Source of the DNA: Nocardioides ochotonae
GTDB taxonomy: Bacteria; Actinomycetota; Actinomycetes; Propionibacteriales; Nocardioidaceae
NCBI RefSeq assembly: GCF_011420305.2
Contig: NZ_CP061769.1
Coordinates: forward strand, 3,831,001-3,895,000
Length of the DNA: 64,000 bases
Direction of reading: 5' to 3'
Made by a program: the position numbers and the translations under genes
Notes under the pieces: generated by a model
What the model saw: only the letters and a program-made list of their open reading frames with translations
The model's database searches: none
What the model was told of the DNA's origin: nothing
Shown here: positions 1-64,000 of the stretch, piece by piece
How positions within the stretch are numbered: the stretch's first letter is position 1
Layout: each line of letters opens with the position of its first letter

Positions 1-460
1 CGCGGATCGGGGTGCGTCCGCCGATCGTCTCGATCTCCTCGATCCAGGCGGAGAGCTGCTCGGCGTAGGACTGCGCGATCGCCTGGGCCAGCGCGGGCTC
101 CGGGTCGGTCGCGGTGATCTTGACCATCACGGTCTCGGGCAGCACCGAGGCCGACACCTTGCCCGTGAGCTCAGCGGCGGTGAGGTCGAGGTCGAGGTCG
201 GCGATCACCGAGTCGGCCAGCTGGGTCGTGTTGACCTGCTGGGCGTAGGAGGTCACCCGCTGCCCGGAGAACAGCGCGCCCTGGTAGGCGTCGCTGCCAC
301 CGCTCTGGCTGGAGGTGGAGACGAAGAGCTGCGCCGAGGACTGGTACTGCGGCGTCGCGGTGAACGTCAACGTCGCCGCCGCCGCCAGCACCACCGCCGT
401 GACGGACAGGATCATCAGCCAGCGCCGCCGAAGCAGCCTCAGGTAGTCACGCAACTCCAC
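1..460 (-). CDS. Wzz/YveK-type polysaccharide chain-length determinant protein, N-terminal part (runs off the window)
   Basis: Reading the minus strand from a GTG at 460 gives about 153 residues that begin VELRDYLRLLRRRW, followed by a hydrophobic stretch (roughly residues 14-35) and then a periplasm-type segment with many Q, S and T. This is the usual start of the Wzz/YveK family: a short cytoplasmic head with basic residues, TM1, then a large external domain. Many actinobacterial homologues continue into a BY-kinase domain, which would lie outside the window. The family controls polysaccharide chain length and export, which fits the rhamnose genes a few kb away. A GGAG sits about 8 bases before the GTG, supporting this start over an upstream ATG that opens only a short frame. 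Confidence 0.8.
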   Translation of the reverse strand, partial: MELRDYLRLLRRRWLMILSVTAVVLAAAATLTFTATPQYQSSAQLFVSTSSQSGGSDAYQGALFSGQRVTSYAQQVNTTQLADSVIADLDLDLTAAELTGKVSASVLPETVMVKITATDPEPALAQAIAQSYAEQLSAWIEEIETIGGRTPIR

Positions 461-573
461 GCGGGCACTCCAAGCATCGGTACAGGGGATAGGCCCCCGC
501 GACCCTATCGGCCGGTGACCGGGCCCTCGTGACCGGCATCGCACGGTGGGACTGGCCGCTCCAGGCCGCGTGA

Positions 574-579
574 CAGGGT
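574..579 (+). promoter_or_regulatory. Candidate -10 box for a leaderless mshD mRNA
   Basis: CAGGGT followed by exactly six bases and the mshD ATG. The hexamer fits a relaxed actinobacterial -10 (A at position 2, T at position 6) and would place the transcript start at or next to the start codon. The spacing recurs at many genes here. A G-rich run between box and ATG could also act as a weak ribosome site, so this one is less certain. Confidence 0.4.
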
Positions 580-585
580 GGGGGC

Positions 586-1407
586 ATGAGCATCGAGCAG
601 ATCGCCCACGAGGCGGAGGAGGCGGACGGCGCCGCGCCGCTGGACGAGGCGACCTGGCGGGCGCTCGCCCACCACGAGCGGGTGCGGGCCTGGGAGAGCG
701 AGGACGGCTTCGCGCTGCTGGTCGGCGCCGACCTGAGCCTGGTCGTGCGCCCGACCGCCCGCCGCCGCGGGGTCGGGCGGGCACTCCTCGAGCACGTCCT
801 CGCCAACACCGAGGCCGCCGGCCCCGCGCAGCTGCTCGCCTGGTCGCACGGCAACCACCCCGGGGCGGCCGCGCTCGCCGCGGCGTACGACTTCGAGCGG
901 GTGCGGGACCTGTGGGTGATGCGCCGCGACGCGAGCGACCCGCTGCCGGCGCTGACGGTGCCGGCCGGGATCGAGGTGCGCGGCTACCGGCCGCAGGACG
1001 CCGAGGAGGTGGTGCGCGTCAACGCCGCCGCCTTCGCCGCCCACCCCGAGCAGGGCGCGATGGACGCCGCGGAGCTCGAGGAGCGGATGCGCGCGGACTG
1101 GTTCGACCCCGCGGGGCTGCTGGTCGCCACCGAGGCCGGCTCGGACCGGCTGCTCGGCTTCCACTGGACCAAGCGCCACTCCCCCGAGCTCGGCGAGGTC
1201 TACGTCGTGGGCATCGACCCGGCCGCGCAGGGACGCGGACTCGGCTCCCTGCTCACCCTCGCCGGCCTGCACCACCTCACCGACGCCGGGGTGCGCGAGG
1301 TGCTGCTCTACGTCGAGTCCGACAACGCCCCCGCCATCGCCGTCTACTCCCGTCTCGGCTTCCGCCACGACGACGTGGACACGCACGTGCAGTACCGGCG
1401 CGGCTGA
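586..1407 (+). CDS. mshD: Mycothiol synthase (acetyltransferase)
   Basis: 273 residues, the usual MshD length, made of two GNAT acetyltransferase halves. Acetyl-CoA-binding loops are visible as RRRGVGRAL in the first half and GRGLGSLL in the second; the C-terminal half carries the well-kept motifs (NAAAFAAHPEQG, YVVGIDPAAQGRGLG, LYVESDNAPAIAVYSRLGF) typical of MshD. The enzyme acetylates Cys-GlcN-Ins to complete mycothiol, the main low-molecular-weight thiol of actinobacteria, in the cytoplasm. It is divergent from the Wzz-like gene and followed 62 bases later by the coiled-coil gene. Its presence is the best single taxonomic clue in the window. Confidence 0.92.
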   Translation: MSIEQIAHEAEEADGAAPLDEATWRALAHHERVRAWESEDGFALLVGADLSLVVRPTARRRGVGRALLEHVLANTEAAGPAQLLAWSHGNHPGAAALAAAYDFERVRDLWVMRRDASDPLPALTVPAGIEVRGYRPQDAEEVVRVNAAAFAAHPEQGAMDAAELEERMRADWFDPAGLLVATEAGSDRLLGFHWTKRHSPELGEVYVVGIDPAAQGRGLGSLLTLAGLHHLTDAGVREVLLYVESDNAPAIAVYSRLGFRHDDVDTHVQYRRG

Positions 1408-1455
1408 GGTCGGCCCACCGGCTCGACCAGTGGGCCCCCGGCGGCGGGGCTCGAC

Positions 1456-1461
1456 TACGCT
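1456..1461 (+). promoter_or_regulatory. Candidate -10 box for the coiled-coil gene
   Basis: TACGCT (a TAnnnT box) lies eight bases before the ATG at 1470, with no ribosome site between. It suggests a nearly leaderless transcript starting one or two bases before the ATG. Confidence 0.45.
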
Positions 1462-1469
1462 CAGCGCCG

Positions 1470-3914
1470 ATGAACGCGGCCACCTCACTCGACGAATCCG
1501 ACCAGACCGGCGGGCGCCGCTGGCGGCGTCGCGACCGGGCCACCGTGCCCCCCGAGCCCACCCCACCCCCGGCTCCGCTCCTCAGCCCCGAGGAGTACGC
1601 CGCCCGGCTCGGCGAGGCCCAGGCCGCCGCCGAGCAGGCCACCGCGCTGCGCCGCTCCGCCGAGCTGGCCGCCGCGGAGGCGAGCGCCGAGCGGCTGGTC
1701 GCCGAGGACGCCGCCCGCGAGGCGATCGCGGCCCGCGAGGCGGCCGACCGAACGCTCACCGAGCGCGCGGCCGCCGTCGAGGAGGCGTTCGCGGCACGCG
1801 CCGCCGCCGAGCAGGCCGCCGCCGCTGCCACCGACGAGCGCACCGCCGCTGAGACGGCCGGCACCGAGGCCGCCCGGCTGCGCGAGCAGGCCGAGCAGGC
1901 CGCCCGCGCCCAGGCCGAGGCCGCCGCCGCGGCCGCCGCGCTGCACGAGCAGGCCGAGGCCGCCGCCCAGCGGGCCGAGGAGGCGCGCGAGCGCGCCGAG
2001 CAGGTCGCGCGCGAGCAGACCGACGCCGCCCGGGCCGCCCTCGAGGCCCGCACCCGGGCCGAGGAGGCCGCCCGCGAGGCCGCCGCCGCGGCCGAGGCGG
2101 CCCACACCGCCCGCGGCGAGGCCGAGCAGGCCGCCGCCGAGCAGGCCAGCGTCGCCGCCCAGGCCCAGGGCGAGCGCACCACCGCCGAGGAGGCGCTGCG
2201 CGCCGCCGTGGCGAGCGCGGCCACCGCCACCGAGGAGCACCTCGCCCGCACCGCGGCCACCGCCCGGGAGCGCCAGGTCGCCGAGACCGCCGCGGCCGAG
2301 CAGGCCGCCGCCCGCGAGGCGGCCGAGGCGAAGGCCGCCGAGCAGGCGGCCGCCCGCACCGCCGCCGACGAGGCCGCCACCGAGCACGCACGCCTGGCCC
2401 AGGAGGCGCACGCCGCGCGCACCGCCGCCGAGCAGGCAGCCGGCGCCGCCGCGGTGGACGCCGCCCAGGCCCACGAGGCCCGCCGCGCCGCCGAGCAGGC
2501 GGCCGCCGAGCAGGCCGCGCTCGCCGGACGTGCGGCCGCCGCCGAGCACGCCGCGCACACCGAGTCCGCCGCCGCCGGCGCGCTCGCCCGCGCCGAGGCC
2601 GAGGCCCGCCAGACGGCCGAGACCGCCGCCGCGGAGCACGCCCGACTCGCCCAGGCGGCGTACGACGCCCGCGCGGTGGCCGAGCGCGCCGCCGAGGAGG
2701 CCTTCGCCGCCCGCACCCTCGCCGACGAGGCCGCCCGGGCCCAGGCGCGGGCCGCCGAGGAGGCGCACGCCGCGCGGCTCGCCGCCGAGGAGGACGCCGC
2801 CAGCGCCGCCGAGCAGGCCGCGGCCGCACTGGTCGCCCGCACCGAGGCCGAGGCCGCCGCCACCGCCCAGGCCACCCTGGCCGGGCAGGCCGCGGCCGGC
2901 GAGAGCGCCGCCCACGCCGCCGCCGAGCAGGCGAGCGAGACCGCTCGGCTCGCCCATGAGTCCCGGACCGCCGCGGAGGAGTCCGCCCGCGCGCTGGCCG
3001 CCGACCTCGAGGCAGCCCACGCCGCGCGGCTCGAGGCCGAGGAGGTCGCGACCGCGGCCGTCGTGGCCCGGGTCGCCGCCGAGCAGGAGGCCCAGGCGCA
3101 CGCCGAGCTCGCCGCCCAGGCCACCGAGGCCCGCCAGCGCGCCGAGGAGCAGCTCGCCGCACGCACCGAGGAGCTCGCCGCCGCGCTCGCCGCCCGCGAG
3201 GCCGCCGAGCGCGACGCCGCCGAGCACGCCCGGCTGCGCGCCGAGGTCGAGGACGCCGCCGAGGCGCGCGCCATCGACCGGCAGGCCGTCGAGTCCTCGG
3301 TGCGCCACCAGGCCGAGCTCGCCGAGTACGCCCTCGAGGACCGGATCGCCGCCGAGGAGCGCGCGGCCGCCCTGGCCGTCGAGCTGGCCGAGGCCCGCGA
3401 GCAGCTGCTCGGCGGGGCCCCGCGCCACGCGGCGCCCGCGCCCGCGACTCCTGAGGCCCCGATCGTCTCGCGCCCGGACGACGCGCCCGCGGAGAAGCCG
3501 GTGCGCTACCGACGCCGCCGCGGCGCCGTGTTCGGCTGGCTGCTGGTGCTGCTCGCGCTCGCCGCGGCCGGCGCGACGGCGTACCTCGTGGTCGACGGTC
3601 GGGTCGCCAACGACCTCGCGGTGATCGGCGGCGTCCTCGCGCTCCTCCTGCTGGTGCTCGGCGTGCGGGTGCTGACCTCGCGCCGCTTCGTGCGGATCGG
3701 CAACGGCCTCGTCGAGGTCCGCGCCGACGGCGAGCACCACCATGTCGACCTCACCGACGAGCGCACCCGCGTCACCCTCGCCGGCACCCCCGGCGAGCCC
3801 GGCTGGGAGGCCCGCTTGGAGCGTCCCGCGATGCCGCCGCTGGTCATCGACGCGAAGATGGTCGACCCGGTCGAGTTCACCGCGCTCCTGCGCCGGTGGC
3901 GCCCGGAGGTCTGA
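1470..3914 (+). CDS. Large alanine-rich coiled-coil protein with C-terminal membrane hairpin and PH-like tail
   Basis: 814 residues. After a basic head (residues 1-35, including RRWRRRDR) comes about 600 residues dominated by A, E, R and Q in units such as AEQAAAxxARxxAEQAA, which reads as one very long coiled coil. Two hydrophobic helices follow (about 686-707 and 715-737), separated by a short turn, then a 75-residue tail (RFVRIGNGLVEV to the end) resembling small actinobacterial PH-like domains. Both the coil and the tail should be cytoplasmic if the two helices form a hairpin. The function is unknown; a scaffold or spacer at the membrane is a guess. The start at 1470 is chosen over longer open frame because that upstream part overlaps mshD. 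The gene body is strongly repetitive at DNA level. Confidence 0.85.
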   Translation: MNAATSLDESDQTGGRRWRRRDRATVPPEPTPPPAPLLSPEEYAARLGEAQAAAEQATALRRSAELAAAEASAERLVAEDAAREAIAAREAADRTLTERAAAVEEAFAARAAAEQAAAAATDERTAAETAGTEAARLREQAEQAARAQAEAAAAAAALHEQAEAAAQRAEEARERAEQVAREQTDAARAALEARTRAEEAAREAAAAAEAAHTARGEAEQAAAEQASVAAQAQGERTTAEEALRAAVASAATATEEHLARTAATARERQVAETAAAEQAAAREAAEAKAAEQAAARTAADEAATEHARLAQEAHAARTAAEQAAGAAAVDAAQAHEARRAAEQAAAEQAALAGRAAAAEHAAHTESAAAGALARAEAEARQTAETAAAEHARLAQAAYDARAVAERAAEEAFAARTLADEAARAQARAAEEAHAARLAAEEDAASAAEQAAAALVARTEAEAAATAQATLAGQAAAGESAAHAAAEQASETARLAHESRTAAEESARALAADLEAAHAARLEAEEVATAAVVARVAAEQEAQAHAELAAQATEARQRAEEQLAARTEELAAALAAREAAERDAAEHARLRAEVEDAAEARAIDRQAVESSVRHQAELAEYALEDRIAAEERAAALAVELAEAREQLLGGAPRHAAPAPATPEAPIVSRPDDAPAEKPVRYRRRRGAVFGWLLVLLALAAAGATAYLVVDGRVANDLAVIGGVLALLLLVLGVRVLTSRRFVRIGNGLVEVRADGEHHHVDLTDERTRVTLAGTPGEPGWEARLERPAMPPLVIDAKMVDPVEFTALLRRWRPEV

Positions 3915-3921
3915 GATCTCG

Positions 3922-3985
3922 GGTAGTTCGTGACGTTGGGGACTGTGGAGAGCGTTGTCCACAGTCCCTCGCGTCACGAACTACC
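3922..3985. repeat. 28-bp imperfect inverted repeat between convergent genes
   Basis: Left arm 3922-3949 and right arm 3958-3985 match at 25 of 28 positions around an 8-base loop. The arms begin GGTAGTTCGTGACG. It lies between the ends of the coiled-coil gene and rmlCD, so it could stop transcription from both sides, but no T-run follows. The outer part resembles the palindromes at 12635 and 13858 (TAGTyCG followed by an AC pair). Confidence 0.75.
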
Positions 3986-4005
3986 TACTCCGTCACCGGC
4001 ACGCC

Positions 4006-7326
<3,321 letters not shown>

Positions 7327-7378
7327 GGGCGGTCGTTCTGCCCCCGGCGGCGGGTAGTTGCCTCTCCCCTCACGGGGC

Positions 7379-8557
7379 TCAGCGCAGGGCCTCCCGCAGC
7401 ACCCCGGCGATCTCGCGGTGCGCGGCGCGGGCGGTGCGCCCGGCGCCGACGACGTTGAAGAACCCGTGGATCTGGTCGGGGAAGCGGCGGGTCTCCACGG
7501 GTACGCCGGCGGCGGCCAGGCGCGCGGCGTACGCCTCGCCCTCGTCGCGCAGCGGGTCGAAGCCGGCGGTGGCGACGTAGGCCGGGGCGAGCCCGGCGGG
7601 CAGGTCGGCGTGCAGCAGCGAGATCCGCGGGTCGGCGCGGGTCGCGGGGTCGGGGAGATAGCTGGCGGTCGCCAGGTCCATGAACTCCGTGCTCAGGAAG
7701 AACCCCGAGCCGAAGGTCCGCCGGCTCGCCAGCCGCCCCTCCGCGTCGGCCATCGGGTAGACCAGCAGCTGGAAGGCCAGCGGCAGCCCCTCGCGCGCGG
7801 CCACGATCGCCACCGCCGCGGCCAGGTTGCCGCCGGCCGAGTCGCCGCCCACGGCGATCCGGGTCAGGTCCACGTCGAGGCCGGCGGCCGGGTCGGCGGC
7901 GTGCTCGACCACCCAGCGGTACGCCGCCACGCAGTCGTCGTACGCCGCGGGGAACGGCTCCTCCGGCGCCAGCCGGTAGTCCACCGCCAGCACCCTCACC
8001 CCGGAGTGCTCGGCGAGCAGCCGGCACGACGCGTCGTGGGACTCCAGGTCGCCGTAGATGAAGCCGCCGCCGTGGAAGAAGACCAGCAGCGGGCTCAGCG
8101 CACCCGGGGTGCCCGGCGCCCAGCCCTGCCGGGTCAGCGACGGGTGCGCGGTCGGGGTGTAGAGCCGCGCCCGCAGCGCGGCGGGGTCCCCGGCATCCCC
8201 CAGCCGCAGGTCGCGTACGCCGCCGACGCCTGGCCGACCGCCGGCCAGCCGGGACTGGCGCACGATGGCGCGGCGCCCGGCCGCCACCGGCAGCGACTCC
8301 GCGGCCGGCTCGCGCGCCAGCTGCTGGAGCCGCAGCATCAACTGGGTGTCCACCGCGAGCGTCTGGCCCTCGCGCACCACCGGCCTCCCGGCCAGCACCC
8401 GCTGCACCCGCGGGGGCAGGTTGAGCGCCCCGGCGAAGGCGGCGGCCTCCGCCCGGGCCAGCAGCGGCGTCAGCCGGGCGCGGGCGCCGCGGCGTACTGA
8501 CCGGGCCGGACGGGCCGGCGGATCGAGCAGGAACGGCGTGGTCGTGTCGCGGGTCAC
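7379..8557 (-). CDS. Alpha/beta-hydrolase of the hormone-sensitive-lipase family
   Basis: 392 residues. The oxyanion-hole motif [10 protein letters not shown] and the nucleophile motif [11 protein letters not shown] mark the HSL (family IV) esterases. A late Asp in [10 protein letters not shown] and His in DQIHGFFNV complete the likely triad. About 115 N-terminal residues precede the HGGG motif, forming the cap. There is no signal peptide, so it is probably a cytoplasmic carboxylesterase; the substrate cannot be read from the sequence. The GTG at 8557 is used because TAGGTT lies exactly six bases upstream. Confidence 0.85.
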
Positions 8558-8563
8558 AGCGGC

Positions 8564-8569
8564 AACCTA
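8564..8569 (-). promoter_or_regulatory. Candidate -10 box for the esterase gene
   Basis: TAGGTT on the minus strand, six bases before the GTG start at 8557, with no ribosome site between: the leaderless pattern seen elsewhere in the window. Confidence 0.5.
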
Positions 8570-8638
8570 CCCACGGGTATCGCCGCCGCGGCAAGGTTCC
8601 GGTCGTCTGTTGGACTCCCCGTGTTCCCCCAGCGGTGC

Positions 8639-8644
8639 CACACT
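8639..8644 (+). promoter_or_regulatory. Candidate -10 box for ppk1
   Basis: CACACT, six bases before the ppk1 ATG. The same hexamer at six or seven bases also precedes the MutT1-like, first DUF202 and basic-protein genes, which makes chance less likely. Confidence 0.45.
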
Positions 8645-8650
8645 CGACCC

Positions 8651-10801
8651 ATGTCCGCCGAGCTCTCGCCGTCCGCGCCCGCCGACGTCCCGCCGGAGGA
8701 GCCGTTCGACGTCGAGCCGCCGTACGAGCCCGCCCCCGACGCGATCGCGGCGGTCAGGGGCTTCGACGACCGGTTCCTGGACCGCGAGCTGAGCTGGCTG
8801 AAGTTCAACCAGCGGGTGCTCGAGCTCGCCGAGGACCCCTCGCTGCCGCTGCTGGAGCGGACCCGGTTCCTGGCGATCTTCACCAGCAACCTCGATGAGT
8901 TCTTCATGGTCCGCGTCGCCGGGCTCAAGCGGCGCATCGCCGCCGGCCTCGCGGTCCGCGCGGCGTCGGGGATGATGCCGCGCGAGACCCTCGAGGCGAT
9001 CTGGCAGACCGCCCGCGAGCTGTCGCTGCGCCAGGCCCGGGTGTTCCGCGAGCAGGTGGTGCCCGAGCTCGCCGAGGAGGGCATCCAGCTGGTGCGCTGG
9101 GACGACCTCGACCGCGAGGAGCAGCGCGCCTGCAAGCGGCTGTTCAAGGAGCGCATCTTCCCGGTGCTCACCCCGCTGGCCGTCGACCCGGCGCACCCGT
9201 TCCCCTACATCTCCGGGCTCTCGCTCAACCTCGCGGTGCTGATCCGCAACCCCAAGACCGGCAAGCAGCACTTCGCCCGGGTCAAGGTGCCGCCGATCTT
9301 CGCCCGCTTCGTGCCGCTCGGCAACCAGCGCTTCGTGCCGCTGGAGGACGTCATCCGCGAGCACCTCAAGCGGCTGTTCCCGGGCATGGACGTGCTGGAG
9401 GTGCACACCTTCCGCGTCACCCGCAACGAGGACCTCGAGGTCGAGGAGGACGACGCCGAGAACCTCCTCGCCGCCCTGGAGAAGGAGCTGCTGCGCCGCC
9501 GCTTCGGCCCGCCGGTGCGCCTGGAGGTCGAGGAGACGATCTCGCCGTCGGTGCTCGCGCTGCTGGTCACCGAGCTCGGCGTCTCCGAGCAGGAGGTGGT
9601 CCGGCTGCCCGGCCCGCTGGACCTGCGCGGGCTGCACGGCATCGCCGACCTGGGCCGCGAGGAGCTGAAGTATCCCGCGTTCGTGCCCACCACCCACCCC
9701 TACCTCGCCGAGGTGGAGTCGGCCGCGCCGGTCGACGTGTTCAAGTCGCTGCGGCGCCGCGACGTACTGCTGCACCACCCGTACGACTCGTTCGCGACCT
9801 CGGTGCAGCGCTTCCTCGAGCAGGCCGCCGCCGACCCGCACGTGCTGGCGATCAAGCAGACGCTGTATCGCACCTCCGGCGACTCCCCGATCATCGACGC
9901 CCTCGTCGACGCGGCGGAGGCCGGCAAGCAGGTGCTGGTGATCGTGGAGATCAAGGCCCGCTTCGACGAGGAGGCCAACATCCGCTGGGCCCGCCAGCTC
10001 GAGCAGGCCGGCTGCCACGTCGTCTACGGGCTGGTGGGGCTCAAGACGCACTGCAAGCTGGCGATGGTGGTGCGCGAGGAGCCCGACGGCATCCGGCGCT
10101 ACACCCACATCGGCACCGGCAACTACAACCCCAAGACCTCACGCACCTACGAGGACCTCGGGCTGCTCACCACCGACGAGACCATCGGCGAGGACGTCGC
10201 GCACCTGTTCAACAACCTCTCCGGCTGGTCGCGCAACGCGTCGTACGACGAGCTGCTGGTCGCCCCCGACAGCGTGCGCAGCGGGCTGATCGAGCAGATC
10301 CACCGCGAGATCGCCCACCACCGCGAGGGGCGCCCGGCCCGCATCCGGTTCAAGGCCAACTCGGTGGTCGACGAGGCGATCATCGACGCGCTCTACCTCG
10401 CCTCCCAGGCCGGCGTACCGGTGCAGCTGCTGGTCCGGGGCATCTGCGCGCTGCGCCCCGGCGTACCCGGGCTGTCGGAGACCATCGAGGTGCGCTCGGT
10501 GCTGGGCCGGTTCCTCGAGCACAGCCGGGTCTTCCTCTTCGAGAACGGCGGCGAGCCGGTCGCCTGGATCGGCTCGGCCGACATGATGCACCGCAACCTG
10601 GACCGGCGCGTCGAGGTGCTGGTGCGCCTGCCGCGCGCGGACGCAATCGCGAGCGTCGGGGAGATCTTCGACCTCGCGTTCGCCCCGGACGCCTCGGGGT
10701 GGGAGCTGGGACCCGACGGGGAGTGGACCCACAACGCCGGGAGCCGGCACCTGCAGGAGACGCTGATCACGCGTCGCCGCGCCCGACGTACGACGGGATG
10801 A
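8651..10801 (+). CDS. ppk1: Polyphosphate kinase 1
   Basis: 716 residues with the PPK1 domain order: N domain with [17 protein letters not shown], head domain, then the C1/C2 phospholipase-D-like catalytic domains. The catalytic His is in [15 protein letters not shown] (about His486); [14 protein letters not shown] and [11 protein letters not shown] are further signatures. It reversibly makes polyphosphate from ATP. The first 40 residues are an acidic, proline-rich extension seen in actinobacterial PPKs. It is followed by the DUF47-pit phosphate transport pair, a common actinobacterial link between phosphate uptake and storage. Confidence 0.95.
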
Positions 10802-10842
10802 GAGCAGACGGTCCCCTGGGCCGCGCATCCGGGGGGTCTGGT

Positions 10843-10873
10843 TTGCAAGCGCGGGCCAGCGACCCCCTAGCAT
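10843..10873 (+). promoter_or_regulatory. Candidate promoter of the DUF47-pit operon
   Basis: TTGCAA (10843-10848) and TAGCAT (10868-10873) with a 19-base spacer, 35 bases before the GTG of the DUF47 gene. Here a normal leader with a ribosome site (CAGGAG at about 10897) is present. Confidence 0.45.
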
Positions 10874-10908
10874 GAGTCCGACCTTCTCCGCCTCTCCAGG
10901 AGTATTCC

Positions 10909-11526
10909 GTGGGTTTGCGATTCCGCCCCGTCGACAATGCGTTCTACGACCTCTTCACCGAGTCGGCCACCCACCTCGTCACCGGCGCCGATCTGCTCGC
11001 GCAGATGCTGTCCGCGGGCGACGAGCGCGAGGCGGTGGCGCAGAAGATGCGCGACGCCGAGCACGCCGCCGACGAGACCACGCACTCGCTGTTCAAGAAG
11101 GTCAACAGCACCTTCGTCACGCCGTTCGACCGGGAGGACATCTACTCCCTCGGCTCGGCCCTCGACGACGTCATGGACCTGATGGACGAGGTCGTCGACA
11201 TGATCCTGCTCTACGAGGTCCACGAGCTCCCGCCGCGGGTCTCCGAGCAGGTCGAGGTGCTCCAGCGGTGCGCCGAGCTCACCGCCCAGGCGATGCCGAA
11301 GCTGACCGACCCGGGGTCCCTGTCGGACTACTGGATCGAGATCAACCGCCTCGAGAACACCGGAGACAAGAACCACCGCCGGATCCTGGCCCACCTGTTC
11401 AGCGGCGAGTACAAGACGATCGACGTACTCAAGCTCAAGGACATCATCGAGTCCCTCGAGGAAGCGATCGACGCCTTCGAGAAGGTCGCCAACACGGTGG
11501 AGCAGATCGCCGTCAAGGAGTCCTGA
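10909..11526 (+). CDS. DUF47 (PhoU-like) accessory protein of the Pit phosphate transporter
   Basis: 205 residues, all helical, in the DUF47 family, which folds like PhoU. Typical parts are FYDLFTESATHLVTGADLL near the start, the E/D-rich pair EHAADETTHSLFKK and NRLENTGDKNHRR, which bind metal in this fold. DUF47 genes usually sit next to pit and are thought to modulate that transporter. Start is GTG with CAGGAG six bases before. It ends four bases before the GTG of pit, so the two form an operon. Confidence 0.9.
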   Translation: MGLRFRPVDNAFYDLFTESATHLVTGADLLAQMLSAGDEREAVAQKMRDAEHAADETTHSLFKKVNSTFVTPFDREDIYSLGSALDDVMDLMDEVVDMILLYEVHELPPRVSEQVEVLQRCAELTAQAMPKLTDPGSLSDYWIEINRLENTGDKNHRRILAHLFSGEYKTIDVLKLKDIIESLEEAIDAFEKVANTVEQIAVKES

Positions 11527-11530
11527 GCGC

Positions 11531-12538
11531 GTGTCCGCAACCCTCGCGCTGGTCATCGCGGTCGTCGTCGTCGCCTTGGTCTTCGACTACACCAACGGGT
11601 TCCACGACGCCGCCAACGCGATCGCCACATCCGTCTCGACGCGCGCGCTGACCCCTCGGGTCGCGCTCGGCATGGCCGCGGTCATGAACTTCGTCGGCGC
11701 CTTCCTGGGCCAGGAGATCGCCAACACCGTCGCCGGAGTCATCTCCGTCTCAGCGAACTCACACGGCCTGGTCATCGTGATGGCCGGCCTGCTCGGTGCG
11801 ATCACCTGGAACCTGGTGACCTGGTACTACGGCCTGCCCTCCTCGTCCTCCCACGCCCTCATCGGCGGCCTGGTCGGCGCTGCGCTGGCCTCCGGGTCGT
11901 ACGTCAAGTGGAGCGCGATCGTCGACAAGGTCCTGCTCCCGATGATCGCCTCGCCGATCTTCGGCTTCATGGCCGCGTTCGCCTTCATGCTCGGCATCAT
12001 GTGGGTCTTCCGGCGCCGCAACCCGCACCGCACGCAGCGCGGGTTCCGCATCGCCCAGACCGTCTCCGCGGCCGCGATGGCGCTGGGCCACGGTCTGCAG
12101 GACGCCCAGAAGACGATGGGTGTCATCTTCCTGGCGCTGCTCACCGGTGGCTACGCCACCGCCGGCGACCCCCTGCCGCTGTGGGTCATCCTCGCCGCGG
12201 CGGCCGCCATCTCGGCCGGCACCTGGGCCGGTGGCTGGCGGATCATGCGCACCCTCGGGCGCCGCATCATCCACCTCGACCCAGCCCGCGGCTTCGCCTC
12301 CGAGACGATCGCCGCCGGTGTCCTCTACACCACCGCGTTCGCCTTCGAGGCCCCCATCTCCACCACCCACACGATCACCTCCGCGGTGATGGGTGCCGGC
12401 GCCACCAAGCGCTTCTCCGCCGTCCGCTGGGGCGTCGCCCGCTCCATCGTCGCCGCCTGGGTGCTCACCTTCCCGATGGCCGGCGCCGTCGCCGCGGTGC
12501 TCTACTGGATCTGCAAGTACGTCTTCCAGCTGCCGTGA
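11531..12538 (+). CDS. pit: Low-affinity inorganic phosphate transporter (PiT family)
   Basis: 335 residues with about ten membrane segments. The two PiT signatures are visible: FDYTNGFHDAANAIATSVSTRAL near the N-terminus (here quoted in part, FDYTNGFHDAANA) and, in the second half, AFEAPISTTHTITSAVMGAG. YGLPSSSSHALIGGL is the matching repeat in the first half. It imports phosphate, probably as metal-phosphate with protons. It is co-transcribed with the DUF47 gene and ends in a clear hairpin. Confidence 0.95.
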   Translation: MSATLALVIAVVVVALVFDYTNGFHDAANAIATSVSTRALTPRVALGMAAVMNFVGAFLGQEIANTVAGVISVSANSHGLVIVMAGLLGAITWNLVTWYYGLPSSSSHALIGGLVGAALASGSYVKWSAIVDKVLLPMIASPIFGFMAAFAFMLGIMWVFRRRNPHRTQRGFRIAQTVSAAAMALGHGLQDAQKTMGVIFLALLTGGYATAGDPLPLWVILAAAAAISAGTWAGGWRIMRTLGRRIIHLDPARGFASETIAAGVLYTTAFAFEAPISTTHTITSAVMGAGATKRFSAVRWGVARSIVAAWVLTFPMAGAVAAVLYWICKYVFQLP

Positions 12539-12566
12539 GGCTCGCTCTCCTCTGAGAGAGCTGCTG

Positions 12567-12606
12567 ACACACAAGGACCGTCGGGTGACCGGCGGTCCTT
12601 GTGTGT
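12567..12606 (+). terminator. Terminator after pit
   Basis: A 14-bp perfect stem (ACACACAAGGACCG at 12567-12580, its complement at 12593-12606) with a 12-base loop, 28 bases after the pit stop, followed by TTGTG. Confidence 0.8.
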
Positions 12607-12634
12607 TTGTGGGGGGGTGTGGCCGGCGCGATCC

Positions 12635-12698
12635 GGATAGTCCGACACATGAGGGTCGTGAATCCCGGTTTTCACGACCCTCCTGTGTCGGACTATCC
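12635..12698. repeat. Palindrome copy 1 beside the DUF559-like gene
   Basis: Arms 12635-12662 and 12671-12698 match at 27 of 28 positions around an 8-base loop. The arm starts GGATAGTCCGACACA. The right arm supplies the stop codon (TAG, complement at 12693-12695) of the nuclease gene. Copy 2 at 13858 repeats the same sequence. Confidence 0.85.
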
Positions 12699-13742
12699 CT
12701 CGGGGCGCCGGTGCCGCAGCAACCGTTCCCGGTCCCAGGGGGTGAGCGCGCGCCGCTGCGCGACCGTCTCGGTCGGGATCCACCACGGCGGACGCGCCAG
12801 GGTCCACCGGCGTTCGGACCCCGGCCGCCGCGAGGCGCGCTGGTACGCCGCGCGCAGCCGGAGCACGAACGCGGCCGGGTTGGCCAGATCGGCCCCCACC
12901 ATCGTCACCGGCTCGAGCCCGTGGGCGCGGAACCTCTCCTCGCGCGCCAGGTCACTGGCCCGCCTGGCGCTGGAGAGGTGGTCCTTGCCGTCGTACTCCC
13001 CCACGACCCCGAGCTCCGCGTCGAGCAGGTCAGGGGTGCCGAGGTGGCGCCCGTCGAGGTCGAAGACCGGGCGGTTGCAACGCGGGCGGGGCATCCCGCC
13101 GGCGTCGGTCCACACCAGGCGCATCGCCGACTCGGTGGGCGCCCACGAGTTCTCATCGGCCAGCGCCAGCGCCGCGCGCAGCTGGGGAACCCCGGTCCAG
13201 GTGCGCAGGCGCCACTGGGTGTAGACCCGACATTCCTCCAACGAGACCAGGTCGGAGTACGCCGCCATGTCGAGCGCCACGACCGCGGCGGCGACGTCCG
13301 GGGCGTGGCGCGCCTCGAAGCACGCCGAGCGCACGGCGGTGGTGACCGGCAGCCCGTCGACCCGGTCGTGGTCGCGTGGGTCGATCCCCTCCTTGCACGG
13401 GACCCAGCGAGGATCCGGGCGGAGGTTGACGTGGGTCGCGAGCACCACCGGCCGGCCGTCGCTCCCGTCGAACCACCGGGCTCCTGCCCAACGGAGCGCC
13501 GCCCACCCCGTGACCGCTCCGTGGGGCCCGAGCACGGCCGCGGCCTCGACGATCCGCTGCTCGACCCGGCCGCTGTCCACGTCGGCGGGCACGTACATCC
13601 CCGCCGAGGTACGCCGCCAGCGCGGCCCGCGGGCCTGCCCGCGCGTCGGGCCGGCCCGCCCGGTGGGGTCGATCGGCACCGGGACCACCACCTCGGGGTG
13701 GCCCGGGTGGACACCGGGACCTGCTCGCTCGACTCGCCGCAC
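12693..13742 (-). CDS. AbiEi-like / DUF559-type putative endonuclease
   Basis: Up to 349 residues. The N-terminal part (GPRWRRTSAGMYVPADVD, then VTGWAALRWAGARWFDG) resembles the AbiEi-type antitoxin head common in actinobacteria. The C-terminal third has GTPDLLDAELGVVGEYDGK, an Asp followed by Glu-x-Asp-x-Lys, matching the PD-(D/E)XK core of DUF559/Vsr-like nucleases. The GTG at 13742 is the longest start; a later one near 13690 is possible. The stop codon lies inside a palindrome, and a second copy of that palindrome lies upstream of the gene. It sits between pit and pstB, splitting an otherwise phosphate-related block. The biological role is unknown; a DNA nick or strand-break enzyme acting on the palindrome is a hypothesis. 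Confidence 0.75.
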   Translation of the reverse strand: MRRVERAGPGVHPGHPEVVVPVPIDPTGRAGPTRGQARGPRWRRTSAGMYVPADVDSGRVEQRIVEAAAVLGPHGAVTGWAALRWAGARWFDGSDGRPVVLATHVNLRPDPRWVPCKEGIDPRDHDRVDGLPVTTAVRSACFEARHAPDVAAAVVALDMAAYSDLVSLEECRVYTQWRLRTWTGVPQLRAALALADENSWAPTESAMRLVWTDAGGMPRPRCNRPVFDLDGRHLGTPDLLDAELGVVGEYDGKDHLSSARRASDLAREERFRAHGLEPVTMVGADLANPAAFVLRLRAAYQRASRRPGSERRWTLARPPWWIPTETVAQRRALTPWDRERLLRHRRPEG

Positions 13743-13857
13743 CCGCCGAGCCTGCGTCCGGCGCGGCCCCTCCCGGGCGCCTCGCCCACAGGCTCCCCCG
13801 GCGTACGACCGGGAGGGCGGGGTGGGGACGACTAGTGGCTCGGAGTCGCCCCCAGGC

Positions 13858-13919
13858 GATAGTCCGACACACCAGGGTCGTGAATCGGGCGAAAGACGAC
13901 CCTGGTGTGGCGGACTATC
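13858..13919. repeat. Palindrome copy 2 beside the DUF559-like gene
   Basis: Arms 13858-13881 and 13896-13919 match at 23 of 24 positions around a 14-base loop. The left arm and its continuation share 27 of 29 bases with copy 1 (12636-12664), in the same orientation, 1222 bases apart. It lies 34 bases beyond the pstB stop and may also end pst transcription. Confidence 0.85.
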
Positions 13920-13952
13920 CCCTCACGTCGCCCGACGAGCCCCCGACCCACC

Positions 13953-14732
<780 letters not shown>

Positions 14733-14768
14733 CAGTGGGTTCCTTGGATCAGTGTCGAAGAACGGGGG

Positions 14769-15842
14769 TCAGCGGCCGGTCTTGGGCGCGAACAGTGCGC
14801 CGATCGCACGGGCCAGCAGGTTGAGCAGCATCACGATCGCGACGAGCACCAGCGCGGCGCCCCAGGCCCGGTCGAGCTGCTCGAGGTTGTACTTGCCGCC
14901 GGTCGTCACCGAGCTGTAGATGAAGACCGGCAGCGTCGCCATCCGCCCGTCGAACGGGTTGAGGTTCAGCGCGGTGGTGCTGCCGACGATGATCAGCAGC
15001 GGCGCGGTCTCGCCGGCGACGCGCGCGATCGCCAGCGTGACGCCGGTGGCGATGCCGCCCAGCGCGGTGGGCAGCACGACCTTGACGATCGTGCGCCACT
15101 TCGGCACGCCCAGGGCGTACGACGCCTCGCGGAGCTCGGCCGGCACCAGCTTGAGCATCTCCTCGGTCGAGCGCACCACCGTCGGCACCATCAGCACCGA
15201 CAGGGCGACCGCGCCGCCGATGCCGAAGCGCACCCCGGGCCCGAAGATCATCGTGAACAGCGCGAACGCGAACAGGCCGGCCACGATCGAGGGGATGCCG
15301 GTCATCACGTCCACCAGGAACGTGATCATCCGCGCCAGCCGGCTCTTCGCGCCGTACTCGACCAGGTAGACGGCGGCGAGGACGCCGATCGGCACCGAGA
15401 TGATCGTGGCCATCGCGGTGATGATCAGCGTGCCCATCAGCGCGTGGTAGATGCCACCGCCCTCACCGAGCACACCGCGCATGTCGTAGGTGAAGAACTG
15501 CGCGGACAGCACGCCGTACCCGCGGCTGACCACCTCATAGACCAGGCTCACCAGCGGCACCATCGCGAGCGCGAAGACCGACCAGGCGACGGTGGTCACC
15601 AGCCGGTCGGTGGCCTTGCGGCCGCCCTCGACGACCGAGGACCACGCCGGCAGGCCGAGCACGAGCAGCACCCACCCGACCAGCACGACGGCGACCAGTC
15701 CCCAGCCGAGGAACAGCCCCGCGAGCCCGGCGGCGCCGAAGCAGATCAGGCCCGCCAGCAGCGGCGCGTACGACGGGAGCTGCGGCGCCTGGAACGGGAG
15801 CGAGCCCTGCTCGTCCTGCACCGGGGTCAGGGTGTCGGTCAT
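14769..15842 (-). CDS. pstA: Phosphate ABC transporter permease
   Basis: 357 residues with an N-terminal extension of about 75 residues holding two extra hydrophobic segments (GLICFGAAGLAGLFLGWG and VLVGWVLLVLGLPAW), then the usual six-helix permease core. The coupling-loop region EELRE-like motif (LKLVPAELREASYALGVPKW) that contacts PstB is clear. It forms the membrane channel with PstC. It starts six bases after pstC ends and is followed by pstB after 36 bases. Confidence 0.94.
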   Translation of the reverse strand: MTDTLTPVQDEQGSLPFQAPQLPSYAPLLAGLICFGAAGLAGLFLGWGLVAVVLVGWVLLVLGLPAWSSVVEGGRKATDRLVTTVAWSVFALAMVPLVSLVYEVVSRGYGVLSAQFFTYDMRGVLGEGGGIYHALMGTLIITAMATIISVPIGVLAAVYLVEYGAKSRLARMITFLVDVMTGIPSIVAGLFAFALFTMIFGPGVRFGIGGAVALSVLMVPTVVRSTEEMLKLVPAELREASYALGVPKWRTIVKVVLPTALGGIATGVTLAIARVAGETAPLLIIVGSTTALNLNPFDGRMATLPVFIYSSVTTGGKYNLEQLDRAWGAALVLVAIVMLLNLLARAIGALFAPKTGR

Positions 15843-15848
15843 GGCGGC

Positions 15849-16802
15849 TCAGCCCTTCACCTGGCCACGGGCGGCGACCCAGCGACCGAGGAAGTTGACG
15901 ATGAACGAGACGACGAACAGCACCAGCCCGCTGAAGATCAGCACGTTGATCTTCATGCCGGAGGCGTTGCCGAAGTTGAGCGCGATGTTGGCCGCGATCG
16001 TGGAGGGGTTCTGCGAGGAGATCAGGTTGACCGTGACCGCGCCGCTGACCGAGAGCACCATCGCGACGGCCATCGTCTCGCCGAGCGCGCGCCCGAGGCC
16101 GAGCATGATCCCGGAGATGATGCCGGAGCGGGCGTAGGGGAAGACCGTCATCCGGATCATCTCCCAGCGGGTCGCGCCGAGGGCGAGCGCCGCCTCCTCG
16201 TGCATCCGCGGGGTCTGGAGGAACACCTCGCGGCAGATCGCGGTGATGATCGGCAGCGCCATCACCGCGAGCACGATCGCGGCGGTGAGGATCGTGCGCC
16301 CGGTGGTCGCCGGTCCCTCGAAGAACGGCAGGAAGCCGAGGTGGTCGGCCAGCCACTGGTACGCCGGGAAGATCGTCGGCGCCAGCACCTGGATGCCCCA
16401 CAGGCCGAACACCACCGAGGGCACCGCGGCGAGCAGGTCCACGAGGTAGCCGAGGCTGCGGGCGATGCGGCGCGGCGCGTAGTGGGAGATCACCAGCGCC
16501 AGGCCGATCGCGAGCGGGGCCGCGATCAGGATCGCCAGCAGCGCCGCGAGCAGGGTGCCGTAGAGCAGCGGCCAGACGTAGAGGGTCAGGCTCTCCTTGC
16601 CGTAGAGCTGGTCCTGATCGGCGCCCAGCGCGGGGGCGCCCTCGACGATGAGGAAGATCGCGACGCCGGCGAGCGCGAGGACGATGAGCAGGCCCGCGCC
16701 GCGGGCCAGGCCCGCGAACACCGCGTCACCGCGACGCGTGGAGGTCCCCGAGGACGCCCGTGAGGGGGTGCGCGTGGGGGTGCGCGTGGGGGTGGTCGAC
16801 AC
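15849..16802 (-). CDS. pstC: Phosphate ABC transporter permease
   Basis: 317 residues from a GTG at 16802 that has AGAAGG eight bases upstream; a further upstream GTG at 16856 lacks this. The head is a low-complexity Thr/Arg/Pro run (TPTRTPTRTPSRAS), followed by six to seven membrane helices. The coupling loop reads MHEEAALALGATRWEMIRM. Partner of PstA in phosphate import. It is preceded, after pstS, by a stem-loop that may reduce read-through from the abundant pstS message. Confidence 0.93.
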   Translation of the reverse strand: MSTTPTRTPTRTPSRASSGTSTRRGDAVFAGLARGAGLLIVLALAGVAIFLIVEGAPALGADQDQLYGKESLTLYVWPLLYGTLLAALLAILIAAPLAIGLALVISHYAPRRIARSLGYLVDLLAAVPSVVFGLWGIQVLAPTIFPAYQWLADHLGFLPFFEGPATTGRTILTAAIVLAVMALPIITAICREVFLQTPRMHEEAALALGATRWEMIRMTVFPYARSGIISGIMLGLGRALGETMAVAMVLSVSGAVTVNLISSQNPSTIAANIALNFGNASGMKINVLIFSGLVLFVVSFIVNFLGRWVAARGQVKG

Positions 16803-16861
16803 CTGGTGCCCTTCTTGTCTGGCTGCTGTGGTGCTGGAGTGACTCGTGTGGTTCACGCACC

Positions 16862-16894
16862 CGAGGGTCCGTGCCCGTCAGGCGCGGACCCTCG
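16862..16894 (-). terminator. Stem-loop between pstS and pstC
   Basis: Arms 16862-16874 and 16882-16894 pair at 12 of 13 positions with a 7-base loop. No T-run follows. In an operon read pstS to pstC this is best seen as a partial terminator or mRNA stabiliser that keeps pstS expression above that of the permeases. Confidence 0.6.
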
Positions 16895-16912
16895 AGCGAG
16901 GACGCTGAGCGA

Positions 16913-18019
16913 TCAGCCGACGGTGATGCCGTCGACGATCGCGGTGACCTCCTTGCGCAGGCCCTCGGCGAGCGGCGCCGAGCCGGCCTCCTCGGCGCCC
17001 TGCTGCTGGCCCTCGTCGCTGAGGACGTACTCGAGGTAGGCCTTGGTCAGCTCGCCGGCGTCGGCCTCGTCGCTGTCGTAGTTGTCGCAGGCCAGGAGGT
17101 AGGAGACCAGCACGATCGGGTAGGTCCCGGCCTCGTCGGTCGTGTGGTCGAGGTCGAAGACCACCGAGTTGGGGTCGCGGCCCTCCACCCGCGGGGAGAC
17201 CTCCAGGATCCGCGCCGCCGCCTCCTCGGTGGGGCCGACGAAGTCACCGCCGACCTTGACCTGGGCGACGTCGAGGCCCTGGGCCTGGCTGGCGTCGGCG
17301 TAGCCGATGGAGTTCGTGCCCTCCTTGACCGCGGAGACCACGCCCGCAGTGCCCTGCGCGGCCTCGCCGCCGTACTGCGCGGGCCAGACCTCGAGCGGGC
17401 CCTCGGTCCACACCTTCGGTGCGACGGCGTCGAGGTAGTCGGTGAAGTTCTCGGTGGTGCCGGACTCGTCCGAGCGGTGCACCGCGTTGATGGCCGCCTT
17501 CGGCAGGTCGGCGCCGGGGTTGTCGGCGGCGATCGCCTTGTCGTTCCAGGAGGTGATGGTGCCGGCGAAGATGCCGGCGAGGGTCTCCGGGGAGAGCTTG
17601 AGGTCGTCGACGCCCTCGAGGTTGTAGATCACCGCGATCGGCGAGACGTAGTTGGGGATCTCGATCGGGGCGGTGCCGTTGCAGCGCTCGGTCGCGGCGC
17701 GGAGCTCGCCCTCGTCGTCGGTGAGGTAGGCGTCGGAGCCCGCGAAGGGGAAGGCGCCGGAGATGAAGTTCTCGCGACCTCCGCCGGAGCCGATCGGGTC
17801 GTAGGTGACGGTCACGTCGGGGTGCGCGACCGAGAAGCCGGCCATCCAGGCGGCCTGCGCGGCCTCCTGGGAGGAGGCCCCGCCGCCGGCGAGGTTGCCG
17901 GCCAGGTCCGACTCGGAGGTGGAGGCCCCCGTGTCGTTGGCGGCCGCACACCCGCTGAGCGCGATCGCCAGAGCTGCAGCACCCGGCACGAGCGCCCGGC
18001 GCAGAGAAGTTCGGTTCAC
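16913..18019 (-). CDS. pstS: Phosphate-binding lipoprotein of the Pst transporter
   Basis: 368 residues. A lipoprotein signal ends in ALSGC (Cys24), followed by a flexible S/T/G-rich tether. The body has PstS motifs: YDPIGSGGGRENFISG, VHRSDESGTTENFTDYL and NSIGYADASQAQG, which hold phosphate-binding Ser, Asp and Thr. It captures phosphate outside the membrane for PstCA. The GTG start at 18019 has AGGAG seven bases before. The upstream region carries a PHO box, so phosphate starvation control is expected. Confidence 0.96.
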   Translation of the reverse strand: MNRTSLRRALVPGAAALAIALSGCAAANDTGASTSESDLAGNLAGGGASSQEAAQAAWMAGFSVAHPDVTVTYDPIGSGGGRENFISGAFPFAGSDAYLTDDEGELRAATERCNGTAPIEIPNYVSPIAVIYNLEGVDDLKLSPETLAGIFAGTITSWNDKAIAADNPGADLPKAAINAVHRSDESGTTENFTDYLDAVAPKVWTEGPLEVWPAQYGGEAAQGTAGVVSAVKEGTNSIGYADASQAQGLDVAQVKVGGDFVGPTEEAAARILEVSPRVEGRDPNSVVFDLDHTTDEAGTYPIVLVSYLLACDNYDSDEADAGELTKAYLEYVLSDEGQQQGAEEAGSAPLAEGLRKEVTAIVDGITVG

Positions 18020-18089
18020 TCCGTGACTCCTGATTCCTCGACTGTTGACGTCGACGACGCTAGGCAGTCGAGGTGTCCGGACCCTGGGC

Positions 18090-18111
18090 CGTTGGTGAAC
18101 GACGGGTGAAC
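18090..18111 (-). promoter_or_regulatory. PHO box (PhoP-binding direct repeat) of pstS
   Basis: On the minus strand two adjacent 11-base units read GTTCACCCGTC and GTTCACCAACG. This matches the direct-repeat PHO box of Streptomyces (GTTCACC-type units in 11-base steps). It lies about 70 bases before the pstS start, where a PhoP activator would act. Confidence 0.75.
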
Positions 18112-18173
18112 GGCGACCGGCAGGTCGGTCACACTCGGCAGGCCCGGGGAGGTCTGGAGCCCCGGGCCAGGGG

Positions 18174-19052
18174 TCAGGGCAGCTCCTCGGTGGCGACCAC
18201 CCGGCCGTGGCGCAGGTGCGCCACGAGCATCGCGCCCTTCGCCAGCCGGGGGTCGGGTACGCCGAGGCGGTCGAAGACCAGCGGCAGCACCGGGCGGTGC
18301 GTGCACAGCACCGCGCCCACCCGCCGCTCACCGACGAGCGAGACCAGGTCGTCGACCGCGCGGGCGACCCCCTCCGCGGTGGCCTCCTCCTCGGTGAGCG
18401 CGTCGAGCAGCCACGGGTCGCCGCCGATGACGCCGCGCGCGGCGGCGTACGGCGCGACGGTCTCGACGCAGCGGGTCGCGCTCGAGCTCACCACCTCGCG
18501 CACGTCGTACGCCGCGAGGAGCGGCACCAGCGCGGCGGCCTGGTGACGCCCCTCGTCGGTCAGCGGGCGGGCGGTGTCGACCTCGTGCCAGGTCTTGCGG
18601 GGCCGGGAGAGGGCGTGGCGCAGCACCACGAGCGCCTCGGTGCGCTGCCGCTTCGGGGTTGCCTCGCGCAGCGTGTCGCGGTCGAAGGGGTAGGTCAGCC
18701 TGTCCAGCGCCTCGTCGATCCCGCACCACGCGACGTCGTCGATCTCCTCGTTGCGCTCATAGCTGCTCACGTCGTCGTCGCCGAGCACCCGCCCGCACCA
18801 GTAGTCCACGACCTTGGTGCGCCCGCCCGCGATCGGGTAGCGCTGCCGGCCCAGCGGCACACCCAGCCGCACCCGCAGGCCGGTCTCCTCCTCCACCTCG
18901 CGGACCGCGGCGACGGTGCGGTGCTCGCCGGGGTCGAGCTTGCCCTTGGGGAAGGACCAGTCGTCGTAGCGGGCGCGATGCACGAGCAGCACCTGCCGCC
19001 CGGGGCGGAACACGACGACGCCGGCCGAGAACACCTCGCGAGGCTGCACCAT
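18174..19052 (-). CDS. MutT1-type Nudix hydrolase / histidine phosphatase fusion
   Basis: 292 residues in two domains. Residues 5-130 are a Nudix domain with a complete Nudix box at 37-59 (G, then E43, then REVEEETG). Residues 140-292 are a histidine-phosphatase domain opening with RHALSRPRKTW (His146). This is the layout of mycobacterial MutT1, which hydrolyses 8-oxo-(d)GTP and dinucleoside polyphosphates. In actinobacteria it is often near ppk genes; here it follows the phosphate block directly. It starts back to back with the anchored protein gene at 19119. Confidence 0.88.
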   Translation of the reverse strand: MVQPREVFSAGVVVFRPGRQVLLVHRARYDDWSFPKGKLDPGEHRTVAAVREVEEETGLRVRLGVPLGRQRYPIAGGRTKVVDYWCGRVLGDDDVSSYERNEEIDDVAWCGIDEALDRLTYPFDRDTLREATPKRQRTEALVVLRHALSRPRKTWHEVDTARPLTDEGRHQAAALVPLLAAYDVREVVSSSATRCVETVAPYAAARGVIGGDPWLLDALTEEEATAEGVARAVDDLVSLVGERRVGAVLCTHRPVLPLVFDRLGVPDPRLAKGAMLVAHLRHGRVVATEELP

Positions 19053-19058
19053 GGATCC

Positions 19059-19064
19059 AGTGTG
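19059..19064 (-). promoter_or_regulatory. Candidate -10 box for the MutT1-like gene
   Basis: CACACT on the minus strand, six bases before the ATG at 19052. It forms a divergent pair with the box at 19107. Confidence 0.45.
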
Positions 19065-19106
19065 GGGGATCCCGTGTGGAGCACCCGCCCATCCTCCCCG
19101 GCTCGC

Positions 19107-19112
19107 TAGGGT
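19107..19112 (+). promoter_or_regulatory. Candidate -10 box for the anchored protein gene
   Basis: TAGGGT, six bases before the GTG at 19119: a leaderless arrangement. Confidence 0.5.
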
Positions 19113-19118
19113 CGGCGC

Positions 19119-20171
19119 GTGCGCAGGCGATGGATGGTGCTCGGGGTCGTCGCCGTGCTCGTGGTGGCCACGCTCGCCGTCGTGGGTGTGCGGTGGTGGC
19201 GCGACGCGCACCGCAGCGACCTGGCCCGCGCCCTCGACCTCGCCGCCCCCGCCGAGCGCTACTCCTTCACCGACTGGGCAGGCGTACGCCGCGCGCTCGA
19301 CGTGCCGCAGGACTCCTCGGCCCGGGCGCTGCGCACGCTGCTCGACGACGGCTACGACGCCGACCTGACCGCCGCCTCGGCGCTCGAGGAGTCCGCCGAG
19401 CTGCTGCGCGCCGACTACGGCTGGTCCCCCGCCGACCTCGACTGGGAGCTGCTCGCGCAGGCCGAGGACGGCGTGCTGGTGGTGGCGGCCCTGGGTGAGG
19501 ACACCGACGTCGACGAGCTCGCCGACCGGCTCGCCGGGCTCGGCTACGAGCGGCCCGGCGAGGAGGACGGCGTGTGGCGCGGCGGGGAGGAGCTGGTCGC
19601 GCGGATCTCCGCGGAGACCGGCGAGCCCGGCTCCCCCGTGCTCCAGTACGTCGCGCTCGACGCCGACGCCGGGGTGGTGCGCACCAGCGACAGCGCCGCC
19701 CACCTGGAGGCGGTGCTCGCCAGCGACCTCGGCGCCCCCGAGGAGGTCGACGACGTGGCCGACGCCGCCGGGGACGCGCTCACCGCCGCGGTCTACACCG
19801 GACGGCACACCTGCACGGCGCTGGCGATGAGCCAGGCCGACGAGATCGACCAGGCCAGCGCCGACCGGCTGGTCGAGGAGGCCGGCGGGATCAGCCCGGT
19901 GCGCGCGTTCGCGATGGCGGTGCGCCCCGGGCGCGACGTGGTGGTGGCGATGTCGTTCGAGGACGACGAGCGCGCCCGGCGCAACGCCGACGCCCGCGCC
20001 GTCCTCGCTGCGGGGCCGGCGCCGGGCCAGGGCGGCACCTTCGCCGAGCGCTTCGACCTCGGCGAGGTGAGCGCCGACGGCACCCTGGTGCGGCTCGCCC
20101 TCGACCCCGTGGACGGCGCCGCGGTCTTCTCCGACCTCAGCACCGGCCCGGTCCTCTTCGCGACCTGCTGA
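19119..20171 (+). CDS. Membrane-anchored protein of unknown function
   Basis: 350 residues. A basic head (MRRRW) and one hydrophobic helix (about residues 6-24) followed by RWWRDAHR suggest an uncleaved anchor with a large outer domain. The rest is acidic and soluble, with two similar-looking alpha/beta stretches (around residues 45-160 and 165-330). A single CTA motif with Cys near 231 and a C-terminal Cys are the only cysteines seen. I do not recognise a family. It lies between the MutT1-like gene and copA, converging on copA, so neighbours give no clear hint. Confidence 0.7.
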   Translation: MRRRWMVLGVVAVLVVATLAVVGVRWWRDAHRSDLARALDLAAPAERYSFTDWAGVRRALDVPQDSSARALRTLLDDGYDADLTAASALEESAELLRADYGWSPADLDWELLAQAEDGVLVVAALGEDTDVDELADRLAGLGYERPGEEDGVWRGGEELVARISAETGEPGSPVLQYVALDADAGVVRTSDSAAHLEAVLASDLGAPEEVDDVADAAGDALTAAVYTGRHTCTALAMSQADEIDQASADRLVEEAGGISPVRAFAMAVRPGRDVVVAMSFEDDERARRNADARAVLAAGPAPGQGGTFAERFDLGEVSADGTLVRLALDPVDGAAVFSDLSTGPVLFATC

Positions 20172-20202
20172 CCGCCCTACCGCCCCGGGCCGGTACCGCG
20201 CC

Positions 20203-22470
20203 CTACGTGAAGCGCCGCAGCCGCAGGCTGTTGGAGACCACGAACACCGACGACAGCGCCATCGCCGCCCCCGCGAGCATTGGCGTGAGCAGCCCCGCCG
20301 CGGCCAGCGGCAGCGCGGCGACGTTGTAGCCGAACGCCCAGAACAGGTTGCCCCGGATGGTGCCCAGGGTGCGCCGCGAGAGCCGGACGGCGTCGGCCGC
20401 GACGCGCAGGTCGCCGCGCACCAGGGTCAGGTCGCTGGCCTCGATGGCGATGTCGGTGCCGGTGCCCATCGCGATGCCGAGGTCGGCCTGGGCCAGCGCG
20501 GCCGCGTCGTTGACGCCGTCGCCGACCATCGCCACGACCCGGCCCTGCTCCTGCAGGCGGCGTACGACGTCGACCTTGTCGGCCGGCAACACGTCGGCGA
20601 CCACGTCCTCGATCCCGACGGCGTCGGCGACCGTGCGGGCGCTCTGCTCGTTGTCGCCGGTGAGCAGCAGCGGGCGCAGCCCCAGGCGGCGCAGCTCGGC
20701 GACCGCCTCGGCGGAGGTCTCCTTCACGGTGTCGGAGACGACCAGCACCCCGCGGGCGCGGCCCTCCCAGCCGACGACGACCGGGGTGCGCCCGGCGCCG
20801 CGGGCCTCGTCGAGCGCGGCCGCCAGGACGGCGGGCACCTCGAGACCGCGCTCGGCGAGCAGCGCCGGTCGACCGACGAGGACCTCGCAGCCCTCGACGG
20901 TGCCGCTGACCCCGAGGCCCGGCACGTTGGCGAACCCCTCGACCGCCGGCAGCGGCGCCTCGGCGCCGGCCACCACGGCCTTCGCGATCGGGTGCTCCGA
21001 GCCCGACTCGAGCGCCGCCGCGCGGCGGCGTACCTCTTCCGGCGTGGCGCCGTCGGCGACCACGTCGACCAGCGCCATCACGCCGGTGGTGACGGTGCCG
21101 GTCTTGTCGAGGACGACGGTGTCGACCTGACGGGTGGACTCCAGCACCTCCGGCCCCCGGATCAGGATCCCGAGCTGGGCGCCGCGTCCGGTGCCGACCA
21201 GCAGCGCGGTCGGTGTGGCCAGCCCGAGCGCGCAGGGGCAGGCGATGATCAGCACCGCCACGGCGGCGGTGAAGGCGGCGGAGGTCTGGACGCCGGTGCC
21301 GAGCCAGAAGCCGAGGGTGCCCACCGCGAGCGCGATCACGACCGGCACGAAGACCCCGGAGACCCGGTCGGCGAGCCGCTGCACGGACGCCTTGCCGGCC
21401 TGCGCCTCCTCGACCAGCCGCGCCATCTGGGCCAGCTGGGTGTCGCTGCCGACCCGGGTGGCGCGCACGACGAGGCGCCCGCCGGCGTTGACGCAGCCGC
21501 CGACGACCTCGTCGCCGGGGCCGACCTCGACCGGCACCGGCTCGCCGGTGAGCATCGAGGCGTCGACGGCGGAGGTGCCGGACTCCACGACGCCGTCGGT
21601 GGCGAGCTTCTCGCCGGGGCGCACCACGAACCGGGTGCCGACGGCCAGTTCCTCGGCCGGCACCCGCACCTCGGTCTCGGCGCCGGGGGCGCCACGCAGT
21701 ACGGCGACGTCCTTGGCGCCCAGGTCGAGCAGGGCGCGCAGCGCGGCCCCGGCGCGACGCTTGGAGCGCTTCTCGAACCAGCGGCCGGCGAGCAGGAACG
21801 TGGTGACCCCGGTGGCGGCCTCGAGGTAGATGTTGCCCATCCCGTCGGTGCGCTCGACGGCGATCCGGAACGGGTGGGTCATCCCGATCTCCCCCGCGCT
21901 GCCCCACACCAGTGCGACCACCGACCAGGTGTACGCCGCGATCACGCCGACCGAGACCAGGGTGTCCATCGTGGTCGAGCCGTGCCGCAGGTTGGCCCAG
22001 GCGGCGCGGTGGAAGGGCCACGCGCCCCACACCGCGACCGGGGAGGCGAGGGTCAGCGAGATCCACTGCCAGCCGTCGAACTGCCAGGCCGGCACCATCG
22101 CCAGCGCCACCACCGGGACGGTGAGCAGCGCCGAGACGATCAGCCGCTGCCGCAGCGCGTCGAGCTCGCGGTCGGCGGGGTCCTCGCTCGCCGCGTCCGC
22201 ACCGGCGCCGCGCGAGGCGGCCTGCGGCACGGTGGCGGAGTAGCCGGCGGCCTCGACGGTCGAGAGCAGCACGTCGGTCCCCACCGAGGGCGGGTGCGTG
22301 ACCCGCGCCTTCTCGGTGGCGTAGTTGACCGTCGCGGTGACCCCGTCGAGCTTGTTGAGCTTGCGCTCGATGCGGTTCGCGCACGACGCGCACGTCATGC
22401 CGGTGATCGCCAGCTCGGTGTCGGTCGACCGCTCAGTGCCCGTGCCCGGAGTCGTCGTGGGACTGGCCAT
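20203..22470 (-). CDS. copA: Copper-exporting P1B-type ATPase
   Basis: 755 residues. One N-terminal heavy-metal domain with GMTCASC (Cys27 and Cys30), then eight membrane helices. The ion-site motif CPC is at 411-413 ([11 protein letters not shown]), the phosphorylated Asp is in DKTGT (about Asp455), and GDGVND is present near the C-terminus. CPC together with CsoR and CopZ upstream indicates Cu(I) export. The ATG at 22470 has GGAGG in front and lies 38 bases inside the end of the preceding gene, so translation is coupled. Confidence 0.93.
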
Positions 22471-23377
22471 CGGGTCCTCCTTCCGTGCCGACGCTCACCG
22501 TGAACACCGCGGTGCGCACGACGCCGGCGTGCTTGAAGTCCAGGAAGAGGCGGTAGCGGCCCGCGCTCGGGAAGGTCGTGTCGAACGTGATGCCCGACCC
22601 GGCGTCCTCGACGTCGACCGGGTGCGCGTGCAGGTAGCCGAGGTCGCCCTCGCGCAGCACCACCAGGTGCCCGTGCGCGCCGAGGTAGGGCTGGAGGTCG
22701 CGCACGCCCTCGCCGTCGCGGGAGACCGTGAGGGTCACCGGGGCCTCGCGACCGACCGGCAGCGCGCCGTCCAGGGTCACCTCGTAGCCGTCGACGCGGT
22801 CGCTGCGTGCGTCGGCGCCGAGCGGCGTGGGGTCGTAGTCGCCGCCGACCAGCAGGTCGGCGCCGAGGACCAGCGGTCCGCCGCCGGTCGGGGTGAAGTC
22901 GGCGAGCACCCGCCAGGCGCCGGTGGTCAGGTCCACCGGGACCGTCCAGGTGCCGTCCGCACGCAGCCGCGGGTGGACGTGCTGGAAGCCGGTCAGGTCG
23001 CGGCGCAGCACGATCAGGTGCAGGTCGCGCTCGTGCGCCTCGTCGTACGCCGTCACCGGCGCGCCGTCGGCGTCGGCCACCGTGAAGGCCAACTGCTGGC
23101 GACCGGGCGTGGTGACCGGGTCGGCGAGCACCAGGGTGTGCCCGTCGGCGCTCACCGCAAGCCCGGCGACCGCGGCCGCTGCGCCCGCGGGGTCGCCGCT
23201 CCCGTGCTCGTCCCCATGGTCAGCGGCTCCGGCCTCGTCCTCGGCGTGCCCGTGCCCGGCCGACTCGGCGGGCTCGGTGTCCTCCCAGGGGCCGACCGCA
23301 CGGCCGACGCCGAGCGCGAGCCCGAAGACGACCGCGAGCACGGCGACGAAGGCGCCGATGCGGACCGGGGTGCTCAT
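22433..23377 (-). CDS. His-rich exported protein of the copper operon
   Basis: 314 residues. Start [23 protein letters not shown] is a signal or anchor helix (first 20 or so residues). Next is a His/Asp/Glu-rich stretch ([17 protein letters not shown]) and the tail ends SHDDSGHGH. The centre consists of two beta-sandwich-like halves with conserved [17 protein letters not shown] and [17 protein letters not shown], a duplicated motif with paired His. This looks like an external copper-binding protein serving CopA. It overlaps copZ by four bases (ATGA) and copA by 38, so it is an integral operon member. No standard gene name is known to me. Confidence 0.8.
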
Positions 23378-23580
23378 GTCAGCGCGTAGCCGGCTTCCTC
23401 GACCGCGGCCGCGACGGCGTCCCGGTCGAGCGGCGCGTCGCTGGTGACGACGACCTCACCGGTCTGGTGGTGGGCCTCGACGGCGGTGACGCCGGGGATC
23501 TCGGAGATCTCCTCACGCACCGACGCCTCACAGTGCCCGCAGGTCATGCCGGTGACGGTCCAGGTGGTGGTCTCGCTCAT
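23374..23580 (-). CDS. copZ: Copper chaperone (HMA domain)
   Basis: 68 residues, a complete single heavy-metal-associated domain. The metal motif is GMTCGHC (Cys14, Cys17), and the last strand ends EEAGYALT as in CopZ. It delivers Cu(I) to CopA in the cytoplasm. It lies 28 bases after csoR and overlaps the next gene by four bases. Confidence 0.92.
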   Translation of the reverse strand: MSETTTWTVTGMTCGHCEASVREEISEIPGVTAVEAHHQTGEVVVTSDAPLDRDAVAAAVEEAGYALT

Positions 23581-23608
23581 GTCGGGTGCTCCTCTGGGAA
23601 AGTGGGGT

Positions 23609-23908
23609 TCAGGACCGGACCAGGCGGCGGATGGCGTCGACGGCCTCGCCGACCTTCTCCCGGGCCTCGTCGTCGCCCTGGCGGGCGGCGTCGACGACGC
23701 AGTGGTTCAGGTGCTCCTCGAGCAGGCTCACCGAGACCGCCTGGAGCGCCTTCGTCATCGCCGCGACCTGGGTGAGGATGTCGATGCAGTACTGCTCCTC
23801 CTCGACCATGCGCTGCAGGCCGCGCGCCTGGCCCTCGATGCGGCGCAGGCGCTTGAGGTGGTCGTCCTTGTTCTGGATGTACCCGTGCTGGTGGGGTCCG
23901 TGGTCCAT
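23609..23908 (-). CDS. csoR: Copper-sensing repressor CsoR
   Basis: 99 residues, an all-helical CsoR/RcnR-family protein. The Cu(I) ligands Cys41, His66 and Cys70 (YCIDILTQ and EEHLNHC) are in the exact CsoR pattern. It represses its own operon until copper binds. First gene of csoR-copZ-(His-rich)-copA. The ATG has GGAGG about eight bases upstream, and a matching operator lies just upstream of that. Confidence 0.95.
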   Translation of the reverse strand: MDHGPHQHGYIQNKDDHLKRLRRIEGQARGLQRMVEEEQYCIDILTQVAAMTKALQAVSVSLLEEHLNHCVVDAARQGDDEAREKVGEAVDAIRRLVRS

Positions 23909-23916
23909 ACCTCCAA

Positions 23917-23935
23917 CATACCCCTATGGGGTATG
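23917..23935 (-). promoter_or_regulatory. CsoR operator
   Basis: CATACCCC-TAT-GGGGTATG, a palindrome with perfect 8-base arms. A G-rich/C-rich core flanked by TA is typical of CsoR sites. On the minus strand it overlaps TATGTT, the likely -10 of csoR, so binding would block the polymerase. Confidence 0.8.
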
Positions 23936-23967
23936 GGCGAGGCTCGCTCGCCGGTCGGCCCGGAAAC

Positions 23968-24010
23968 GGCCGCAGGCCCCCGCGCTCCGAGAGCGCGGGG
24001 GCCTGCGGCC
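23968..24010 (-). terminator. Strong terminator of the small acidic gene
   Basis: A perfect 20-bp stem (23968-23987 with 23991-24010) and a 3-base loop, 12 bases beyond the stop of the 65-residue gene. It also insulates the copper operon. Confidence 0.85.
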
Positions 24011-24022
24011 ACGATCGTGGGC

Positions 24023-24220
24023 TCAGTCCTCGTGGACCCCGAGGATCGTGTCGATCTGGTCCTCGCTCAGGTGGTCCTCGGACTCGCTGGCGGCGATGAT
24101 CAGGTTGGTGGTGAGCTCCACCTCGCCGAGCAGGTCAGAGTCCTCGAGCGTGACGTCGAACTGATCGCGCACGAGTCCCTCTCCTTCGGCGTTGTCGGGA
24201 TCGAGCGGGCCTTGCTCCAT
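24023..24220 (-). CDS. Small acidic protein of unknown function
   Basis: 65 residues, about a quarter Asp and Glu, with no Cys and no membrane segment. The middle (DLLGEVELTTNLIIAASE) and end (LSEDQIDTILGVHED) look helical. The ATG at 24220 has GGAG seven bases upstream, and a very strong terminator follows, so it is very likely a real single-gene unit. I do not recognise the family. Three tandem near-palindromes lie 100-146 bases upstream. Confidence 0.75.
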   Translation of the reverse strand: MEQGPLDPDNAEGEGLVRDQFDVTLEDSDLLGEVELTTNLIIAASESEDHLSEDQIDTILGVHED

Positions 24221-24318
24221 CCGCTGCTCCTTCCCCGCTTGGTGACGCCACCAAACCGGGCGCCGCCATTCTGCCGGGTTCTCACCAATTCTTGTCAGGG
24301 GCCTCCCCTGAAACGACC

Positions 24319-24366
24319 ACGGTCCGGAACCGTCACGGTCCGGAACCGTCACGGTCCGGAACGGAC
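24319..24366. repeat. Three tandem 16-bp near-palindromic units
   Basis: Units at 24319, 24335 and 24351. The first two are identical (ACGGTCCGGAACCGTC); the third ends differently. Each is nearly its own reverse complement (ACGGT, TCCGGA-like core, ACCGT). They lie between the end of the cold-shock gene and the small acidic gene, in a fitting place for cooperative binding of a regulator of the latter. Confidence 0.75.
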
Positions 24367-24367
24367 A

Positions 24368-24399
24368 CGAGGCCCCACCCCGTGAGGGATGGAGCCTCG
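24368..24399 (-). terminator. Terminator of the cold-shock gene
   Basis: Arms 24368-24381 and 24386-24399 pair along 14 bp in the minus-strand RNA, two of them G-U pairs, with a 4-base loop, 38 bases after the cold-shock stop codon. Confidence 0.65.
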
Positions 24400-24436
24400 T
24401 GCGCAAAGCCCTGTCGAGACAGGTGCCGACCAGAGG

Positions 24437-24640
24437 TCAGACCGCGCGGACGTTCTCCGCCTGCGGACCCTTCGGACCCTGGGTGACGTCGAACTCGACC
24501 TTCTGGTTCTCGTCGAGGGACTTGTAGCCCTGGGTCTGGATGGCCGAGTAGTGCACGAAGACGTCGTCGCCGCCGTCCTCCTGCGCGATGAAGCCGAAGC
24601 CCTTCTCGGCGTTGAACCACTTCACAGTGCCTTGAGCCAT
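24437..24640 (-). CDS. cspA: Cold-shock protein (CspA family)
   Basis: 67 residues. The RNA-binding motifs KGFGFIAQ (RNP1) and DVFVHYSAI (RNP2) are intact, as is the usual opening [14 protein letters not shown]. It is an OB-fold single-strand nucleic-acid binder, an RNA chaperone. AAGGAG lies ten bases before the ATG. A long leader precedes it (see next entry). It stands alone, with its own terminator. Confidence 0.95.
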
Positions 24641-24814
24641 GGTGCTGGTACTCCTTGTCAGAACGAGAAGCCGTCACTTCGACGACTCCGCAGCAGATGC
24701 GGGTGACACGTCGCTCCGACCCGTGGTGGACCACTAAGAAGAAACGCCGTTGGATCACAAACTCCGCGGGCGTCAGACCTGCTGGAACTTGCACCTGTTG
24801 CAAACAGAACACTA
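24641..24814 (-). promoter_or_regulatory. Long 5' leader and candidate promoter of cspA
   Basis: On the minus strand TAGTGT (24809-24814) with TTTGCT 16 bases further up could form a promoter starting near 24801. That gives a leader of about 160 bases, as is usual for temperature-responsive cold-shock mRNAs. The segment is richer in A and T than its neighbours. Confidence 0.45.
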
Positions 24815-24902
24815 CCAAGAGAAGTCGCAAAGCAAACCTCCACCCGGGGACCAGTTCTGAGCAGTTCGTGAACCCTGCGCCACGCCGGTGTGACGGGCGC
24901 GG

Positions 24903-28193
<3,291 letters not shown>

Positions 28194-28200
28194 GCAGGGA

Positions 28201-28206
28201 ATGCTG
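28201..28206 (-). promoter_or_regulatory. Candidate -10 box for the hybrid kinase gene
   Basis: CAGCAT on the minus strand, seven bases before the ATG at 28193. Confidence 0.4.
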
Positions 28207-28254
28207 CCGTATGGGGGAACCCTGGGGTTACCGTCTTGCCAGCACGACCCCCCG

Positions 28255-29049
28255 ATGGACACGACCGAAGGACTGCCAGTGCAGCGACACCAGCTCCTCG
28301 CCCGGCTCCACGAGCTCCTGCAGCCCCGCACGTACTTCGAGATCGGGGTCCGCAAGGGGCGCAGCCTCACCCTCTCGCGGGTCCCGAGCGTCGGGGTCGA
28401 CCCGTTCTTCCTGCTCACCCACGAGCTGCACTGCGACGTCCACCTCGTGCGCACGACGAGCGATGAGTTCTTCGCCCGCCGCCGCCCGTTCGCGCACTTC
28501 CCCGAGGAGGTCGTCGACCTGGCCTTCATCGACGGCATGCACCTGGCGGAGTTCGCGCTGCGCGACCTGATCAACACCGAGCGCCACTGCCACCCCGCCA
28601 GCGTGATCGTCATCGACGACATGCTGCCGCGCAGCGTGGTCGAGGCCGGCCGTGGCCGGGTCGGCAGCGCCGACGGTGGCGCCTGGGCCGGGGACGTCTT
28701 CAAGATCGTCGACGTGCTCCGCGAGCACCGCCCGGACCTCGTGGTCGTCGAGCTGGACACCAAGCCGACCGGCACCGTGGTGGTCCTGCTGCCCGATCCG
28801 ACCGACACGTCGCTGGCCGCGGCCTACGAGGACGTGGTCGGCGACCTGGTCGTGCCCGACCCGCAGGAGGTGCCCGAGCGGGTGCTCACCCGCGCCGGTG
28901 CGATGGACCCCGCGGACTTCCTCGCGGCACCGATCTGGCCGCAGCTGCGCGCCGCCCGACGACACGGCACCGACGAGGCCCGACGACGGGTGCGCGAGGC
29001 GTACGCCGCGGCCGGTCTCCTCACGAACACTGCGGCGGTGGCCCGATGA
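28255..29049 (+). CDS. Class I SAM-dependent methyltransferase-like protein
   Basis: 264 residues. TYFEIGVRKGRSL is the glycine-poor version of motif I in this branch, VGVDPFF is motif II, and VVDLAFIDGMHLAEFALRDL followed by VIVIDDMLP is the usual acidic and His-rich motif of the Methyltransf_24 type. Such proteins are common in cell-surface glycan clusters, where they may methylate sugars; the substrate cannot be read here. Its stop overlaps the next ATG by four bases (ATGA), and that gene in turn overlaps a GT61 glycosyltransferase, so the three act together. Confidence 0.8.
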   Translation: MDTTEGLPVQRHQLLARLHELLQPRTYFEIGVRKGRSLTLSRVPSVGVDPFFLLTHELHCDVHLVRTTSDEFFARRRPFAHFPEEVVDLAFIDGMHLAEFALRDLINTERHCHPASVIVIDDMLPRSVVEAGRGRVGSADGGAWAGDVFKIVDVLREHRPDLVVVELDTKPTGTVVVLLPDPTDTSLAAAYEDVVGDLVVPDPQEVPERVLTRAGAMDPADFLAAPIWPQLRAARRHGTDEARRRVREAYAAAGLLTNTAAVAR

Positions 29050-29561
29050 GCGCCCGCGGAGCCCTCGAGGTCGACGAGCTCACCAGCTGGGCGCGTCGCC
29101 GCGACGGCGGCATCGACGTCTCCGTGCGGCTGCCCGGCACCGCCCTGCCGCCGGGACCGGTCCAGGTGCGCCTGGTCGCCGGTGACGCGCGGCGACGCTG
29201 CGAGGGCACCGCCCGCGCCGACGGCGAGGCCACCGTGCTCGACTTCCGCGTCGAGGAGCTGCGGCTGGGGCCCCGGGCCTGGCAGATCGCGGTGCGCAGC
29301 GGCGAGCAGGACGCCTTCCAGCGGGTGCGTGCCCGGCTGCTCGCGGTCGCCCAGCAGCCGGTCGCGCTGCTGCCCGGTCCCGCCCCGACGACGGTGCACG
29401 CCCCGCCGGCGCCCCGGGCCCGGCAGACCCGCCTGCACCGCGTCGCCGCGACCCTTCCGCCGCCGGTGCGCAGCCGGCTGCGGCGGGTGCGGGACAAGGC
29501 CCGCGAGGGCGTCCGGGCCGCCCAGGGCCTGCGGGATCGGTCGACCGGCGGGTCACGGTGA
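29046..29561 (+). CDS. Unknown protein between methyltransferase and GT61
   Basis: 171 residues. The first 100 look like a beta-sandwich (alternating hydrophobics: IDVSVRLPG, VQVRLVAGDARRR, AWQIAVRSGEQ). The last 70 are rich in Pro, Arg and Ala and strongly basic (RSRLRRVRDKAREGVRAAQG). There is no signal peptide or Cys pair. It overlaps both neighbours by four bases, so its product is made in step with theirs. Possibly a partner or polysaccharide-binding adaptor of the GT61 enzyme; this is inference from context. Confidence 0.7.
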   Translation: MSARGALEVDELTSWARRRDGGIDVSVRLPGTALPPGPVQVRLVAGDARRRCEGTARADGEATVLDFRVEELRLGPRAWQIAVRSGEQDAFQRVRARLLAVAQQPVALLPGPAPTTVHAPPAPRARQTRLHRVAATLPPPVRSRLRRVRDKAREGVRAAQGLRDRSTGGSR

Positions 29562-31273
29562 ACGCCTTCTCCTTCTGGAAGGCCGACGGCGCCCGGACCA
29601 CCGACGCCGGCGGTGATCCGCTGCTCGAGCCGCTTCGCGCGCTGCTGCCCTCCGAGGTACGCCGCGGCTCGGTGGTGATCACCGACGCCGCGCGCGCCGA
29701 GCGCGCCGAGCACTGGCGGGTCCACCTCGACGCGGACCGCGGCGGCGCGCGGGTCATCGAGGTCGACGCCGACACCACGCCGGTGTCGCTCAACGAGGAG
29801 CTGGTCGCCCACGGCTCCTGCGACGTGCTCGCCATGGTGCTCACCCCGGCGAGCGTCGTGCAGGTCTTCGGCAGCCACCGCCAGCTGGTGCGCCAGACCT
29901 TCGCCCACGTGCGCCCGAACGGCACGTTCCTGCTCGACGTGGCCGACGACCGGGCCGGCCACGGTCGCGAGGCCAGGCTCGAGCGGATGCTGCGCTCGGT
30001 GCAGGAGTCGATGGACGACACCAGCCCGGCGGACGAGGAGACGACCGGGGTGCTGACCGTCGCCCGCGCCGCCAAGGAGCTGCGCGACCTCGGCGACGTC
30101 ATCGCGATCGCCAAGCGCGGCAAGCACGCCTATGCCGTGGGTGAGGGGGTGCCGCACTCGCTGCTCACCGCTCGCGAGCCGGAGACCTCGGTGACGGTGC
30201 TGGCCACCCGGCCCGGCGGCGTGCTCGACGTGCGCATGCACGAGACGTCGTACGGACCGAGCCTCGCGGACCCCTGGCCCGACGCCCTGCCCTACCCGCC
30301 GCTGGAGCTGCGCCGCTACGAGGGGCCGCTGCTCAGCCTGGGCGGGATGCGCCTGGTCAGCGGCACGACCGTCCTGCCGGAGTCGTTCCGCTGGCCCCAC
30401 CACCGACCGCTCTCCCACCCGCACCTGCGTGCGGTCGCCCCCGGCTTCCTGCGGGTGCCGCGGCGAGCGCACGCCACGACCCTCGAGGGCGAGCACTACT
30501 TCCTCGACTGCGTCTTCGACGGACACTTCGGCCACCTCACCACCGAGGTCGTGTGCCGGTTCTGGGGCTGGGACGACGCCAAGCGCCAGCACCCCGACCT
30601 CAAGGCGCTGGTGCACGTGCGGCCCGGGCACGGGCGCGGCAAGCTGGAGCGGATGCTGCTGACGGCGTACGGCGTCGCGCCCGAGGACATCGTGGTCGTC
30701 GACCACCCGGTGCGCCTGCGCAGCGTCGTGGGCGCCTCCCCGATGTGGCACAACCAGGACCCGCACCACGCCCATCCCGACATCGTCGAGACCTGGCACC
30801 GGCTGACCGCCGGGCTGCTCGGCGACTCCTCGCCGGCCACGCACGAGCGGATCTTCGTCTCCCGCGGGCCGGGTCTGGCCTCGCGCCGCCCGTGCCGCAA
30901 CCAGGCCGAGGTGGAGCGGTTCTTCGCCGACCGCGGCTTCCACGTCTTCTACCCCGAGGACCTGCCGATGGACGAGCAGGTCGCCCTGTTCGCGGGCGCC
31001 CGGGTGGTCGCGGGCTTCGGCGGCTCGGCGATGTTCAACCTGATGCACTGCCAGCACCTCGAGGCGACCATCGTGATCAGCCACCACGGCTACGTCGCCC
31101 GCAACGAGCACCTCTTCACCTCGCTGCTCGACGCCGACATCCACTACTTCTGGCAGGCCTCGGAGGTCGCGCCGCCCGAGCAGGGACGCACCCGGGCGTC
31201 GGACCGGTCGGGCTTCAGCTTCGACTTCGCCGGCCAGGGCGCCGACCTGGAGCGGGTGCTGGCGGGCTACTGA
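29558..31273 (+). CDS. GT61-family glycosyltransferase with N-terminal extra domain
   Basis: 571 residues. The C-terminal 330 residues fit the GT61 (DUF563) family: LEGEHYFLDCVFDGHFGHLTTE, then RIFVSRGPGLASRRPCRNQ and FADRGFHVFYPEDLPMDEQ, then VAGFGGSAMFNLMHC. The first 230 residues hold a Rossmann-like region (RGSVVITDA, DVLAMVLTP, HVRPNGTFLLDVADD) resembling a methyltransferase fold without a clear SAM loop. GT61 proteins are usually shorter, so this is a fusion. It should add a sugar to a surface glycan. GTG start overlaps the previous stop (GTGA). Confidence 0.82.
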   Translation: MNAFSFWKADGARTTDAGGDPLLEPLRALLPSEVRRGSVVITDAARAERAEHWRVHLDADRGGARVIEVDADTTPVSLNEELVAHGSCDVLAMVLTPASVVQVFGSHRQLVRQTFAHVRPNGTFLLDVADDRAGHGREARLERMLRSVQESMDDTSPADEETTGVLTVARAAKELRDLGDVIAIAKRGKHAYAVGEGVPHSLLTAREPETSVTVLATRPGGVLDVRMHETSYGPSLADPWPDALPYPPLELRRYEGPLLSLGGMRLVSGTTVLPESFRWPHHRPLSHPHLRAVAPGFLRVPRRAHATTLEGEHYFLDCVFDGHFGHLTTEVVCRFWGWDDAKRQHPDLKALVHVRPGHGRGKLERMLLTAYGVAPEDIVVVDHPVRLRSVVGASPMWHNQDPHHAHPDIVETWHRLTAGLLGDSSPATHERIFVSRGPGLASRRPCRNQAEVERFFADRGFHVFYPEDLPMDEQVALFAGARVVAGFGGSAMFNLMHCQHLEATIVISHHGYVARNEHLFTSLLDADIHYFWQASEVAPPEQGRTRASDRSGFSFDFAGQGADLERVLAGY

Positions 31274-31302
31274 GCCCCTGCCGCACCGACGTAGCGACAC
31301 AC

Positions 31303-31343
31303 CGACACCGGCCGCCCCGCACTCCGCGGGTCGGCCGGTGTCG
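31303..31343. terminator. Bidirectional terminator between GT61 and M14 genes
   Basis: A 12-bp perfect stem (31303-31314 with 31332-31343) around a 17-base loop that can itself pair. It is placed between two converging genes. Confidence 0.75.
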
Positions 31344-31361
31344 TGCGTGCGGGGTGACTCC

Positions 31362-34300
31362 TCAGCGCAGCCCCACCGACCCGAAGGCCCGGCGCAGGAG
31401 CGCGGACTGCTCGGCGGCGGAGGCGACCTGCTCCACCCCGAACCCGAGGAGCACGGTGTCGCGGGTGCGCACCGCCGGGGAGTACAGCGACTGCGACCGG
31501 GTGAACTGCCCGGTGCCGGGCGAGCTGCCGGGCGGCACGTCGGCGAACGCCCACGGGCCGAGCCCGGTCTCGAAGCCCTCGCTGTCCACGACCTGACCAC
31601 CGACGCTCAGCCGGGTGTCGTCGATGAACAGCCCGGTGCCGCCGGTCCCCGGATCGGTGACGTAGGAGATCGACACCTCGACCTGCGAGCCGGCGTACGC
31701 CGAGAGGTCGAACGACGCCTCCTGCCATCCGTCGCCGCCATCGGCTGCGGAGTCCCCGGTCATCGAGTTCCACTCCCCGGTGGTGCCGGTCGGGGTGCAG
31801 GGGTCGCCGGGGGTCAGGTAGTGCAGCAGGAACGGGTGCGTCTCGAGCAGGAAGCCGGCCTCGCACTCCGTGGGCACGGTGGTGCTGGTGAGACCTCCCG
31901 TCTCCGGCAGCGTCGTCCAGTCGTCCTGGCCGACGGTGCGGGCCTCGACGATCGCGTGGTCGTAGCCCTCCTCGAGGTCGAAGGACAGCCGGGCCTGCAG
32001 CGTGGGCGCGTCACCCGCGGCCACCCCGGACAGGTCGACCTGGCGGGTCAGGCGCATGTAGGAGTCGTCGGAGTGCAGCCCGCCGACGTACCACTCGCCC
32101 TCGACCGGGTCGAGCCGGCCGGGAGGCGTGCCGGTGTAGCGCCCGGCCGTGGTGCTCGCGAACTGCGGGAAGTCCTCCACCGGCAGCACCGCGCTGGTGG
32201 CGGTGAAGACGCCCGCCTCATCGAGCGGGTTCGCCTCGAGCGCGGGGCCACCGAACGTCGCGGCGACACCCTCGAGCGGCCCGGCCCCGGCGAACCCGGA
32301 GGGGTTCTCGGTGGTGGTCCGGGTGTAGCGCCCGAGGTAGTACTGCGCGAAGTCGTCGGCCAGCAGCAGGCAGTCGCCGCGCGGGTCGTCGACCACCTCG
32401 CAGGGCGCGGACGGGTCGCCGTTCAACCCGTAGTAGATGCCGCCCAGTGCGTCACCGATCGACCCGTAGTAGGTGGCGGTCTCCCCGGTGTGGACGAGCT
32501 TGCCGCCCTCGTTGAGGAAGTCGCGCACCGCGAGGGTGAGGTACTGCTCGCGCTCGGCGACCGAGGCGTCGGGCAGGTCGCCGAAGTAGGTCTCGGTGAT
32601 CTCGTCCTCGGGGTCCTGGGTGAGCCGGTTGTCGCCCTGGTACCAGACCGCCCCGCGGAAGTGGCTCAGCACGCCGAGGTGGTGCGGCACCCCCTGGCGC
32701 GAGACGTCCCAGACCGAGGCGCCGATCCCCGCGCGGCGCAGGGCCCGGACGTAGGTCTCGGCGTACTTCGGCTCGGTCAGCGGCGGGTCGTACGTCGGGT
32801 TCACGCCGTCGTAGTCCTCACCGGCGATCACGACCACCTTGTTGCGGGTGTCCTGGGCCAGGCGGTAGGTGAAGGACCGGCTGGTCGTCCGCTTGCCGGT
32901 GGTCTTGCTGCCGCCCTTGCCGCGCTTGGCGCCGGCCTTGCCGGGCCGGGTGGCCTCGAACCAGACCCGCACCCGGTCGCCGGGGCGGGCGCCGCGGACC
33001 TGGCCGCGGAACTCGCCGTAGTAGGTGGTGCCCTCGTCGCCGTAGCGCTCACCACCGCGCCACAGCCGGGTGCCGGTGGTCTGCGGGCGGCGTCCGTTGA
33101 TCGAGTAGCGCAGCACCAGGCCGCGCAGCTCGCGCCGGGCGAGCACCGCCACGGTCTGCGGGTCGCCGTAGGAGACCTCGAAGCTGTCGATCTCGAAGTC
33201 GGGGGCGCGCCGGCCGACCGGCGAGACCGGGTGGTCGGGATCGTCCGCGGAGTCGGCGACCGCCAGGGCGAAGGGCAGGTTCTTCTCGAACTCCGCCTGC
33301 ACGAGCGGCTCGGAGTCGGGGAAGTTGAACACGCTCTGGCAGTCGGCGGCCTCGAAGGCGTCGTCGGGGTCGGCGTCGCTCGCGGTCTGGCACGTCGACA
33401 TCTCGGGGGTGTAGGCGAGGGTGCCGTAGGTGTTGTGCGCGTGCTCGGTGGTCTCGCCGTTGGTGGTGTAGAGCTCGGCGGACTGGTCGGGGTCGTAGCC
33501 GGGGATCGCGGGGTCCTCGTCGTCGCCGGCCTGGGCCTCGAAGATCAGGTCGTCGGGCGAGCGGGTCGCCACCTGCCAGCCGACGCCGTAGAGCAGCAGC
33601 TCGGCCGCGGAGTGGTAGTTCACCTGGAACTCGAAGCCGACGCGGCGCATCAGGCCGTCCAGCGCCCGGGTCTCCGGCTCGGAGGCCGGGGCGGTGCCGC
33701 GATAGGTCTGGCTGGCGTACGACGGCGAGGAGCCCTCGTTGTCGTAGCCCCACCGGGTCGGCCAGTTGCGGTTCAGGTCGACGCCGTCGATACCGGTGAT
33801 CTGGGCGTCGCCGTTGTTGTCGCGCAGGTTCTTGCGCCACAGCCGGTTGCCCTCGGTGAAGGTGTAGTCGTAGCCGTCGGGGTTGGCCACCGGCACGAAC
33901 CACAGCTCGGTGCCGCGCAGCAGCCGACGGATGTCGGGGTCGCTGGCGTAGCCGTCGACCACGTGGTGGAGCAGGCGCAGGTTCATCTCCGGGGTGATCC
34001 ACTCCCGGGCGTGCTGGGCGGCGGAGTAGAGCACCGCCGGGCGGGAGCCGTCGCGGACCTGGCGCGCGCCCCGGGTCACCTTGATCGCGTAGAGCGGCTG
34101 GCCCTGGATGGTGGTGCCGATGGTGACCAGCTTGGTCAGCGAGGGGTTCTCGCCGGCGACCTGGCGCAGCTCGTCGCGGATGCCGCCGGGCTCGCTGTAG
34201 GAGCGGAAGACCGACGGCTCGTCCGCCTGGGCCAGCAGGCTGGAGACCGGCTCGCCGTCGATGCGCTTCTCGGCGAGCGGGAGGCCCTGGGCGGCCAGCT

Positions 34301-34574
34301 TGGCCGCCTCCTCCGCGGTCATCACGACCTCGACCCCGACCTTTCCGCGGCCGGCGCTGTCACCGGTCGTGGTGAAGTCCTCGCGGTCGAAGCCGGCACG
34401 GCGCAGGTCGCCGACCTGGCGCACGGTGAGGTCGCCGACGTACACGCTCGGTCCGGAGCCGGGGTCGTCCGGCGCGGCCGCTGCGGCGGCGCTCGGGGTG
34501 GCGACCGCGGCGGCGAAACCGGCGGTGAGGGCGAGGCTGGTGAGGAGCGAGACGGGCGTGTGTCGATGGCGCAT
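31362..34574 (-). CDS. Secreted M14 zinc carboxypeptidase, large form
   Basis: 1070 residues. Signal peptide about 1-30 (LLTSLALTAGFAAAVATPSAAAA). A propeptide-like region follows, then the M14 catalytic domain with the zinc motif AQHAREW (His188, Glu191), the substrate Asn-Arg in VDLNRNWPTRWGYDN, a second zinc His in VNYHSAAE, and a late TYTP/E-type end (TLAYTPEMSTC). The remaining 600 residues contain a domain with VVIAGEDYDGVNPTYDP and a C-terminal sandwich of the kind found in immune-inhibitor-A-like peptidases (GGTGLFIDDTRLSVGG). It should trim C-terminal residues of peptides outside the cell. RBS GGAGG lies six bases before the ATG. Confidence 0.9.
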   Translation of the reverse strand: MRHRHTPVSLLTSLALTAGFAAAVATPSAAAAAAPDDPGSGPSVYVGDLTVRQVGDLRRAGFDREDFTTTGDSAGRGKVGVEVVMTAEEAAKLAAQGLPLAEKRIDGEPVSSLLAQADEPSVFRSYSEPGGIRDELRQVAGENPSLTKLVTIGTTIQGQPLYAIKVTRGARQVRDGSRPAVLYSAAQHAREWITPEMNLRLLHHVVDGYASDPDIRRLLRGTELWFVPVANPDGYDYTFTEGNRLWRKNLRDNNGDAQITGIDGVDLNRNWPTRWGYDNEGSSPSYASQTYRGTAPASEPETRALDGLMRRVGFEFQVNYHSAAELLLYGVGWQVATRSPDDLIFEAQAGDDEDPAIPGYDPDQSAELYTTNGETTEHAHNTYGTLAYTPEMSTCQTASDADPDDAFEAADCQSVFNFPDSEPLVQAEFEKNLPFALAVADSADDPDHPVSPVGRRAPDFEIDSFEVSYGDPQTVAVLARRELRGLVLRYSINGRRPQTTGTRLWRGGERYGDEGTTYYGEFRGQVRGARPGDRVRVWFEATRPGKAGAKRGKGGSKTTGKRTTSRSFTYRLAQDTRNKVVVIAGEDYDGVNPTYDPPLTEPKYAETYVRALRRAGIGASVWDVSRQGVPHHLGVLSHFRGAVWYQGDNRLTQDPEDEITETYFGDLPDASVAEREQYLTLAVRDFLNEGGKLVHTGETATYYGSIGDALGGIYYGLNGDPSAPCEVVDDPRGDCLLLADDFAQYYLGRYTRTTTENPSGFAGAGPLEGVAATFGGPALEANPLDEAGVFTATSAVLPVEDFPQFASTTAGRYTGTPPGRLDPVEGEWYVGGLHSDDSYMRLTRQVDLSGVAAGDAPTLQARLSFDLEEGYDHAIVEARTVGQDDWTTLPETGGLTSTTVPTECEAGFLLETHPFLLHYLTPGDPCTPTGTTGEWNSMTGDSAADGGDGWQEASFDLSAYAGSQVEVSISYVTDPGTGGTGLFIDDTRLSVGGQVVDSEGFETGLGPWAFADVPPGSSPGTGQFTRSQSLYSPAVRTRDTVLLGFGVEQVASAAEQSALLRRAFGSVGLR

Positions 34575-34752
34575 GGGGAGCCTCCGAGATCCGCGCGCCC
34601 CCAGAGGGCGCGACGCTTTCCACATGGCACGCCCGGGTGGTGGGCGCTGTCATCAACAAAGTTGGGGATGGCGTGTCCAGGTGGACCAGACGTCATGGAC
34701 CCCGCCGCGCCGGGTCGCTTGAATGCTGCACTCGGCCCCCGCGAGGAGATCC

Positions 34753-35547
34753 ATGCTGCGCATCGCCACCGCCGGCCTCTGCATGGCCGCCGTCCTCGGC
34801 CTGAGCGGCTGCACCGACCCGGCCGTCGCCCCGACCGCCCGGATCGGTGCTCCGGACCGCGGCTCCGCCTCGCCGGAGGGCCCGGAGGCGGGCAGCGCAC
34901 CGGCACCGGAGGAGCCCGAGGGGCTGCCCCTGCACTCGACGTTCGTGCGTGGTACCGGGTCCGTCGCGCTCCACGGCCGCGCCGCCGGTGAGGCGCTCGG
35001 CCAGGAGTTCGACCGCCACGCCGACCGGCTCGCCCGGGAGTTCCGCGGCGTGTGGGTCGCCGCCGGCGGCCCCCATGGAGCGACGGGTGGAGTGACCGGT
35101 GCGGGGACCGGCGACGAGGCCGGCGGCGACTTCTACGTCACGGTCACCGGCGCGCCCTCCCCCGCGCTGCTCGCGCGCGTCGCGCAGCTCCCGATGGGCG
35201 TCGAGGTGCTCTCCGGGGACCTGCTCTCCCGGCGTGGGTACGTCGCCCTCGCCACCGACGTGCTGGCCCGCCTCACCCAGGCGGGGGTCGCCGACGGCGT
35301 CGTCGTCGGCGTCGCGCCGTACGGGGACGCGTTGACGGTCCACGCCCCCGTGGACCCCGCGGACATCGCGCCGCTCGCCGCGGCGCTCACCCAGGTGGCC
35401 GCCGACCTCGACGCCCGCGCCGCCGACGTCCCTCACCGGCGCGCGGCGCTGCGTGGCGCCGTACCGATCCGGCTGTACGCGCGATCGGCCGACGGCGATG
35501 CCGTGCCCGCGGGCGGAGTCGTGGCAGGACCGCTCCCCCGGGAGTGA
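34753..35547 (+). CDS. Lipoprotein of unknown function
   Basis: 264 residues. The lipobox is GLSGC (Cys20), followed by a Pro/Glu/Gly-rich tether to about residue 65. The body has an alpha/beta look with FRGVWVAAGG, YVTVTGAPSPALLARVAQLP and YGDALTVHAPVDPADIAPLAAAL. No family is recognised. GAGGAG lies four bases before the ATG. It is divergent from the M14 gene; no partner is evident. Confidence 0.72.
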   Translation: MLRIATAGLCMAAVLGLSGCTDPAVAPTARIGAPDRGSASPEGPEAGSAPAPEEPEGLPLHSTFVRGTGSVALHGRAAGEALGQEFDRHADRLAREFRGVWVAAGGPHGATGGVTGAGTGDEAGGDFYVTVTGAPSPALLARVAQLPMGVEVLSGDLLSRRGYVALATDVLARLTQAGVADGVVVGVAPYGDALTVHAPVDPADIAPLAAALTQVAADLDARAADVPHRRAALRGAVPIRLYARSADGDAVPAGGVVAGPLPRE

Positions 35548-35666
35548 GGACCAGGCGTCGGACCGAGCCAGGAGCGCCGTCGCTCCGAATGACTGGTGTC
35601 CCCGTCCCCGGGGTCCCGTTTGCGGCGCGGCGCCGGGGGTGCGCCCGCCGAGACGAAGGCTCACCC

Positions 35667-35969
35667 ATGAGCATCCCGCACCGGATCCGACGTGCGATGG
35701 CGCGCCCGGGGCCGGCACCGCACCACCCCGGGATCCGGGCCGAGCTCGGCACGGTCGGCCTGCTCACCGCGTGGGTGAGCTGCGGCCACTGCCACGCGTC
35801 GCTCCGGGTCGATGCCGCCCTCGAGACCGTCCGGGACGAGGCGGCCTTCCGGACCCGGCCGATGCGGGTCACCGACGGCGTCCGGTCCTGGTTGCTGGAG
35901 TGGGACTGCCCGGCCTGCGACATCCCCAGTCACGTCACCTTGGCGATGGTGAGCCCGAGCGGCTCCTGA
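35667..35969 (+). CDS. Small protein with two CxxC pairs (zinc-ribbon-like)
   Basis: 100 residues. CGHCH (near residue 40) and CPAC (near 83) are spaced as in a zinc ribbon. An arginine-rich head (RIRRAMARP) precedes. There is no signal peptide, so it is cytoplasmic. It probably binds zinc, but no function can be assigned. It stands between a lipoprotein gene and the sulfatase gene, on the same strand. Confidence 0.6.
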   Translation: MSIPHRIRRAMARPGPAPHHPGIRAELGTVGLLTAWVSCGHCHASLRVDAALETVRDEAAFRTRPMRVTDGVRSWLLEWDCPACDIPSHVTLAMVSPSGS

Positions 35970-36111
35970 TGCTCGGCCGTGTGACCTGGCTCGCGCCGTG
36001 CCCGAGGGACGCGGCGGTGGATCGACCCCGCACGAACGGAATCGTCTGCGACGATGTCCCCCGCGCCGCTGGCCGGCGCGCCATCGCTCTGTCCTCCGAG
36101 GAGTCCCCGCC

Positions 36112-37665
36112 GTGAAGCTGTCCCGCCCTCATCTGGGCGCCCTCTCCGCGCTCGCGGTGCTCACGGCCACCGCCGTCGCGAGCTACTCCCCTGCGGCGAG
36201 CGAGCCCGAGTCGACGCCCGTCCCCGGGGTGGTCGCCCCGGAGACCGGCGTGCAGCGGCCGGTGCAGGCGGCGGCGGGCAAGCGGCCCAACGTCATGATG
36301 ATCACCGTCGACGACATGAGCATCGATGACCTGCGCAGCATGCCCCAGGTGGCCCGGGAGCTGGCGGCGAACGGCGCGACCCTGACCAACACGATCGCTC
36401 CCACGCCGATCTGCGCGCCCTCGCGGGCCAGCATGCTCACCGGCCAGTACGCCCACAACCACGGCTCGCTCGGGGTCAAGGGCGACCACGGCGGCTTCCA
36501 GGCGCTCGACGACCGGGACACGCTGCCGGTGTGGCTGCGTCGCGCCGGCTACGACACGTTGTTCGTCGGCAAGTACCTCAACGGGTACGGCGAGGGCGGC
36601 CGCGGAGCGCGCAAGTACGTCCCGCCGGGCTGGACCGACTGGCGCGGCAGCGTCGACCCCACGACGTACCGGTTCTTCGGCACGAAGCTCAACATCAACG
36701 GCAAGGTGCGCCGCTTCTCGCGCTACAACACCGACCTGTTCGCCGCCCAGGCCACCGACATGCTGCGGTCGAAGAAGCGTGCCGACAAGCCGTGGTACCT
36801 GTGGCTCAACTACGTGGCCCCGCACAACGGCGGGCCCCGCGACCCCGACGACCCGCTGGCCACCCACCCGAGCCACCGTCGCCAGATCGGCACCACCGTG
36901 CCCGCACCCCGGCACCGCGACCTGTTCGCCGGTGTCCAGATGCCCCCGAAGCCCAGCCGCTTCGAGGCCGACACCTCCGACAAGCTCGACGACGGCACCG
37001 GACGCACGTGGGACCGCACCAGCCGCATGCTGCTCACCGAGGCGTGGCAGCAGCGTCAGGAGTCGCTGCGCGCGATCGACCAGGCGGTGGGCGAGCACGT
37101 GCGGGTGCTGCGCCGGACCGGGCAGCTGCACCGGACCGTCATCATCTTCTCCTCCGACAACGGCTTCATGATGGGCGAGCACAACCTGACCGGGAAGCTG
37201 CGCCACTACCGCGAGTCGCTCCAGGTGCCGACCATCGTCCGCGGCCCCGGGGTCGTGCGCGGCGCCAATCTGACCACCCTGGTCTCGACCGCCGACTGGC
37301 CGGTCACCATCGCCGCGCTCGCCCGGGCGAGGCCGGTGAACCGGGTCCTCGACGGTGTCGACGTGTCGCAGTACTGGGGTCGCACCCAGGCGACGCCCCG
37401 CGTCGTACCGATCGAGGCGTACACCGCGGACGGCGGCCGCACGCGCACCTACTCCGGCATCCGGTACGCCGACCGCTACACCTATGTGGCGCTGGACCAG
37501 GGCGAGGAGCTCTACGACCTGCGGGCGGACCCCTACGAGCTGGAGAACGTCGCCGAGGACCCGGACTACGCCCCGGTCCTGACCCAGATGCGCGCGTGGG
37601 ACGAGGAGTTCCGCGACTGCCGGGGCGCGAGCTGCCCGGTCTCGCCGATCACGTACGACGGCTGA
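36112..37665 (+). CDS. Secreted arylsulfatase-family protein
   Basis: 517 residues. Signal peptide at 1-25 (LGALSALAVLTATAVAS). The metal site opens with PNVMMITVDDMSIDDLR; the active-site motif is C-A-P-S-R with Cys101, the residue turned into formylglycine in sulfatases, followed by ASMLTGQYAHNHG. SSDNGFMMGEHNL is the second metal and His region. It should cleave sulfate esters outside the cell. Cys101 needs a formylglycine-generating enzyme, which is not in the window. GTG start with GAGGAG eight bases upstream. Confidence 0.92.
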   Translation: MKLSRPHLGALSALAVLTATAVASYSPAASEPESTPVPGVVAPETGVQRPVQAAAGKRPNVMMITVDDMSIDDLRSMPQVARELAANGATLTNTIAPTPICAPSRASMLTGQYAHNHGSLGVKGDHGGFQALDDRDTLPVWLRRAGYDTLFVGKYLNGYGEGGRGARKYVPPGWTDWRGSVDPTTYRFFGTKLNINGKVRRFSRYNTDLFAAQATDMLRSKKRADKPWYLWLNYVAPHNGGPRDPDDPLATHPSHRRQIGTTVPAPRHRDLFAGVQMPPKPSRFEADTSDKLDDGTGRTWDRTSRMLLTEAWQQRQESLRAIDQAVGEHVRVLRRTGQLHRTVIIFSSDNGFMMGEHNLTGKLRHYRESLQVPTIVRGPGVVRGANLTTLVSTADWPVTIAALARARPVNRVLDGVDVSQYWGRTQATPRVVPIEAYTADGGRTRTYSGIRYADRYTYVALDQGEELYDLRADPYELENVAEDPDYAPVLTQMRAWDEEFRDCRGASCPVSPITYDG

Positions 37666-37717
37666 CCCTCCCCCGGCCCCGCGCCGCTCGGGCCCGACCG
37701 GCCGCCGCGGCGTGGGT

Positions 37718-37723
37718 CACACT
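37718..37723 (+). promoter_or_regulatory. Candidate -10 box for the first DUF202 gene
   Basis: CACACT, six bases before the ATG at 37730. The six bases are GGAGGC, so a ribosome site is also possible if transcription starts further up. Confidence 0.35.
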
Positions 37724-37729
37724 GGAGGC

Positions 37730-38092
37730 ATGCGCGAGAGAAGCGAGCGCCGGCCGCACTGGGTCTACGGCCAGGGCGAGGACCCCGACTACAGCTCGAG
37801 CCTGGCCAACGAGCGCACGTTCCTGGCCTGGATCCGCACCGCGCTGGCGGTGCTCGCCGCCGGGGTCGCCCTCGACGTGGTCTCGCTGTCGATCCCCGAG
37901 CGCGTGCAGCGCGCGCTCGTGCTGGTCCTGCTCGTCGTCGCCTTCGCCAGCGCGCTGGTGGCGTGGGCGCGGTGGGGGCTCGTCGAGCGCTCGATGCGCC
38001 GCCGCGCCCCGATGCCGCCGATCGGGTTCGGCGCCCTGCTCGTGCTGACCATCGCCGGGATCGCCGCCATCCTCATCGTCGCGTGGCTGTGA
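37730..38092 (+). CDS. DUF202 (YidH-like) membrane protein
   Basis: 120 residues. SSLANERTFLAWIRTALAVLAAG is the DUF202 signature: an ER-F-AWIRT motif just ahead of the first membrane helix. Two more helices follow, giving three in total. The physiological role of the family is not settled. It is the first of two adjacent DUF202 genes, 46 bases apart, which probably form a heteromer. Confidence 0.88.
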   Translation: MRERSERRPHWVYGQGEDPDYSSSLANERTFLAWIRTALAVLAAGVALDVVSLSIPERVQRALVLVLLVVAFASALVAWARWGLVERSMRRRAPMPPIGFGALLVLTIAGIAAILIVAWL

Positions 38093-38138
38093 GCTGCGGT
38101 GAGGGAGGAAGCGGTGAGGCTGCGGTGAGGGCCGCGAC

Positions 38139-38471
38139 GTGAGCATGCCGCGGTCGGCCGACGGCCGACCCGACCCCCCGGTGCCGAGCGACGAGCGGAC
38201 GACGCTGGCCTGGGAGCGCACGGCGCTGGCCGTGTTCGGGGTCGTCGCCGCGATCGCGAAGCACACCTGGGCCGAGTTCGGGCCGGCGGCGCTGGTGCCG
38301 ATCGCCCCGCTGGCGCTGGTCTCGACCTGGGTGGTCGTCGAGGGCTGGCGGCGCTACGACGACGACCGCTACTACCGCGTCTACCGCGCGATCGGCGGGC
38401 CCACCTTCGTGCTGGCCGGCACGATCGCGCTGGCCGCGGGGCTCGAGGTGGCCCACCTGCTCGTCAGGTGA
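38139..38471 (+). CDS. Second DUF202 membrane protein
   Basis: 110 residues with SDERTTLAWERTALAVFGVVAA, the same motif as its neighbour with AWERT in place of AWIRT, and three hydrophobic helices. The two DUF202 proteins share only the motif region. The GTG at 38139 is used; an ATG two codons later is equally possible. Confidence 0.8.
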   Translation: MSMPRSADGRPDPPVPSDERTTLAWERTALAVFGVVAAIAKHTWAEFGPAALVPIAPLALVSTWVVVEGWRRYDDDRYYRVYRAIGGPTFVLAGTIALAAGLEVAHLLVR

Positions 38472-38530
38472 TGCGGGTCCGGCGACACTGCTGGGCGACG
38501 ACGGGGCGCGACGGGGGATGTGATCCGCGC

Positions 38531-38536
38531 TACCGT
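38531..38536 (+). promoter_or_regulatory. Candidate -10 box for the APC permease gene
   Basis: TACCGT, five bases before the ATG at 38542 and eight before a second in-frame ATG at 38545. The second would be more usual for a leaderless start. Confidence 0.4.
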
Positions 38537-38541
38537 TCAAG

Positions 38542-40185
38542 ATGATGAACGAGCGGCAAGCTCCCAATCGCTCGGTTGGAACTCTCGGCTTGACCTTTGT
38601 CGCAATCGGCGGCGTGGTCGGCTCCGGAGTCTTGTTCGCGCCGCTCTTCGCGGCACAGCAGGCCGGGCCGGCCGCCATCCTCGCCTGGCCGATCGCCGGC
38701 CTGATGCTCATCACCGTCGCGCTCGTGTACGCCGAGGTCTCGGCCATGCTGCCGGTGGTCGGCGGCCTCGGGCTGCTGCCGACGTTCAGCCACGGCCAGG
38801 GCGTCGGGATCGCGACCGGCTGGGTCGCGTGGGTGGGCTACGTGACCGCCGCGCCGATCGAGACCCAGGCGATGCTCGAGTACGTCAGCAACGACCGGGC
38901 CTTCGACTGGCTGTTCGTCGCCGAGGCGTCGGGCAACGGGCAGAGCGCGCTGAGCCTGCCGGGGATCTTCGCGGCCGCCGGCGTACTCGCGTTCTTCACG
39001 GCGCTCAACGCGTTCGGCGTGGCGCTGTTCACCCGGATCAACACCGCGCTGACCTGGGTGAAGCTCATCATCCCGGTCGCGATCGCCGCCGCGCTGCTCA
39101 CCCACTTCTCCTGGGACCCGGTGCGGGAGACCGGGTTCGCCCCCGAGGGGATGACCGGGGTGCTGAGCGCGATCACCACGGGTGGCGTGGTCTTCGCCTT
39201 CCTCGGGTTCCGCCACGCCCTCGACCTCGCCGGGGAGACACGGCGGCCGCAGCGGACCATTCCGATCGCGCTCGTCGGGGGCATCCTGATCTGCGCCGTC
39301 CTCTTCACCGTCCTCCAGCTCGGGTTCATCGGCGCCGTGGACCCCGCCGACCTCGACCAGGGCTGGGCCGGGCTCGACCAGGGCGGGGCCAACGGCCCGC
39401 TCGCCGCGCTGCTCACCGGGCTGGGCATGACCTGGCTGGCCAGGCTGGTCGTCGCCGACGCCGTACTCGGCCCGTTCGGCGCCGGCCTGGTCTCCACCGC
39501 CTCCACCGGCCGGCTCACCGTGGCGGTCTCCGAGAACGGGCTCTTCCCCCGCGCCGTCTCGGTCTTCTCGCGCCACGGCGTCCCGATGCGGGCGATGGTG
39601 CTGAATCTCGTGGTCGGGCTGGTGCTGCTGATCGCGTTCCGCGACGGCTGGTCGGAGCTGCTGTCCTTCAACTCCGGCGCCATCGTGCTGTCGATGTGCC
39701 TGGGGCCGATCACCGTCGTCGCACTGCGCCGCCAGGTCCCGGAGCGGACGCGGCCCTTCCGGATCCCGGCGCTGGGAGTGCTGGCGCGGGTCGCCTTCAT
39801 CGTGGTCAGCCTGATCATCTACTGGACCGGCTGGGACACGATGATCAAATTGACCATCCCCATCGCCCTCGGCGCCGTCGTGCTGGGCTACCGCGTCATC
39901 CGTGACCGCGGACTGGTCGCCTCGCTCGACATGCGCTCGGTCGCCTGGCTCGGCCCGTACTACATCGGCCTGCTCGTGCTCTGCTTCGTCGGCGGGTACG
40001 GCGGCGGGCAGGACTGGCTGCCGAACGGCGTCGACATCGCCGTGGTCGCGGCGTTCTCGCTGGCGTTCTTCGAGTGGGGCCTGCGCTCGGCGCTGACCCC
40101 GGCCGCCGCGGCGGCTGCGGTCGCGGAGGTCCCCGAGGTGCGGGTCGCCGGCGAGGGGTCTGACTCTGGTGCTGGTCAGGGCTGA
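38542..40185 (+). CDS. APC-superfamily amino acid permease
   Basis: 547 residues with twelve to fourteen membrane helices. GTLGLTFVAIGGVVGSGVLFAP-type sequence at the start (TM1, with the GVVGSGVLF turn) and FLGFRHALDLAGETRRP (after TM6) mark the APC family. The C-terminal 40 residues are Ala-rich and soluble. It should import or exchange an amino acid or amine with protons; the substrate cannot be read. Its GC-poor opening codons differ from the rest of the gene, a usual feature of leaderless starts. Confidence 0.85.
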   Translation: MMNERQAPNRSVGTLGLTFVAIGGVVGSGVLFAPLFAAQQAGPAAILAWPIAGLMLITVALVYAEVSAMLPVVGGLGLLPTFSHGQGVGIATGWVAWVGYVTAAPIETQAMLEYVSNDRAFDWLFVAEASGNGQSALSLPGIFAAAGVLAFFTALNAFGVALFTRINTALTWVKLIIPVAIAAALLTHFSWDPVRETGFAPEGMTGVLSAITTGGVVFAFLGFRHALDLAGETRRPQRTIPIALVGGILICAVLFTVLQLGFIGAVDPADLDQGWAGLDQGGANGPLAALLTGLGMTWLARLVVADAVLGPFGAGLVSTASTGRLTVAVSENGLFPRAVSVFSRHGVPMRAMVLNLVVGLVLLIAFRDGWSELLSFNSGAIVLSMCLGPITVVALRRQVPERTRPFRIPALGVLARVAFIVVSLIIYWTGWDTMIKLTIPIALGAVVLGYRVIRDRGLVASLDMRSVAWLGPYYIGLLVLCFVGGYGGGQDWLPNGVDIAVVAAFSLAFFEWGLRSALTPAAAAAAVAEVPEVRVAGEGSDSGAGQG

Positions 40186-40234
40186 GGCCGCGGGGTCTCG
40201 GTCGGGGTTGGGGCTGGCGTGTGACGCACCGTCG

Positions 40235-40876
40235 TCACGGGCAGCGTTCGTCCAGCTTCACGGTGCCCAGGTCGACCATCGTGCTCAACGGGGTGACCGT
40301 GCCCGGTGCCGGGTCCTGCCAGCAGACCTTCCAGCCGGAGTCGAGCACCTGAAACCGCTCGGCGCCGGTGGCATCCGTCTGAGTGAGTACGAAGGACCCC
40401 TGCGACTGCAACAGGTCCTGCGCGTCCTGCAGCACCATCCCGACGGTGGCCGGCATGACGAAGGTGTCCTCGTCGGTGTCCGCCTTCTTCGTCGGCTTCT
40501 TCGTCGGCTTCGGCTTCGGCTTCGGAGCCGAGGTCGGCTGCTCAGCCTTCTCCGCGGGGGCTTGCGCAGCGGCGTCGCCGTCGGTGGAGTCCTCCCCGTC
40601 GCAGGAGCGGTCCACTGTCAGGCGCGGCTTGGCGCCGATCTCCTCGGAGGTGCTCGGCTCCTGCTCGCACACGACCCAGTTGGACTCGTCGACGACGCCG
40701 AACATTCCTCCCCCGATGACTTCGACCTCGTCCTCGAAGCCAGCGCGCTCGATGTCCGACAGCGCGACGTCCAAACGCGCTGAGACGACGTCCGGCATCA
40801 CAGCCGGCTCGTCCTCCCCGCACGCCGTCAGCATGCTCGCGGCGAGCGCCACAACGGCCAGAACCCGAAACTTCAC
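40235..40876 (-). CDS. PASTA-like lipoprotein
   Basis: 213 residues. The lipobox is MLTAC (Cys19). Two PASTA-like domains follow: MPDVVSARLDVALSDIERAG, then after a Lys/Pro linker (PKPKPKPTKKPTKKADTDED) VMPATVGMVLQDAQDLLQSQ. Each ends with WxVCxQ/WQxP, so each has a Cys that may pair. PASTA domains bind cell-wall fragments in Ser/Thr kinases; here no kinase is attached. GTG start at 40876 with GGGGGAG five bases upstream. Confidence 0.8.
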   Translation of the reverse strand: MKFRVLAVVALAASMLTACGEDEPAVMPDVVSARLDVALSDIERAGFEDEVEVIGGGMFGVVDESNWVVCEQEPSTSEEIGAKPRLTVDRSCDGEDSTDGDAAAQAPAEKAEQPTSAPKPKPKPTKKPTKKADTDEDTFVMPATVGMVLQDAQDLLQSQGSFVLTQTDATGAERFQVLDSGWKVCWQDPAPGTVTPLSTMVDLGTVKLDERCP

Positions 40877-40993
40877 AACTACTCCCCCGTGACCGTATGT
40901 ATCTCCGCTCAGAAGTATGCGTATTCGGAGTGCCACTCGCTGTGAAAACGGATGTTTCCCGTACCTACAGGCGAGTCCCGGCCCGGACAGCGA

Positions 40994-41068
40994 GTGACGC
41001 ACCGCCGATTGGTCACAAACGACAGGGATTGACCCCGAAATGTTGTCGTTGGGGACCAAACGTGACCC
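40994..41068. repeat. Repeat unit A (direct repeat plus inner inverted repeat)
   Basis: The first 27 bases (40994-41020, starting GTGACGCACCGCCGATTGG) are identical in unit B at 41116. Inside, GATTGGTCACAAACGACAG and a downstream segment near 41042-41060 pair at about 15 of 19 positions. The unit ends ACCAAACGTGAC. Confidence 0.75.
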
Positions 41069-41115
41069 TGCCGGCCTCCGCTGGCCGCAACCGGCCTGCG
41101 GTCGCCGCCGGGAGC

Positions 41116-41190
41116 GTGACGCACCGCCGATTGGTCACAAACAGCACCAATTCGCCCCGGATTGCTGTCGTTCGTGACCAATCGTGACCC
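41116..41190. repeat. Repeat unit B, second copy
   Basis: Same opening 27 bases as unit A, 122 bases further on. Its arms pair better (GATTGGTCAC with GTGACCAATC, and AGCA with TGCT). An 11-base piece, GTGACGCACCG, also occurs at 40221 just beyond the PASTA gene, so that gene has the motif on both sides. Confidence 0.75.
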
Positions 41191-41245
41191 CATCCGGCAG
41201 CGACCCCCGACCAGCCCCCACCCCGCCAGCCCCGACCCGCCAACC

Positions 41246-42133
41246 TCAGACCCCCTCGGCCCCCAGCGGCGGACCGTACAGCTGCTGGGCGCCCTCGCGG
41301 TCGAGGTCGGTGATCGCCAGCTCCGAGGTCCCTACGCCCCCGCAGAAGTAGTGCATGACCGAGCGGGGGTCGTACTGCGTGAGATCGACGGTGTCGGCGC
41401 TGTCCTCGTCGGGGCACTGCGGCGGCGCCCCGCTGCGGATGTGCTCGTGGCGGAAGCCGAGCACGTGCCCCAGCTCGTGGCGCAGGATGCCGACCAGGTC
41501 GAAGCGCAGCCCCGGCTCGAAGTAGCTGGGGTCGATCAGCAGCCGCCGGCGCTCCGGCGGGCTGGTCGGGAAGAACGCCGAGGCCAGGAACTGGCCCTGG
41601 GCATCGACGAAGCGAACCGCGAAGACCAGCCCGGGGTCGAGGTCGGCCAGCGGGGTCGAGGGGTCGGCGCCGTCGTACTGCGCCAGGTGGGTGAAGCGCA
41701 CGCCGCAGGTGGCCTCCCAGTCGGCGGTCGCGGCCGCCATGTTGGCGCGCACGGCGTCGTACTGCTCGCGGGTGGGGAAGCTCTTCTCGAAGACGCAGTA
41801 GTGCAGCGACGTGGGGTCCTCCCAGCGGACCACGCGCCCGCCCACCGAGATCCCGGTGAGCGCCGCGGAGGGCTCCAGCGGCACCGACGGCACCGGGTCG
41901 GGTACGCCGGGCTCGCGCGCCGCCGCGCGACGCAGCGCATAGAGGCGGAGCTCGTCGCGGTCGAGCAGCAGGTCGCCCTCCGCGACGACGTAGGAGCTCC
42001 CGTCGATGCTGAGCGTGACCGCGCGCAGGGCGCTGGCGAGCTCGCCGTAGGTGCGCGTGCGCTCCGCCATCTCCACCAGCTCCGGCTGCTCGGCGAGCAC
42101 CCGCGCGGCCAGTGTCTGCTCCGAGGTCGTCAT
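41246..42133 (-). CDS. Matrixin-like zinc metalloprotease
   Basis: 295 residues. The zinc motif HELGHVLGFRH is complete (His219, Glu220, His223, His229), with a Met-turn at SVMHYF. It matches metzincin peptidases of the M10/M12 type. The first 110 residues are a helical proregion; no signal peptide is visible, so either secretion uses another route or the start is upstream. FVDAQGQFLASAFFPTSPPERR is the strand region ahead of the active helix. It is divergent from the short gene at 42208. Confidence 0.85.
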   Translation of the reverse strand: MTTSEQTLAARVLAEQPELVEMAERTRTYGELASALRAVTLSIDGSSYVVAEGDLLLDRDELRLYALRRAAAREPGVPDPVPSVPLEPSAALTGISVGGRVVRWEDPTSLHYCVFEKSFPTREQYDAVRANMAAATADWEATCGVRFTHLAQYDGADPSTPLADLDPGLVFAVRFVDAQGQFLASAFFPTSPPERRRLLIDPSYFEPGLRFDLVGILRHELGHVLGFRHEHIRSGAPPQCPDEDSADTVDLTQYDPRSVMHYFCGGVGTSELAITDLDREGAQQLYGPPLGAEGV

Positions 42134-42207
42134 GCCACCCCACCTCCGGGTCCGAGCGCCGTGGGTGATGCTGGACGCAGCGTAGGCACGCGCAGAGGAG
42201 TCCGTCC

Positions 42208-42414
42208 ATGGCAGAGGAACCCCCGGTCCCACCCGACCAGCAGCCCGACGCGTCGCTGGCCCGGGCCCGCTCGTCGTCGGCGTACGTCGCGTGGCGCGAC
42301 GCGCTGCCGTCCTTCGAGCTCGACGGCGAGCGGCTCTACCTGCCCACCGGCGACGTCCCGGTCGCCGAGCCGGAGCTGGCGCGGGACTGGCTGCGCAGGG
42401 ACGAGACCGCCTGA
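42208..42414 (+). CDS. Small protein of unknown function
   Basis: 68 residues. A Pro-rich acidic head (EEPPVPPDQQP) then SAYVAWRDALPSFELDGERLYLPTGDVPVAE. AGAGGAG is eight bases before the ATG. There is no Cys or membrane helix. Transcribed away from the metalloprotease gene, 74 bases between the starts. It might be a partner or inhibitor of that enzyme by position alone; low certainty. Confidence 0.55.
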   Translation: MAEEPPVPPDQQPDASLARARSSSAYVAWRDALPSFELDGERLYLPTGDVPVAEPELARDWLRRDETA

Positions 42415-42465
42415 CCGACACCGGGGACTTCTCCCAAACGTGCCCTCGGGCCCCCGCGGAGTCCC

Positions 42466-42471
42466 TATCAT
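42466..42471 (+). promoter_or_regulatory. Candidate -10 box for the fibronectin-repeat protease gene
   Basis: TATCAT, a good TAnnnT box, six bases before the GTG at 42478. It favours that GTG over the ATG two codons later. Confidence 0.5.
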
Positions 42472-42477
42472 CACGCA

Positions 42478-45400
42478 GTGAGCATGAGTCTTAATCTGGC
42501 GATGTCGGCACTCCTGGGTCTCGGCGTCCTGTCCAGCACCCCCGCGGCCGCCGACCCGGCCCAGCCCTCCCCCTCGGAGCCCGGGGCCGTCCGCATCGCC
42601 GAGGCCGACCCGCTCCTCGAGGAGTCGCAGAACGGCCGCAAGGCCATCCGGGAGCTCGGGGACCAGCTCCCCACTGCCGCCGCCCACAACGACATGGCGC
42701 CTGCCGAGCTGCGGACCCTGCTCCGCACCGACGACACGCTCTGGGTGGACCCCCAGGGTGCGCTCTTCTACGTCGACCCGGCCCCGGAAACGCTCGCCGA
42801 GGCGCCCAGCCCCCTCGTCGAGCTGCTGGCGCCGCTCGAGGAGACCTTCGCCCTGCACAGCAACCCGGGCGCGAACCTCACGATCCTCCTCGACTTCGAC
42901 GGCCAGACCGTCTCGAGCACGACCTGGAACAACCAGAACGGGCTCATCCCCGCCACCCATCCTGCCTGGGACCCCGCGTCGGACGGGCCTGGCTTCAGCG
43001 ACGGCGAGCGACGCATGATCCAGCAGGTCTGGGCGATGGTCGCGGAGGACTACGCGCCGTTCGGGGTCGACGTGACCACCGAGGACCCGGGGGACGCCGC
43101 GCTCGTCCGGACGTCGTCCACCGATGCGGAGTACGGCACGAGGGTGCTGATCACCCCCAGCGACGACGCGCACCTGACGCTCTGCTCCCGCTCCTGCGGT
43201 GGCGTCGCCTACGTGAACGTGTTCGACCGCATTGCGGCGACTCCCCTCTACCAGCCCGCCTGGGTCTTTCCCCAGGCGCTGGGTGGCTCGGCCAAGAACG
43301 TGGCCGAGGCCGCCACGCACGAGGCCGGCCACAACCTCGCCCTGAACCACGACGGCACCAGCACCCAGGGCTACTACGCGGGGCACGGCATCTGGGCGCC
43401 CATCATGGGCGTCGGCTACTCCGCCCCCCTCGCGCAGTGGAGCGCCGGCAGCTACCCCGACGCGAGCAACCCCCAGGACGACGTACGGATCCTGACCGGA
43501 CACCTCGGCGCCCGGTCCGACGAGGCACCCTCGTCGGTCTCCGCACCGGCGACGCTCCCCGCGGGCGAGGCCTTCGTCGGCACCGCCGACGACGTGGACA
43601 CCTACCTGCTCGGGACCTGCACTGCGGGCGCCGACGTCGTCGTGCGGACCGCCGACCTGGCCCCGAACCTCGACGTCCGCGCCGTGCTCCACGACGCGGC
43701 CGGCACCGAGCGGGCCTCCGCACAGCCGCGGTCGTCGTACGGCGACGGGACGACCGCCGCCGGCACGGGTGCCGCCCTCACCGTGCCCACCGCCGGCGAC
43801 GGCTGGGTGCTGGCCATCGACGGCGTCGGCCAGGACACCTGGACCACCGGCGGCTACGACGACTACGGCAGCCTCGGCGCCTACACCATCGAGGTCTCCG
43901 GCTGTGACGGCGAGACCGCCGCAGGTGCTCCCGGCACCCCACGCGACGTCGCCGCCACCAGCGCCGAGCGCACCCTGACGCTCACGTGGTCCGCACCCGA
44001 GACGCAGGGCGACGGCCCGGTCACCGGCTACCTGGTGACGCGCTCGGGATCCGCGGAGACGCAGACCCTCCCTGCCGATGCCCGCAGCCACACCTTCACC
44101 GGCCTCGAGGTCGGCACCACCTACCAGCTGTCCGTCCGCGCGGTCAACGGCACGGGGGCAGGCCAAGCCGTCACCGTGAACGCGACGACCGCCCCGCCCC
44201 CGCCTGCCACCCCGAGCGCTCCACGGCAGGTCACCGGCTCCTACGACCACGCCTCGGGCAAGATCCTGGCCTGGTGGGTCGAGCCGGAGACGACAGGGAC
44301 CGCGCCCATCACCGGGTACGCGATCCACCTCGACGGCGTGAACATCGGCCAGCTCGACCCGACCAGCCGCGGCGCCGAACTCACCCGCGCGGGCGGCTTC
44401 GCCGTGGGCTCGTACGTCGTGGGGATCGCTGCCCTGAACGCTGCGGGGTCCTCGCCCACCGCCTCGGTGACGATCCGGGTCGAGCCTCCGGCCAACGACG
44501 ACGTCGCGGCCGCCGAGGTGCTGCGCGGCACGAACGGGACGACCACGGGGAACAACGCCCTGGCCACCCGCGAGACCACCGACCCGGTGCCGCCGAGCGC
44601 CTACGGCGCAGGCGGGTTCTCGGTCTGGTACGCGTGGACCCCCTCCAGCGATGGCACGATGACCGTGTCGACCTCAGGGGGTGCCGACAACAGGGACACC
44701 ACCCTCGCCGCCTACACCGGGACGCCGGGCGCGCTCGAGGAGGTGGCCGGCAACGACGACGACGACGCGCGTTTCCATGCCCGGATCACGTTCGAGGCCC
44801 GTGCTGGAACCCGCTACCTCCTCGCCGTCGACGGGTTCTCCACGGCCGGCGGCACCGGTCCCTTCGTCCTGGCCTGGGACCAGGTCGTGGCCACCCCGCC
44901 GTCCGCCCCGGAGCGGGTCCGGGCGGTGCGCGGCGACCAGTCCGCGACCGTGTCCTGGGACCCGGCGGGAGCCAACGGATCCCCGGTCACCGGCTACACG
45001 GTCGTCGCACGCACCGCGGGCAGCCTCGACCGCACGGTGAGCGTCGACGGGAGCACCACGACCACCGTGTTCACGGGACTGACCAACGGCGCGGCGTACA
45101 CCTTCACCGTCACCGCGACCAACGCCGTCGGCGGCTCCCTCCCGTCGACCCCGTCCAACGAGGTCACCCCCGCCGGCATCCCCACCACCGTCGCGAAGCC
45201 CACCGCCGTCCGCGGCGACCGGTCCGCGACCGTGTCCTGGAACCCCGCCACCGGCAACGGATCGCCGATCACCGGCTACACGGTCCTCGCCACCCCTGGC
45301 GCCCACACCAAGACCGTGGACGCCAGCAGCCGCGCCACCACCATCACCGGGCTGACCAACGGCACCGCCTACACCTTCACCGTCACCGCGACCAACGCCA

Positions 45401-46554
45401 TCGGCGACTCCATCCCCTCGGCCGTCTCCAACGAGGTGACCCCCGCCGGCGTCCCCACCACCGTCGCGAAGCCCACCGCCGTCCGCGGCGACCGGTCCGC
45501 GACCGTCTCCTGGGACCCGGCTGGAGCCAACGGATCCCCGGTCACCGGCTACACGGTCACCGCCCTCACGGCAGGCAAGCCCGACCGCACGGTCAGCGTC
45601 GACGGGAGCACCACGACCACTGTCCTCACCGGGCTGACCAACGGCGCGGCGTACACCTTCACCGTCACCGCCACCAACGCCGTCGGCGACTCCGCCCCCT
45701 CGGCTGCCTCCAACGGCGTCACTCCCGCCGGCATCCCCACCGCGGTGACCACGCCCACCGCCGTCCGCGGCAACCAGTCCTCGGTCGTCTCCTGGGCCCC
45801 CGCCACCGGCAACGGGTCACCCATCACCAGCTACACGGTCCTCGCCACCCCCGGCGACCACACCGCGACCGTCGATGCCGCCACCCGCACCACCACCATC
45901 ACCGGGCTGAGCAACGGCACCGCCTACACCTTCACCGTCACCGCGACCAACGCCATCGGCGACTCCATCCCCTCGGCCCCGTCCAACGAGGTCATCCCCG
46001 CCGGCATCCCCAGCACCGTCACCACGCCCACCGCCGTCCGCGGCGACCGCTCGACGACCGTCTCCTGGGACCCGGTCGCCGGCAACGGTTCCCCGGTCAC
46101 CGGCTACACGGTCACCGCGCGCACGACAGGCAAGCCCGACCGCACGGTGAGCGTCGAGGCGAGCGCCACGACCGCCGTGTTCACCGGGCTGACCAACGGC
46201 TCGGCGTACACCTTCACCGTCACCGCGAGCAACACCCTCGGCGACTCGATCCCCTCGGCCCCGTCCGTCGTGGTCGTGCCGGCCGGGAAGCCGACAACCA
46301 CTCCGAAGCCGACGGTCTCCCTCAAGGGTCGCGTCGCGACGATCCGGTGGCGTCCCGCCTCGGGCAACGGGCTGCCCGTCCTCCGCTACGTCGTCCAGCG
46401 GATCGGCGGCCCGCGTACGACGAGCTCGACCTCGCCGCGCAAGGTCGTCTTCCGCGGCCTGCAACCCGGCGTCCACCGGTTCCGCGTGACCGCGGTGAAC
46501 GCCCTCGGGAAGGGGAAGCCGAGCGCGCCGGTGCGCGTCCGGATCCGCCGGTAG
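42478..46554 (+). CDS. Secreted metalloprotease with eight fibronectin-III domains
   Basis: 1358 residues. Signal peptide at 1-26 (ending TPAAA). Catalytic domain about 130-350 with HEAGHNLALNHDG (His281, Glu282, His285, His291), a metzincin-like zinc site, and CSRSCGG ahead of it. A beta-sandwich (about 360-480), two FnIII domains (about 485-670), a PPC-like domain (about 675-815) and six more FnIII domains (about 820-1358) follow. FnIII domains 3-7 are close copies in an A-B-A-B-A order. The last ends in a basic tail (VRVRIRR). It probably degrades or binds extracellular protein or polymer. Confidence 0.9.
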   Translation: MSMSLNLAMSALLGLGVLSSTPAAADPAQPSPSEPGAVRIAEADPLLEESQNGRKAIRELGDQLPTAAAHNDMAPAELRTLLRTDDTLWVDPQGALFYVDPAPETLAEAPSPLVELLAPLEETFALHSNPGANLTILLDFDGQTVSSTTWNNQNGLIPATHPAWDPASDGPGFSDGERRMIQQVWAMVAEDYAPFGVDVTTEDPGDAALVRTSSTDAEYGTRVLITPSDDAHLTLCSRSCGGVAYVNVFDRIAATPLYQPAWVFPQALGGSAKNVAEAATHEAGHNLALNHDGTSTQGYYAGHGIWAPIMGVGYSAPLAQWSAGSYPDASNPQDDVRILTGHLGARSDEAPSSVSAPATLPAGEAFVGTADDVDTYLLGTCTAGADVVVRTADLAPNLDVRAVLHDAAGTERASAQPRSSYGDGTTAAGTGAALTVPTAGDGWVLAIDGVGQDTWTTGGYDDYGSLGAYTIEVSGCDGETAAGAPGTPRDVAATSAERTLTLTWSAPETQGDGPVTGYLVTRSGSAETQTLPADARSHTFTGLEVGTTYQLSVRAVNGTGAGQAVTVNATTAPPPPATPSAPRQVTGSYDHASGKILAWWVEPETTGTAPITGYAIHLDGVNIGQLDPTSRGAELTRAGGFAVGSYVVGIAALNAAGSSPTASVTIRVEPPANDDVAAAEVLRGTNGTTTGNNALATRETTDPVPPSAYGAGGFSVWYAWTPSSDGTMTVSTSGGADNRDTTLAAYTGTPGALEEVAGNDDDDARFHARITFEARAGTRYLLAVDGFSTAGGTGPFVLAWDQVVATPPSAPERVRAVRGDQSATVSWDPAGANGSPVTGYTVVARTAGSLDRTVSVDGSTTTTVFTGLTNGAAYTFTVTATNAVGGSLPSTPSNEVTPAGIPTTVAKPTAVRGDRSATVSWNPATGNGSPITGYTVLATPGAHTKTVDASSRATTITGLTNGTAYTFTVTATNAIGDSIPSAVSNEVTPAGVPTTVAKPTAVRGDRSATVSWDPAGANGSPVTGYTVTALTAGKPDRTVSVDGSTTTTVLTGLTNGAAYTFTVTATNAVGDSAPSAASNGVTPAGIPTAVTTPTAVRGNQSSVVSWAPATGNGSPITSYTVLATPGDHTATVDAATRTTTITGLSNGTAYTFTVTATNAIGDSIPSAPSNEVIPAGIPSTVTTPTAVRGDRSTTVSWDPVAGNGSPVTGYTVTARTTGKPDRTVSVEASATTAVFTGLTNGSAYTFTVTASNTLGDSIPSAPSVVVVPAGKPTTTPKPTVSLKGRVATIRWRPASGNGLPVLRYVVQRIGGPRTTSSTSPRKVVFRGLQPGVHRFRVTAVNALGKGKPSAPVRVRIRR
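44927..46300 (+). repeat. Five near-identical FnIII repeats (A-B-A-B-A)
   Basis: Repeats start near 44927 (A1), 45205 (B1), 45474 (A2), 45757 (B2) and 46030 (A3), each about 270-280 bases. A units share KPDRTVSVDGSTTTT-type sequence; B units share LATPGxHxxTVDA. The two-domain AB unit of about 550 bases was duplicated as a block. Confidence 0.85.
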
Positions 46555-46597
46555 TGCGGACCCGGGGCCGGCGCGAGGGCCGTTGCAGCGGGTCGGC

Positions 46598-47752
46598 TCA
46601 GACCACCCGCTGCAGCGCCTCCGGCGTCAGGTCGGCCAGCGTCGGGTAGCCGTCCACGGCCATGACCAGGTCGGTCTCGGCCAGCAGCGAGCGGAGCACG
46701 TGGACGGCGCCGGGGACCCCGCCGAGCGCGAGCCCGTAGACGTAGGGCCGGCCGACGGCGACCGCGGTCGCGCCCAGCGCCAGCGCCTTGACCACGTCGG
46801 GGCCGGAGCGGACGCCGGAGTCGAAGATGACCGGCGCGCCGGCCGCCACCTCGACGACGCCCGGAAGCCACTGGAGCGCCGAGCCGCCGCCGTTGGCCTG
46901 CCGGCCGCCGTGGTTGGAGCAGTAGATCCCGTCGACGCCGTGGTCGAGGGCCCGGCGGGCGTCGTCGGGGTGGCAGATGCCCTTGAGCAGCAGCGGCAGG
47001 TCGGTCAGCGAGCGCAGCCAGGCCAGGTCGTCCCACGAGAGCGGGTTGCCGAACGTGCCGGCCCAGGTGAAGACCACGGTGCCCGGATCGGGATCCGGCC
47101 CGGTCATCGCCTGGAACACCGGGTCGGAGGTGTAGTTGGCCAGCGCCTTGCCGCGCAGCTGCGGGAAGTTTCCGCTGGCCAGGTCGCGCGGACGCCAGCC
47201 CGGCACCCAGGTGTCGAGGGTGACCACGATGCCGTCGTACCCCGCCTGCTCGGCTCGCGTGACCAGGCTCGCGGCGAGGTCGCGGTCCTTGGGCGTGTAG
47301 AGCTGGAAGTACGACGGGGTGTCGCCGGTGTGCGGGACGACCTCCTCGAACGGGTCGTTCATCAGCGTCGAGGCGATCATCGGTACGCCGGTCTGCGCCG
47401 ACGCCTGGGCGGTCGCGATGTCGCCGTGCCCGTCGGGCGTGCACAGGCCGATCACGCCGACCGGCGCCATCAGCAGCGGCGTCGGGAGCTTCTTGCCGAA
47501 GAGGTCGATCGAGAGGTCGCGCTCGGCTGCGCGGGTGAGCATCCGCGGCACCAGCGCCCAGCGTTGGAACGCCTCGACGTTGCCGCGCTGGGTCGACTCG
47601 TCCCCCGACCCGCCGGCGATGTAGCTGCGCAGCTCGGGCGGCATCGCCGCGAGCGCGTCCCGCTCGAGCTCGCCGTGGTCGAACGGCATCCGGGGCAGCA
47701 CCCCTTGGAGCGCCGCGAAGTAGAGCTCGATCTGGTAGTCCCCGTATGCCAT
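46598..47752 (-). CDS. FMN-dependent alpha-hydroxy-acid oxidase (lactate monooxygenase type)
   Basis: 384 residues, a single TIM barrel of the LldD/glycolate-oxidase family. The FMN and substrate residues are in LMAPVGVIGL, FQLYTPKDRD, VTLDTWVPGWRPRDL, LLLKGICHPDDA and CSNHGGRQANGG (with the catalytic His), then VIFDSGVRSGPDVVKALALGA. It oxidises a 2-hydroxy acid such as lactate, either to a keto acid or with decarboxylation. The longer loop between WVPGWRPRDL and the Lys strand is as in lactate 2-monooxygenases. ATG at 47752. Confidence 0.88.
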   Translation of the reverse strand: MAYGDYQIELYFAALQGVLPRMPFDHGELERDALAAMPPELRSYIAGGSGDESTQRGNVEAFQRWALVPRMLTRAAERDLSIDLFGKKLPTPLLMAPVGVIGLCTPDGHGDIATAQASAQTGVPMIASTLMNDPFEEVVPHTGDTPSYFQLYTPKDRDLAASLVTRAEQAGYDGIVVTLDTWVPGWRPRDLASGNFPQLRGKALANYTSDPVFQAMTGPDPDPGTVVFTWAGTFGNPLSWDDLAWLRSLTDLPLLLKGICHPDDARRALDHGVDGIYCSNHGGRQANGGGSALQWLPGVVEVAAGAPVIFDSGVRSGPDVVKALALGATAVAVGRPYVYGLALGGVPGAVHVLRSLLAETDLVMAVDGYPTLADLTPEALQRVV

Positions 47753-47759
47753 GCCGCGG

Positions 47760-47765
47760 ACCCTA
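47760..47765 (-). promoter_or_regulatory. Candidate -10 box for the hydroxy-acid oxidase gene
   Basis: TAGGGT on the minus strand, seven bases before the ATG at 47752, no ribosome site between. Confidence 0.45.
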
Positions 47766-47797
47766 ACCATCGCAAGCCGCTCGCGGGCGGAAGACAA

Positions 47798-47850
47798 AGG
47801 CGCGAGCCCGGCCTCCACGCTGCGTGAGGGGAGAAGTCGGGCTCGCGCCT
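47798..47850 (-). terminator. Terminator of the basic-protein gene
   Basis: A perfect 13-bp stem (47798-47810 with 47838-47850) whose loop can pair further, followed on the minus strand by a T-rich run (TTTGTCTT). It lies 62 bases after the basic-protein stop codon. Confidence 0.75.
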
Positions 47851-47912
47851 GCACACACCGATTAACCCGCGGCGGGGTCAGGTAAACCTCTGTGTCCGCC
47901 CCCTGGCCGGCG

Positions 47913-48569
47913 CTACGCCAGGTCGGAGGGGCGGCGGCGGAAGCGGGGGCGCGGCAGGGCGGCCACCACGCGCTGACGCGCCCGTCGTACGGCGTCCCGG
48001 ACGCGGCGGATCGGTGTGAGGACGAGCGCGCGCAGCCACCTGACGGGCGCCGCGAACAGGCGGGCGAAGAACCGGCCGACGGCACGCGCGGCCGCCCGCG
48101 CCCACCGCAGCGGCGCCAGGCAGGCCGCGCGGAGGGCCTGCAGGACTGGCCGCACCGCCGCGACCAGCCACCGGCGCACCGCCGCCCAGACCGCCGCTAT
48201 CCACTGGAACGGGCGCCGGAGCAGCCGGCCGAGCGCACGGAACGCCGCGAGCAGCCACCGCCACGGGGCGAGCAGCACCTTCTCGACCGCACGGACGACG
48301 GCGGCGCCCCACCTGGCGAGGAGCTCGGCCACCGGGCGCAGCAGGTCACGCAGCGCCCTCAGCAACCGCGCGATCGGCCGGAACAGCCAGGACACCGCGC
48401 GCCCCAGCGCGGCGAGCACCCGCGCCACGGCCCCGGCGATCGCCGCCACCACGCGGCGTACGCCACGGCCCACCCAGCGGAGCAGGTCCCACGCCCAGAC
48501 GAACGGCAGCAACGGCAGGCCCAGGACGACCTCGAGGCGCGAGGAACGGGTGTCACGGTGGTCATGCAT
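47913..48569 (-). CDS. Very basic protein of proline-separated amphipathic helices
   Basis: 218 residues, dominated by Arg, Ala, Leu, Trp and Val; hardly any Asp or Glu after residue 30. About eight units of 12-23 residues each begin with R/A-P and an aromatic or aliphatic residue: RPIARLLRALRDLL, APWRWLLAAFRALGRLL, RPFQWIAAVWAAVRRWL, APLRWARAAARAVGRFF and so on. In each, Arg and hydrophobics fall on opposite helix faces. The pattern suggests a protein that lies along the membrane, or binds nucleic acid. No family is recognised. A leaderless-type -10 box and a good terminator support it as a real gene. Confidence 0.65.
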   Translation of the reverse strand: MHDHRDTRSSRLEVVLGLPLLPFVWAWDLLRWVGRGVRRVVAAIAGAVARVLAALGRAVSWLFRPIARLLRALRDLLRPVAELLARWGAAVVRAVEKVLLAPWRWLLAAFRALGRLLRRPFQWIAAVWAAVRRWLVAAVRPVLQALRAACLAPLRWARAAARAVGRFFARLFAAPVRWLRALVLTPIRRVRDAVRRARQRVVAALPRPRFRRRPSDLA

Positions 48570-48576
48570 GCGCGGA

Positions 48577-48582
48577 AGTGTG
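48577..48582 (-). promoter_or_regulatory. Candidate -10 box for the basic-protein gene
   Basis: CACACT on the minus strand, seven bases before the ATG at 48569. Confidence 0.45.
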
Positions 48583-48626
48583 CCCCACGGACTCGCCGCT
48601 CGGTGCTGCCTTCCGGCGACGTCGCC

Positions 48627-49229
48627 TCAGGAAGCAGCCGTGGCCTTCCGTGCCAGGGTCACCAGCAGGTTCGCGTAGCCGAGCGCGTCGTCGATGGCCT
48701 TGTGCGTGTGCTCGACGTCGCCGAACCACGCGCCGGGAAGGGCGGAGGGCGACATCTCGGCTGCGGGGCGCCCCGTCACGGCCGCCGCGTAGCTGCGGAT
48801 GCAGAGTCCGGGCCCGTCGAACAGGTACTCCTCCTCGTACGGCCCCTGGAGGATGCCGTACCGGGTGAACCGGCGGAGGTAGTAGTCGATCCAGATGCCG
48901 TCGAAGGCCAGCGGCGAGGCGGCGAAGGTCTTCTCCCCGGGAAGCGACCTCACCCAGTCCGCATAGCGCGCCATGACCTCCGGCACCGGGCGCGGGTCGG
49001 TGGTCGCGGCGGCCCACACCTCGGGGATGGACTCGAACCACTCCAGCGTCTTCGCGTGCGGAGCGGCTCCCGGCAGCTCCTCCAGGACGGCCTCGAAACG
49101 GCCGTGCTCGGTGCCGTCGAGGGTGACCGCGACCGAGGCGAACGACCTCATCGAGTTCGGCCCCGGCCACGGGCCGTCGACCTCGATGTCCGTGACGACG
49201 TACACCCACTCATCGCGCGCTGCACTCAT
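48627..49229 (-). CDS. DEDDh-type 3'-5' exonuclease
   Basis: 200 residues. The first acidic pair is in VVTDIEVDGP (Asp14, Glu16), a middle Asp lies in FAASPLAFDGIWIDYYL, and HTHKAIDDAL holds the last His and Asp. This is the DEDDh pattern with a spacing like the small actinobacterial exoribonucleases of the Rv2179c type. Soluble and cytoplasmic. GGAAGGA lies nine bases before the ATG. It may work in RNA turnover; DNA cannot be excluded. Confidence 0.82.
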   Translation of the reverse strand: MSAARDEWVYVVTDIEVDGPWPGPNSMRSFASVAVTLDGTEHGRFEAVLEELPGAAPHAKTLEWFESIPEVWAAATTDPRPVPEVMARYADWVRSLPGEKTFAASPLAFDGIWIDYYLRRFTRYGILQGPYEEEYLFDGPGLCIRSYAAAVTGRPAAEMSPSALPGAWFGDVEHTHKAIDDALGYANLLVTLARKATAAS

Positions 49230-49288
49230 GGCTCGCGATCCTTCCAGCCCGGTGCGGGCTGCGCGGGCGAACCGAGCTCGCGGCGTGA

Positions 49289-50488
49289 TCAGAGCTTCAC
49301 GGTCCCGCAGGTCCCCGTCTTCGGTCGGTGCTTGAGGGCCGCGGCGCCGCCGTTCGTGGAGTCGTACCAGACACCCTGCCCGGGCTTGAGGCCTGCCGTC
49401 GGGTTCGTGGCGAACAGGCAATAGTCCTGGCGCTTGGCCTTGCCGGGTGCACCCCAGAGCCGGACGGTGTTGCCCTCGCTGACGCGCACCTCCTCGAGCG
49501 GGCCACCGGCCTCGCCGGCGCGGGTGGGACGGATGCGCGTGCCGCGGTTGTCCACGAGCCAGGTCTCGACCGCCACGGCGGCGTTCTTCACGTCCGACTC
49601 CAGCGACATCATGAGCGCGGCCCGGGCGGCCTTGCGACGCTCGCGGTACTCCTCGGCGCCGTAACCGTGCTCGCGCATCACTCGGCCACAGGCACTGTCG
49701 GTCAGGCCGATGCCCTTGAACGACGCGACGCTGGGCCTCCCCAGGCCGGTCCCTGCCCACATCGGCTGCTTGCCGCCGAGCGACGCGACGTTCTGCTGCG
49801 CGGTGCAGTACCCGGCCCCCTTCGTGGGCGCCGTGTACAGGGCCTCGCTCAGGCCGGTCCTCTGAAGCCGGCGGTTGACCCACTTCCGGTTCGGCAGGAC
49901 GCCGTTGTCCTCGCGGTAGTCGTGGATGACCTCGATGTTGTGCATCAGGTCGTCCCACATGAACTGCTGCACCTCGATGCCGGTGATCGGAACCGATCGC
50001 TTCGCGGCGCCACCGTCGAGGCTGGGGCCGGATCCCTCTGCGTCGCGCGCCACGGCGCCACACCCGCCCTCTCCGGCGTCGGCGACGTCGTCGAGGTTCG
50101 CCTTGATCGGCTCCTCCAGCCCGGTGCCCACGACGTAGTACTCGTCGTCGCCGAGGCCCGCCTGGGGGTGGGAGGCGATCAGGCAGTAGCCCCGCCCCTC
50201 GGTGGCCTTGCCGTAGACGATCTCGGTGCGCCCGGTGCGCTGGAGACGGTGCTCGGCCCACCTCGCCGCAGGAGCGGCGGCGTCGGGGTGCTCGGAGATC
50301 CACGCCTCGATGCGCTCGGCGCTGACCGACAGGTCGTGAAGGACCAGCGCCTGCCCGAGCCTCGTTCCGGCGAGGTCACCCGCGGCGCCCGCTGGTGCGG
50401 CCACAGCGGGAAGTGGTGCCGCCGCCGCTGCGGTGGACAGAGAGATGACCGCGGTGGCGAGGACCGCTGCGCTCCGGCGAAGCTCCAT
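49289..50488 (-). CDS. Secreted protein with three pilin-like head domains
   Basis: 399 residues. Signal peptide at about 1-30 (AVLATAVISLSTAAAAAPLPAVAA). Three related domains follow. Each has a helix with a Val-Glu-x-Trp or matching pattern (AERIEAWISEHP; NIEVIHDYREDNG; AAVAVETWLVDNRG), a strand with YC (YCLIA, YCTAQ, YCLFA) and a second Cys in a Gly-Cys-Gly end (GGCG, SACG, GTCG). This is the layout of the globular part of actinobacterial type IV pilins, including the ending WYDSTNGG, but the pilin N-terminal helix is missing. Function unknown; perhaps a soluble relative of a pilin. It diverges from the acylase. Confidence 0.65.
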   Translation of the reverse strand: MELRRSAAVLATAVISLSTAAAAAPLPAVAAPAGAAGDLAGTRLGQALVLHDLSVSAERIEAWISEHPDAAAPAARWAEHRLQRTGRTEIVYGKATEGRGYCLIASHPQAGLGDDEYYVVGTGLEEPIKANLDDVADAGEGGCGAVARDAEGSGPSLDGGAAKRSVPITGIEVQQFMWDDLMHNIEVIHDYREDNGVLPNRKWVNRRLQRTGLSEALYTAPTKGAGYCTAQQNVASLGGKQPMWAGTGLGRPSVASFKGIGLTDSACGRVMREHGYGAEEYRERRKAARAALMMSLESDVKNAAVAVETWLVDNRGTRIRPTRAGEAGGPLEEVRVSEGNTVRLWGAPGKAKRQDYCLFATNPTAGLKPGQGVWYDSTNGGAAALKHRPKTGTCGTVKL

Positions 50489-51065
50489 GTGCGTGGTGCA
50501 CCCTTCAGCTGTGAGTCCCCGCGCCCGTGGTGGTGCGGGCCAGACCCAGTGGACGGACGAAAGGCATGCGGGGGCCACGCCACGCTCGCCGTCAGCTGCT
50601 GACCCGCGCCGAGGTGTTCCTGCTCTACTTGGGTCCCCGCGACGACGTCCGGTGGGCACCGCCAGCCTCGGGGTGAGCCCCCTCGTCCTGGCGGTCACCA
50701 GCGTCGCACTGGTAACCGTGCCGGTCGTGTACCAGCTGCCGCTCGAGAAGTACGCCGGGCCGTTGACGATCAACCGTGGCCGGCGACGTTCGACCGGCTG
50801 GCGGACAGAAGTCACCGACCGGCTGGGGAAGCGCGTGGTCGTCACCGTCGACGCGGACGACCTTCTCCAGCTGTCTGCTCTTCAGCGGCACGTACCCGGC
50901 TAGATCTTCGCCCGTCGCCAGTCCCCCGACTCGACTGCCATCGGCCTTGAGCGTCCCAGTCAGCGGAACTCGCCGGCCGACCCGTGCGCGGCCACACCTA
51001 CCCTGCGCAACATTGTGACGCAACTCACATCTGCGCCTTGGGCGTGACTACGCATTGGAGGCGTG
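50489..51065. other. Intergenic stretch of 577 bases
   Basis: Between two divergent secreted-protein genes. It holds their promoters and one weak open frame (see 50652). No repeat, RNA gene or hairpin with a T-run is visible. Confidence 0.5.
50652..50903 (+). CDS. Doubtful short open frame with one hydrophobic helix
   Basis: 83 residues from a GTG. One hydrophobic stretch (PLVLAVTSVALVTVPVVYQ) then a soluble tail (TDRLGKRVVVTVDADDLLQL). No ribosome site and no recognised family. It could be a small membrane protein, the remnant of one, or chance in GC-rich DNA. The opposite strand is open too. Confidence 0.25.
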   Translation: MGTASLGVSPLVLAVTSVALVTVPVVYQLPLEKYAGPLTINRGRRRSTGWRTEVTDRLGKRVVVTVDADDLLQLSALQRHVPG

Positions 51066-54000
51066 ATGCCGCGAACCCCCCTCACCGGAACCGCCATCGG
51101 CTTGACCGTGGCCGCTGTCGCTCTTACCGGTTTGAGCCTCAGCCCGGCCGCGACCGCGGCCAGGAGCGCACCGAGTGGCGCATCCGGGTCTTCGCCGTCC
51201 ATCGATCGCGACCTGAGCTACGAGGTGACGGTTCGCCGTACCGAAGGCGGGGTGCCGAACATCAAGGCCGACGACTACGCCAGCTTGGGCTACGGCACCG
51301 GCTACGCCATGGCCGAGGACAACATCTGCATGATCTCGGACCTCGTGATCACCTTCGCCGCGGAGCGCGCCCGGCGCCTCGACGCGACGCCTGCGAACAT
51401 TGCGAGCGACTCCTTCTATCAACTGTTCATCGATCGCGGCGCAGCCGAGGAAGAGCTCGAGGAACGGCAGGCAAAGATCTTCCGTGGCGCCGCCGCGGGG
51501 TTCAATCGCTACCTGCGTGACACGGGCGTGGACAACCTGACCGACCCTGCCTGCAAGGGCGCCGAGTGGCTGCGCCCCATCACCGAGATGGATCTGCGGC
51601 GGATCTCGCGGATGCCGTTCTTCCTCTCCGCGCTGTCCCCGCAGTTCCTCGCCGCCGCCCCGCCCACCTCGCCTCCAGCGCGGCGATCGACCCAGCGCGG
51701 TTCGCGGGGGATCACCCCGGACGAGGCGGTGAACGGGCTCTTCGATGAGTGGCGCGGCAGCAACGGCGTCGCCATCGGGCGAGAGGCCACCGCCGGCGAG
51801 ACAGGGATGCTGCTGGCCAATCCGCACCTGAGCTGGAATGCGCCCTCGCAACGGATGTACGCCCTGCACCAGACCATCCCCGGCGAGATGAACATGACCG
51901 GGGCCACCACCATGGGCAGGATCCAGGTCGCCTTCGGCGCAACCGAGGACGTCGCCTGGACCTCGACGGTGTCGACGGCACGGGACTACACGTTCTACCG
52001 ACTGGACCTGGTCCCCGGGAAGCCGACGCACTACTACTTCGACGGCGAAGAGCGCGCCATGACCCAGGAGGTCGCGTCGGTGCAGGTGCCCGACGGCGTC
52101 GGGGGGCACACCACGGTCGACCGCACCTTCTTCTCCACCCACTACGGCGCCCGCTTGGTCGGCGGTCCCGGCTTCACCTGGGACGACCAGCACGCCTACG
52201 CCGTGCGCTCGATCGATCCCGCGTGGCGCGGTGTCGATTCACTCAACGACACTTGGAAAGCCGAGTCAGTCGAGGAGTTCGCAGACGCCCTTGTGCACCA
52301 CCAGGCGATGACCACGAACGTCATGGCCGTCGACTCCTCGGGGCGCACCTACTACACCGACGCCAACCCGATCCCCTACGTCACAGATGCCCAGCGAGAG
52401 GTCTGCAGCGTGCCAGGCGGCCTCGACGGATCCCGCTCGGCATGCATGTGGCAGACCGATCCGACCGCGTCGCAGCCTGGAACATTCGGCCCCGACGCGA
52501 CGCCGCACCTCTTCCGCGACGACTTCGTGGCGAACATGAACGACAGTCACTGGCTCGCCAACCCCCGGGCGCCGCTGACCGGCTACGACGGCACCTTCGG
52601 CGCCACTGGCACCGAGCGCACGCTGCGCACGCGAGGAGGACTGCACGCGATCCTGTCCCGTCTCACCGGCACGGACGGGGCAGCGGGCGACAAGTTCACC
52701 CTGAGGGGCTTGCAGAGGCTCATGTTCGACAACACCAGCTACACCGGGGTCATCTCTCGCAACGGCATGGTCGAGCTCTGCGAAGCCAACCCGCAGGTCA
52801 CCGGTCCCGACGGCACCGTGGTCGACATCGGGGACGCATGCGAGGCGCTTCGGGGATGGGACCTTCGCGACGACCTCGGCAGTCGAGGCGCCCACCTGTT
52901 CCGCGAGATCATGGTCGCCAGCGGCAACAGCAGCAGGGTGCCGGCGAACTGGAACTTCCTCGTTCCCTTCGACCCCGCCGACCCGGTCAACACTCCGCGA
53001 GACCTCGACCCGCAGAACAACCCGGCCGTGCTCCAGGCGATCGCGGCGGCCGTGACCAAGCTCCGCGCCGCCGACATCGCGCTCGATGCCCGCCTCGGTG
53101 ACCTGCAGTACGTCACCCGCAACGGCGAACGGATCCCGATGCACGGCGGCACCAACGCCTCGGGATTGTTCAACATCGTGAACGCACCGTTCAACGCCGC
53201 CGCCGGCGGCTACCCCGACGTCACCGCCGGCGCCAGCTGGATCCAGGCCTCCGAGTACCGGCGCGACGGCCTGGTGAGCAAGGGCGTCCTCGCGTTCTCC
53301 CAGTCGACGAACCCGAACTCGCCGCACTACGCGGACATGACCAAGATGTACTCCAAGAAGCAATGGGTCGACCTACCGATGTCGGAGTCCGACGTCGCAG
53401 CGAGCACGATCACGAAGGTGCGCCTGACCGAGGACTCCGGGGTCTGCCTCAACGGCGGGTGGCGGGACTGGCAGAGCGTCGACTTCGATGGTGAAGCCCA
53501 GTGCGTCGCCCACTACGACGCTCAACGCGCCGAGCGGGTCAGCGAGTACGACGCCCGCCACGGCACCCAGACGGTCGTCCACACCGGCAAGCCGGTGAGG
53601 ATCAACGGCAAGGCCCGTGTAGGCCAGAGACTCCGTGTCGCTGCGGTCTCCCCGCGCGACTTCAGCCCCACCGCCCGGCACATCGCCTACCAGTGGGAGC
53701 GCGACGGCGTCGCGATCCCTCACGCCACCACCCGGGCGTACCTCGTCAGGGCGGCAGACGTCGGCTCTCGCCTGACGGTGCGCGTCACAGCGACCACCGC
53801 GAGCAGTGCCTCTGGCTTCGCCACCTCGAACGGAGCCACAGCGAGGCGAGCGGCGGCGAGCATCGCGATGAGGCTGGTTCCGGGGGCCACACCACGCACC
53901 CTGCTGATCAAGGCCACGGTGAAGTCGAAGGCCGTCGTGAGCGGACGGACAATCGTCACCGTGCTCCGCAACGGCGCCGTCCTGCACACCAGACAACTGG

Positions 54001-54134
54001 GCCTGAACCGTGACGGTCGCGTCAGCCTCACCTTGGCGGCCGCCCGCCCTGGGCGCTACAGCGTCACGCTCCAGTACCTGGGCTCAGACAGCGTGACCCC
54101 AGCGCGGGCCACACGGACCCGGAACCTCCGGTAA
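51066..54134 (+). CDS. Penicillin acylase-family (S45) hydrolase with Ig-like C-terminus
   Basis: 1022 residues. Signal peptide to about residue 33. An alpha chain of about 200 residues (YEVTVRRTEGGVPNIKADDY, GYGTGYAMAEDNICM) is followed by the autoprocessing site GSNGVAIG; Ser232 becomes the N-terminal nucleophile of the beta chain. Family members cut acyl groups from lactones, lipids or peptide antibiotics, as in PvdQ and aculeacin A acylase. Residues 830-1022 are extra: an Ig-like domain (GKARVGQRLRVAAVSPRDF, YQWERDGVAIPHATTRAYLV) and a second sandwich. GGAGG precedes the ATG by four bases; a GTG one codon earlier is less likely. Confidence 0.9.
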   Translation: MPRTPLTGTAIGLTVAAVALTGLSLSPAATAARSAPSGASGSSPSIDRDLSYEVTVRRTEGGVPNIKADDYASLGYGTGYAMAEDNICMISDLVITFAAERARRLDATPANIASDSFYQLFIDRGAAEEELEERQAKIFRGAAAGFNRYLRDTGVDNLTDPACKGAEWLRPITEMDLRRISRMPFFLSALSPQFLAAAPPTSPPARRSTQRGSRGITPDEAVNGLFDEWRGSNGVAIGREATAGETGMLLANPHLSWNAPSQRMYALHQTIPGEMNMTGATTMGRIQVAFGATEDVAWTSTVSTARDYTFYRLDLVPGKPTHYYFDGEERAMTQEVASVQVPDGVGGHTTVDRTFFSTHYGARLVGGPGFTWDDQHAYAVRSIDPAWRGVDSLNDTWKAESVEEFADALVHHQAMTTNVMAVDSSGRTYYTDANPIPYVTDAQREVCSVPGGLDGSRSACMWQTDPTASQPGTFGPDATPHLFRDDFVANMNDSHWLANPRAPLTGYDGTFGATGTERTLRTRGGLHAILSRLTGTDGAAGDKFTLRGLQRLMFDNTSYTGVISRNGMVELCEANPQVTGPDGTVVDIGDACEALRGWDLRDDLGSRGAHLFREIMVASGNSSRVPANWNFLVPFDPADPVNTPRDLDPQNNPAVLQAIAAAVTKLRAADIALDARLGDLQYVTRNGERIPMHGGTNASGLFNIVNAPFNAAAGGYPDVTAGASWIQASEYRRDGLVSKGVLAFSQSTNPNSPHYADMTKMYSKKQWVDLPMSESDVAASTITKVRLTEDSGVCLNGGWRDWQSVDFDGEAQCVAHYDAQRAERVSEYDARHGTQTVVHTGKPVRINGKARVGQRLRVAAVSPRDFSPTARHIAYQWERDGVAIPHATTRAYLVRAADVGSRLTVRVTATTASSASGFATSNGATARRAAASIAMRLVPGATPRTLLIKATVKSKAVVSGRTIVTVLRNGAVLHTRQLGLNRDGRVSLTLAAARPGRYSVTLQYLGSDSVTPARATRTRNLR

Positions 54135-54144
54135 CCCCCGGCTG

Positions 54145-54183
54145 TCTTCGTCGGGCCGCCCCACAGCCGCGGCCCGACGAAGA
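54145..54183 (+). terminator. Terminator after the acylase gene
   Basis: Perfect 14-bp stem (54145-54158 with 54170-54183) and an 11-base loop, starting 10 bases after the stop. Confidence 0.8.
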
Positions 54184-54244
54184 CCTGGCGGCTCGGGACG
54201 CCAGCAACCCGGTCGCATCCGCCGCGCATGCGGCCCACCGATGG

Positions 54245-54250
54245 CACGAT
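54245..54250 (+). promoter_or_regulatory. Candidate -10 box for the small kinase gene
   Basis: CACGAT, six bases before the GTG at 54257, with no ribosome site between. Confidence 0.4.
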
Positions 54251-54256
54251 GCCAGC

Positions 54257-54814
54257 GTGAGCGCCCGCCTGCTGATCGTCGTCTCCGGGTTGGCTGCCAG
54301 CGGCAAGACGACCATCGGCAGGGCACTCAGCGAGCGGCTCTCCCTCCCGCTGTTGGACAAGGACGACATCCTCGAGTCGCTGTTCGACAGCCTCGGCTGC
54401 GACGGCCCCGAACAGCGGTACCGGCTCAGCCGCGCGAGCGACGAGGTCCTCTATCGCCTCGCCCGGTCCTCACCAGCTGCCGTGCTCGTGAACTGGTGGG
54501 ACCACGACACCGCTCCCGAGCGACTTCGCGCCATCTCCGCCTCGCTCGTCGAGGTGTTCTGCGACTGCCCCGTCGAGCTGGCTGCCGCCCGCTTCGCCGC
54601 GCGCGAACGGCATCCCGGTCACCTCGACCGTCTGCGCACGCCGTACGACGTCGAGGAAGGCGTCCGGGGCATGCGTGCATCCTTCAGGGGGCCGCTCGGG
54701 TTAAACGACGCTCCTGTCGTCGTCGACACGAGCCGACCGGTCGACCTGGACAACCTGGTCGAGCGGGTTCGCGCGGCGACGTCTCCTGACGGGTTGGCAG
54801 CGCCGGGCACCTAG
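54257..54814 (+). CDS. P-loop kinase (AAA_33 / zeta-toxin-like)
   Basis: 185 residues. Walker A is SGLAASGKTT (about residues 10-19). LLDKDDILESLF carries the substrate Asp pair, and FAARERHPGHL with conserved Arg and His is typical of small kinases related to gluconate, shikimate or chloramphenicol-phosphotransferase proteins. The substrate is unknown. It is transcribed alone, after a strong terminator, and converges on the DUF6629 gene. Confidence 0.75.
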   Translation: MSARLLIVVSGLAASGKTTIGRALSERLSLPLLDKDDILESLFDSLGCDGPEQRYRLSRASDEVLYRLARSSPAAVLVNWWDHDTAPERLRAISASLVEVFCDCPVELAAARFAARERHPGHLDRLRTPYDVEEGVRGMRASFRGPLGLNDAPVVVDTSRPVDLDNLVERVRAATSPDGLAAPGT

Positions 54815-54850
54815 ACGGCCGAGACCCCGCGTTGCCGATGCCCGCCGCGG

Positions 54851-55525
54851 TCAGGCACGCGCCAGTCCCTGACCCTCGAGGCGGTGGATGTCCGGCAGCC
54901 GGCGGCGCAGCACCATGTGCACCATGACCAGGGCGGAGGTCAGCGCCGCGTAGACGCACCACAGCGACGCGAACGCCTCGACGTAGACGATGGCGACGAC
55001 CGTGAGCCCGACGAGGTTGAGCAACCCGAAGGCGACGATCGAGGGGTAGTCCGACAGCACCGACGGGCCGATCACCGCCACGATGTACAGCACTGCCCAC
55101 ATCGCCCCGTACGTCAGGTCGACGTCGTAGATCAGGGCGTGCGGCTCCTCCCTGACCACGAGCGGGCCGTCGAGGACCGCCCAGAGCAGGTACGCCGCGA
55201 CCACCGCGCCGAGCGCCACGAACGGCGCCACCCGCTGGCGCCGGCCCACCGGCTCGAGCAGCAGCACCGCGAGCGGCACGAAGATCGGGAGGACCGGGAA
55301 GGCGAAGAGGACGTAGATCATCGCGGCGGCGTGCTGGACACCGGCCGAGACGTAGTCGGACGCACCGTGCCAGACGAGGGCCTCGGTCAGCTGGTGCAGC
55401 GCGAAGAGCAGCGGCAGCGACGCGAACGGCAGCTCCCGGGCCGTGCGCACCTCGCGCAGGCAGATCGCAGCGACCGGGAGCAGGACGACTCCGGCGGTCA
55501 CATCGGCGCCCATCGAGAAGCACAC
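54851..55525 (-). CDS. DUF6629-family membrane protein
   Basis: 224 residues with seven hydrophobic helices. It starts VCFSMGADVTAGVVLLP and continues ARELPFASLPLLFALHQLTEALVWHG, the recognisable opening of DUF6629 proteins (MCFS...AD, then the HQ-E-W motif). The GTG at 55525 is chosen because this Cys-Phe-Ser start is conserved; upstream codons give a basic, unlike sequence. Role unknown; an integral membrane protein, perhaps a sensor or transporter. Confidence 0.75.
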   Translation of the reverse strand: MCFSMGADVTAGVVLLPVAAICLREVRTARELPFASLPLLFALHQLTEALVWHGASDYVSAGVQHAAAMIYVLFAFPVLPIFVPLAVLLLEPVGRRQRVAPFVALGAVVAAYLLWAVLDGPLVVREEPHALIYDVDLTYGAMWAVLYIVAVIGPSVLSDYPSIVAFGLLNLVGLTVVAIVYVEAFASLWCVYAALTSALVMVHMVLRRRLPDIHRLEGQGLARA

Positions 55526-55767
55526 GCCCGAGCGGTACCCCGGCCCGACGGACGAAACCCATGAGCAGGCCGGCAACGCTCGCCTGGATCGAGGTGGTCG
55601 TGTGGCGGCTCGGCGCGTCGGGTCGCTCAAGCAGGTGGGCGAAAGGTCGGACGGCAGGTTGAGACCATCTACGCGGCCGGAAACCAGTCACCACGAGCAA
55701 CGACCAAACCTTCAGCAGTCCCAGGTTGACGACGGTAGCCTCGCTCCCCCAACCGAGGGAGGCCGTC

Positions 55768-56343
55768 GTGGCGGACACCAAAATGGTGAAATCGACAGGA
55801 GAACATTGGGTTTGTTCAATGATGTCGCGGCTTGGCTGGGGTGTTGCTCTGACCCGCGATGGCTTGGAACGCACCGACATCCTGGCTGTCGACCCCAACG
55901 CCGCACCGCGTCGGTTGATTGAGGTCCAGGTCAAGACCGCTTCCGGTAACGGCGAGAACACAAACTGGCCCCTCGGGCTGAAGTCCCAGACGCGTGCTTT
56001 ATCCGACGCGGAGTGGTTCGTCTTCGTGATTCTCAACGACGCGCCCGCCAATACTCGCTGCTTCGTTGTACCGCGTGACCACGTCGCGGCCGCGACATGG
56101 ATCAGTCACACGTCATGGCTTACCGATCCTGACGCAGTACCTGGCAAGCGGAACACGCCAATCAAGAACGCTCGGGTCTACCGGTGGGTGTTCGAGGGGT
56201 ACGAGGACCGTTGGGACCTCCTCGAGGCCCCGGCCGACAAGGCCCCGGTTCTACTCCCGGCTGAGTTCCGCGAGTACGCACTCGACGCGCGGGTCGGCCT
56301 TCCCCACGATCACCCTTGGAACGACCGCCTCCCGGACTGGTGA
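55768..56343 (+). CDS. PD-(D/E)XK nuclease-like protein
   Basis: 191 residues. The core reads RTDILAVDP (Asp37), then RLIEVQVKTA (Glu52, Gln54, Lys56), the Asp / Glu-x-Gln-x-Lys pattern of restriction-like and Holliday-junction-like nucleases; STGEHWVCSMMSRLGW is the usual first helix. No partner methylase or ATPase is nearby. The GTG at 55768 has GAGGGAGG five bases upstream, better than an ATG 42 bases earlier. Codon use is less GC-rich than that of the flanking genes, and the gene begins an atypical patch ending at the tRNA-Lys, so acquisition by transfer is likely. Confidence 0.72.
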   Translation: MADTKMVKSTGEHWVCSMMSRLGWGVALTRDGLERTDILAVDPNAAPRRLIEVQVKTASGNGENTNWPLGLKSQTRALSDAEWFVFVILNDAPANTRCFVVPRDHVAAATWISHTSWLTDPDAVPGKRNTPIKNARVYRWVFEGYEDRWDLLEAPADKAPVLLPAEFREYALDARVGLPHDHPWNDRLPDW

Positions 56344-57007
56344 GGCGACGGCCGAGCCCGGTGTCGCCCTTCCCGCCACGCGGGTGCTCTCGCGGTACAG
56401 CTCCACGAGGACACCTCGACAAGTACGTCCCAGTCGTAGACGGACGTCTCGGTCGTGATCGTGTCGCCGGCCAGGAGGGCTCCTCGAACTTGCAGCCGTC
56501 CTTCCACGCAGGGCGGCACCCATCAGACGCGTGATGGCGTCGATGCCGGAATCCGCCGATGAAGTTTGATCCCCGGGCCCTTGGAGGATCAGGATTCCAC
56601 TGATCTGCGGACCCCCGATCCAGCAACGGTTCGGACTGCCTCACGGAACGCCGTCCATCCGTTCTTGGAATGCCCGCAGGACGTCGCGGCACGCTCACCG
56701 CGACTATTCAGTTCACTGGACCGGATCCCCCGTCGCGGATGTCGCCGCCGGTCTCCCTGCCCAAGGCCGGACCAGAGTCCGGGATCCGCGAATCACCGCA
56801 ACCGCTTGCAACGCGGCCTCAGCGCCTCCGACAGCACGCGTCCAGGCCGCGCAGCCGCAACCATCACGCCGGATCAAAAGCCCACCGGGCCGCGGCCGCT
56901 CGGGTTAGGTTGCGGACACCCTCTCGAAAGGACACCCGTGAGCTTTCGCGCCCCCAAGGCAACCGCCGTCGCATTGATCATCTCCGCTACGAGGCGCGGC
57001 TGATCGC
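56344..57007. other. Intergenic stretch of 664 bases, no gene seen
   Basis: Several short open frames on both strands, none with a ribosome site or protein-like composition. Moderately lower GC than the window average. It may contain decayed sequence; no repeat or RNA gene is recognised. Confidence 0.5.
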
Positions 57008-58168
57008 ATGAGGATCGGGGCGGCCGTTGCCGCAAGTACATGCGTGATGCTCCTGGCCGGGTGCGCGGGGAGCGAGGAGCGGCCCTCGGGGCAAGCAAGC
57101 ACTCGTGCGCCCGAGGCAGCCGCCTCGGCTGCCGCCCCACTGGCCCCTGCGAACTGGAGCCTGGCGAACAGCCTGGACACAGGATCGAGTTTTGTCGGCA
57201 GCTTGGTTGTCGATTCTGGTATCGCGGTATTTGGATTCGGAGGTCCCGGCGCTTCCTCCGCCACTTCACTTGGGGTTTGGAATACGGAAGAATCGGAGTT
57301 TGTGAAGCTGGCCGACAGTTCCTACGAGAACGGTGTCATCGACGGTGTCGCGTTCGATGGGCAGGACATCCTCTTTGTCGACATCGAAGCAGTCGGCGAT
57401 ACGGGTACGGGCGAGCGACTGCAGTGGAAAATTCGTCACACGGACCTATCAGGCGACCTTGACGAGGTCATCTCAGAATCCAGCCCCGAGGGAGACGTAA
57501 CTCCTCCCTATGTTCACTCGGGCGGCGGGCGATTCGTATGGTCGACATGGCAAGATGATGACGACCCCTGGGCCGGGCGGCATGTATACGAGTGGACACC
57601 CGGGGACCGCGAACCCGCCACAGTGGTAGAGAAGATCTGGCTGAACGACAGCGCTACCCCTGTTGCGGATGGAATTGTCTTCTCGCGAACAGAAAACGAT
57701 GACCGTTGGCCATCGGGGATGTCGAAGTCTGACGTGTACTTCCTTCCTGATGGGACTGTTACCCCCATCAGGGTCTCTGACTCTGGACTTGCCCTCAGCT
57801 ACGAGGTCGTCGGGTCCGCGGTGGTGTGGACAGAGACGAACCCTAGGGCGAAGAGGAAGTTGAGCCGTACGGATCCCCGTGCAACTCTCGTCGCCTCTCT
57901 CGATGGCAGCGATGATCCCCAGGTGATTCAGAGGGGGTTTTCGTCTGGCAATCCGACAGGCGGGGACGGCTGGTTTGCATGGTGGGATCAGAATCTGAAC
58001 CTCAAGGTTCTGCACACGAGCACCGGAGTTCTGGAAAAGATCCGCACCGCTAAAGTGCACGTGCCTACCCGCCCGGCCGGCGCAGACAACCTTCTGGTGG
58101 TGGCCGACCACCGCGTCGACGAAGGTCAGGGCCGCGTCACATTGCGAGCGTACGACATTCACAGCTGA
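57008..58168 (+). CDS. Propeller-like lipoprotein
   Basis: 386 residues. The lipobox is LLAGC (Cys19), followed by an Ala/Ser tether to about residue 45. Repeating strands such as VFGFGG, ILFVDIE, RFVWSTWQDDDD, GIVFSRTENDDRW and AVVWTETN, each with an acidic turn, suggest a TolB/WD-like beta propeller of five or six blades. Surface protein, function unknown. Codon use is clearly less GC-rich than in the host genes, pointing to a foreign origin. A broken copy of one blade lies just downstream. Confidence 0.75.
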   Translation: MRIGAAVAASTCVMLLAGCAGSEERPSGQASTRAPEAAASAAAPLAPANWSLANSLDTGSSFVGSLVVDSGIAVFGFGGPGASSATSLGVWNTEESEFVKLADSSYENGVIDGVAFDGQDILFVDIEAVGDTGTGERLQWKIRHTDLSGDLDEVISESSPEGDVTPPYVHSGGGRFVWSTWQDDDDPWAGRHVYEWTPGDREPATVVEKIWLNDSATPVADGIVFSRTENDDRWPSGMSKSDVYFLPDGTVTPIRVSDSGLALSYEVVGSAVVWTETNPRAKRKLSRTDPRATLVASLDGSDDPQVIQRGFSSGNPTGGDGWFAWWDQNLNLKVLHTSTGVLEKIRTAKVHVPTRPAGADNLLVVADHRVDEGQGRVTLRAYDIHS

Positions 58169-58169
58169 G

Positions 58170-58285
58170 AAGATCTGCTCGGGAGCGGATGCCAAACCGC
58201 GGCCTGGATCCCGCAGGTCTCGCGGGTGACATTGCTTTCTCACGAACAGAGATCGATGACCGGGCTCCCCGCGCGGGACCATCGA
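58170..58285 (+). pseudogene. Decayed duplicate of part of the propeller lipoprotein gene
   Basis: 58231-58262 matches 57673-57704 of the lipoprotein gene at 27 of 32 bases and encodes DIAFSRTEIDDR beside GIVFSRTENDDR. A further match (GAGAAGATCTG) lies at the start. The rest has diverged, and no start or complete frame remains. It looks like the remnant of a tandem paralogue. Confidence 0.55.
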
Positions 58286-58676
58286 ATGCCGTCACGCCAA
58301 TGAATGCGCCCAGTCGAACCAGTCCGAGATGTTGCCCGTCGGCGACCTCACCGCCGCCAGCCTCCTGCAGTGCGCATCGCCACCGTCCTGGCTACCGACG
58401 GCTTCGAGGCCGCGCACACCGCCTCTGGGCGCACCCGCCACCAGCAGACGCTCCGCGCGGATGGACGCAAGGCGAAGCCCCGAGTAGGACGACCTCGCCC
58501 ACGCTGCCACTCCGATCCCCGTGACGACGGACGCCGATCAGGGACGGTCCAAGCGGAAGCGCTGCACCCACCACCGGCCCCGGTGGTTCGCGCAGGGCAT
58601 ACTCGGGCCTGGATCGCGTGAGCGAACTACACCGGAGTTATCCAGAGGGTTTACCTGGTTAAATCCCTGATCCCCC
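58286..58676. other. Gene-free stretch before tRNA-Lys
   Basis: 391 bases, no gene with a ribosome site. Possibly further remnant of the decayed paralogue region and the tRNA promoter. Confidence 0.45.
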
Positions 58677-58752
58677 GGGCCCCTAGCTCAATTGGCAGAG
58701 CAGGAGACTTTTAATCTCTTGGTTGTGGGTTCGAGTCCCACGGGGCCTACCA
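58677..58752 (+). tRNA. tRNA-Lys (anticodon TTT)
   Basis: A full cloverleaf of 76 bases: 7-bp acceptor stem with one G-T pair, D arm GCTC/GAGC, anticodon loop CTTTTAA with anticodon TTT at 34-36, T arm GTGGG-TTCGAGT-CCCAC, discriminator A, and encoded CCA (58750-58752). Confidence 0.95.
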
Positions 58753-58804
58753 AGGACGCTCGCGTCCACGCGGAGCGGAGACCCGCCGTGTCGGTGCAGC
58801 GGCT

Positions 58805-58810
58805 TAGCAT
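58805..58810 (+). promoter_or_regulatory. Candidate -10 box for the lipoprotein gene
   Basis: TAGCAT, six bases before the ATG at 58817. Confidence 0.5.
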
Positions 58811-58816
58811 CGAGCC

Positions 58817-59437
58817 ATGCCTCAGCGCCTGGTTCCCCTGCTCCTTCCCACCCTCGTGACCGGCGCCCTGGCAGCCGCCCTGGTCGGCTGCGGCTCCGAC
58901 TCCGAGGACCAGGCGCCCACGGTTCCGGTCAGCGACAGCGCGACCGCGACGCCGACGAGCCCGGCCCCGGGCACACCCTCGGTGAGCCCCAGTGAGAGCC
59001 CGAGCACGACGGCCTCCGTGTCCGCGAGCGCGTCCGAGCCCAGCGCGCCGTCCTCGCCGAGCGCACCGGCATCCACGCCCGCGACCACCGCGCCCGTGGC
59101 CACGCCGACGGCTCCCGCCGCGCAGCTCCCGGCGGTGGACACCGACCTGCGGGTGGCGGTCACCGAGTACCACGTCGCCTTCACGACCGGTGACGCGCCG
59201 GCGGCGTTCGAGCTACTGAGCGAGCGCTGCAAGGACACCGTCGACATGGGCGCCTTCGGCGAGGACTCGCTCGCGCAGGCCGACAAGCACGGCACCACCC
59301 CCCGCCTCACGTCGTACGCCGCCGAGACCGGCAGCGACAGCGCGCGCGTCACGGCGACCTTCCGCGGGCCGCGGATCACCCTGCGCGCGGAGCCCTGGGT
59401 GCGCGAGGTGGGGGCCTGGCACCGCGACGTCTGCTGA
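58817..59437 (+). CDS. Lipoprotein with Ser/Thr/Pro tether and small C-terminal domain
   Basis: 206 residues. The lipobox is ALVGC (Cys25). A 75-residue tether of Ser, Thr, Pro and Ala follows, possibly glycosylated. The C-terminal 95 residues (LRVAVTEYHVAFTTGDAPAA, LLSERCKDTVDM, ITLRAEPWVREVGAW) resemble the NTF2-like or Mce-associated domains found on actinobacterial lipoproteins: a helix pair, then strands ending in a W. It contains two Cys that could pair. The function is not known. Confidence 0.75.
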   Translation: MPQRLVPLLLPTLVTGALAAALVGCGSDSEDQAPTVPVSDSATATPTSPAPGTPSVSPSESPSTTASVSASASEPSAPSSPSAPASTPATTAPVATPTAPAAQLPAVDTDLRVAVTEYHVAFTTGDAPAAFELLSERCKDTVDMGAFGEDSLAQADKHGTTPRLTSYAAETGSDSARVTATFRGPRITLRAEPWVREVGAWHRDVC

Positions 59438-59510
59438 GACATGTGCCGAACCGGCCGCGCCACGATCGTCCCCTTGTGCGAGATCGACGCATCAAACCGC
59501 GCTGAGCGGC

Positions 59511-59516
59511 AAGGAT
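59511..59516 (+). promoter_or_regulatory. Candidate -10 box for ppdK
   Basis: AAGGAT, six bases before the GTG at 59523. The first base departs from the T/C of the other boxes, so this is weak. Confidence 0.3.
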
Positions 59517-59522
59517 GGGCGG

Positions 59523-62192
<2,670 letters not shown>

Positions 62193-62209
62193 CCCCTCCT
62201 GCACCACCG

Positions 62210-62238
62210 CGCGCCCCCGGCCACCGGCCGGGGGCGCG
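62210..62238 (+). terminator. Terminator after ppdK
   Basis: Perfect 13-bp GC stem (62210-62222 with 62226-62238) and a 3-base loop, 18 bases past the stop. Confidence 0.8.
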
Positions 62239-62408
62239 TCGGCGTTCTCGCGCAACCACACGGGCCGACTCGGGGTGGAGCAACGGCGGCCCGGGCGGGG
62301 GAACCTCCCTCAAGGCTGCGGTGGGAGCTGGGCTCGACCACCGCGCCCCGCACACGGGCCGCCGTACCTCCTCCCCGGCTCCCTCAAGCCCAGGAGGAGG
62401 AGTCGTTG

Positions 62409-63359
62409 TCAGCGCAGGATCTGGCCGCCCTCCTCGAGCACCAGTCCGGGCATCAGGTCGTCGACCGACCCGTCAGGGACCACCTCGACCGGCGCCTCGG
62501 AGAACCGCAGCAGGGACCGCGCGACGTTGCCGAGCGGCCAGATCCGGCCGGCGTCGCGGCGCCGGCGCAGGACGACGACCACGTCGACGGCCGCACTGTG
62601 CCGCACCAGCACCTCCGTGGGGGTGCCGTGCTCGGCGTGCAGCTCGACCTGGACGTCGGGGTACTCCGCGCGCCACGGGGCGAGCAGCGAGGTCAGCATC
62701 CGCAGCCCCTCGTCGCGCCACTCCTCGGGGCGGACCCGCTGGGCGATCAGGTCGGAGTAGGCGTCCGGCATCCGCCAGGCGTGCACCACGACCAGGGTCG
62801 CGCCGCGCTCCCGCGCGAACTCGAAGGCCCGCGAGAGCAGGTGCGGCGAGACGGCGGGACGCTTCACGCCGAGCAGCACCCGGCCGTGCCCGCCGGCACC
62901 GCTCCAGCCCTCGGGGACGACCACCGCGCGGACCGGCGTACGAGCCGCCACCGCTGCGGTCGTGGCTCCGGCGACCATGCGGTCCACGCCGGTGCGGGTC
63001 TCGCGGCCGAGCACCAGGAGGTGTGCGGTGCCCGTGCCGCGCAGCAGGCCGGTCACCCGCGACCCGGTCTCGTGGGCGGTCTCGATGAGGAGGTCCGGCT
63101 GGCGCTCGAGCGCCTCGCTGCGTGCGGCGGCGAGGACATCCTCCGCCGCGCTCCGCAGGTCCGTGAGGGTCAGCGGCAGCGGCGCCATCGGGACGTACGA
63201 CGGGCTCACGTGCACCAGGCGCAGGACCGATCCCTCACGGGCGGCCACGTCCGCGGCGTACCGGATCGCGCCGAGGCTGCGCGCGGTGCCGTCGACGCCG
63301 ACGGCGACGACCTCCGCCGCGGGGTCGGTGCGGTGCTCGGACCGGACCTCGGGGGACAT
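62409..63359 (-). CDS. Tandem universal stress protein
   Basis: 316 residues, two UspA domains. Domain 1 opens VVAVGVDGTARSLGAIRYA; its end VLGRETRTGVDRMVAGATTAAVAAR is the usual ATP-binding G-x2-G-x9-G(S/T) in altered form (GATTAA). Domain 2 starts RVLLGVKRP and ends LGNVARSLLRFSEAPVEVVP, also altered. Cytoplasmic. Tandem Usps are typical members of the DosR dormancy regulon of mycobacteria; here the gene follows a DevS-like kinase on the same strand. CAGGAG lies five bases before the ATG. Confidence 0.88.
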   Translation of the reverse strand: MSPEVRSEHRTDPAAEVVAVGVDGTARSLGAIRYAADVAAREGSVLRLVHVSPSYVPMAPLPLTLTDLRSAAEDVLAAARSEALERQPDLLIETAHETGSRVTGLLRGTGTAHLLVLGRETRTGVDRMVAGATTAAVAARTPVRAVVVPEGWSGAGGHGRVLLGVKRPAVSPHLLSRAFEFARERGATLVVVHAWRMPDAYSDLIAQRVRPEEWRDEGLRMLTSLLAPWRAEYPDVQVELHAEHGTPTEVLVRHSAAVDVVVVLRRRRDAGRIWPLGNVARSLLRFSEAPVEVVPDGSVDDLMPGLVLEEGGQILR

Positions 63360-63409
63360 CGCTGCTCCTGTGCTGGTGCGGGGCGGGACACGCCGATCCT
63401 CGCCTCACC

Positions 63410-63430
63410 GGGCCCTCGGTCACAGGGCCC
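63410..63430 (-). promoter_or_regulatory. Palindrome before the stress-protein gene (candidate DosR-type site)
   Basis: GGGCCCT and AGGGCCC with a 7-base spacer, 51-71 bases before the Usp start. A second inverted repeat (GTCCCG and CGGGAC, 63434-63452) lies next to it. DosR boxes are palindromes with GGGnCC-type arms; the match is partial. The second repeat might instead end the kinase transcript. Confidence 0.4.
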
Positions 63431-63462
63431 AACGTCCCGGTTGCGGCGGGACAGGGGGCCTG

Positions 63463-64000
63463 TCAGCGGCCGGTCGGCACGATCCAGGTCAGCGTGGTGC
63501 CCTCACCGGGCGCGCTGCGCACCTCGCAGCGTCCCCCGAGCTCCTCCGCCCGACGGCGCATGTTGCCCAGCCCACTCTCGCGTACGTCGGGGGGCAGGCC
63601 GCGTCCGTCGTCGGCAACGCGCAGGACGATGTCGGCGCCGGCGGCCAGGTCGATCTCGACCCCCTGCGCCTCGGCGTGCCGGCTGGCGTTGGACAGCGCC
63701 TCGCCGAGCACGGCCAGCAGGTGCGGGGCGACGTCGTCGGAGACCAGGGTGCGCACCGGGCCGGTGAACCGCAGCACCGGTCGGAACTTCAAGGTGCCGG
63801 CCGCGCGGTCGACCATGCGGGTGACCTCGGCCTGGATGTCGGAGGCGTGCTCCATCGCGCCGAGGGCGAAGATCGAGCGCCGGATGTCCTTGATCGTGGC
63901 GTCGAGCTCGTCGACGCTGGACTCCAGGCGCTCGGCGAGCTCGGGGTTGTCGGAGGTCCGGGCCGTGCTCTGCAGGGTCAGCCCGACGGCGAAGAGCCGC
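63463..64000 (-). CDS. DevS/DosT-like sensor histidine kinase, C-terminal part (runs off the window)
   Basis: About 178 residues of the C-terminus. It starts in the dimerisation helix (RLFAVGLTLQ, then LDATIKDIRRSIFAL, the HisKA_3 style) and continues through an ATPase domain with N box LGEALSNASRHA, G1 box VADDGRGLP and GLGNMRRRAEELGG. In the NarL-type kinases DevS and DosT the same layout follows two heme GAF domains, which would lie beyond the edge. The Usp gene downstream fits a dormancy or low-oxygen regulon. Confidence 0.85.
   Translation of the reverse strand, partial: RLFAVGLTLQSTARTSDNPELAERLESSVDELDATIKDIRRSIFALGAMEHASDIQAEVTRMVDRAAGTLKFRPVLRFTGPVRTLVSDDVAPHLLAVLGEALSNASRHAEAQGVEIDLAAGADIVLRVADDGRGLPPDVRESGLGNMRRRAEELGGRCEVRSAPGEGTTLTWIVPTGR

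Follow-up and report, generated by a model that had tools for sequence, protein, structure and literature searches.

The putative nuclease gene described here and the palindrome at each of its ends probably form one unit of a nuclease-palindrome partnership, resembling RAYT/REP systems or homing endonucleases in its way of working and built on an unrelated enzyme. The gene lies in a stretch of 64,000 nucleotides (hereafter the window), which is drawn from the 4.26-Mb contig of Nocardioides ochotonae (bases 3831001-3895000). Our comparison of homologues shows that this nuclease family is recurrently bracketed by matching palindromes of about 50-70 bp, and that it is the arrangement which is conserved, not the palindrome sequence. 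A broader reading, which in our judgement falls just on the favourable side of even, is that the RAYT/REP way of life has here arisen a second time, independently, and that EDxHD/DUF559-type nucleases of Actinomycetes each maintain and disperse, lineage by lineage, their own palindrome of about 60 bp, both changing together, with many mutually ignoring families in one genus.

A sequence-only reading of the window had pointed to two palindromes at the ends of a single gene, and they are present where it placed them (Table 1): copy 1 has 27/28 pairs and an 8-nt loop, and copy 2 has 26/28 pairs and a 14-nt loop. The two are far beyond chance, standing at the top of a ranking of 66 inverted repeats in the window and folding as DNA with -30.8 kcal/mol (z -11.7 against shuffles) for copy 1 and -28.0 kcal/mol (z -9.6) for copy 2. 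The letters also bear out that 27 of the 29 positions of the core are common to both copies, and that the gene ends within a palindrome, its stop codon (12693-12695) being the TAG of copy 1. Both palindromes have orthologues in a related genome (G018), that of copy 1 differing in sequence, and an Rfam search returned five matches, all to microRNA-precursor models below gathering scores. The gene does split a phosphate block, as had been read from the sequence: its two neighbours are a pit-type transporter (E 6e-92 to its Pfam model) and an ABC ATPase gene, which we take to be pstB, a name that goes beyond its Pfam match. A separate terminator-like hairpin was seen at window 12564-12609, directly after pit and beside the palindrome.

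Table 1. Features around the nuclease gene, in window positions
Feature	Position	Strand	Remarks
pit-type phosphate transporter	11531..12538	+	convergent neighbour; PF01384; control gene in the flank test
palindrome copy 1	12635..12698	.	lies at the 3' end of the nuclease gene, whose stop codon it provides; element itself about 12636-12697
AbiEi/DUF559-type putative nuclease gene	12693..13742	-	349 aa
palindrome copy 2	13854..13923	.	lies past the end of the ABC ATPase gene and before the start of the nuclease gene; element itself about 13858-13919
ABC ATPase, read as pstB	13953..14732	-	neighbour on the other side; Pfam match ABC_tran

The window protein by itself has no match in Pfam, NCBIfam or PADLOC at E<=0.1. 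Its relatives were aligned (A1, 67 sequences with the window protein included), leaving out 13 of the 80 loci described below as broken, truncated, fused or weak rows, L179, L181 and L190 among them. Within A1 the three best PADLOC AbiEi models are matched by 30, 26 and 23 members (E<=0.001), and the Pfam families MTES_1575, DUF559 and AbiEi_1 by 5, 3 and 2 (E<=0.01). The AbiEi/DUF559 label of the sequence-only reading is, on these matches, valid for the family as a whole and not for the window protein alone, which stays below threshold. E204, D238, H255, D264 and W313 are invariant in all 67 sequences, while E249 is kept in 53 and D251 in 50. A PDB profile search gave no match at E<=1, so there is no solved relative at that threshold, and a single-sequence AlphaFold model of the window protein (pLDDT 36) was too poor for a structure search; the assignment to a nuclease fold is thus drawn from the weak family hits and the invariant residues. 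A tblastn search for carriage of the gene on plasmids found no match.

Thirteen copies of a 58-base palindrome core occur in the genome of origin (G000), 11 of them away from the nuclease gene. The element measures 62 bp with its conserved GA/TC ends and has a sharp boundary, conservation ending two bases past TAGT and the flanks being unrelated. All 17 single-arm matches with at most 3 mismatches in this genome lie inside these palindromes, which gave no sign of a larger element with the arm for its terminal repeat, and flanking direct repeats were no more frequent than in shuffles (13, 17 and 10 copies), giving no sign of target-site duplication. In an alignment of 30 copies from two species (A2), 91.9% of stem cells are paired against 87.5% in shuffles, and 45 stem cells have changed on both sides against 21.7, while further pair types are not raised (12 against 11.1). 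The pattern by which the copies of A2 were selected holds columns 1-7 and 52-58 constant, so the invariance of these columns there is by construction.

When sought by its sequence, the window palindrome was found in 2 of 58 genomes including its own, that is, in one relative of 57, whereas nuclease homologues are present in 49 of the 58, with the gene adjoining pit in 11 genomes. A contig scan with the palindrome core, which may omit the window's own records, showed that Nocardioides sp. zg-DK7169 carries palindromes; the same scan gave single matches in one Parapedobacter, one Porphyromonadaceae and two Muribaculaceae records, which we take for chance. On these counts the palindrome would seem to have no link to the nuclease, its sequence being restricted to two species and the gene being a long-standing companion of pit. 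That view was overturned by a hairpin scan free of any sequence constraint, which found palindromes flanking most of the nuclease homologues looked at, on one side or both. The search of relatives for the 29-base core, which the sequence-only reading had put forward, accordingly fared in two ways: taken literally it reaches a single relative and would mislead, since the palindrome is private to each nuclease lineage, but the link it was meant to reveal does appear once the sequence is left free. When only the ends are fixed, a pattern search detects equally long palindromes with different stems in 88 of 215 Nocardioides genomes (at least one match), with up to 40 matches per genome; by a count made by eye, which sums to the tally of 88 and draws on the first places given for each genome, 54 genomes have five or more matches, against 7 for a reversed control pattern.

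We then took the two ends of each homologue as the object of comparison, seeking hairpins of at least 16 pairs near both gene ends and calling a pair matched when at least 15 of 20 bases were alike. The places compared number 80 in all: 62 close homologues, being all listed matches with E<1e-30 with the window gene included (59 from the genus and 3 from the wider order), and 18 weaker ones which, like 19 further places outside the genus, were picked from longer lists. A matched palindrome pair stands at both ends of 42 of the 62 close homologues, its sequence varying from gene to gene, and the same script found none at 152 control genes (pit genes 0/30, window ORFs 0/29, neighbouring ORFs in the same loci 0/93). 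Among the 20 close homologues without a pair, 3 have unlike hairpins, 14 have a hairpin at one end only (two of these lie near a contig end, with room of 78 and 240 bases) and 3 have none at either end. In stricter windows, 43 of the 62 have hairpins at both ends and the two flanks are alike in 40 of these 43; comparisons of different genes in those windows are alike in 3.2% of 1770 cases across genomes and in 1/36 within a genome. The arrangement is thinner at a distance: matched pairs occur at 6/18 weaker homologues (12 without) and, outside the genus, at 6/29 best places and 7/19 further ones (35/48 without), in a phylum search that found a homologue in 116 of 396 genomes. The genome of origin itself has a second, distant homologue (L202, G000:C1:1998600-2003000) whose sole hairpin, on the 5' side, is a different one, and a third with an internal stop codon and no hairpin. 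A distant second homologue in G018 (L212) likewise shows a different hairpin on its 5' side only.

The palindromes are specific to their nuclease lineage. The two flanks of one gene are alike at a mean of 18.1 of 20 bases, as against 11.3 for flanks of different genes across genomes and 11.5 within one genome, and paralogues within a genome mostly differ, 16 of 18 pairs scoring at most 14/20 and the others 15 and 17. Palindrome similarity correlates with nuclease identity (Mantel r 0.38, 0/2000 permutations), and the partial correlation given pit identity, our measure of genome relatedness, is also 0.38 (0/2000; 31 genes), while the reverse partial correlation with genome relatedness is 0.10 (84/2000; 31 genes). 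Alike palindromes are found in 1% of 169 pairs of genes below 35% protein identity, in 68% of 19 pairs at 60-70% and in 83% of 6 pairs above 70%. This shows that palindrome similarity tracks nuclease identity and not genome relatedness, and that the palindromes diverge in step with the nuclease.

Copies dispersed away from the nuclease gene tend to follow the same rule. One homologue in G014 has a palindrome found at 15 places, 13 of which are not at that gene, and the one dispersed copy looked at in each of G026 and G012 agrees with that genome's own nuclease at 22/22, the next best score being 16. G024 has two close paralogues and 24 dispersed palindromes, of which 15 were listed: nine match one paralogue or the other at 21-22/22 (three to one, six to the other), and six match no nuclease flank well (<=18/22). 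The fixed ends raise all scores in this genome, and among the six sites assigned to one paralogue, two also reach 20 with a flank from a different genome. The six sites without a good match carry a third palindrome family (TGACGAACGGCAGG... and like; L285, L286), which agrees with neither of the two close homologues. In the cases tested, then, dispersed copies are shown to belong to the palindromes of the genome's own nucleases, with orphans. The link also served for prediction: in two genomes previously unexamined for the nuclease gene (G061 and G069), like palindromes 1.2 kb apart enclose a homologue in 2/2 cases (E 4.5e-141 and 1.6e-116), while none is enclosed by two unlike palindromes at that spacing in G024 or by a pair separated by 8.5 kb in G087. 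According to a crude codon-composition gene caller, 71 dispersed copies lie between convergent (28), co-directional (31) or divergent (7) genes, within genes (3) or in unknown context (2), background gaps being convergent in 27, co-directional in 58 and divergent in 21 cases; the copies are thus mostly intergenic, leaning to 3' ends.

These results bear on the proposal, made from the sequence alone, of a RAYT-like palindrome-plus-nuclease unit, which is supported; that such a unit spreads or maintains its palindromes we infer with good support. The outcomes that might have spoken against it are not what we found: off-gene copies, in the cases tested, are of the gene's own family and not a widespread repeat without link to the nuclease; other loci of the family do have palindromes, in matched pairs at 42 of the 62; and relatives that carry the gene have palindromes of their own sequence.

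Turnover of the copies was followed between G000 and G018, which share seven orthologous palindrome positions within aligned blocks that are 89-92% identical. These orthologous palindromes have a mean identity of 76% (77% when scored like the rest) against 76.5% for non-orthologous ones and 79-80% for copies of the same genome, which fits copying or correction between the copies of one genome. Three of the seven nonetheless resemble their orthologue more than they do the average paralogue, which makes homogenisation partial at best. Nuclease homologues occur at many loci with no one fixed homing site. Adjacency to pit requires 7 changes on the tree, of which starred branches force at least 6 (L179 and L181 being included in trimmed form), yet it is clustered (0/500 shuffles as low), so that much of the inheritance is vertical. 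No clean new insertion was seen in the copies and sites compared, and in one empty-site comparison with conserved flanks, for a second palindrome family (G018:C24:60118), the exact boundary is ambiguous. At another locus of that genome (L075, G018:C24:71514-72864) two palindromes that agree at 57/58 bases enclose a gene whose translation reads as SDR-type, and the syntenic site in G000 has one palindrome copy and a different gene; here palindromes seem to bracket gained or exchanged DNA.

We infer that the protein recognises its palindrome, cuts it and causes it to be copied by repair. It might bind the whole palindrome of about 60 bp as a symmetric dimer and cut at or near it; repair from another copy would then tend to homogenise the copies and could occasionally place the palindrome, and the gene with it, at a new site. 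The whole would work like REP/RAYT or like homing endonuclease drive, an EDxHD-like enzyme taking the place of the tyrosine (HUH) transposase. The EDxHD homing endonuclease I-Bth0305I is reported to form dimers on its target site, which spans nearly 60 bp (PMC3943268). E204, D238, H255 and D264 occur in the same order as the EDxHD residues, onto which they may map, and that target is as long as our palindrome, so that a dimer on a 60-bp palindrome would be the natural picture. Unlike such homing enzymes, the family here has no fixed insertion site, its putative target being a dispersed symmetric repeat, and its homologues are on bacterial chromosomes, with 0/67 members of A1 matching PHROGs phage families.

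The likeness to REP/RAYT is one of arrangement. In three reports (PMC3733652, PMC3116915, PMC2817692), the RAYT gene is described as flanked by palindromes, of which there are several families, with copies mostly downstream of coding regions. Here too an enzyme gene lies between its own palindromes (42/62 homologues, 0/152 controls), and gene-free copies are dispersed (11/13 in G000, 13/15 in G014). The enzyme, however, is unrelated to the Y1 tyrosine transposase; the repeat is one near-perfect palindrome of about 60 bp where REPs are tagged and 20-40 bp long; and there are up to 40 pattern matches per genome where REPs usually exceed 100 copies. The absence of an excess of target-site duplications also sets the palindromes apart from insertion sequences and MITEs. 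With AbiE type IV toxin-antitoxin systems the family shares its AbiEi profile matches, but no AbiEii gene is found among the two neighbours at the window locus, nuclease-like residues are conserved and palindromes stand on both sides. Weak Pfam matches (3 and 5 of 67 members) relate it to the PD-(D/E)XK-type DUF559 and MTES_1575 families, although the window protein is below threshold and our searches of open papers found none that links either family to palindromes. In open-access literature we found no report linking DUF559/AbiEi-type proteins to palindromes, nor of such palindromes in Nocardioides.

Could something else mobilise the palindromes, the nuclease gene being an element that homes into them and so duplicates them? 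We regard this as rather unlikely. Some insertion sequences insert into REPs, and the gene read as SDR-type in G018 between near-identical palindromes indicates that they can bracket other DNA; but it is the nuclease, not the genome, that palindrome similarity follows, each of the two paralogues in G024 has its own dispersed family, and the RAYT, the sole alternative mobiliser sought, is nearly absent from the genus. That reading, too, would require the protein to recognise its own palindrome.

Two further readings would give the palindromes a role in expression. AbiEi antitoxins recognise and bind inverted repeats situated upstream of the operon that encodes them, and up to 30/67 aligned members match a PADLOC AbiEi model, so the protein might be an AbiEi-type regulator with the palindromes as operators for autoregulation and a regulon; the palindrome at the 3' end as well, the rarity of dispersed copies between divergent genes (7/71), neighbours that are pit and an ABC ATPase with no AbiEii gene, and never-varying residues that are the acids and histidine of a nuclease-like motif plus one tryptophan make this distinctly improbable. 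It is very improbable, in our estimate, that the palindromes are standardised terminators or RNA-stability hairpins which insulate a harmful nuclease gene. Dispersed copies do lean to 3' ends and are mostly intergenic, and changes on both sides of the stem preserve its pairing, with further pair types no more numerous than in shuffles; yet a scan of 12500-14000 allowing loops of 3-8 only found no terminator-like site, no T-run follows either window palindrome by eye, and a terminator gives no reason for a lineage-private sequence, for the matching upstream copy or for the lack of any pair at the 152 control genes.

If the nuclease-palindrome partnership is real, a second enzyme class has the same genomic signature as the RAYTs, which would mean that such partnerships evolve repeatedly; to our knowledge REP sequences have one partner enzyme class, the tyrosine transposases. 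It would also give a function to part of the large DUF559/AbiEi-like protein family, and the roughly forty natural pairs of nuclease and palindrome of about 60 bp (42) would be a ready series for studying the co-evolution of DNA recognition.

A RAYT was ruled out as the mobiliser of the palindromes: the Y1_Tnp transposase (PF01797) has no match in the genome of origin, and a Y1 transposase was found in 1 of 209 Nocardioides genomes. This sole RAYT/IS200-type gene is at G161 C78:12861-13172 (L264), in an incomplete assembly.

The window holds a second palindrome family at 3922-3985 (TAGTTCGTGACGTT...), which recurs in the genome of origin at 1.93, 1.955, 3.72 and, by reading, 2.40 Mb, and is present in G018; no known nuclease homologue is beside any of these places, and it is perhaps an orphaned family. 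REPs have an unpaired GTAG or CGTC tag at one end; several palindrome families here start with GTAG, which in this second family pairs with the other end, and other families start otherwise. As a post hoc observation, all 13 copies of the first family in G000 are confined to the stretches next to the contig ends (3.08-4.26 and 0-0.48 Mb), which make up about 39% of the chromosome, and four of them lie within 15 kb at 3.767-3.782 Mb.
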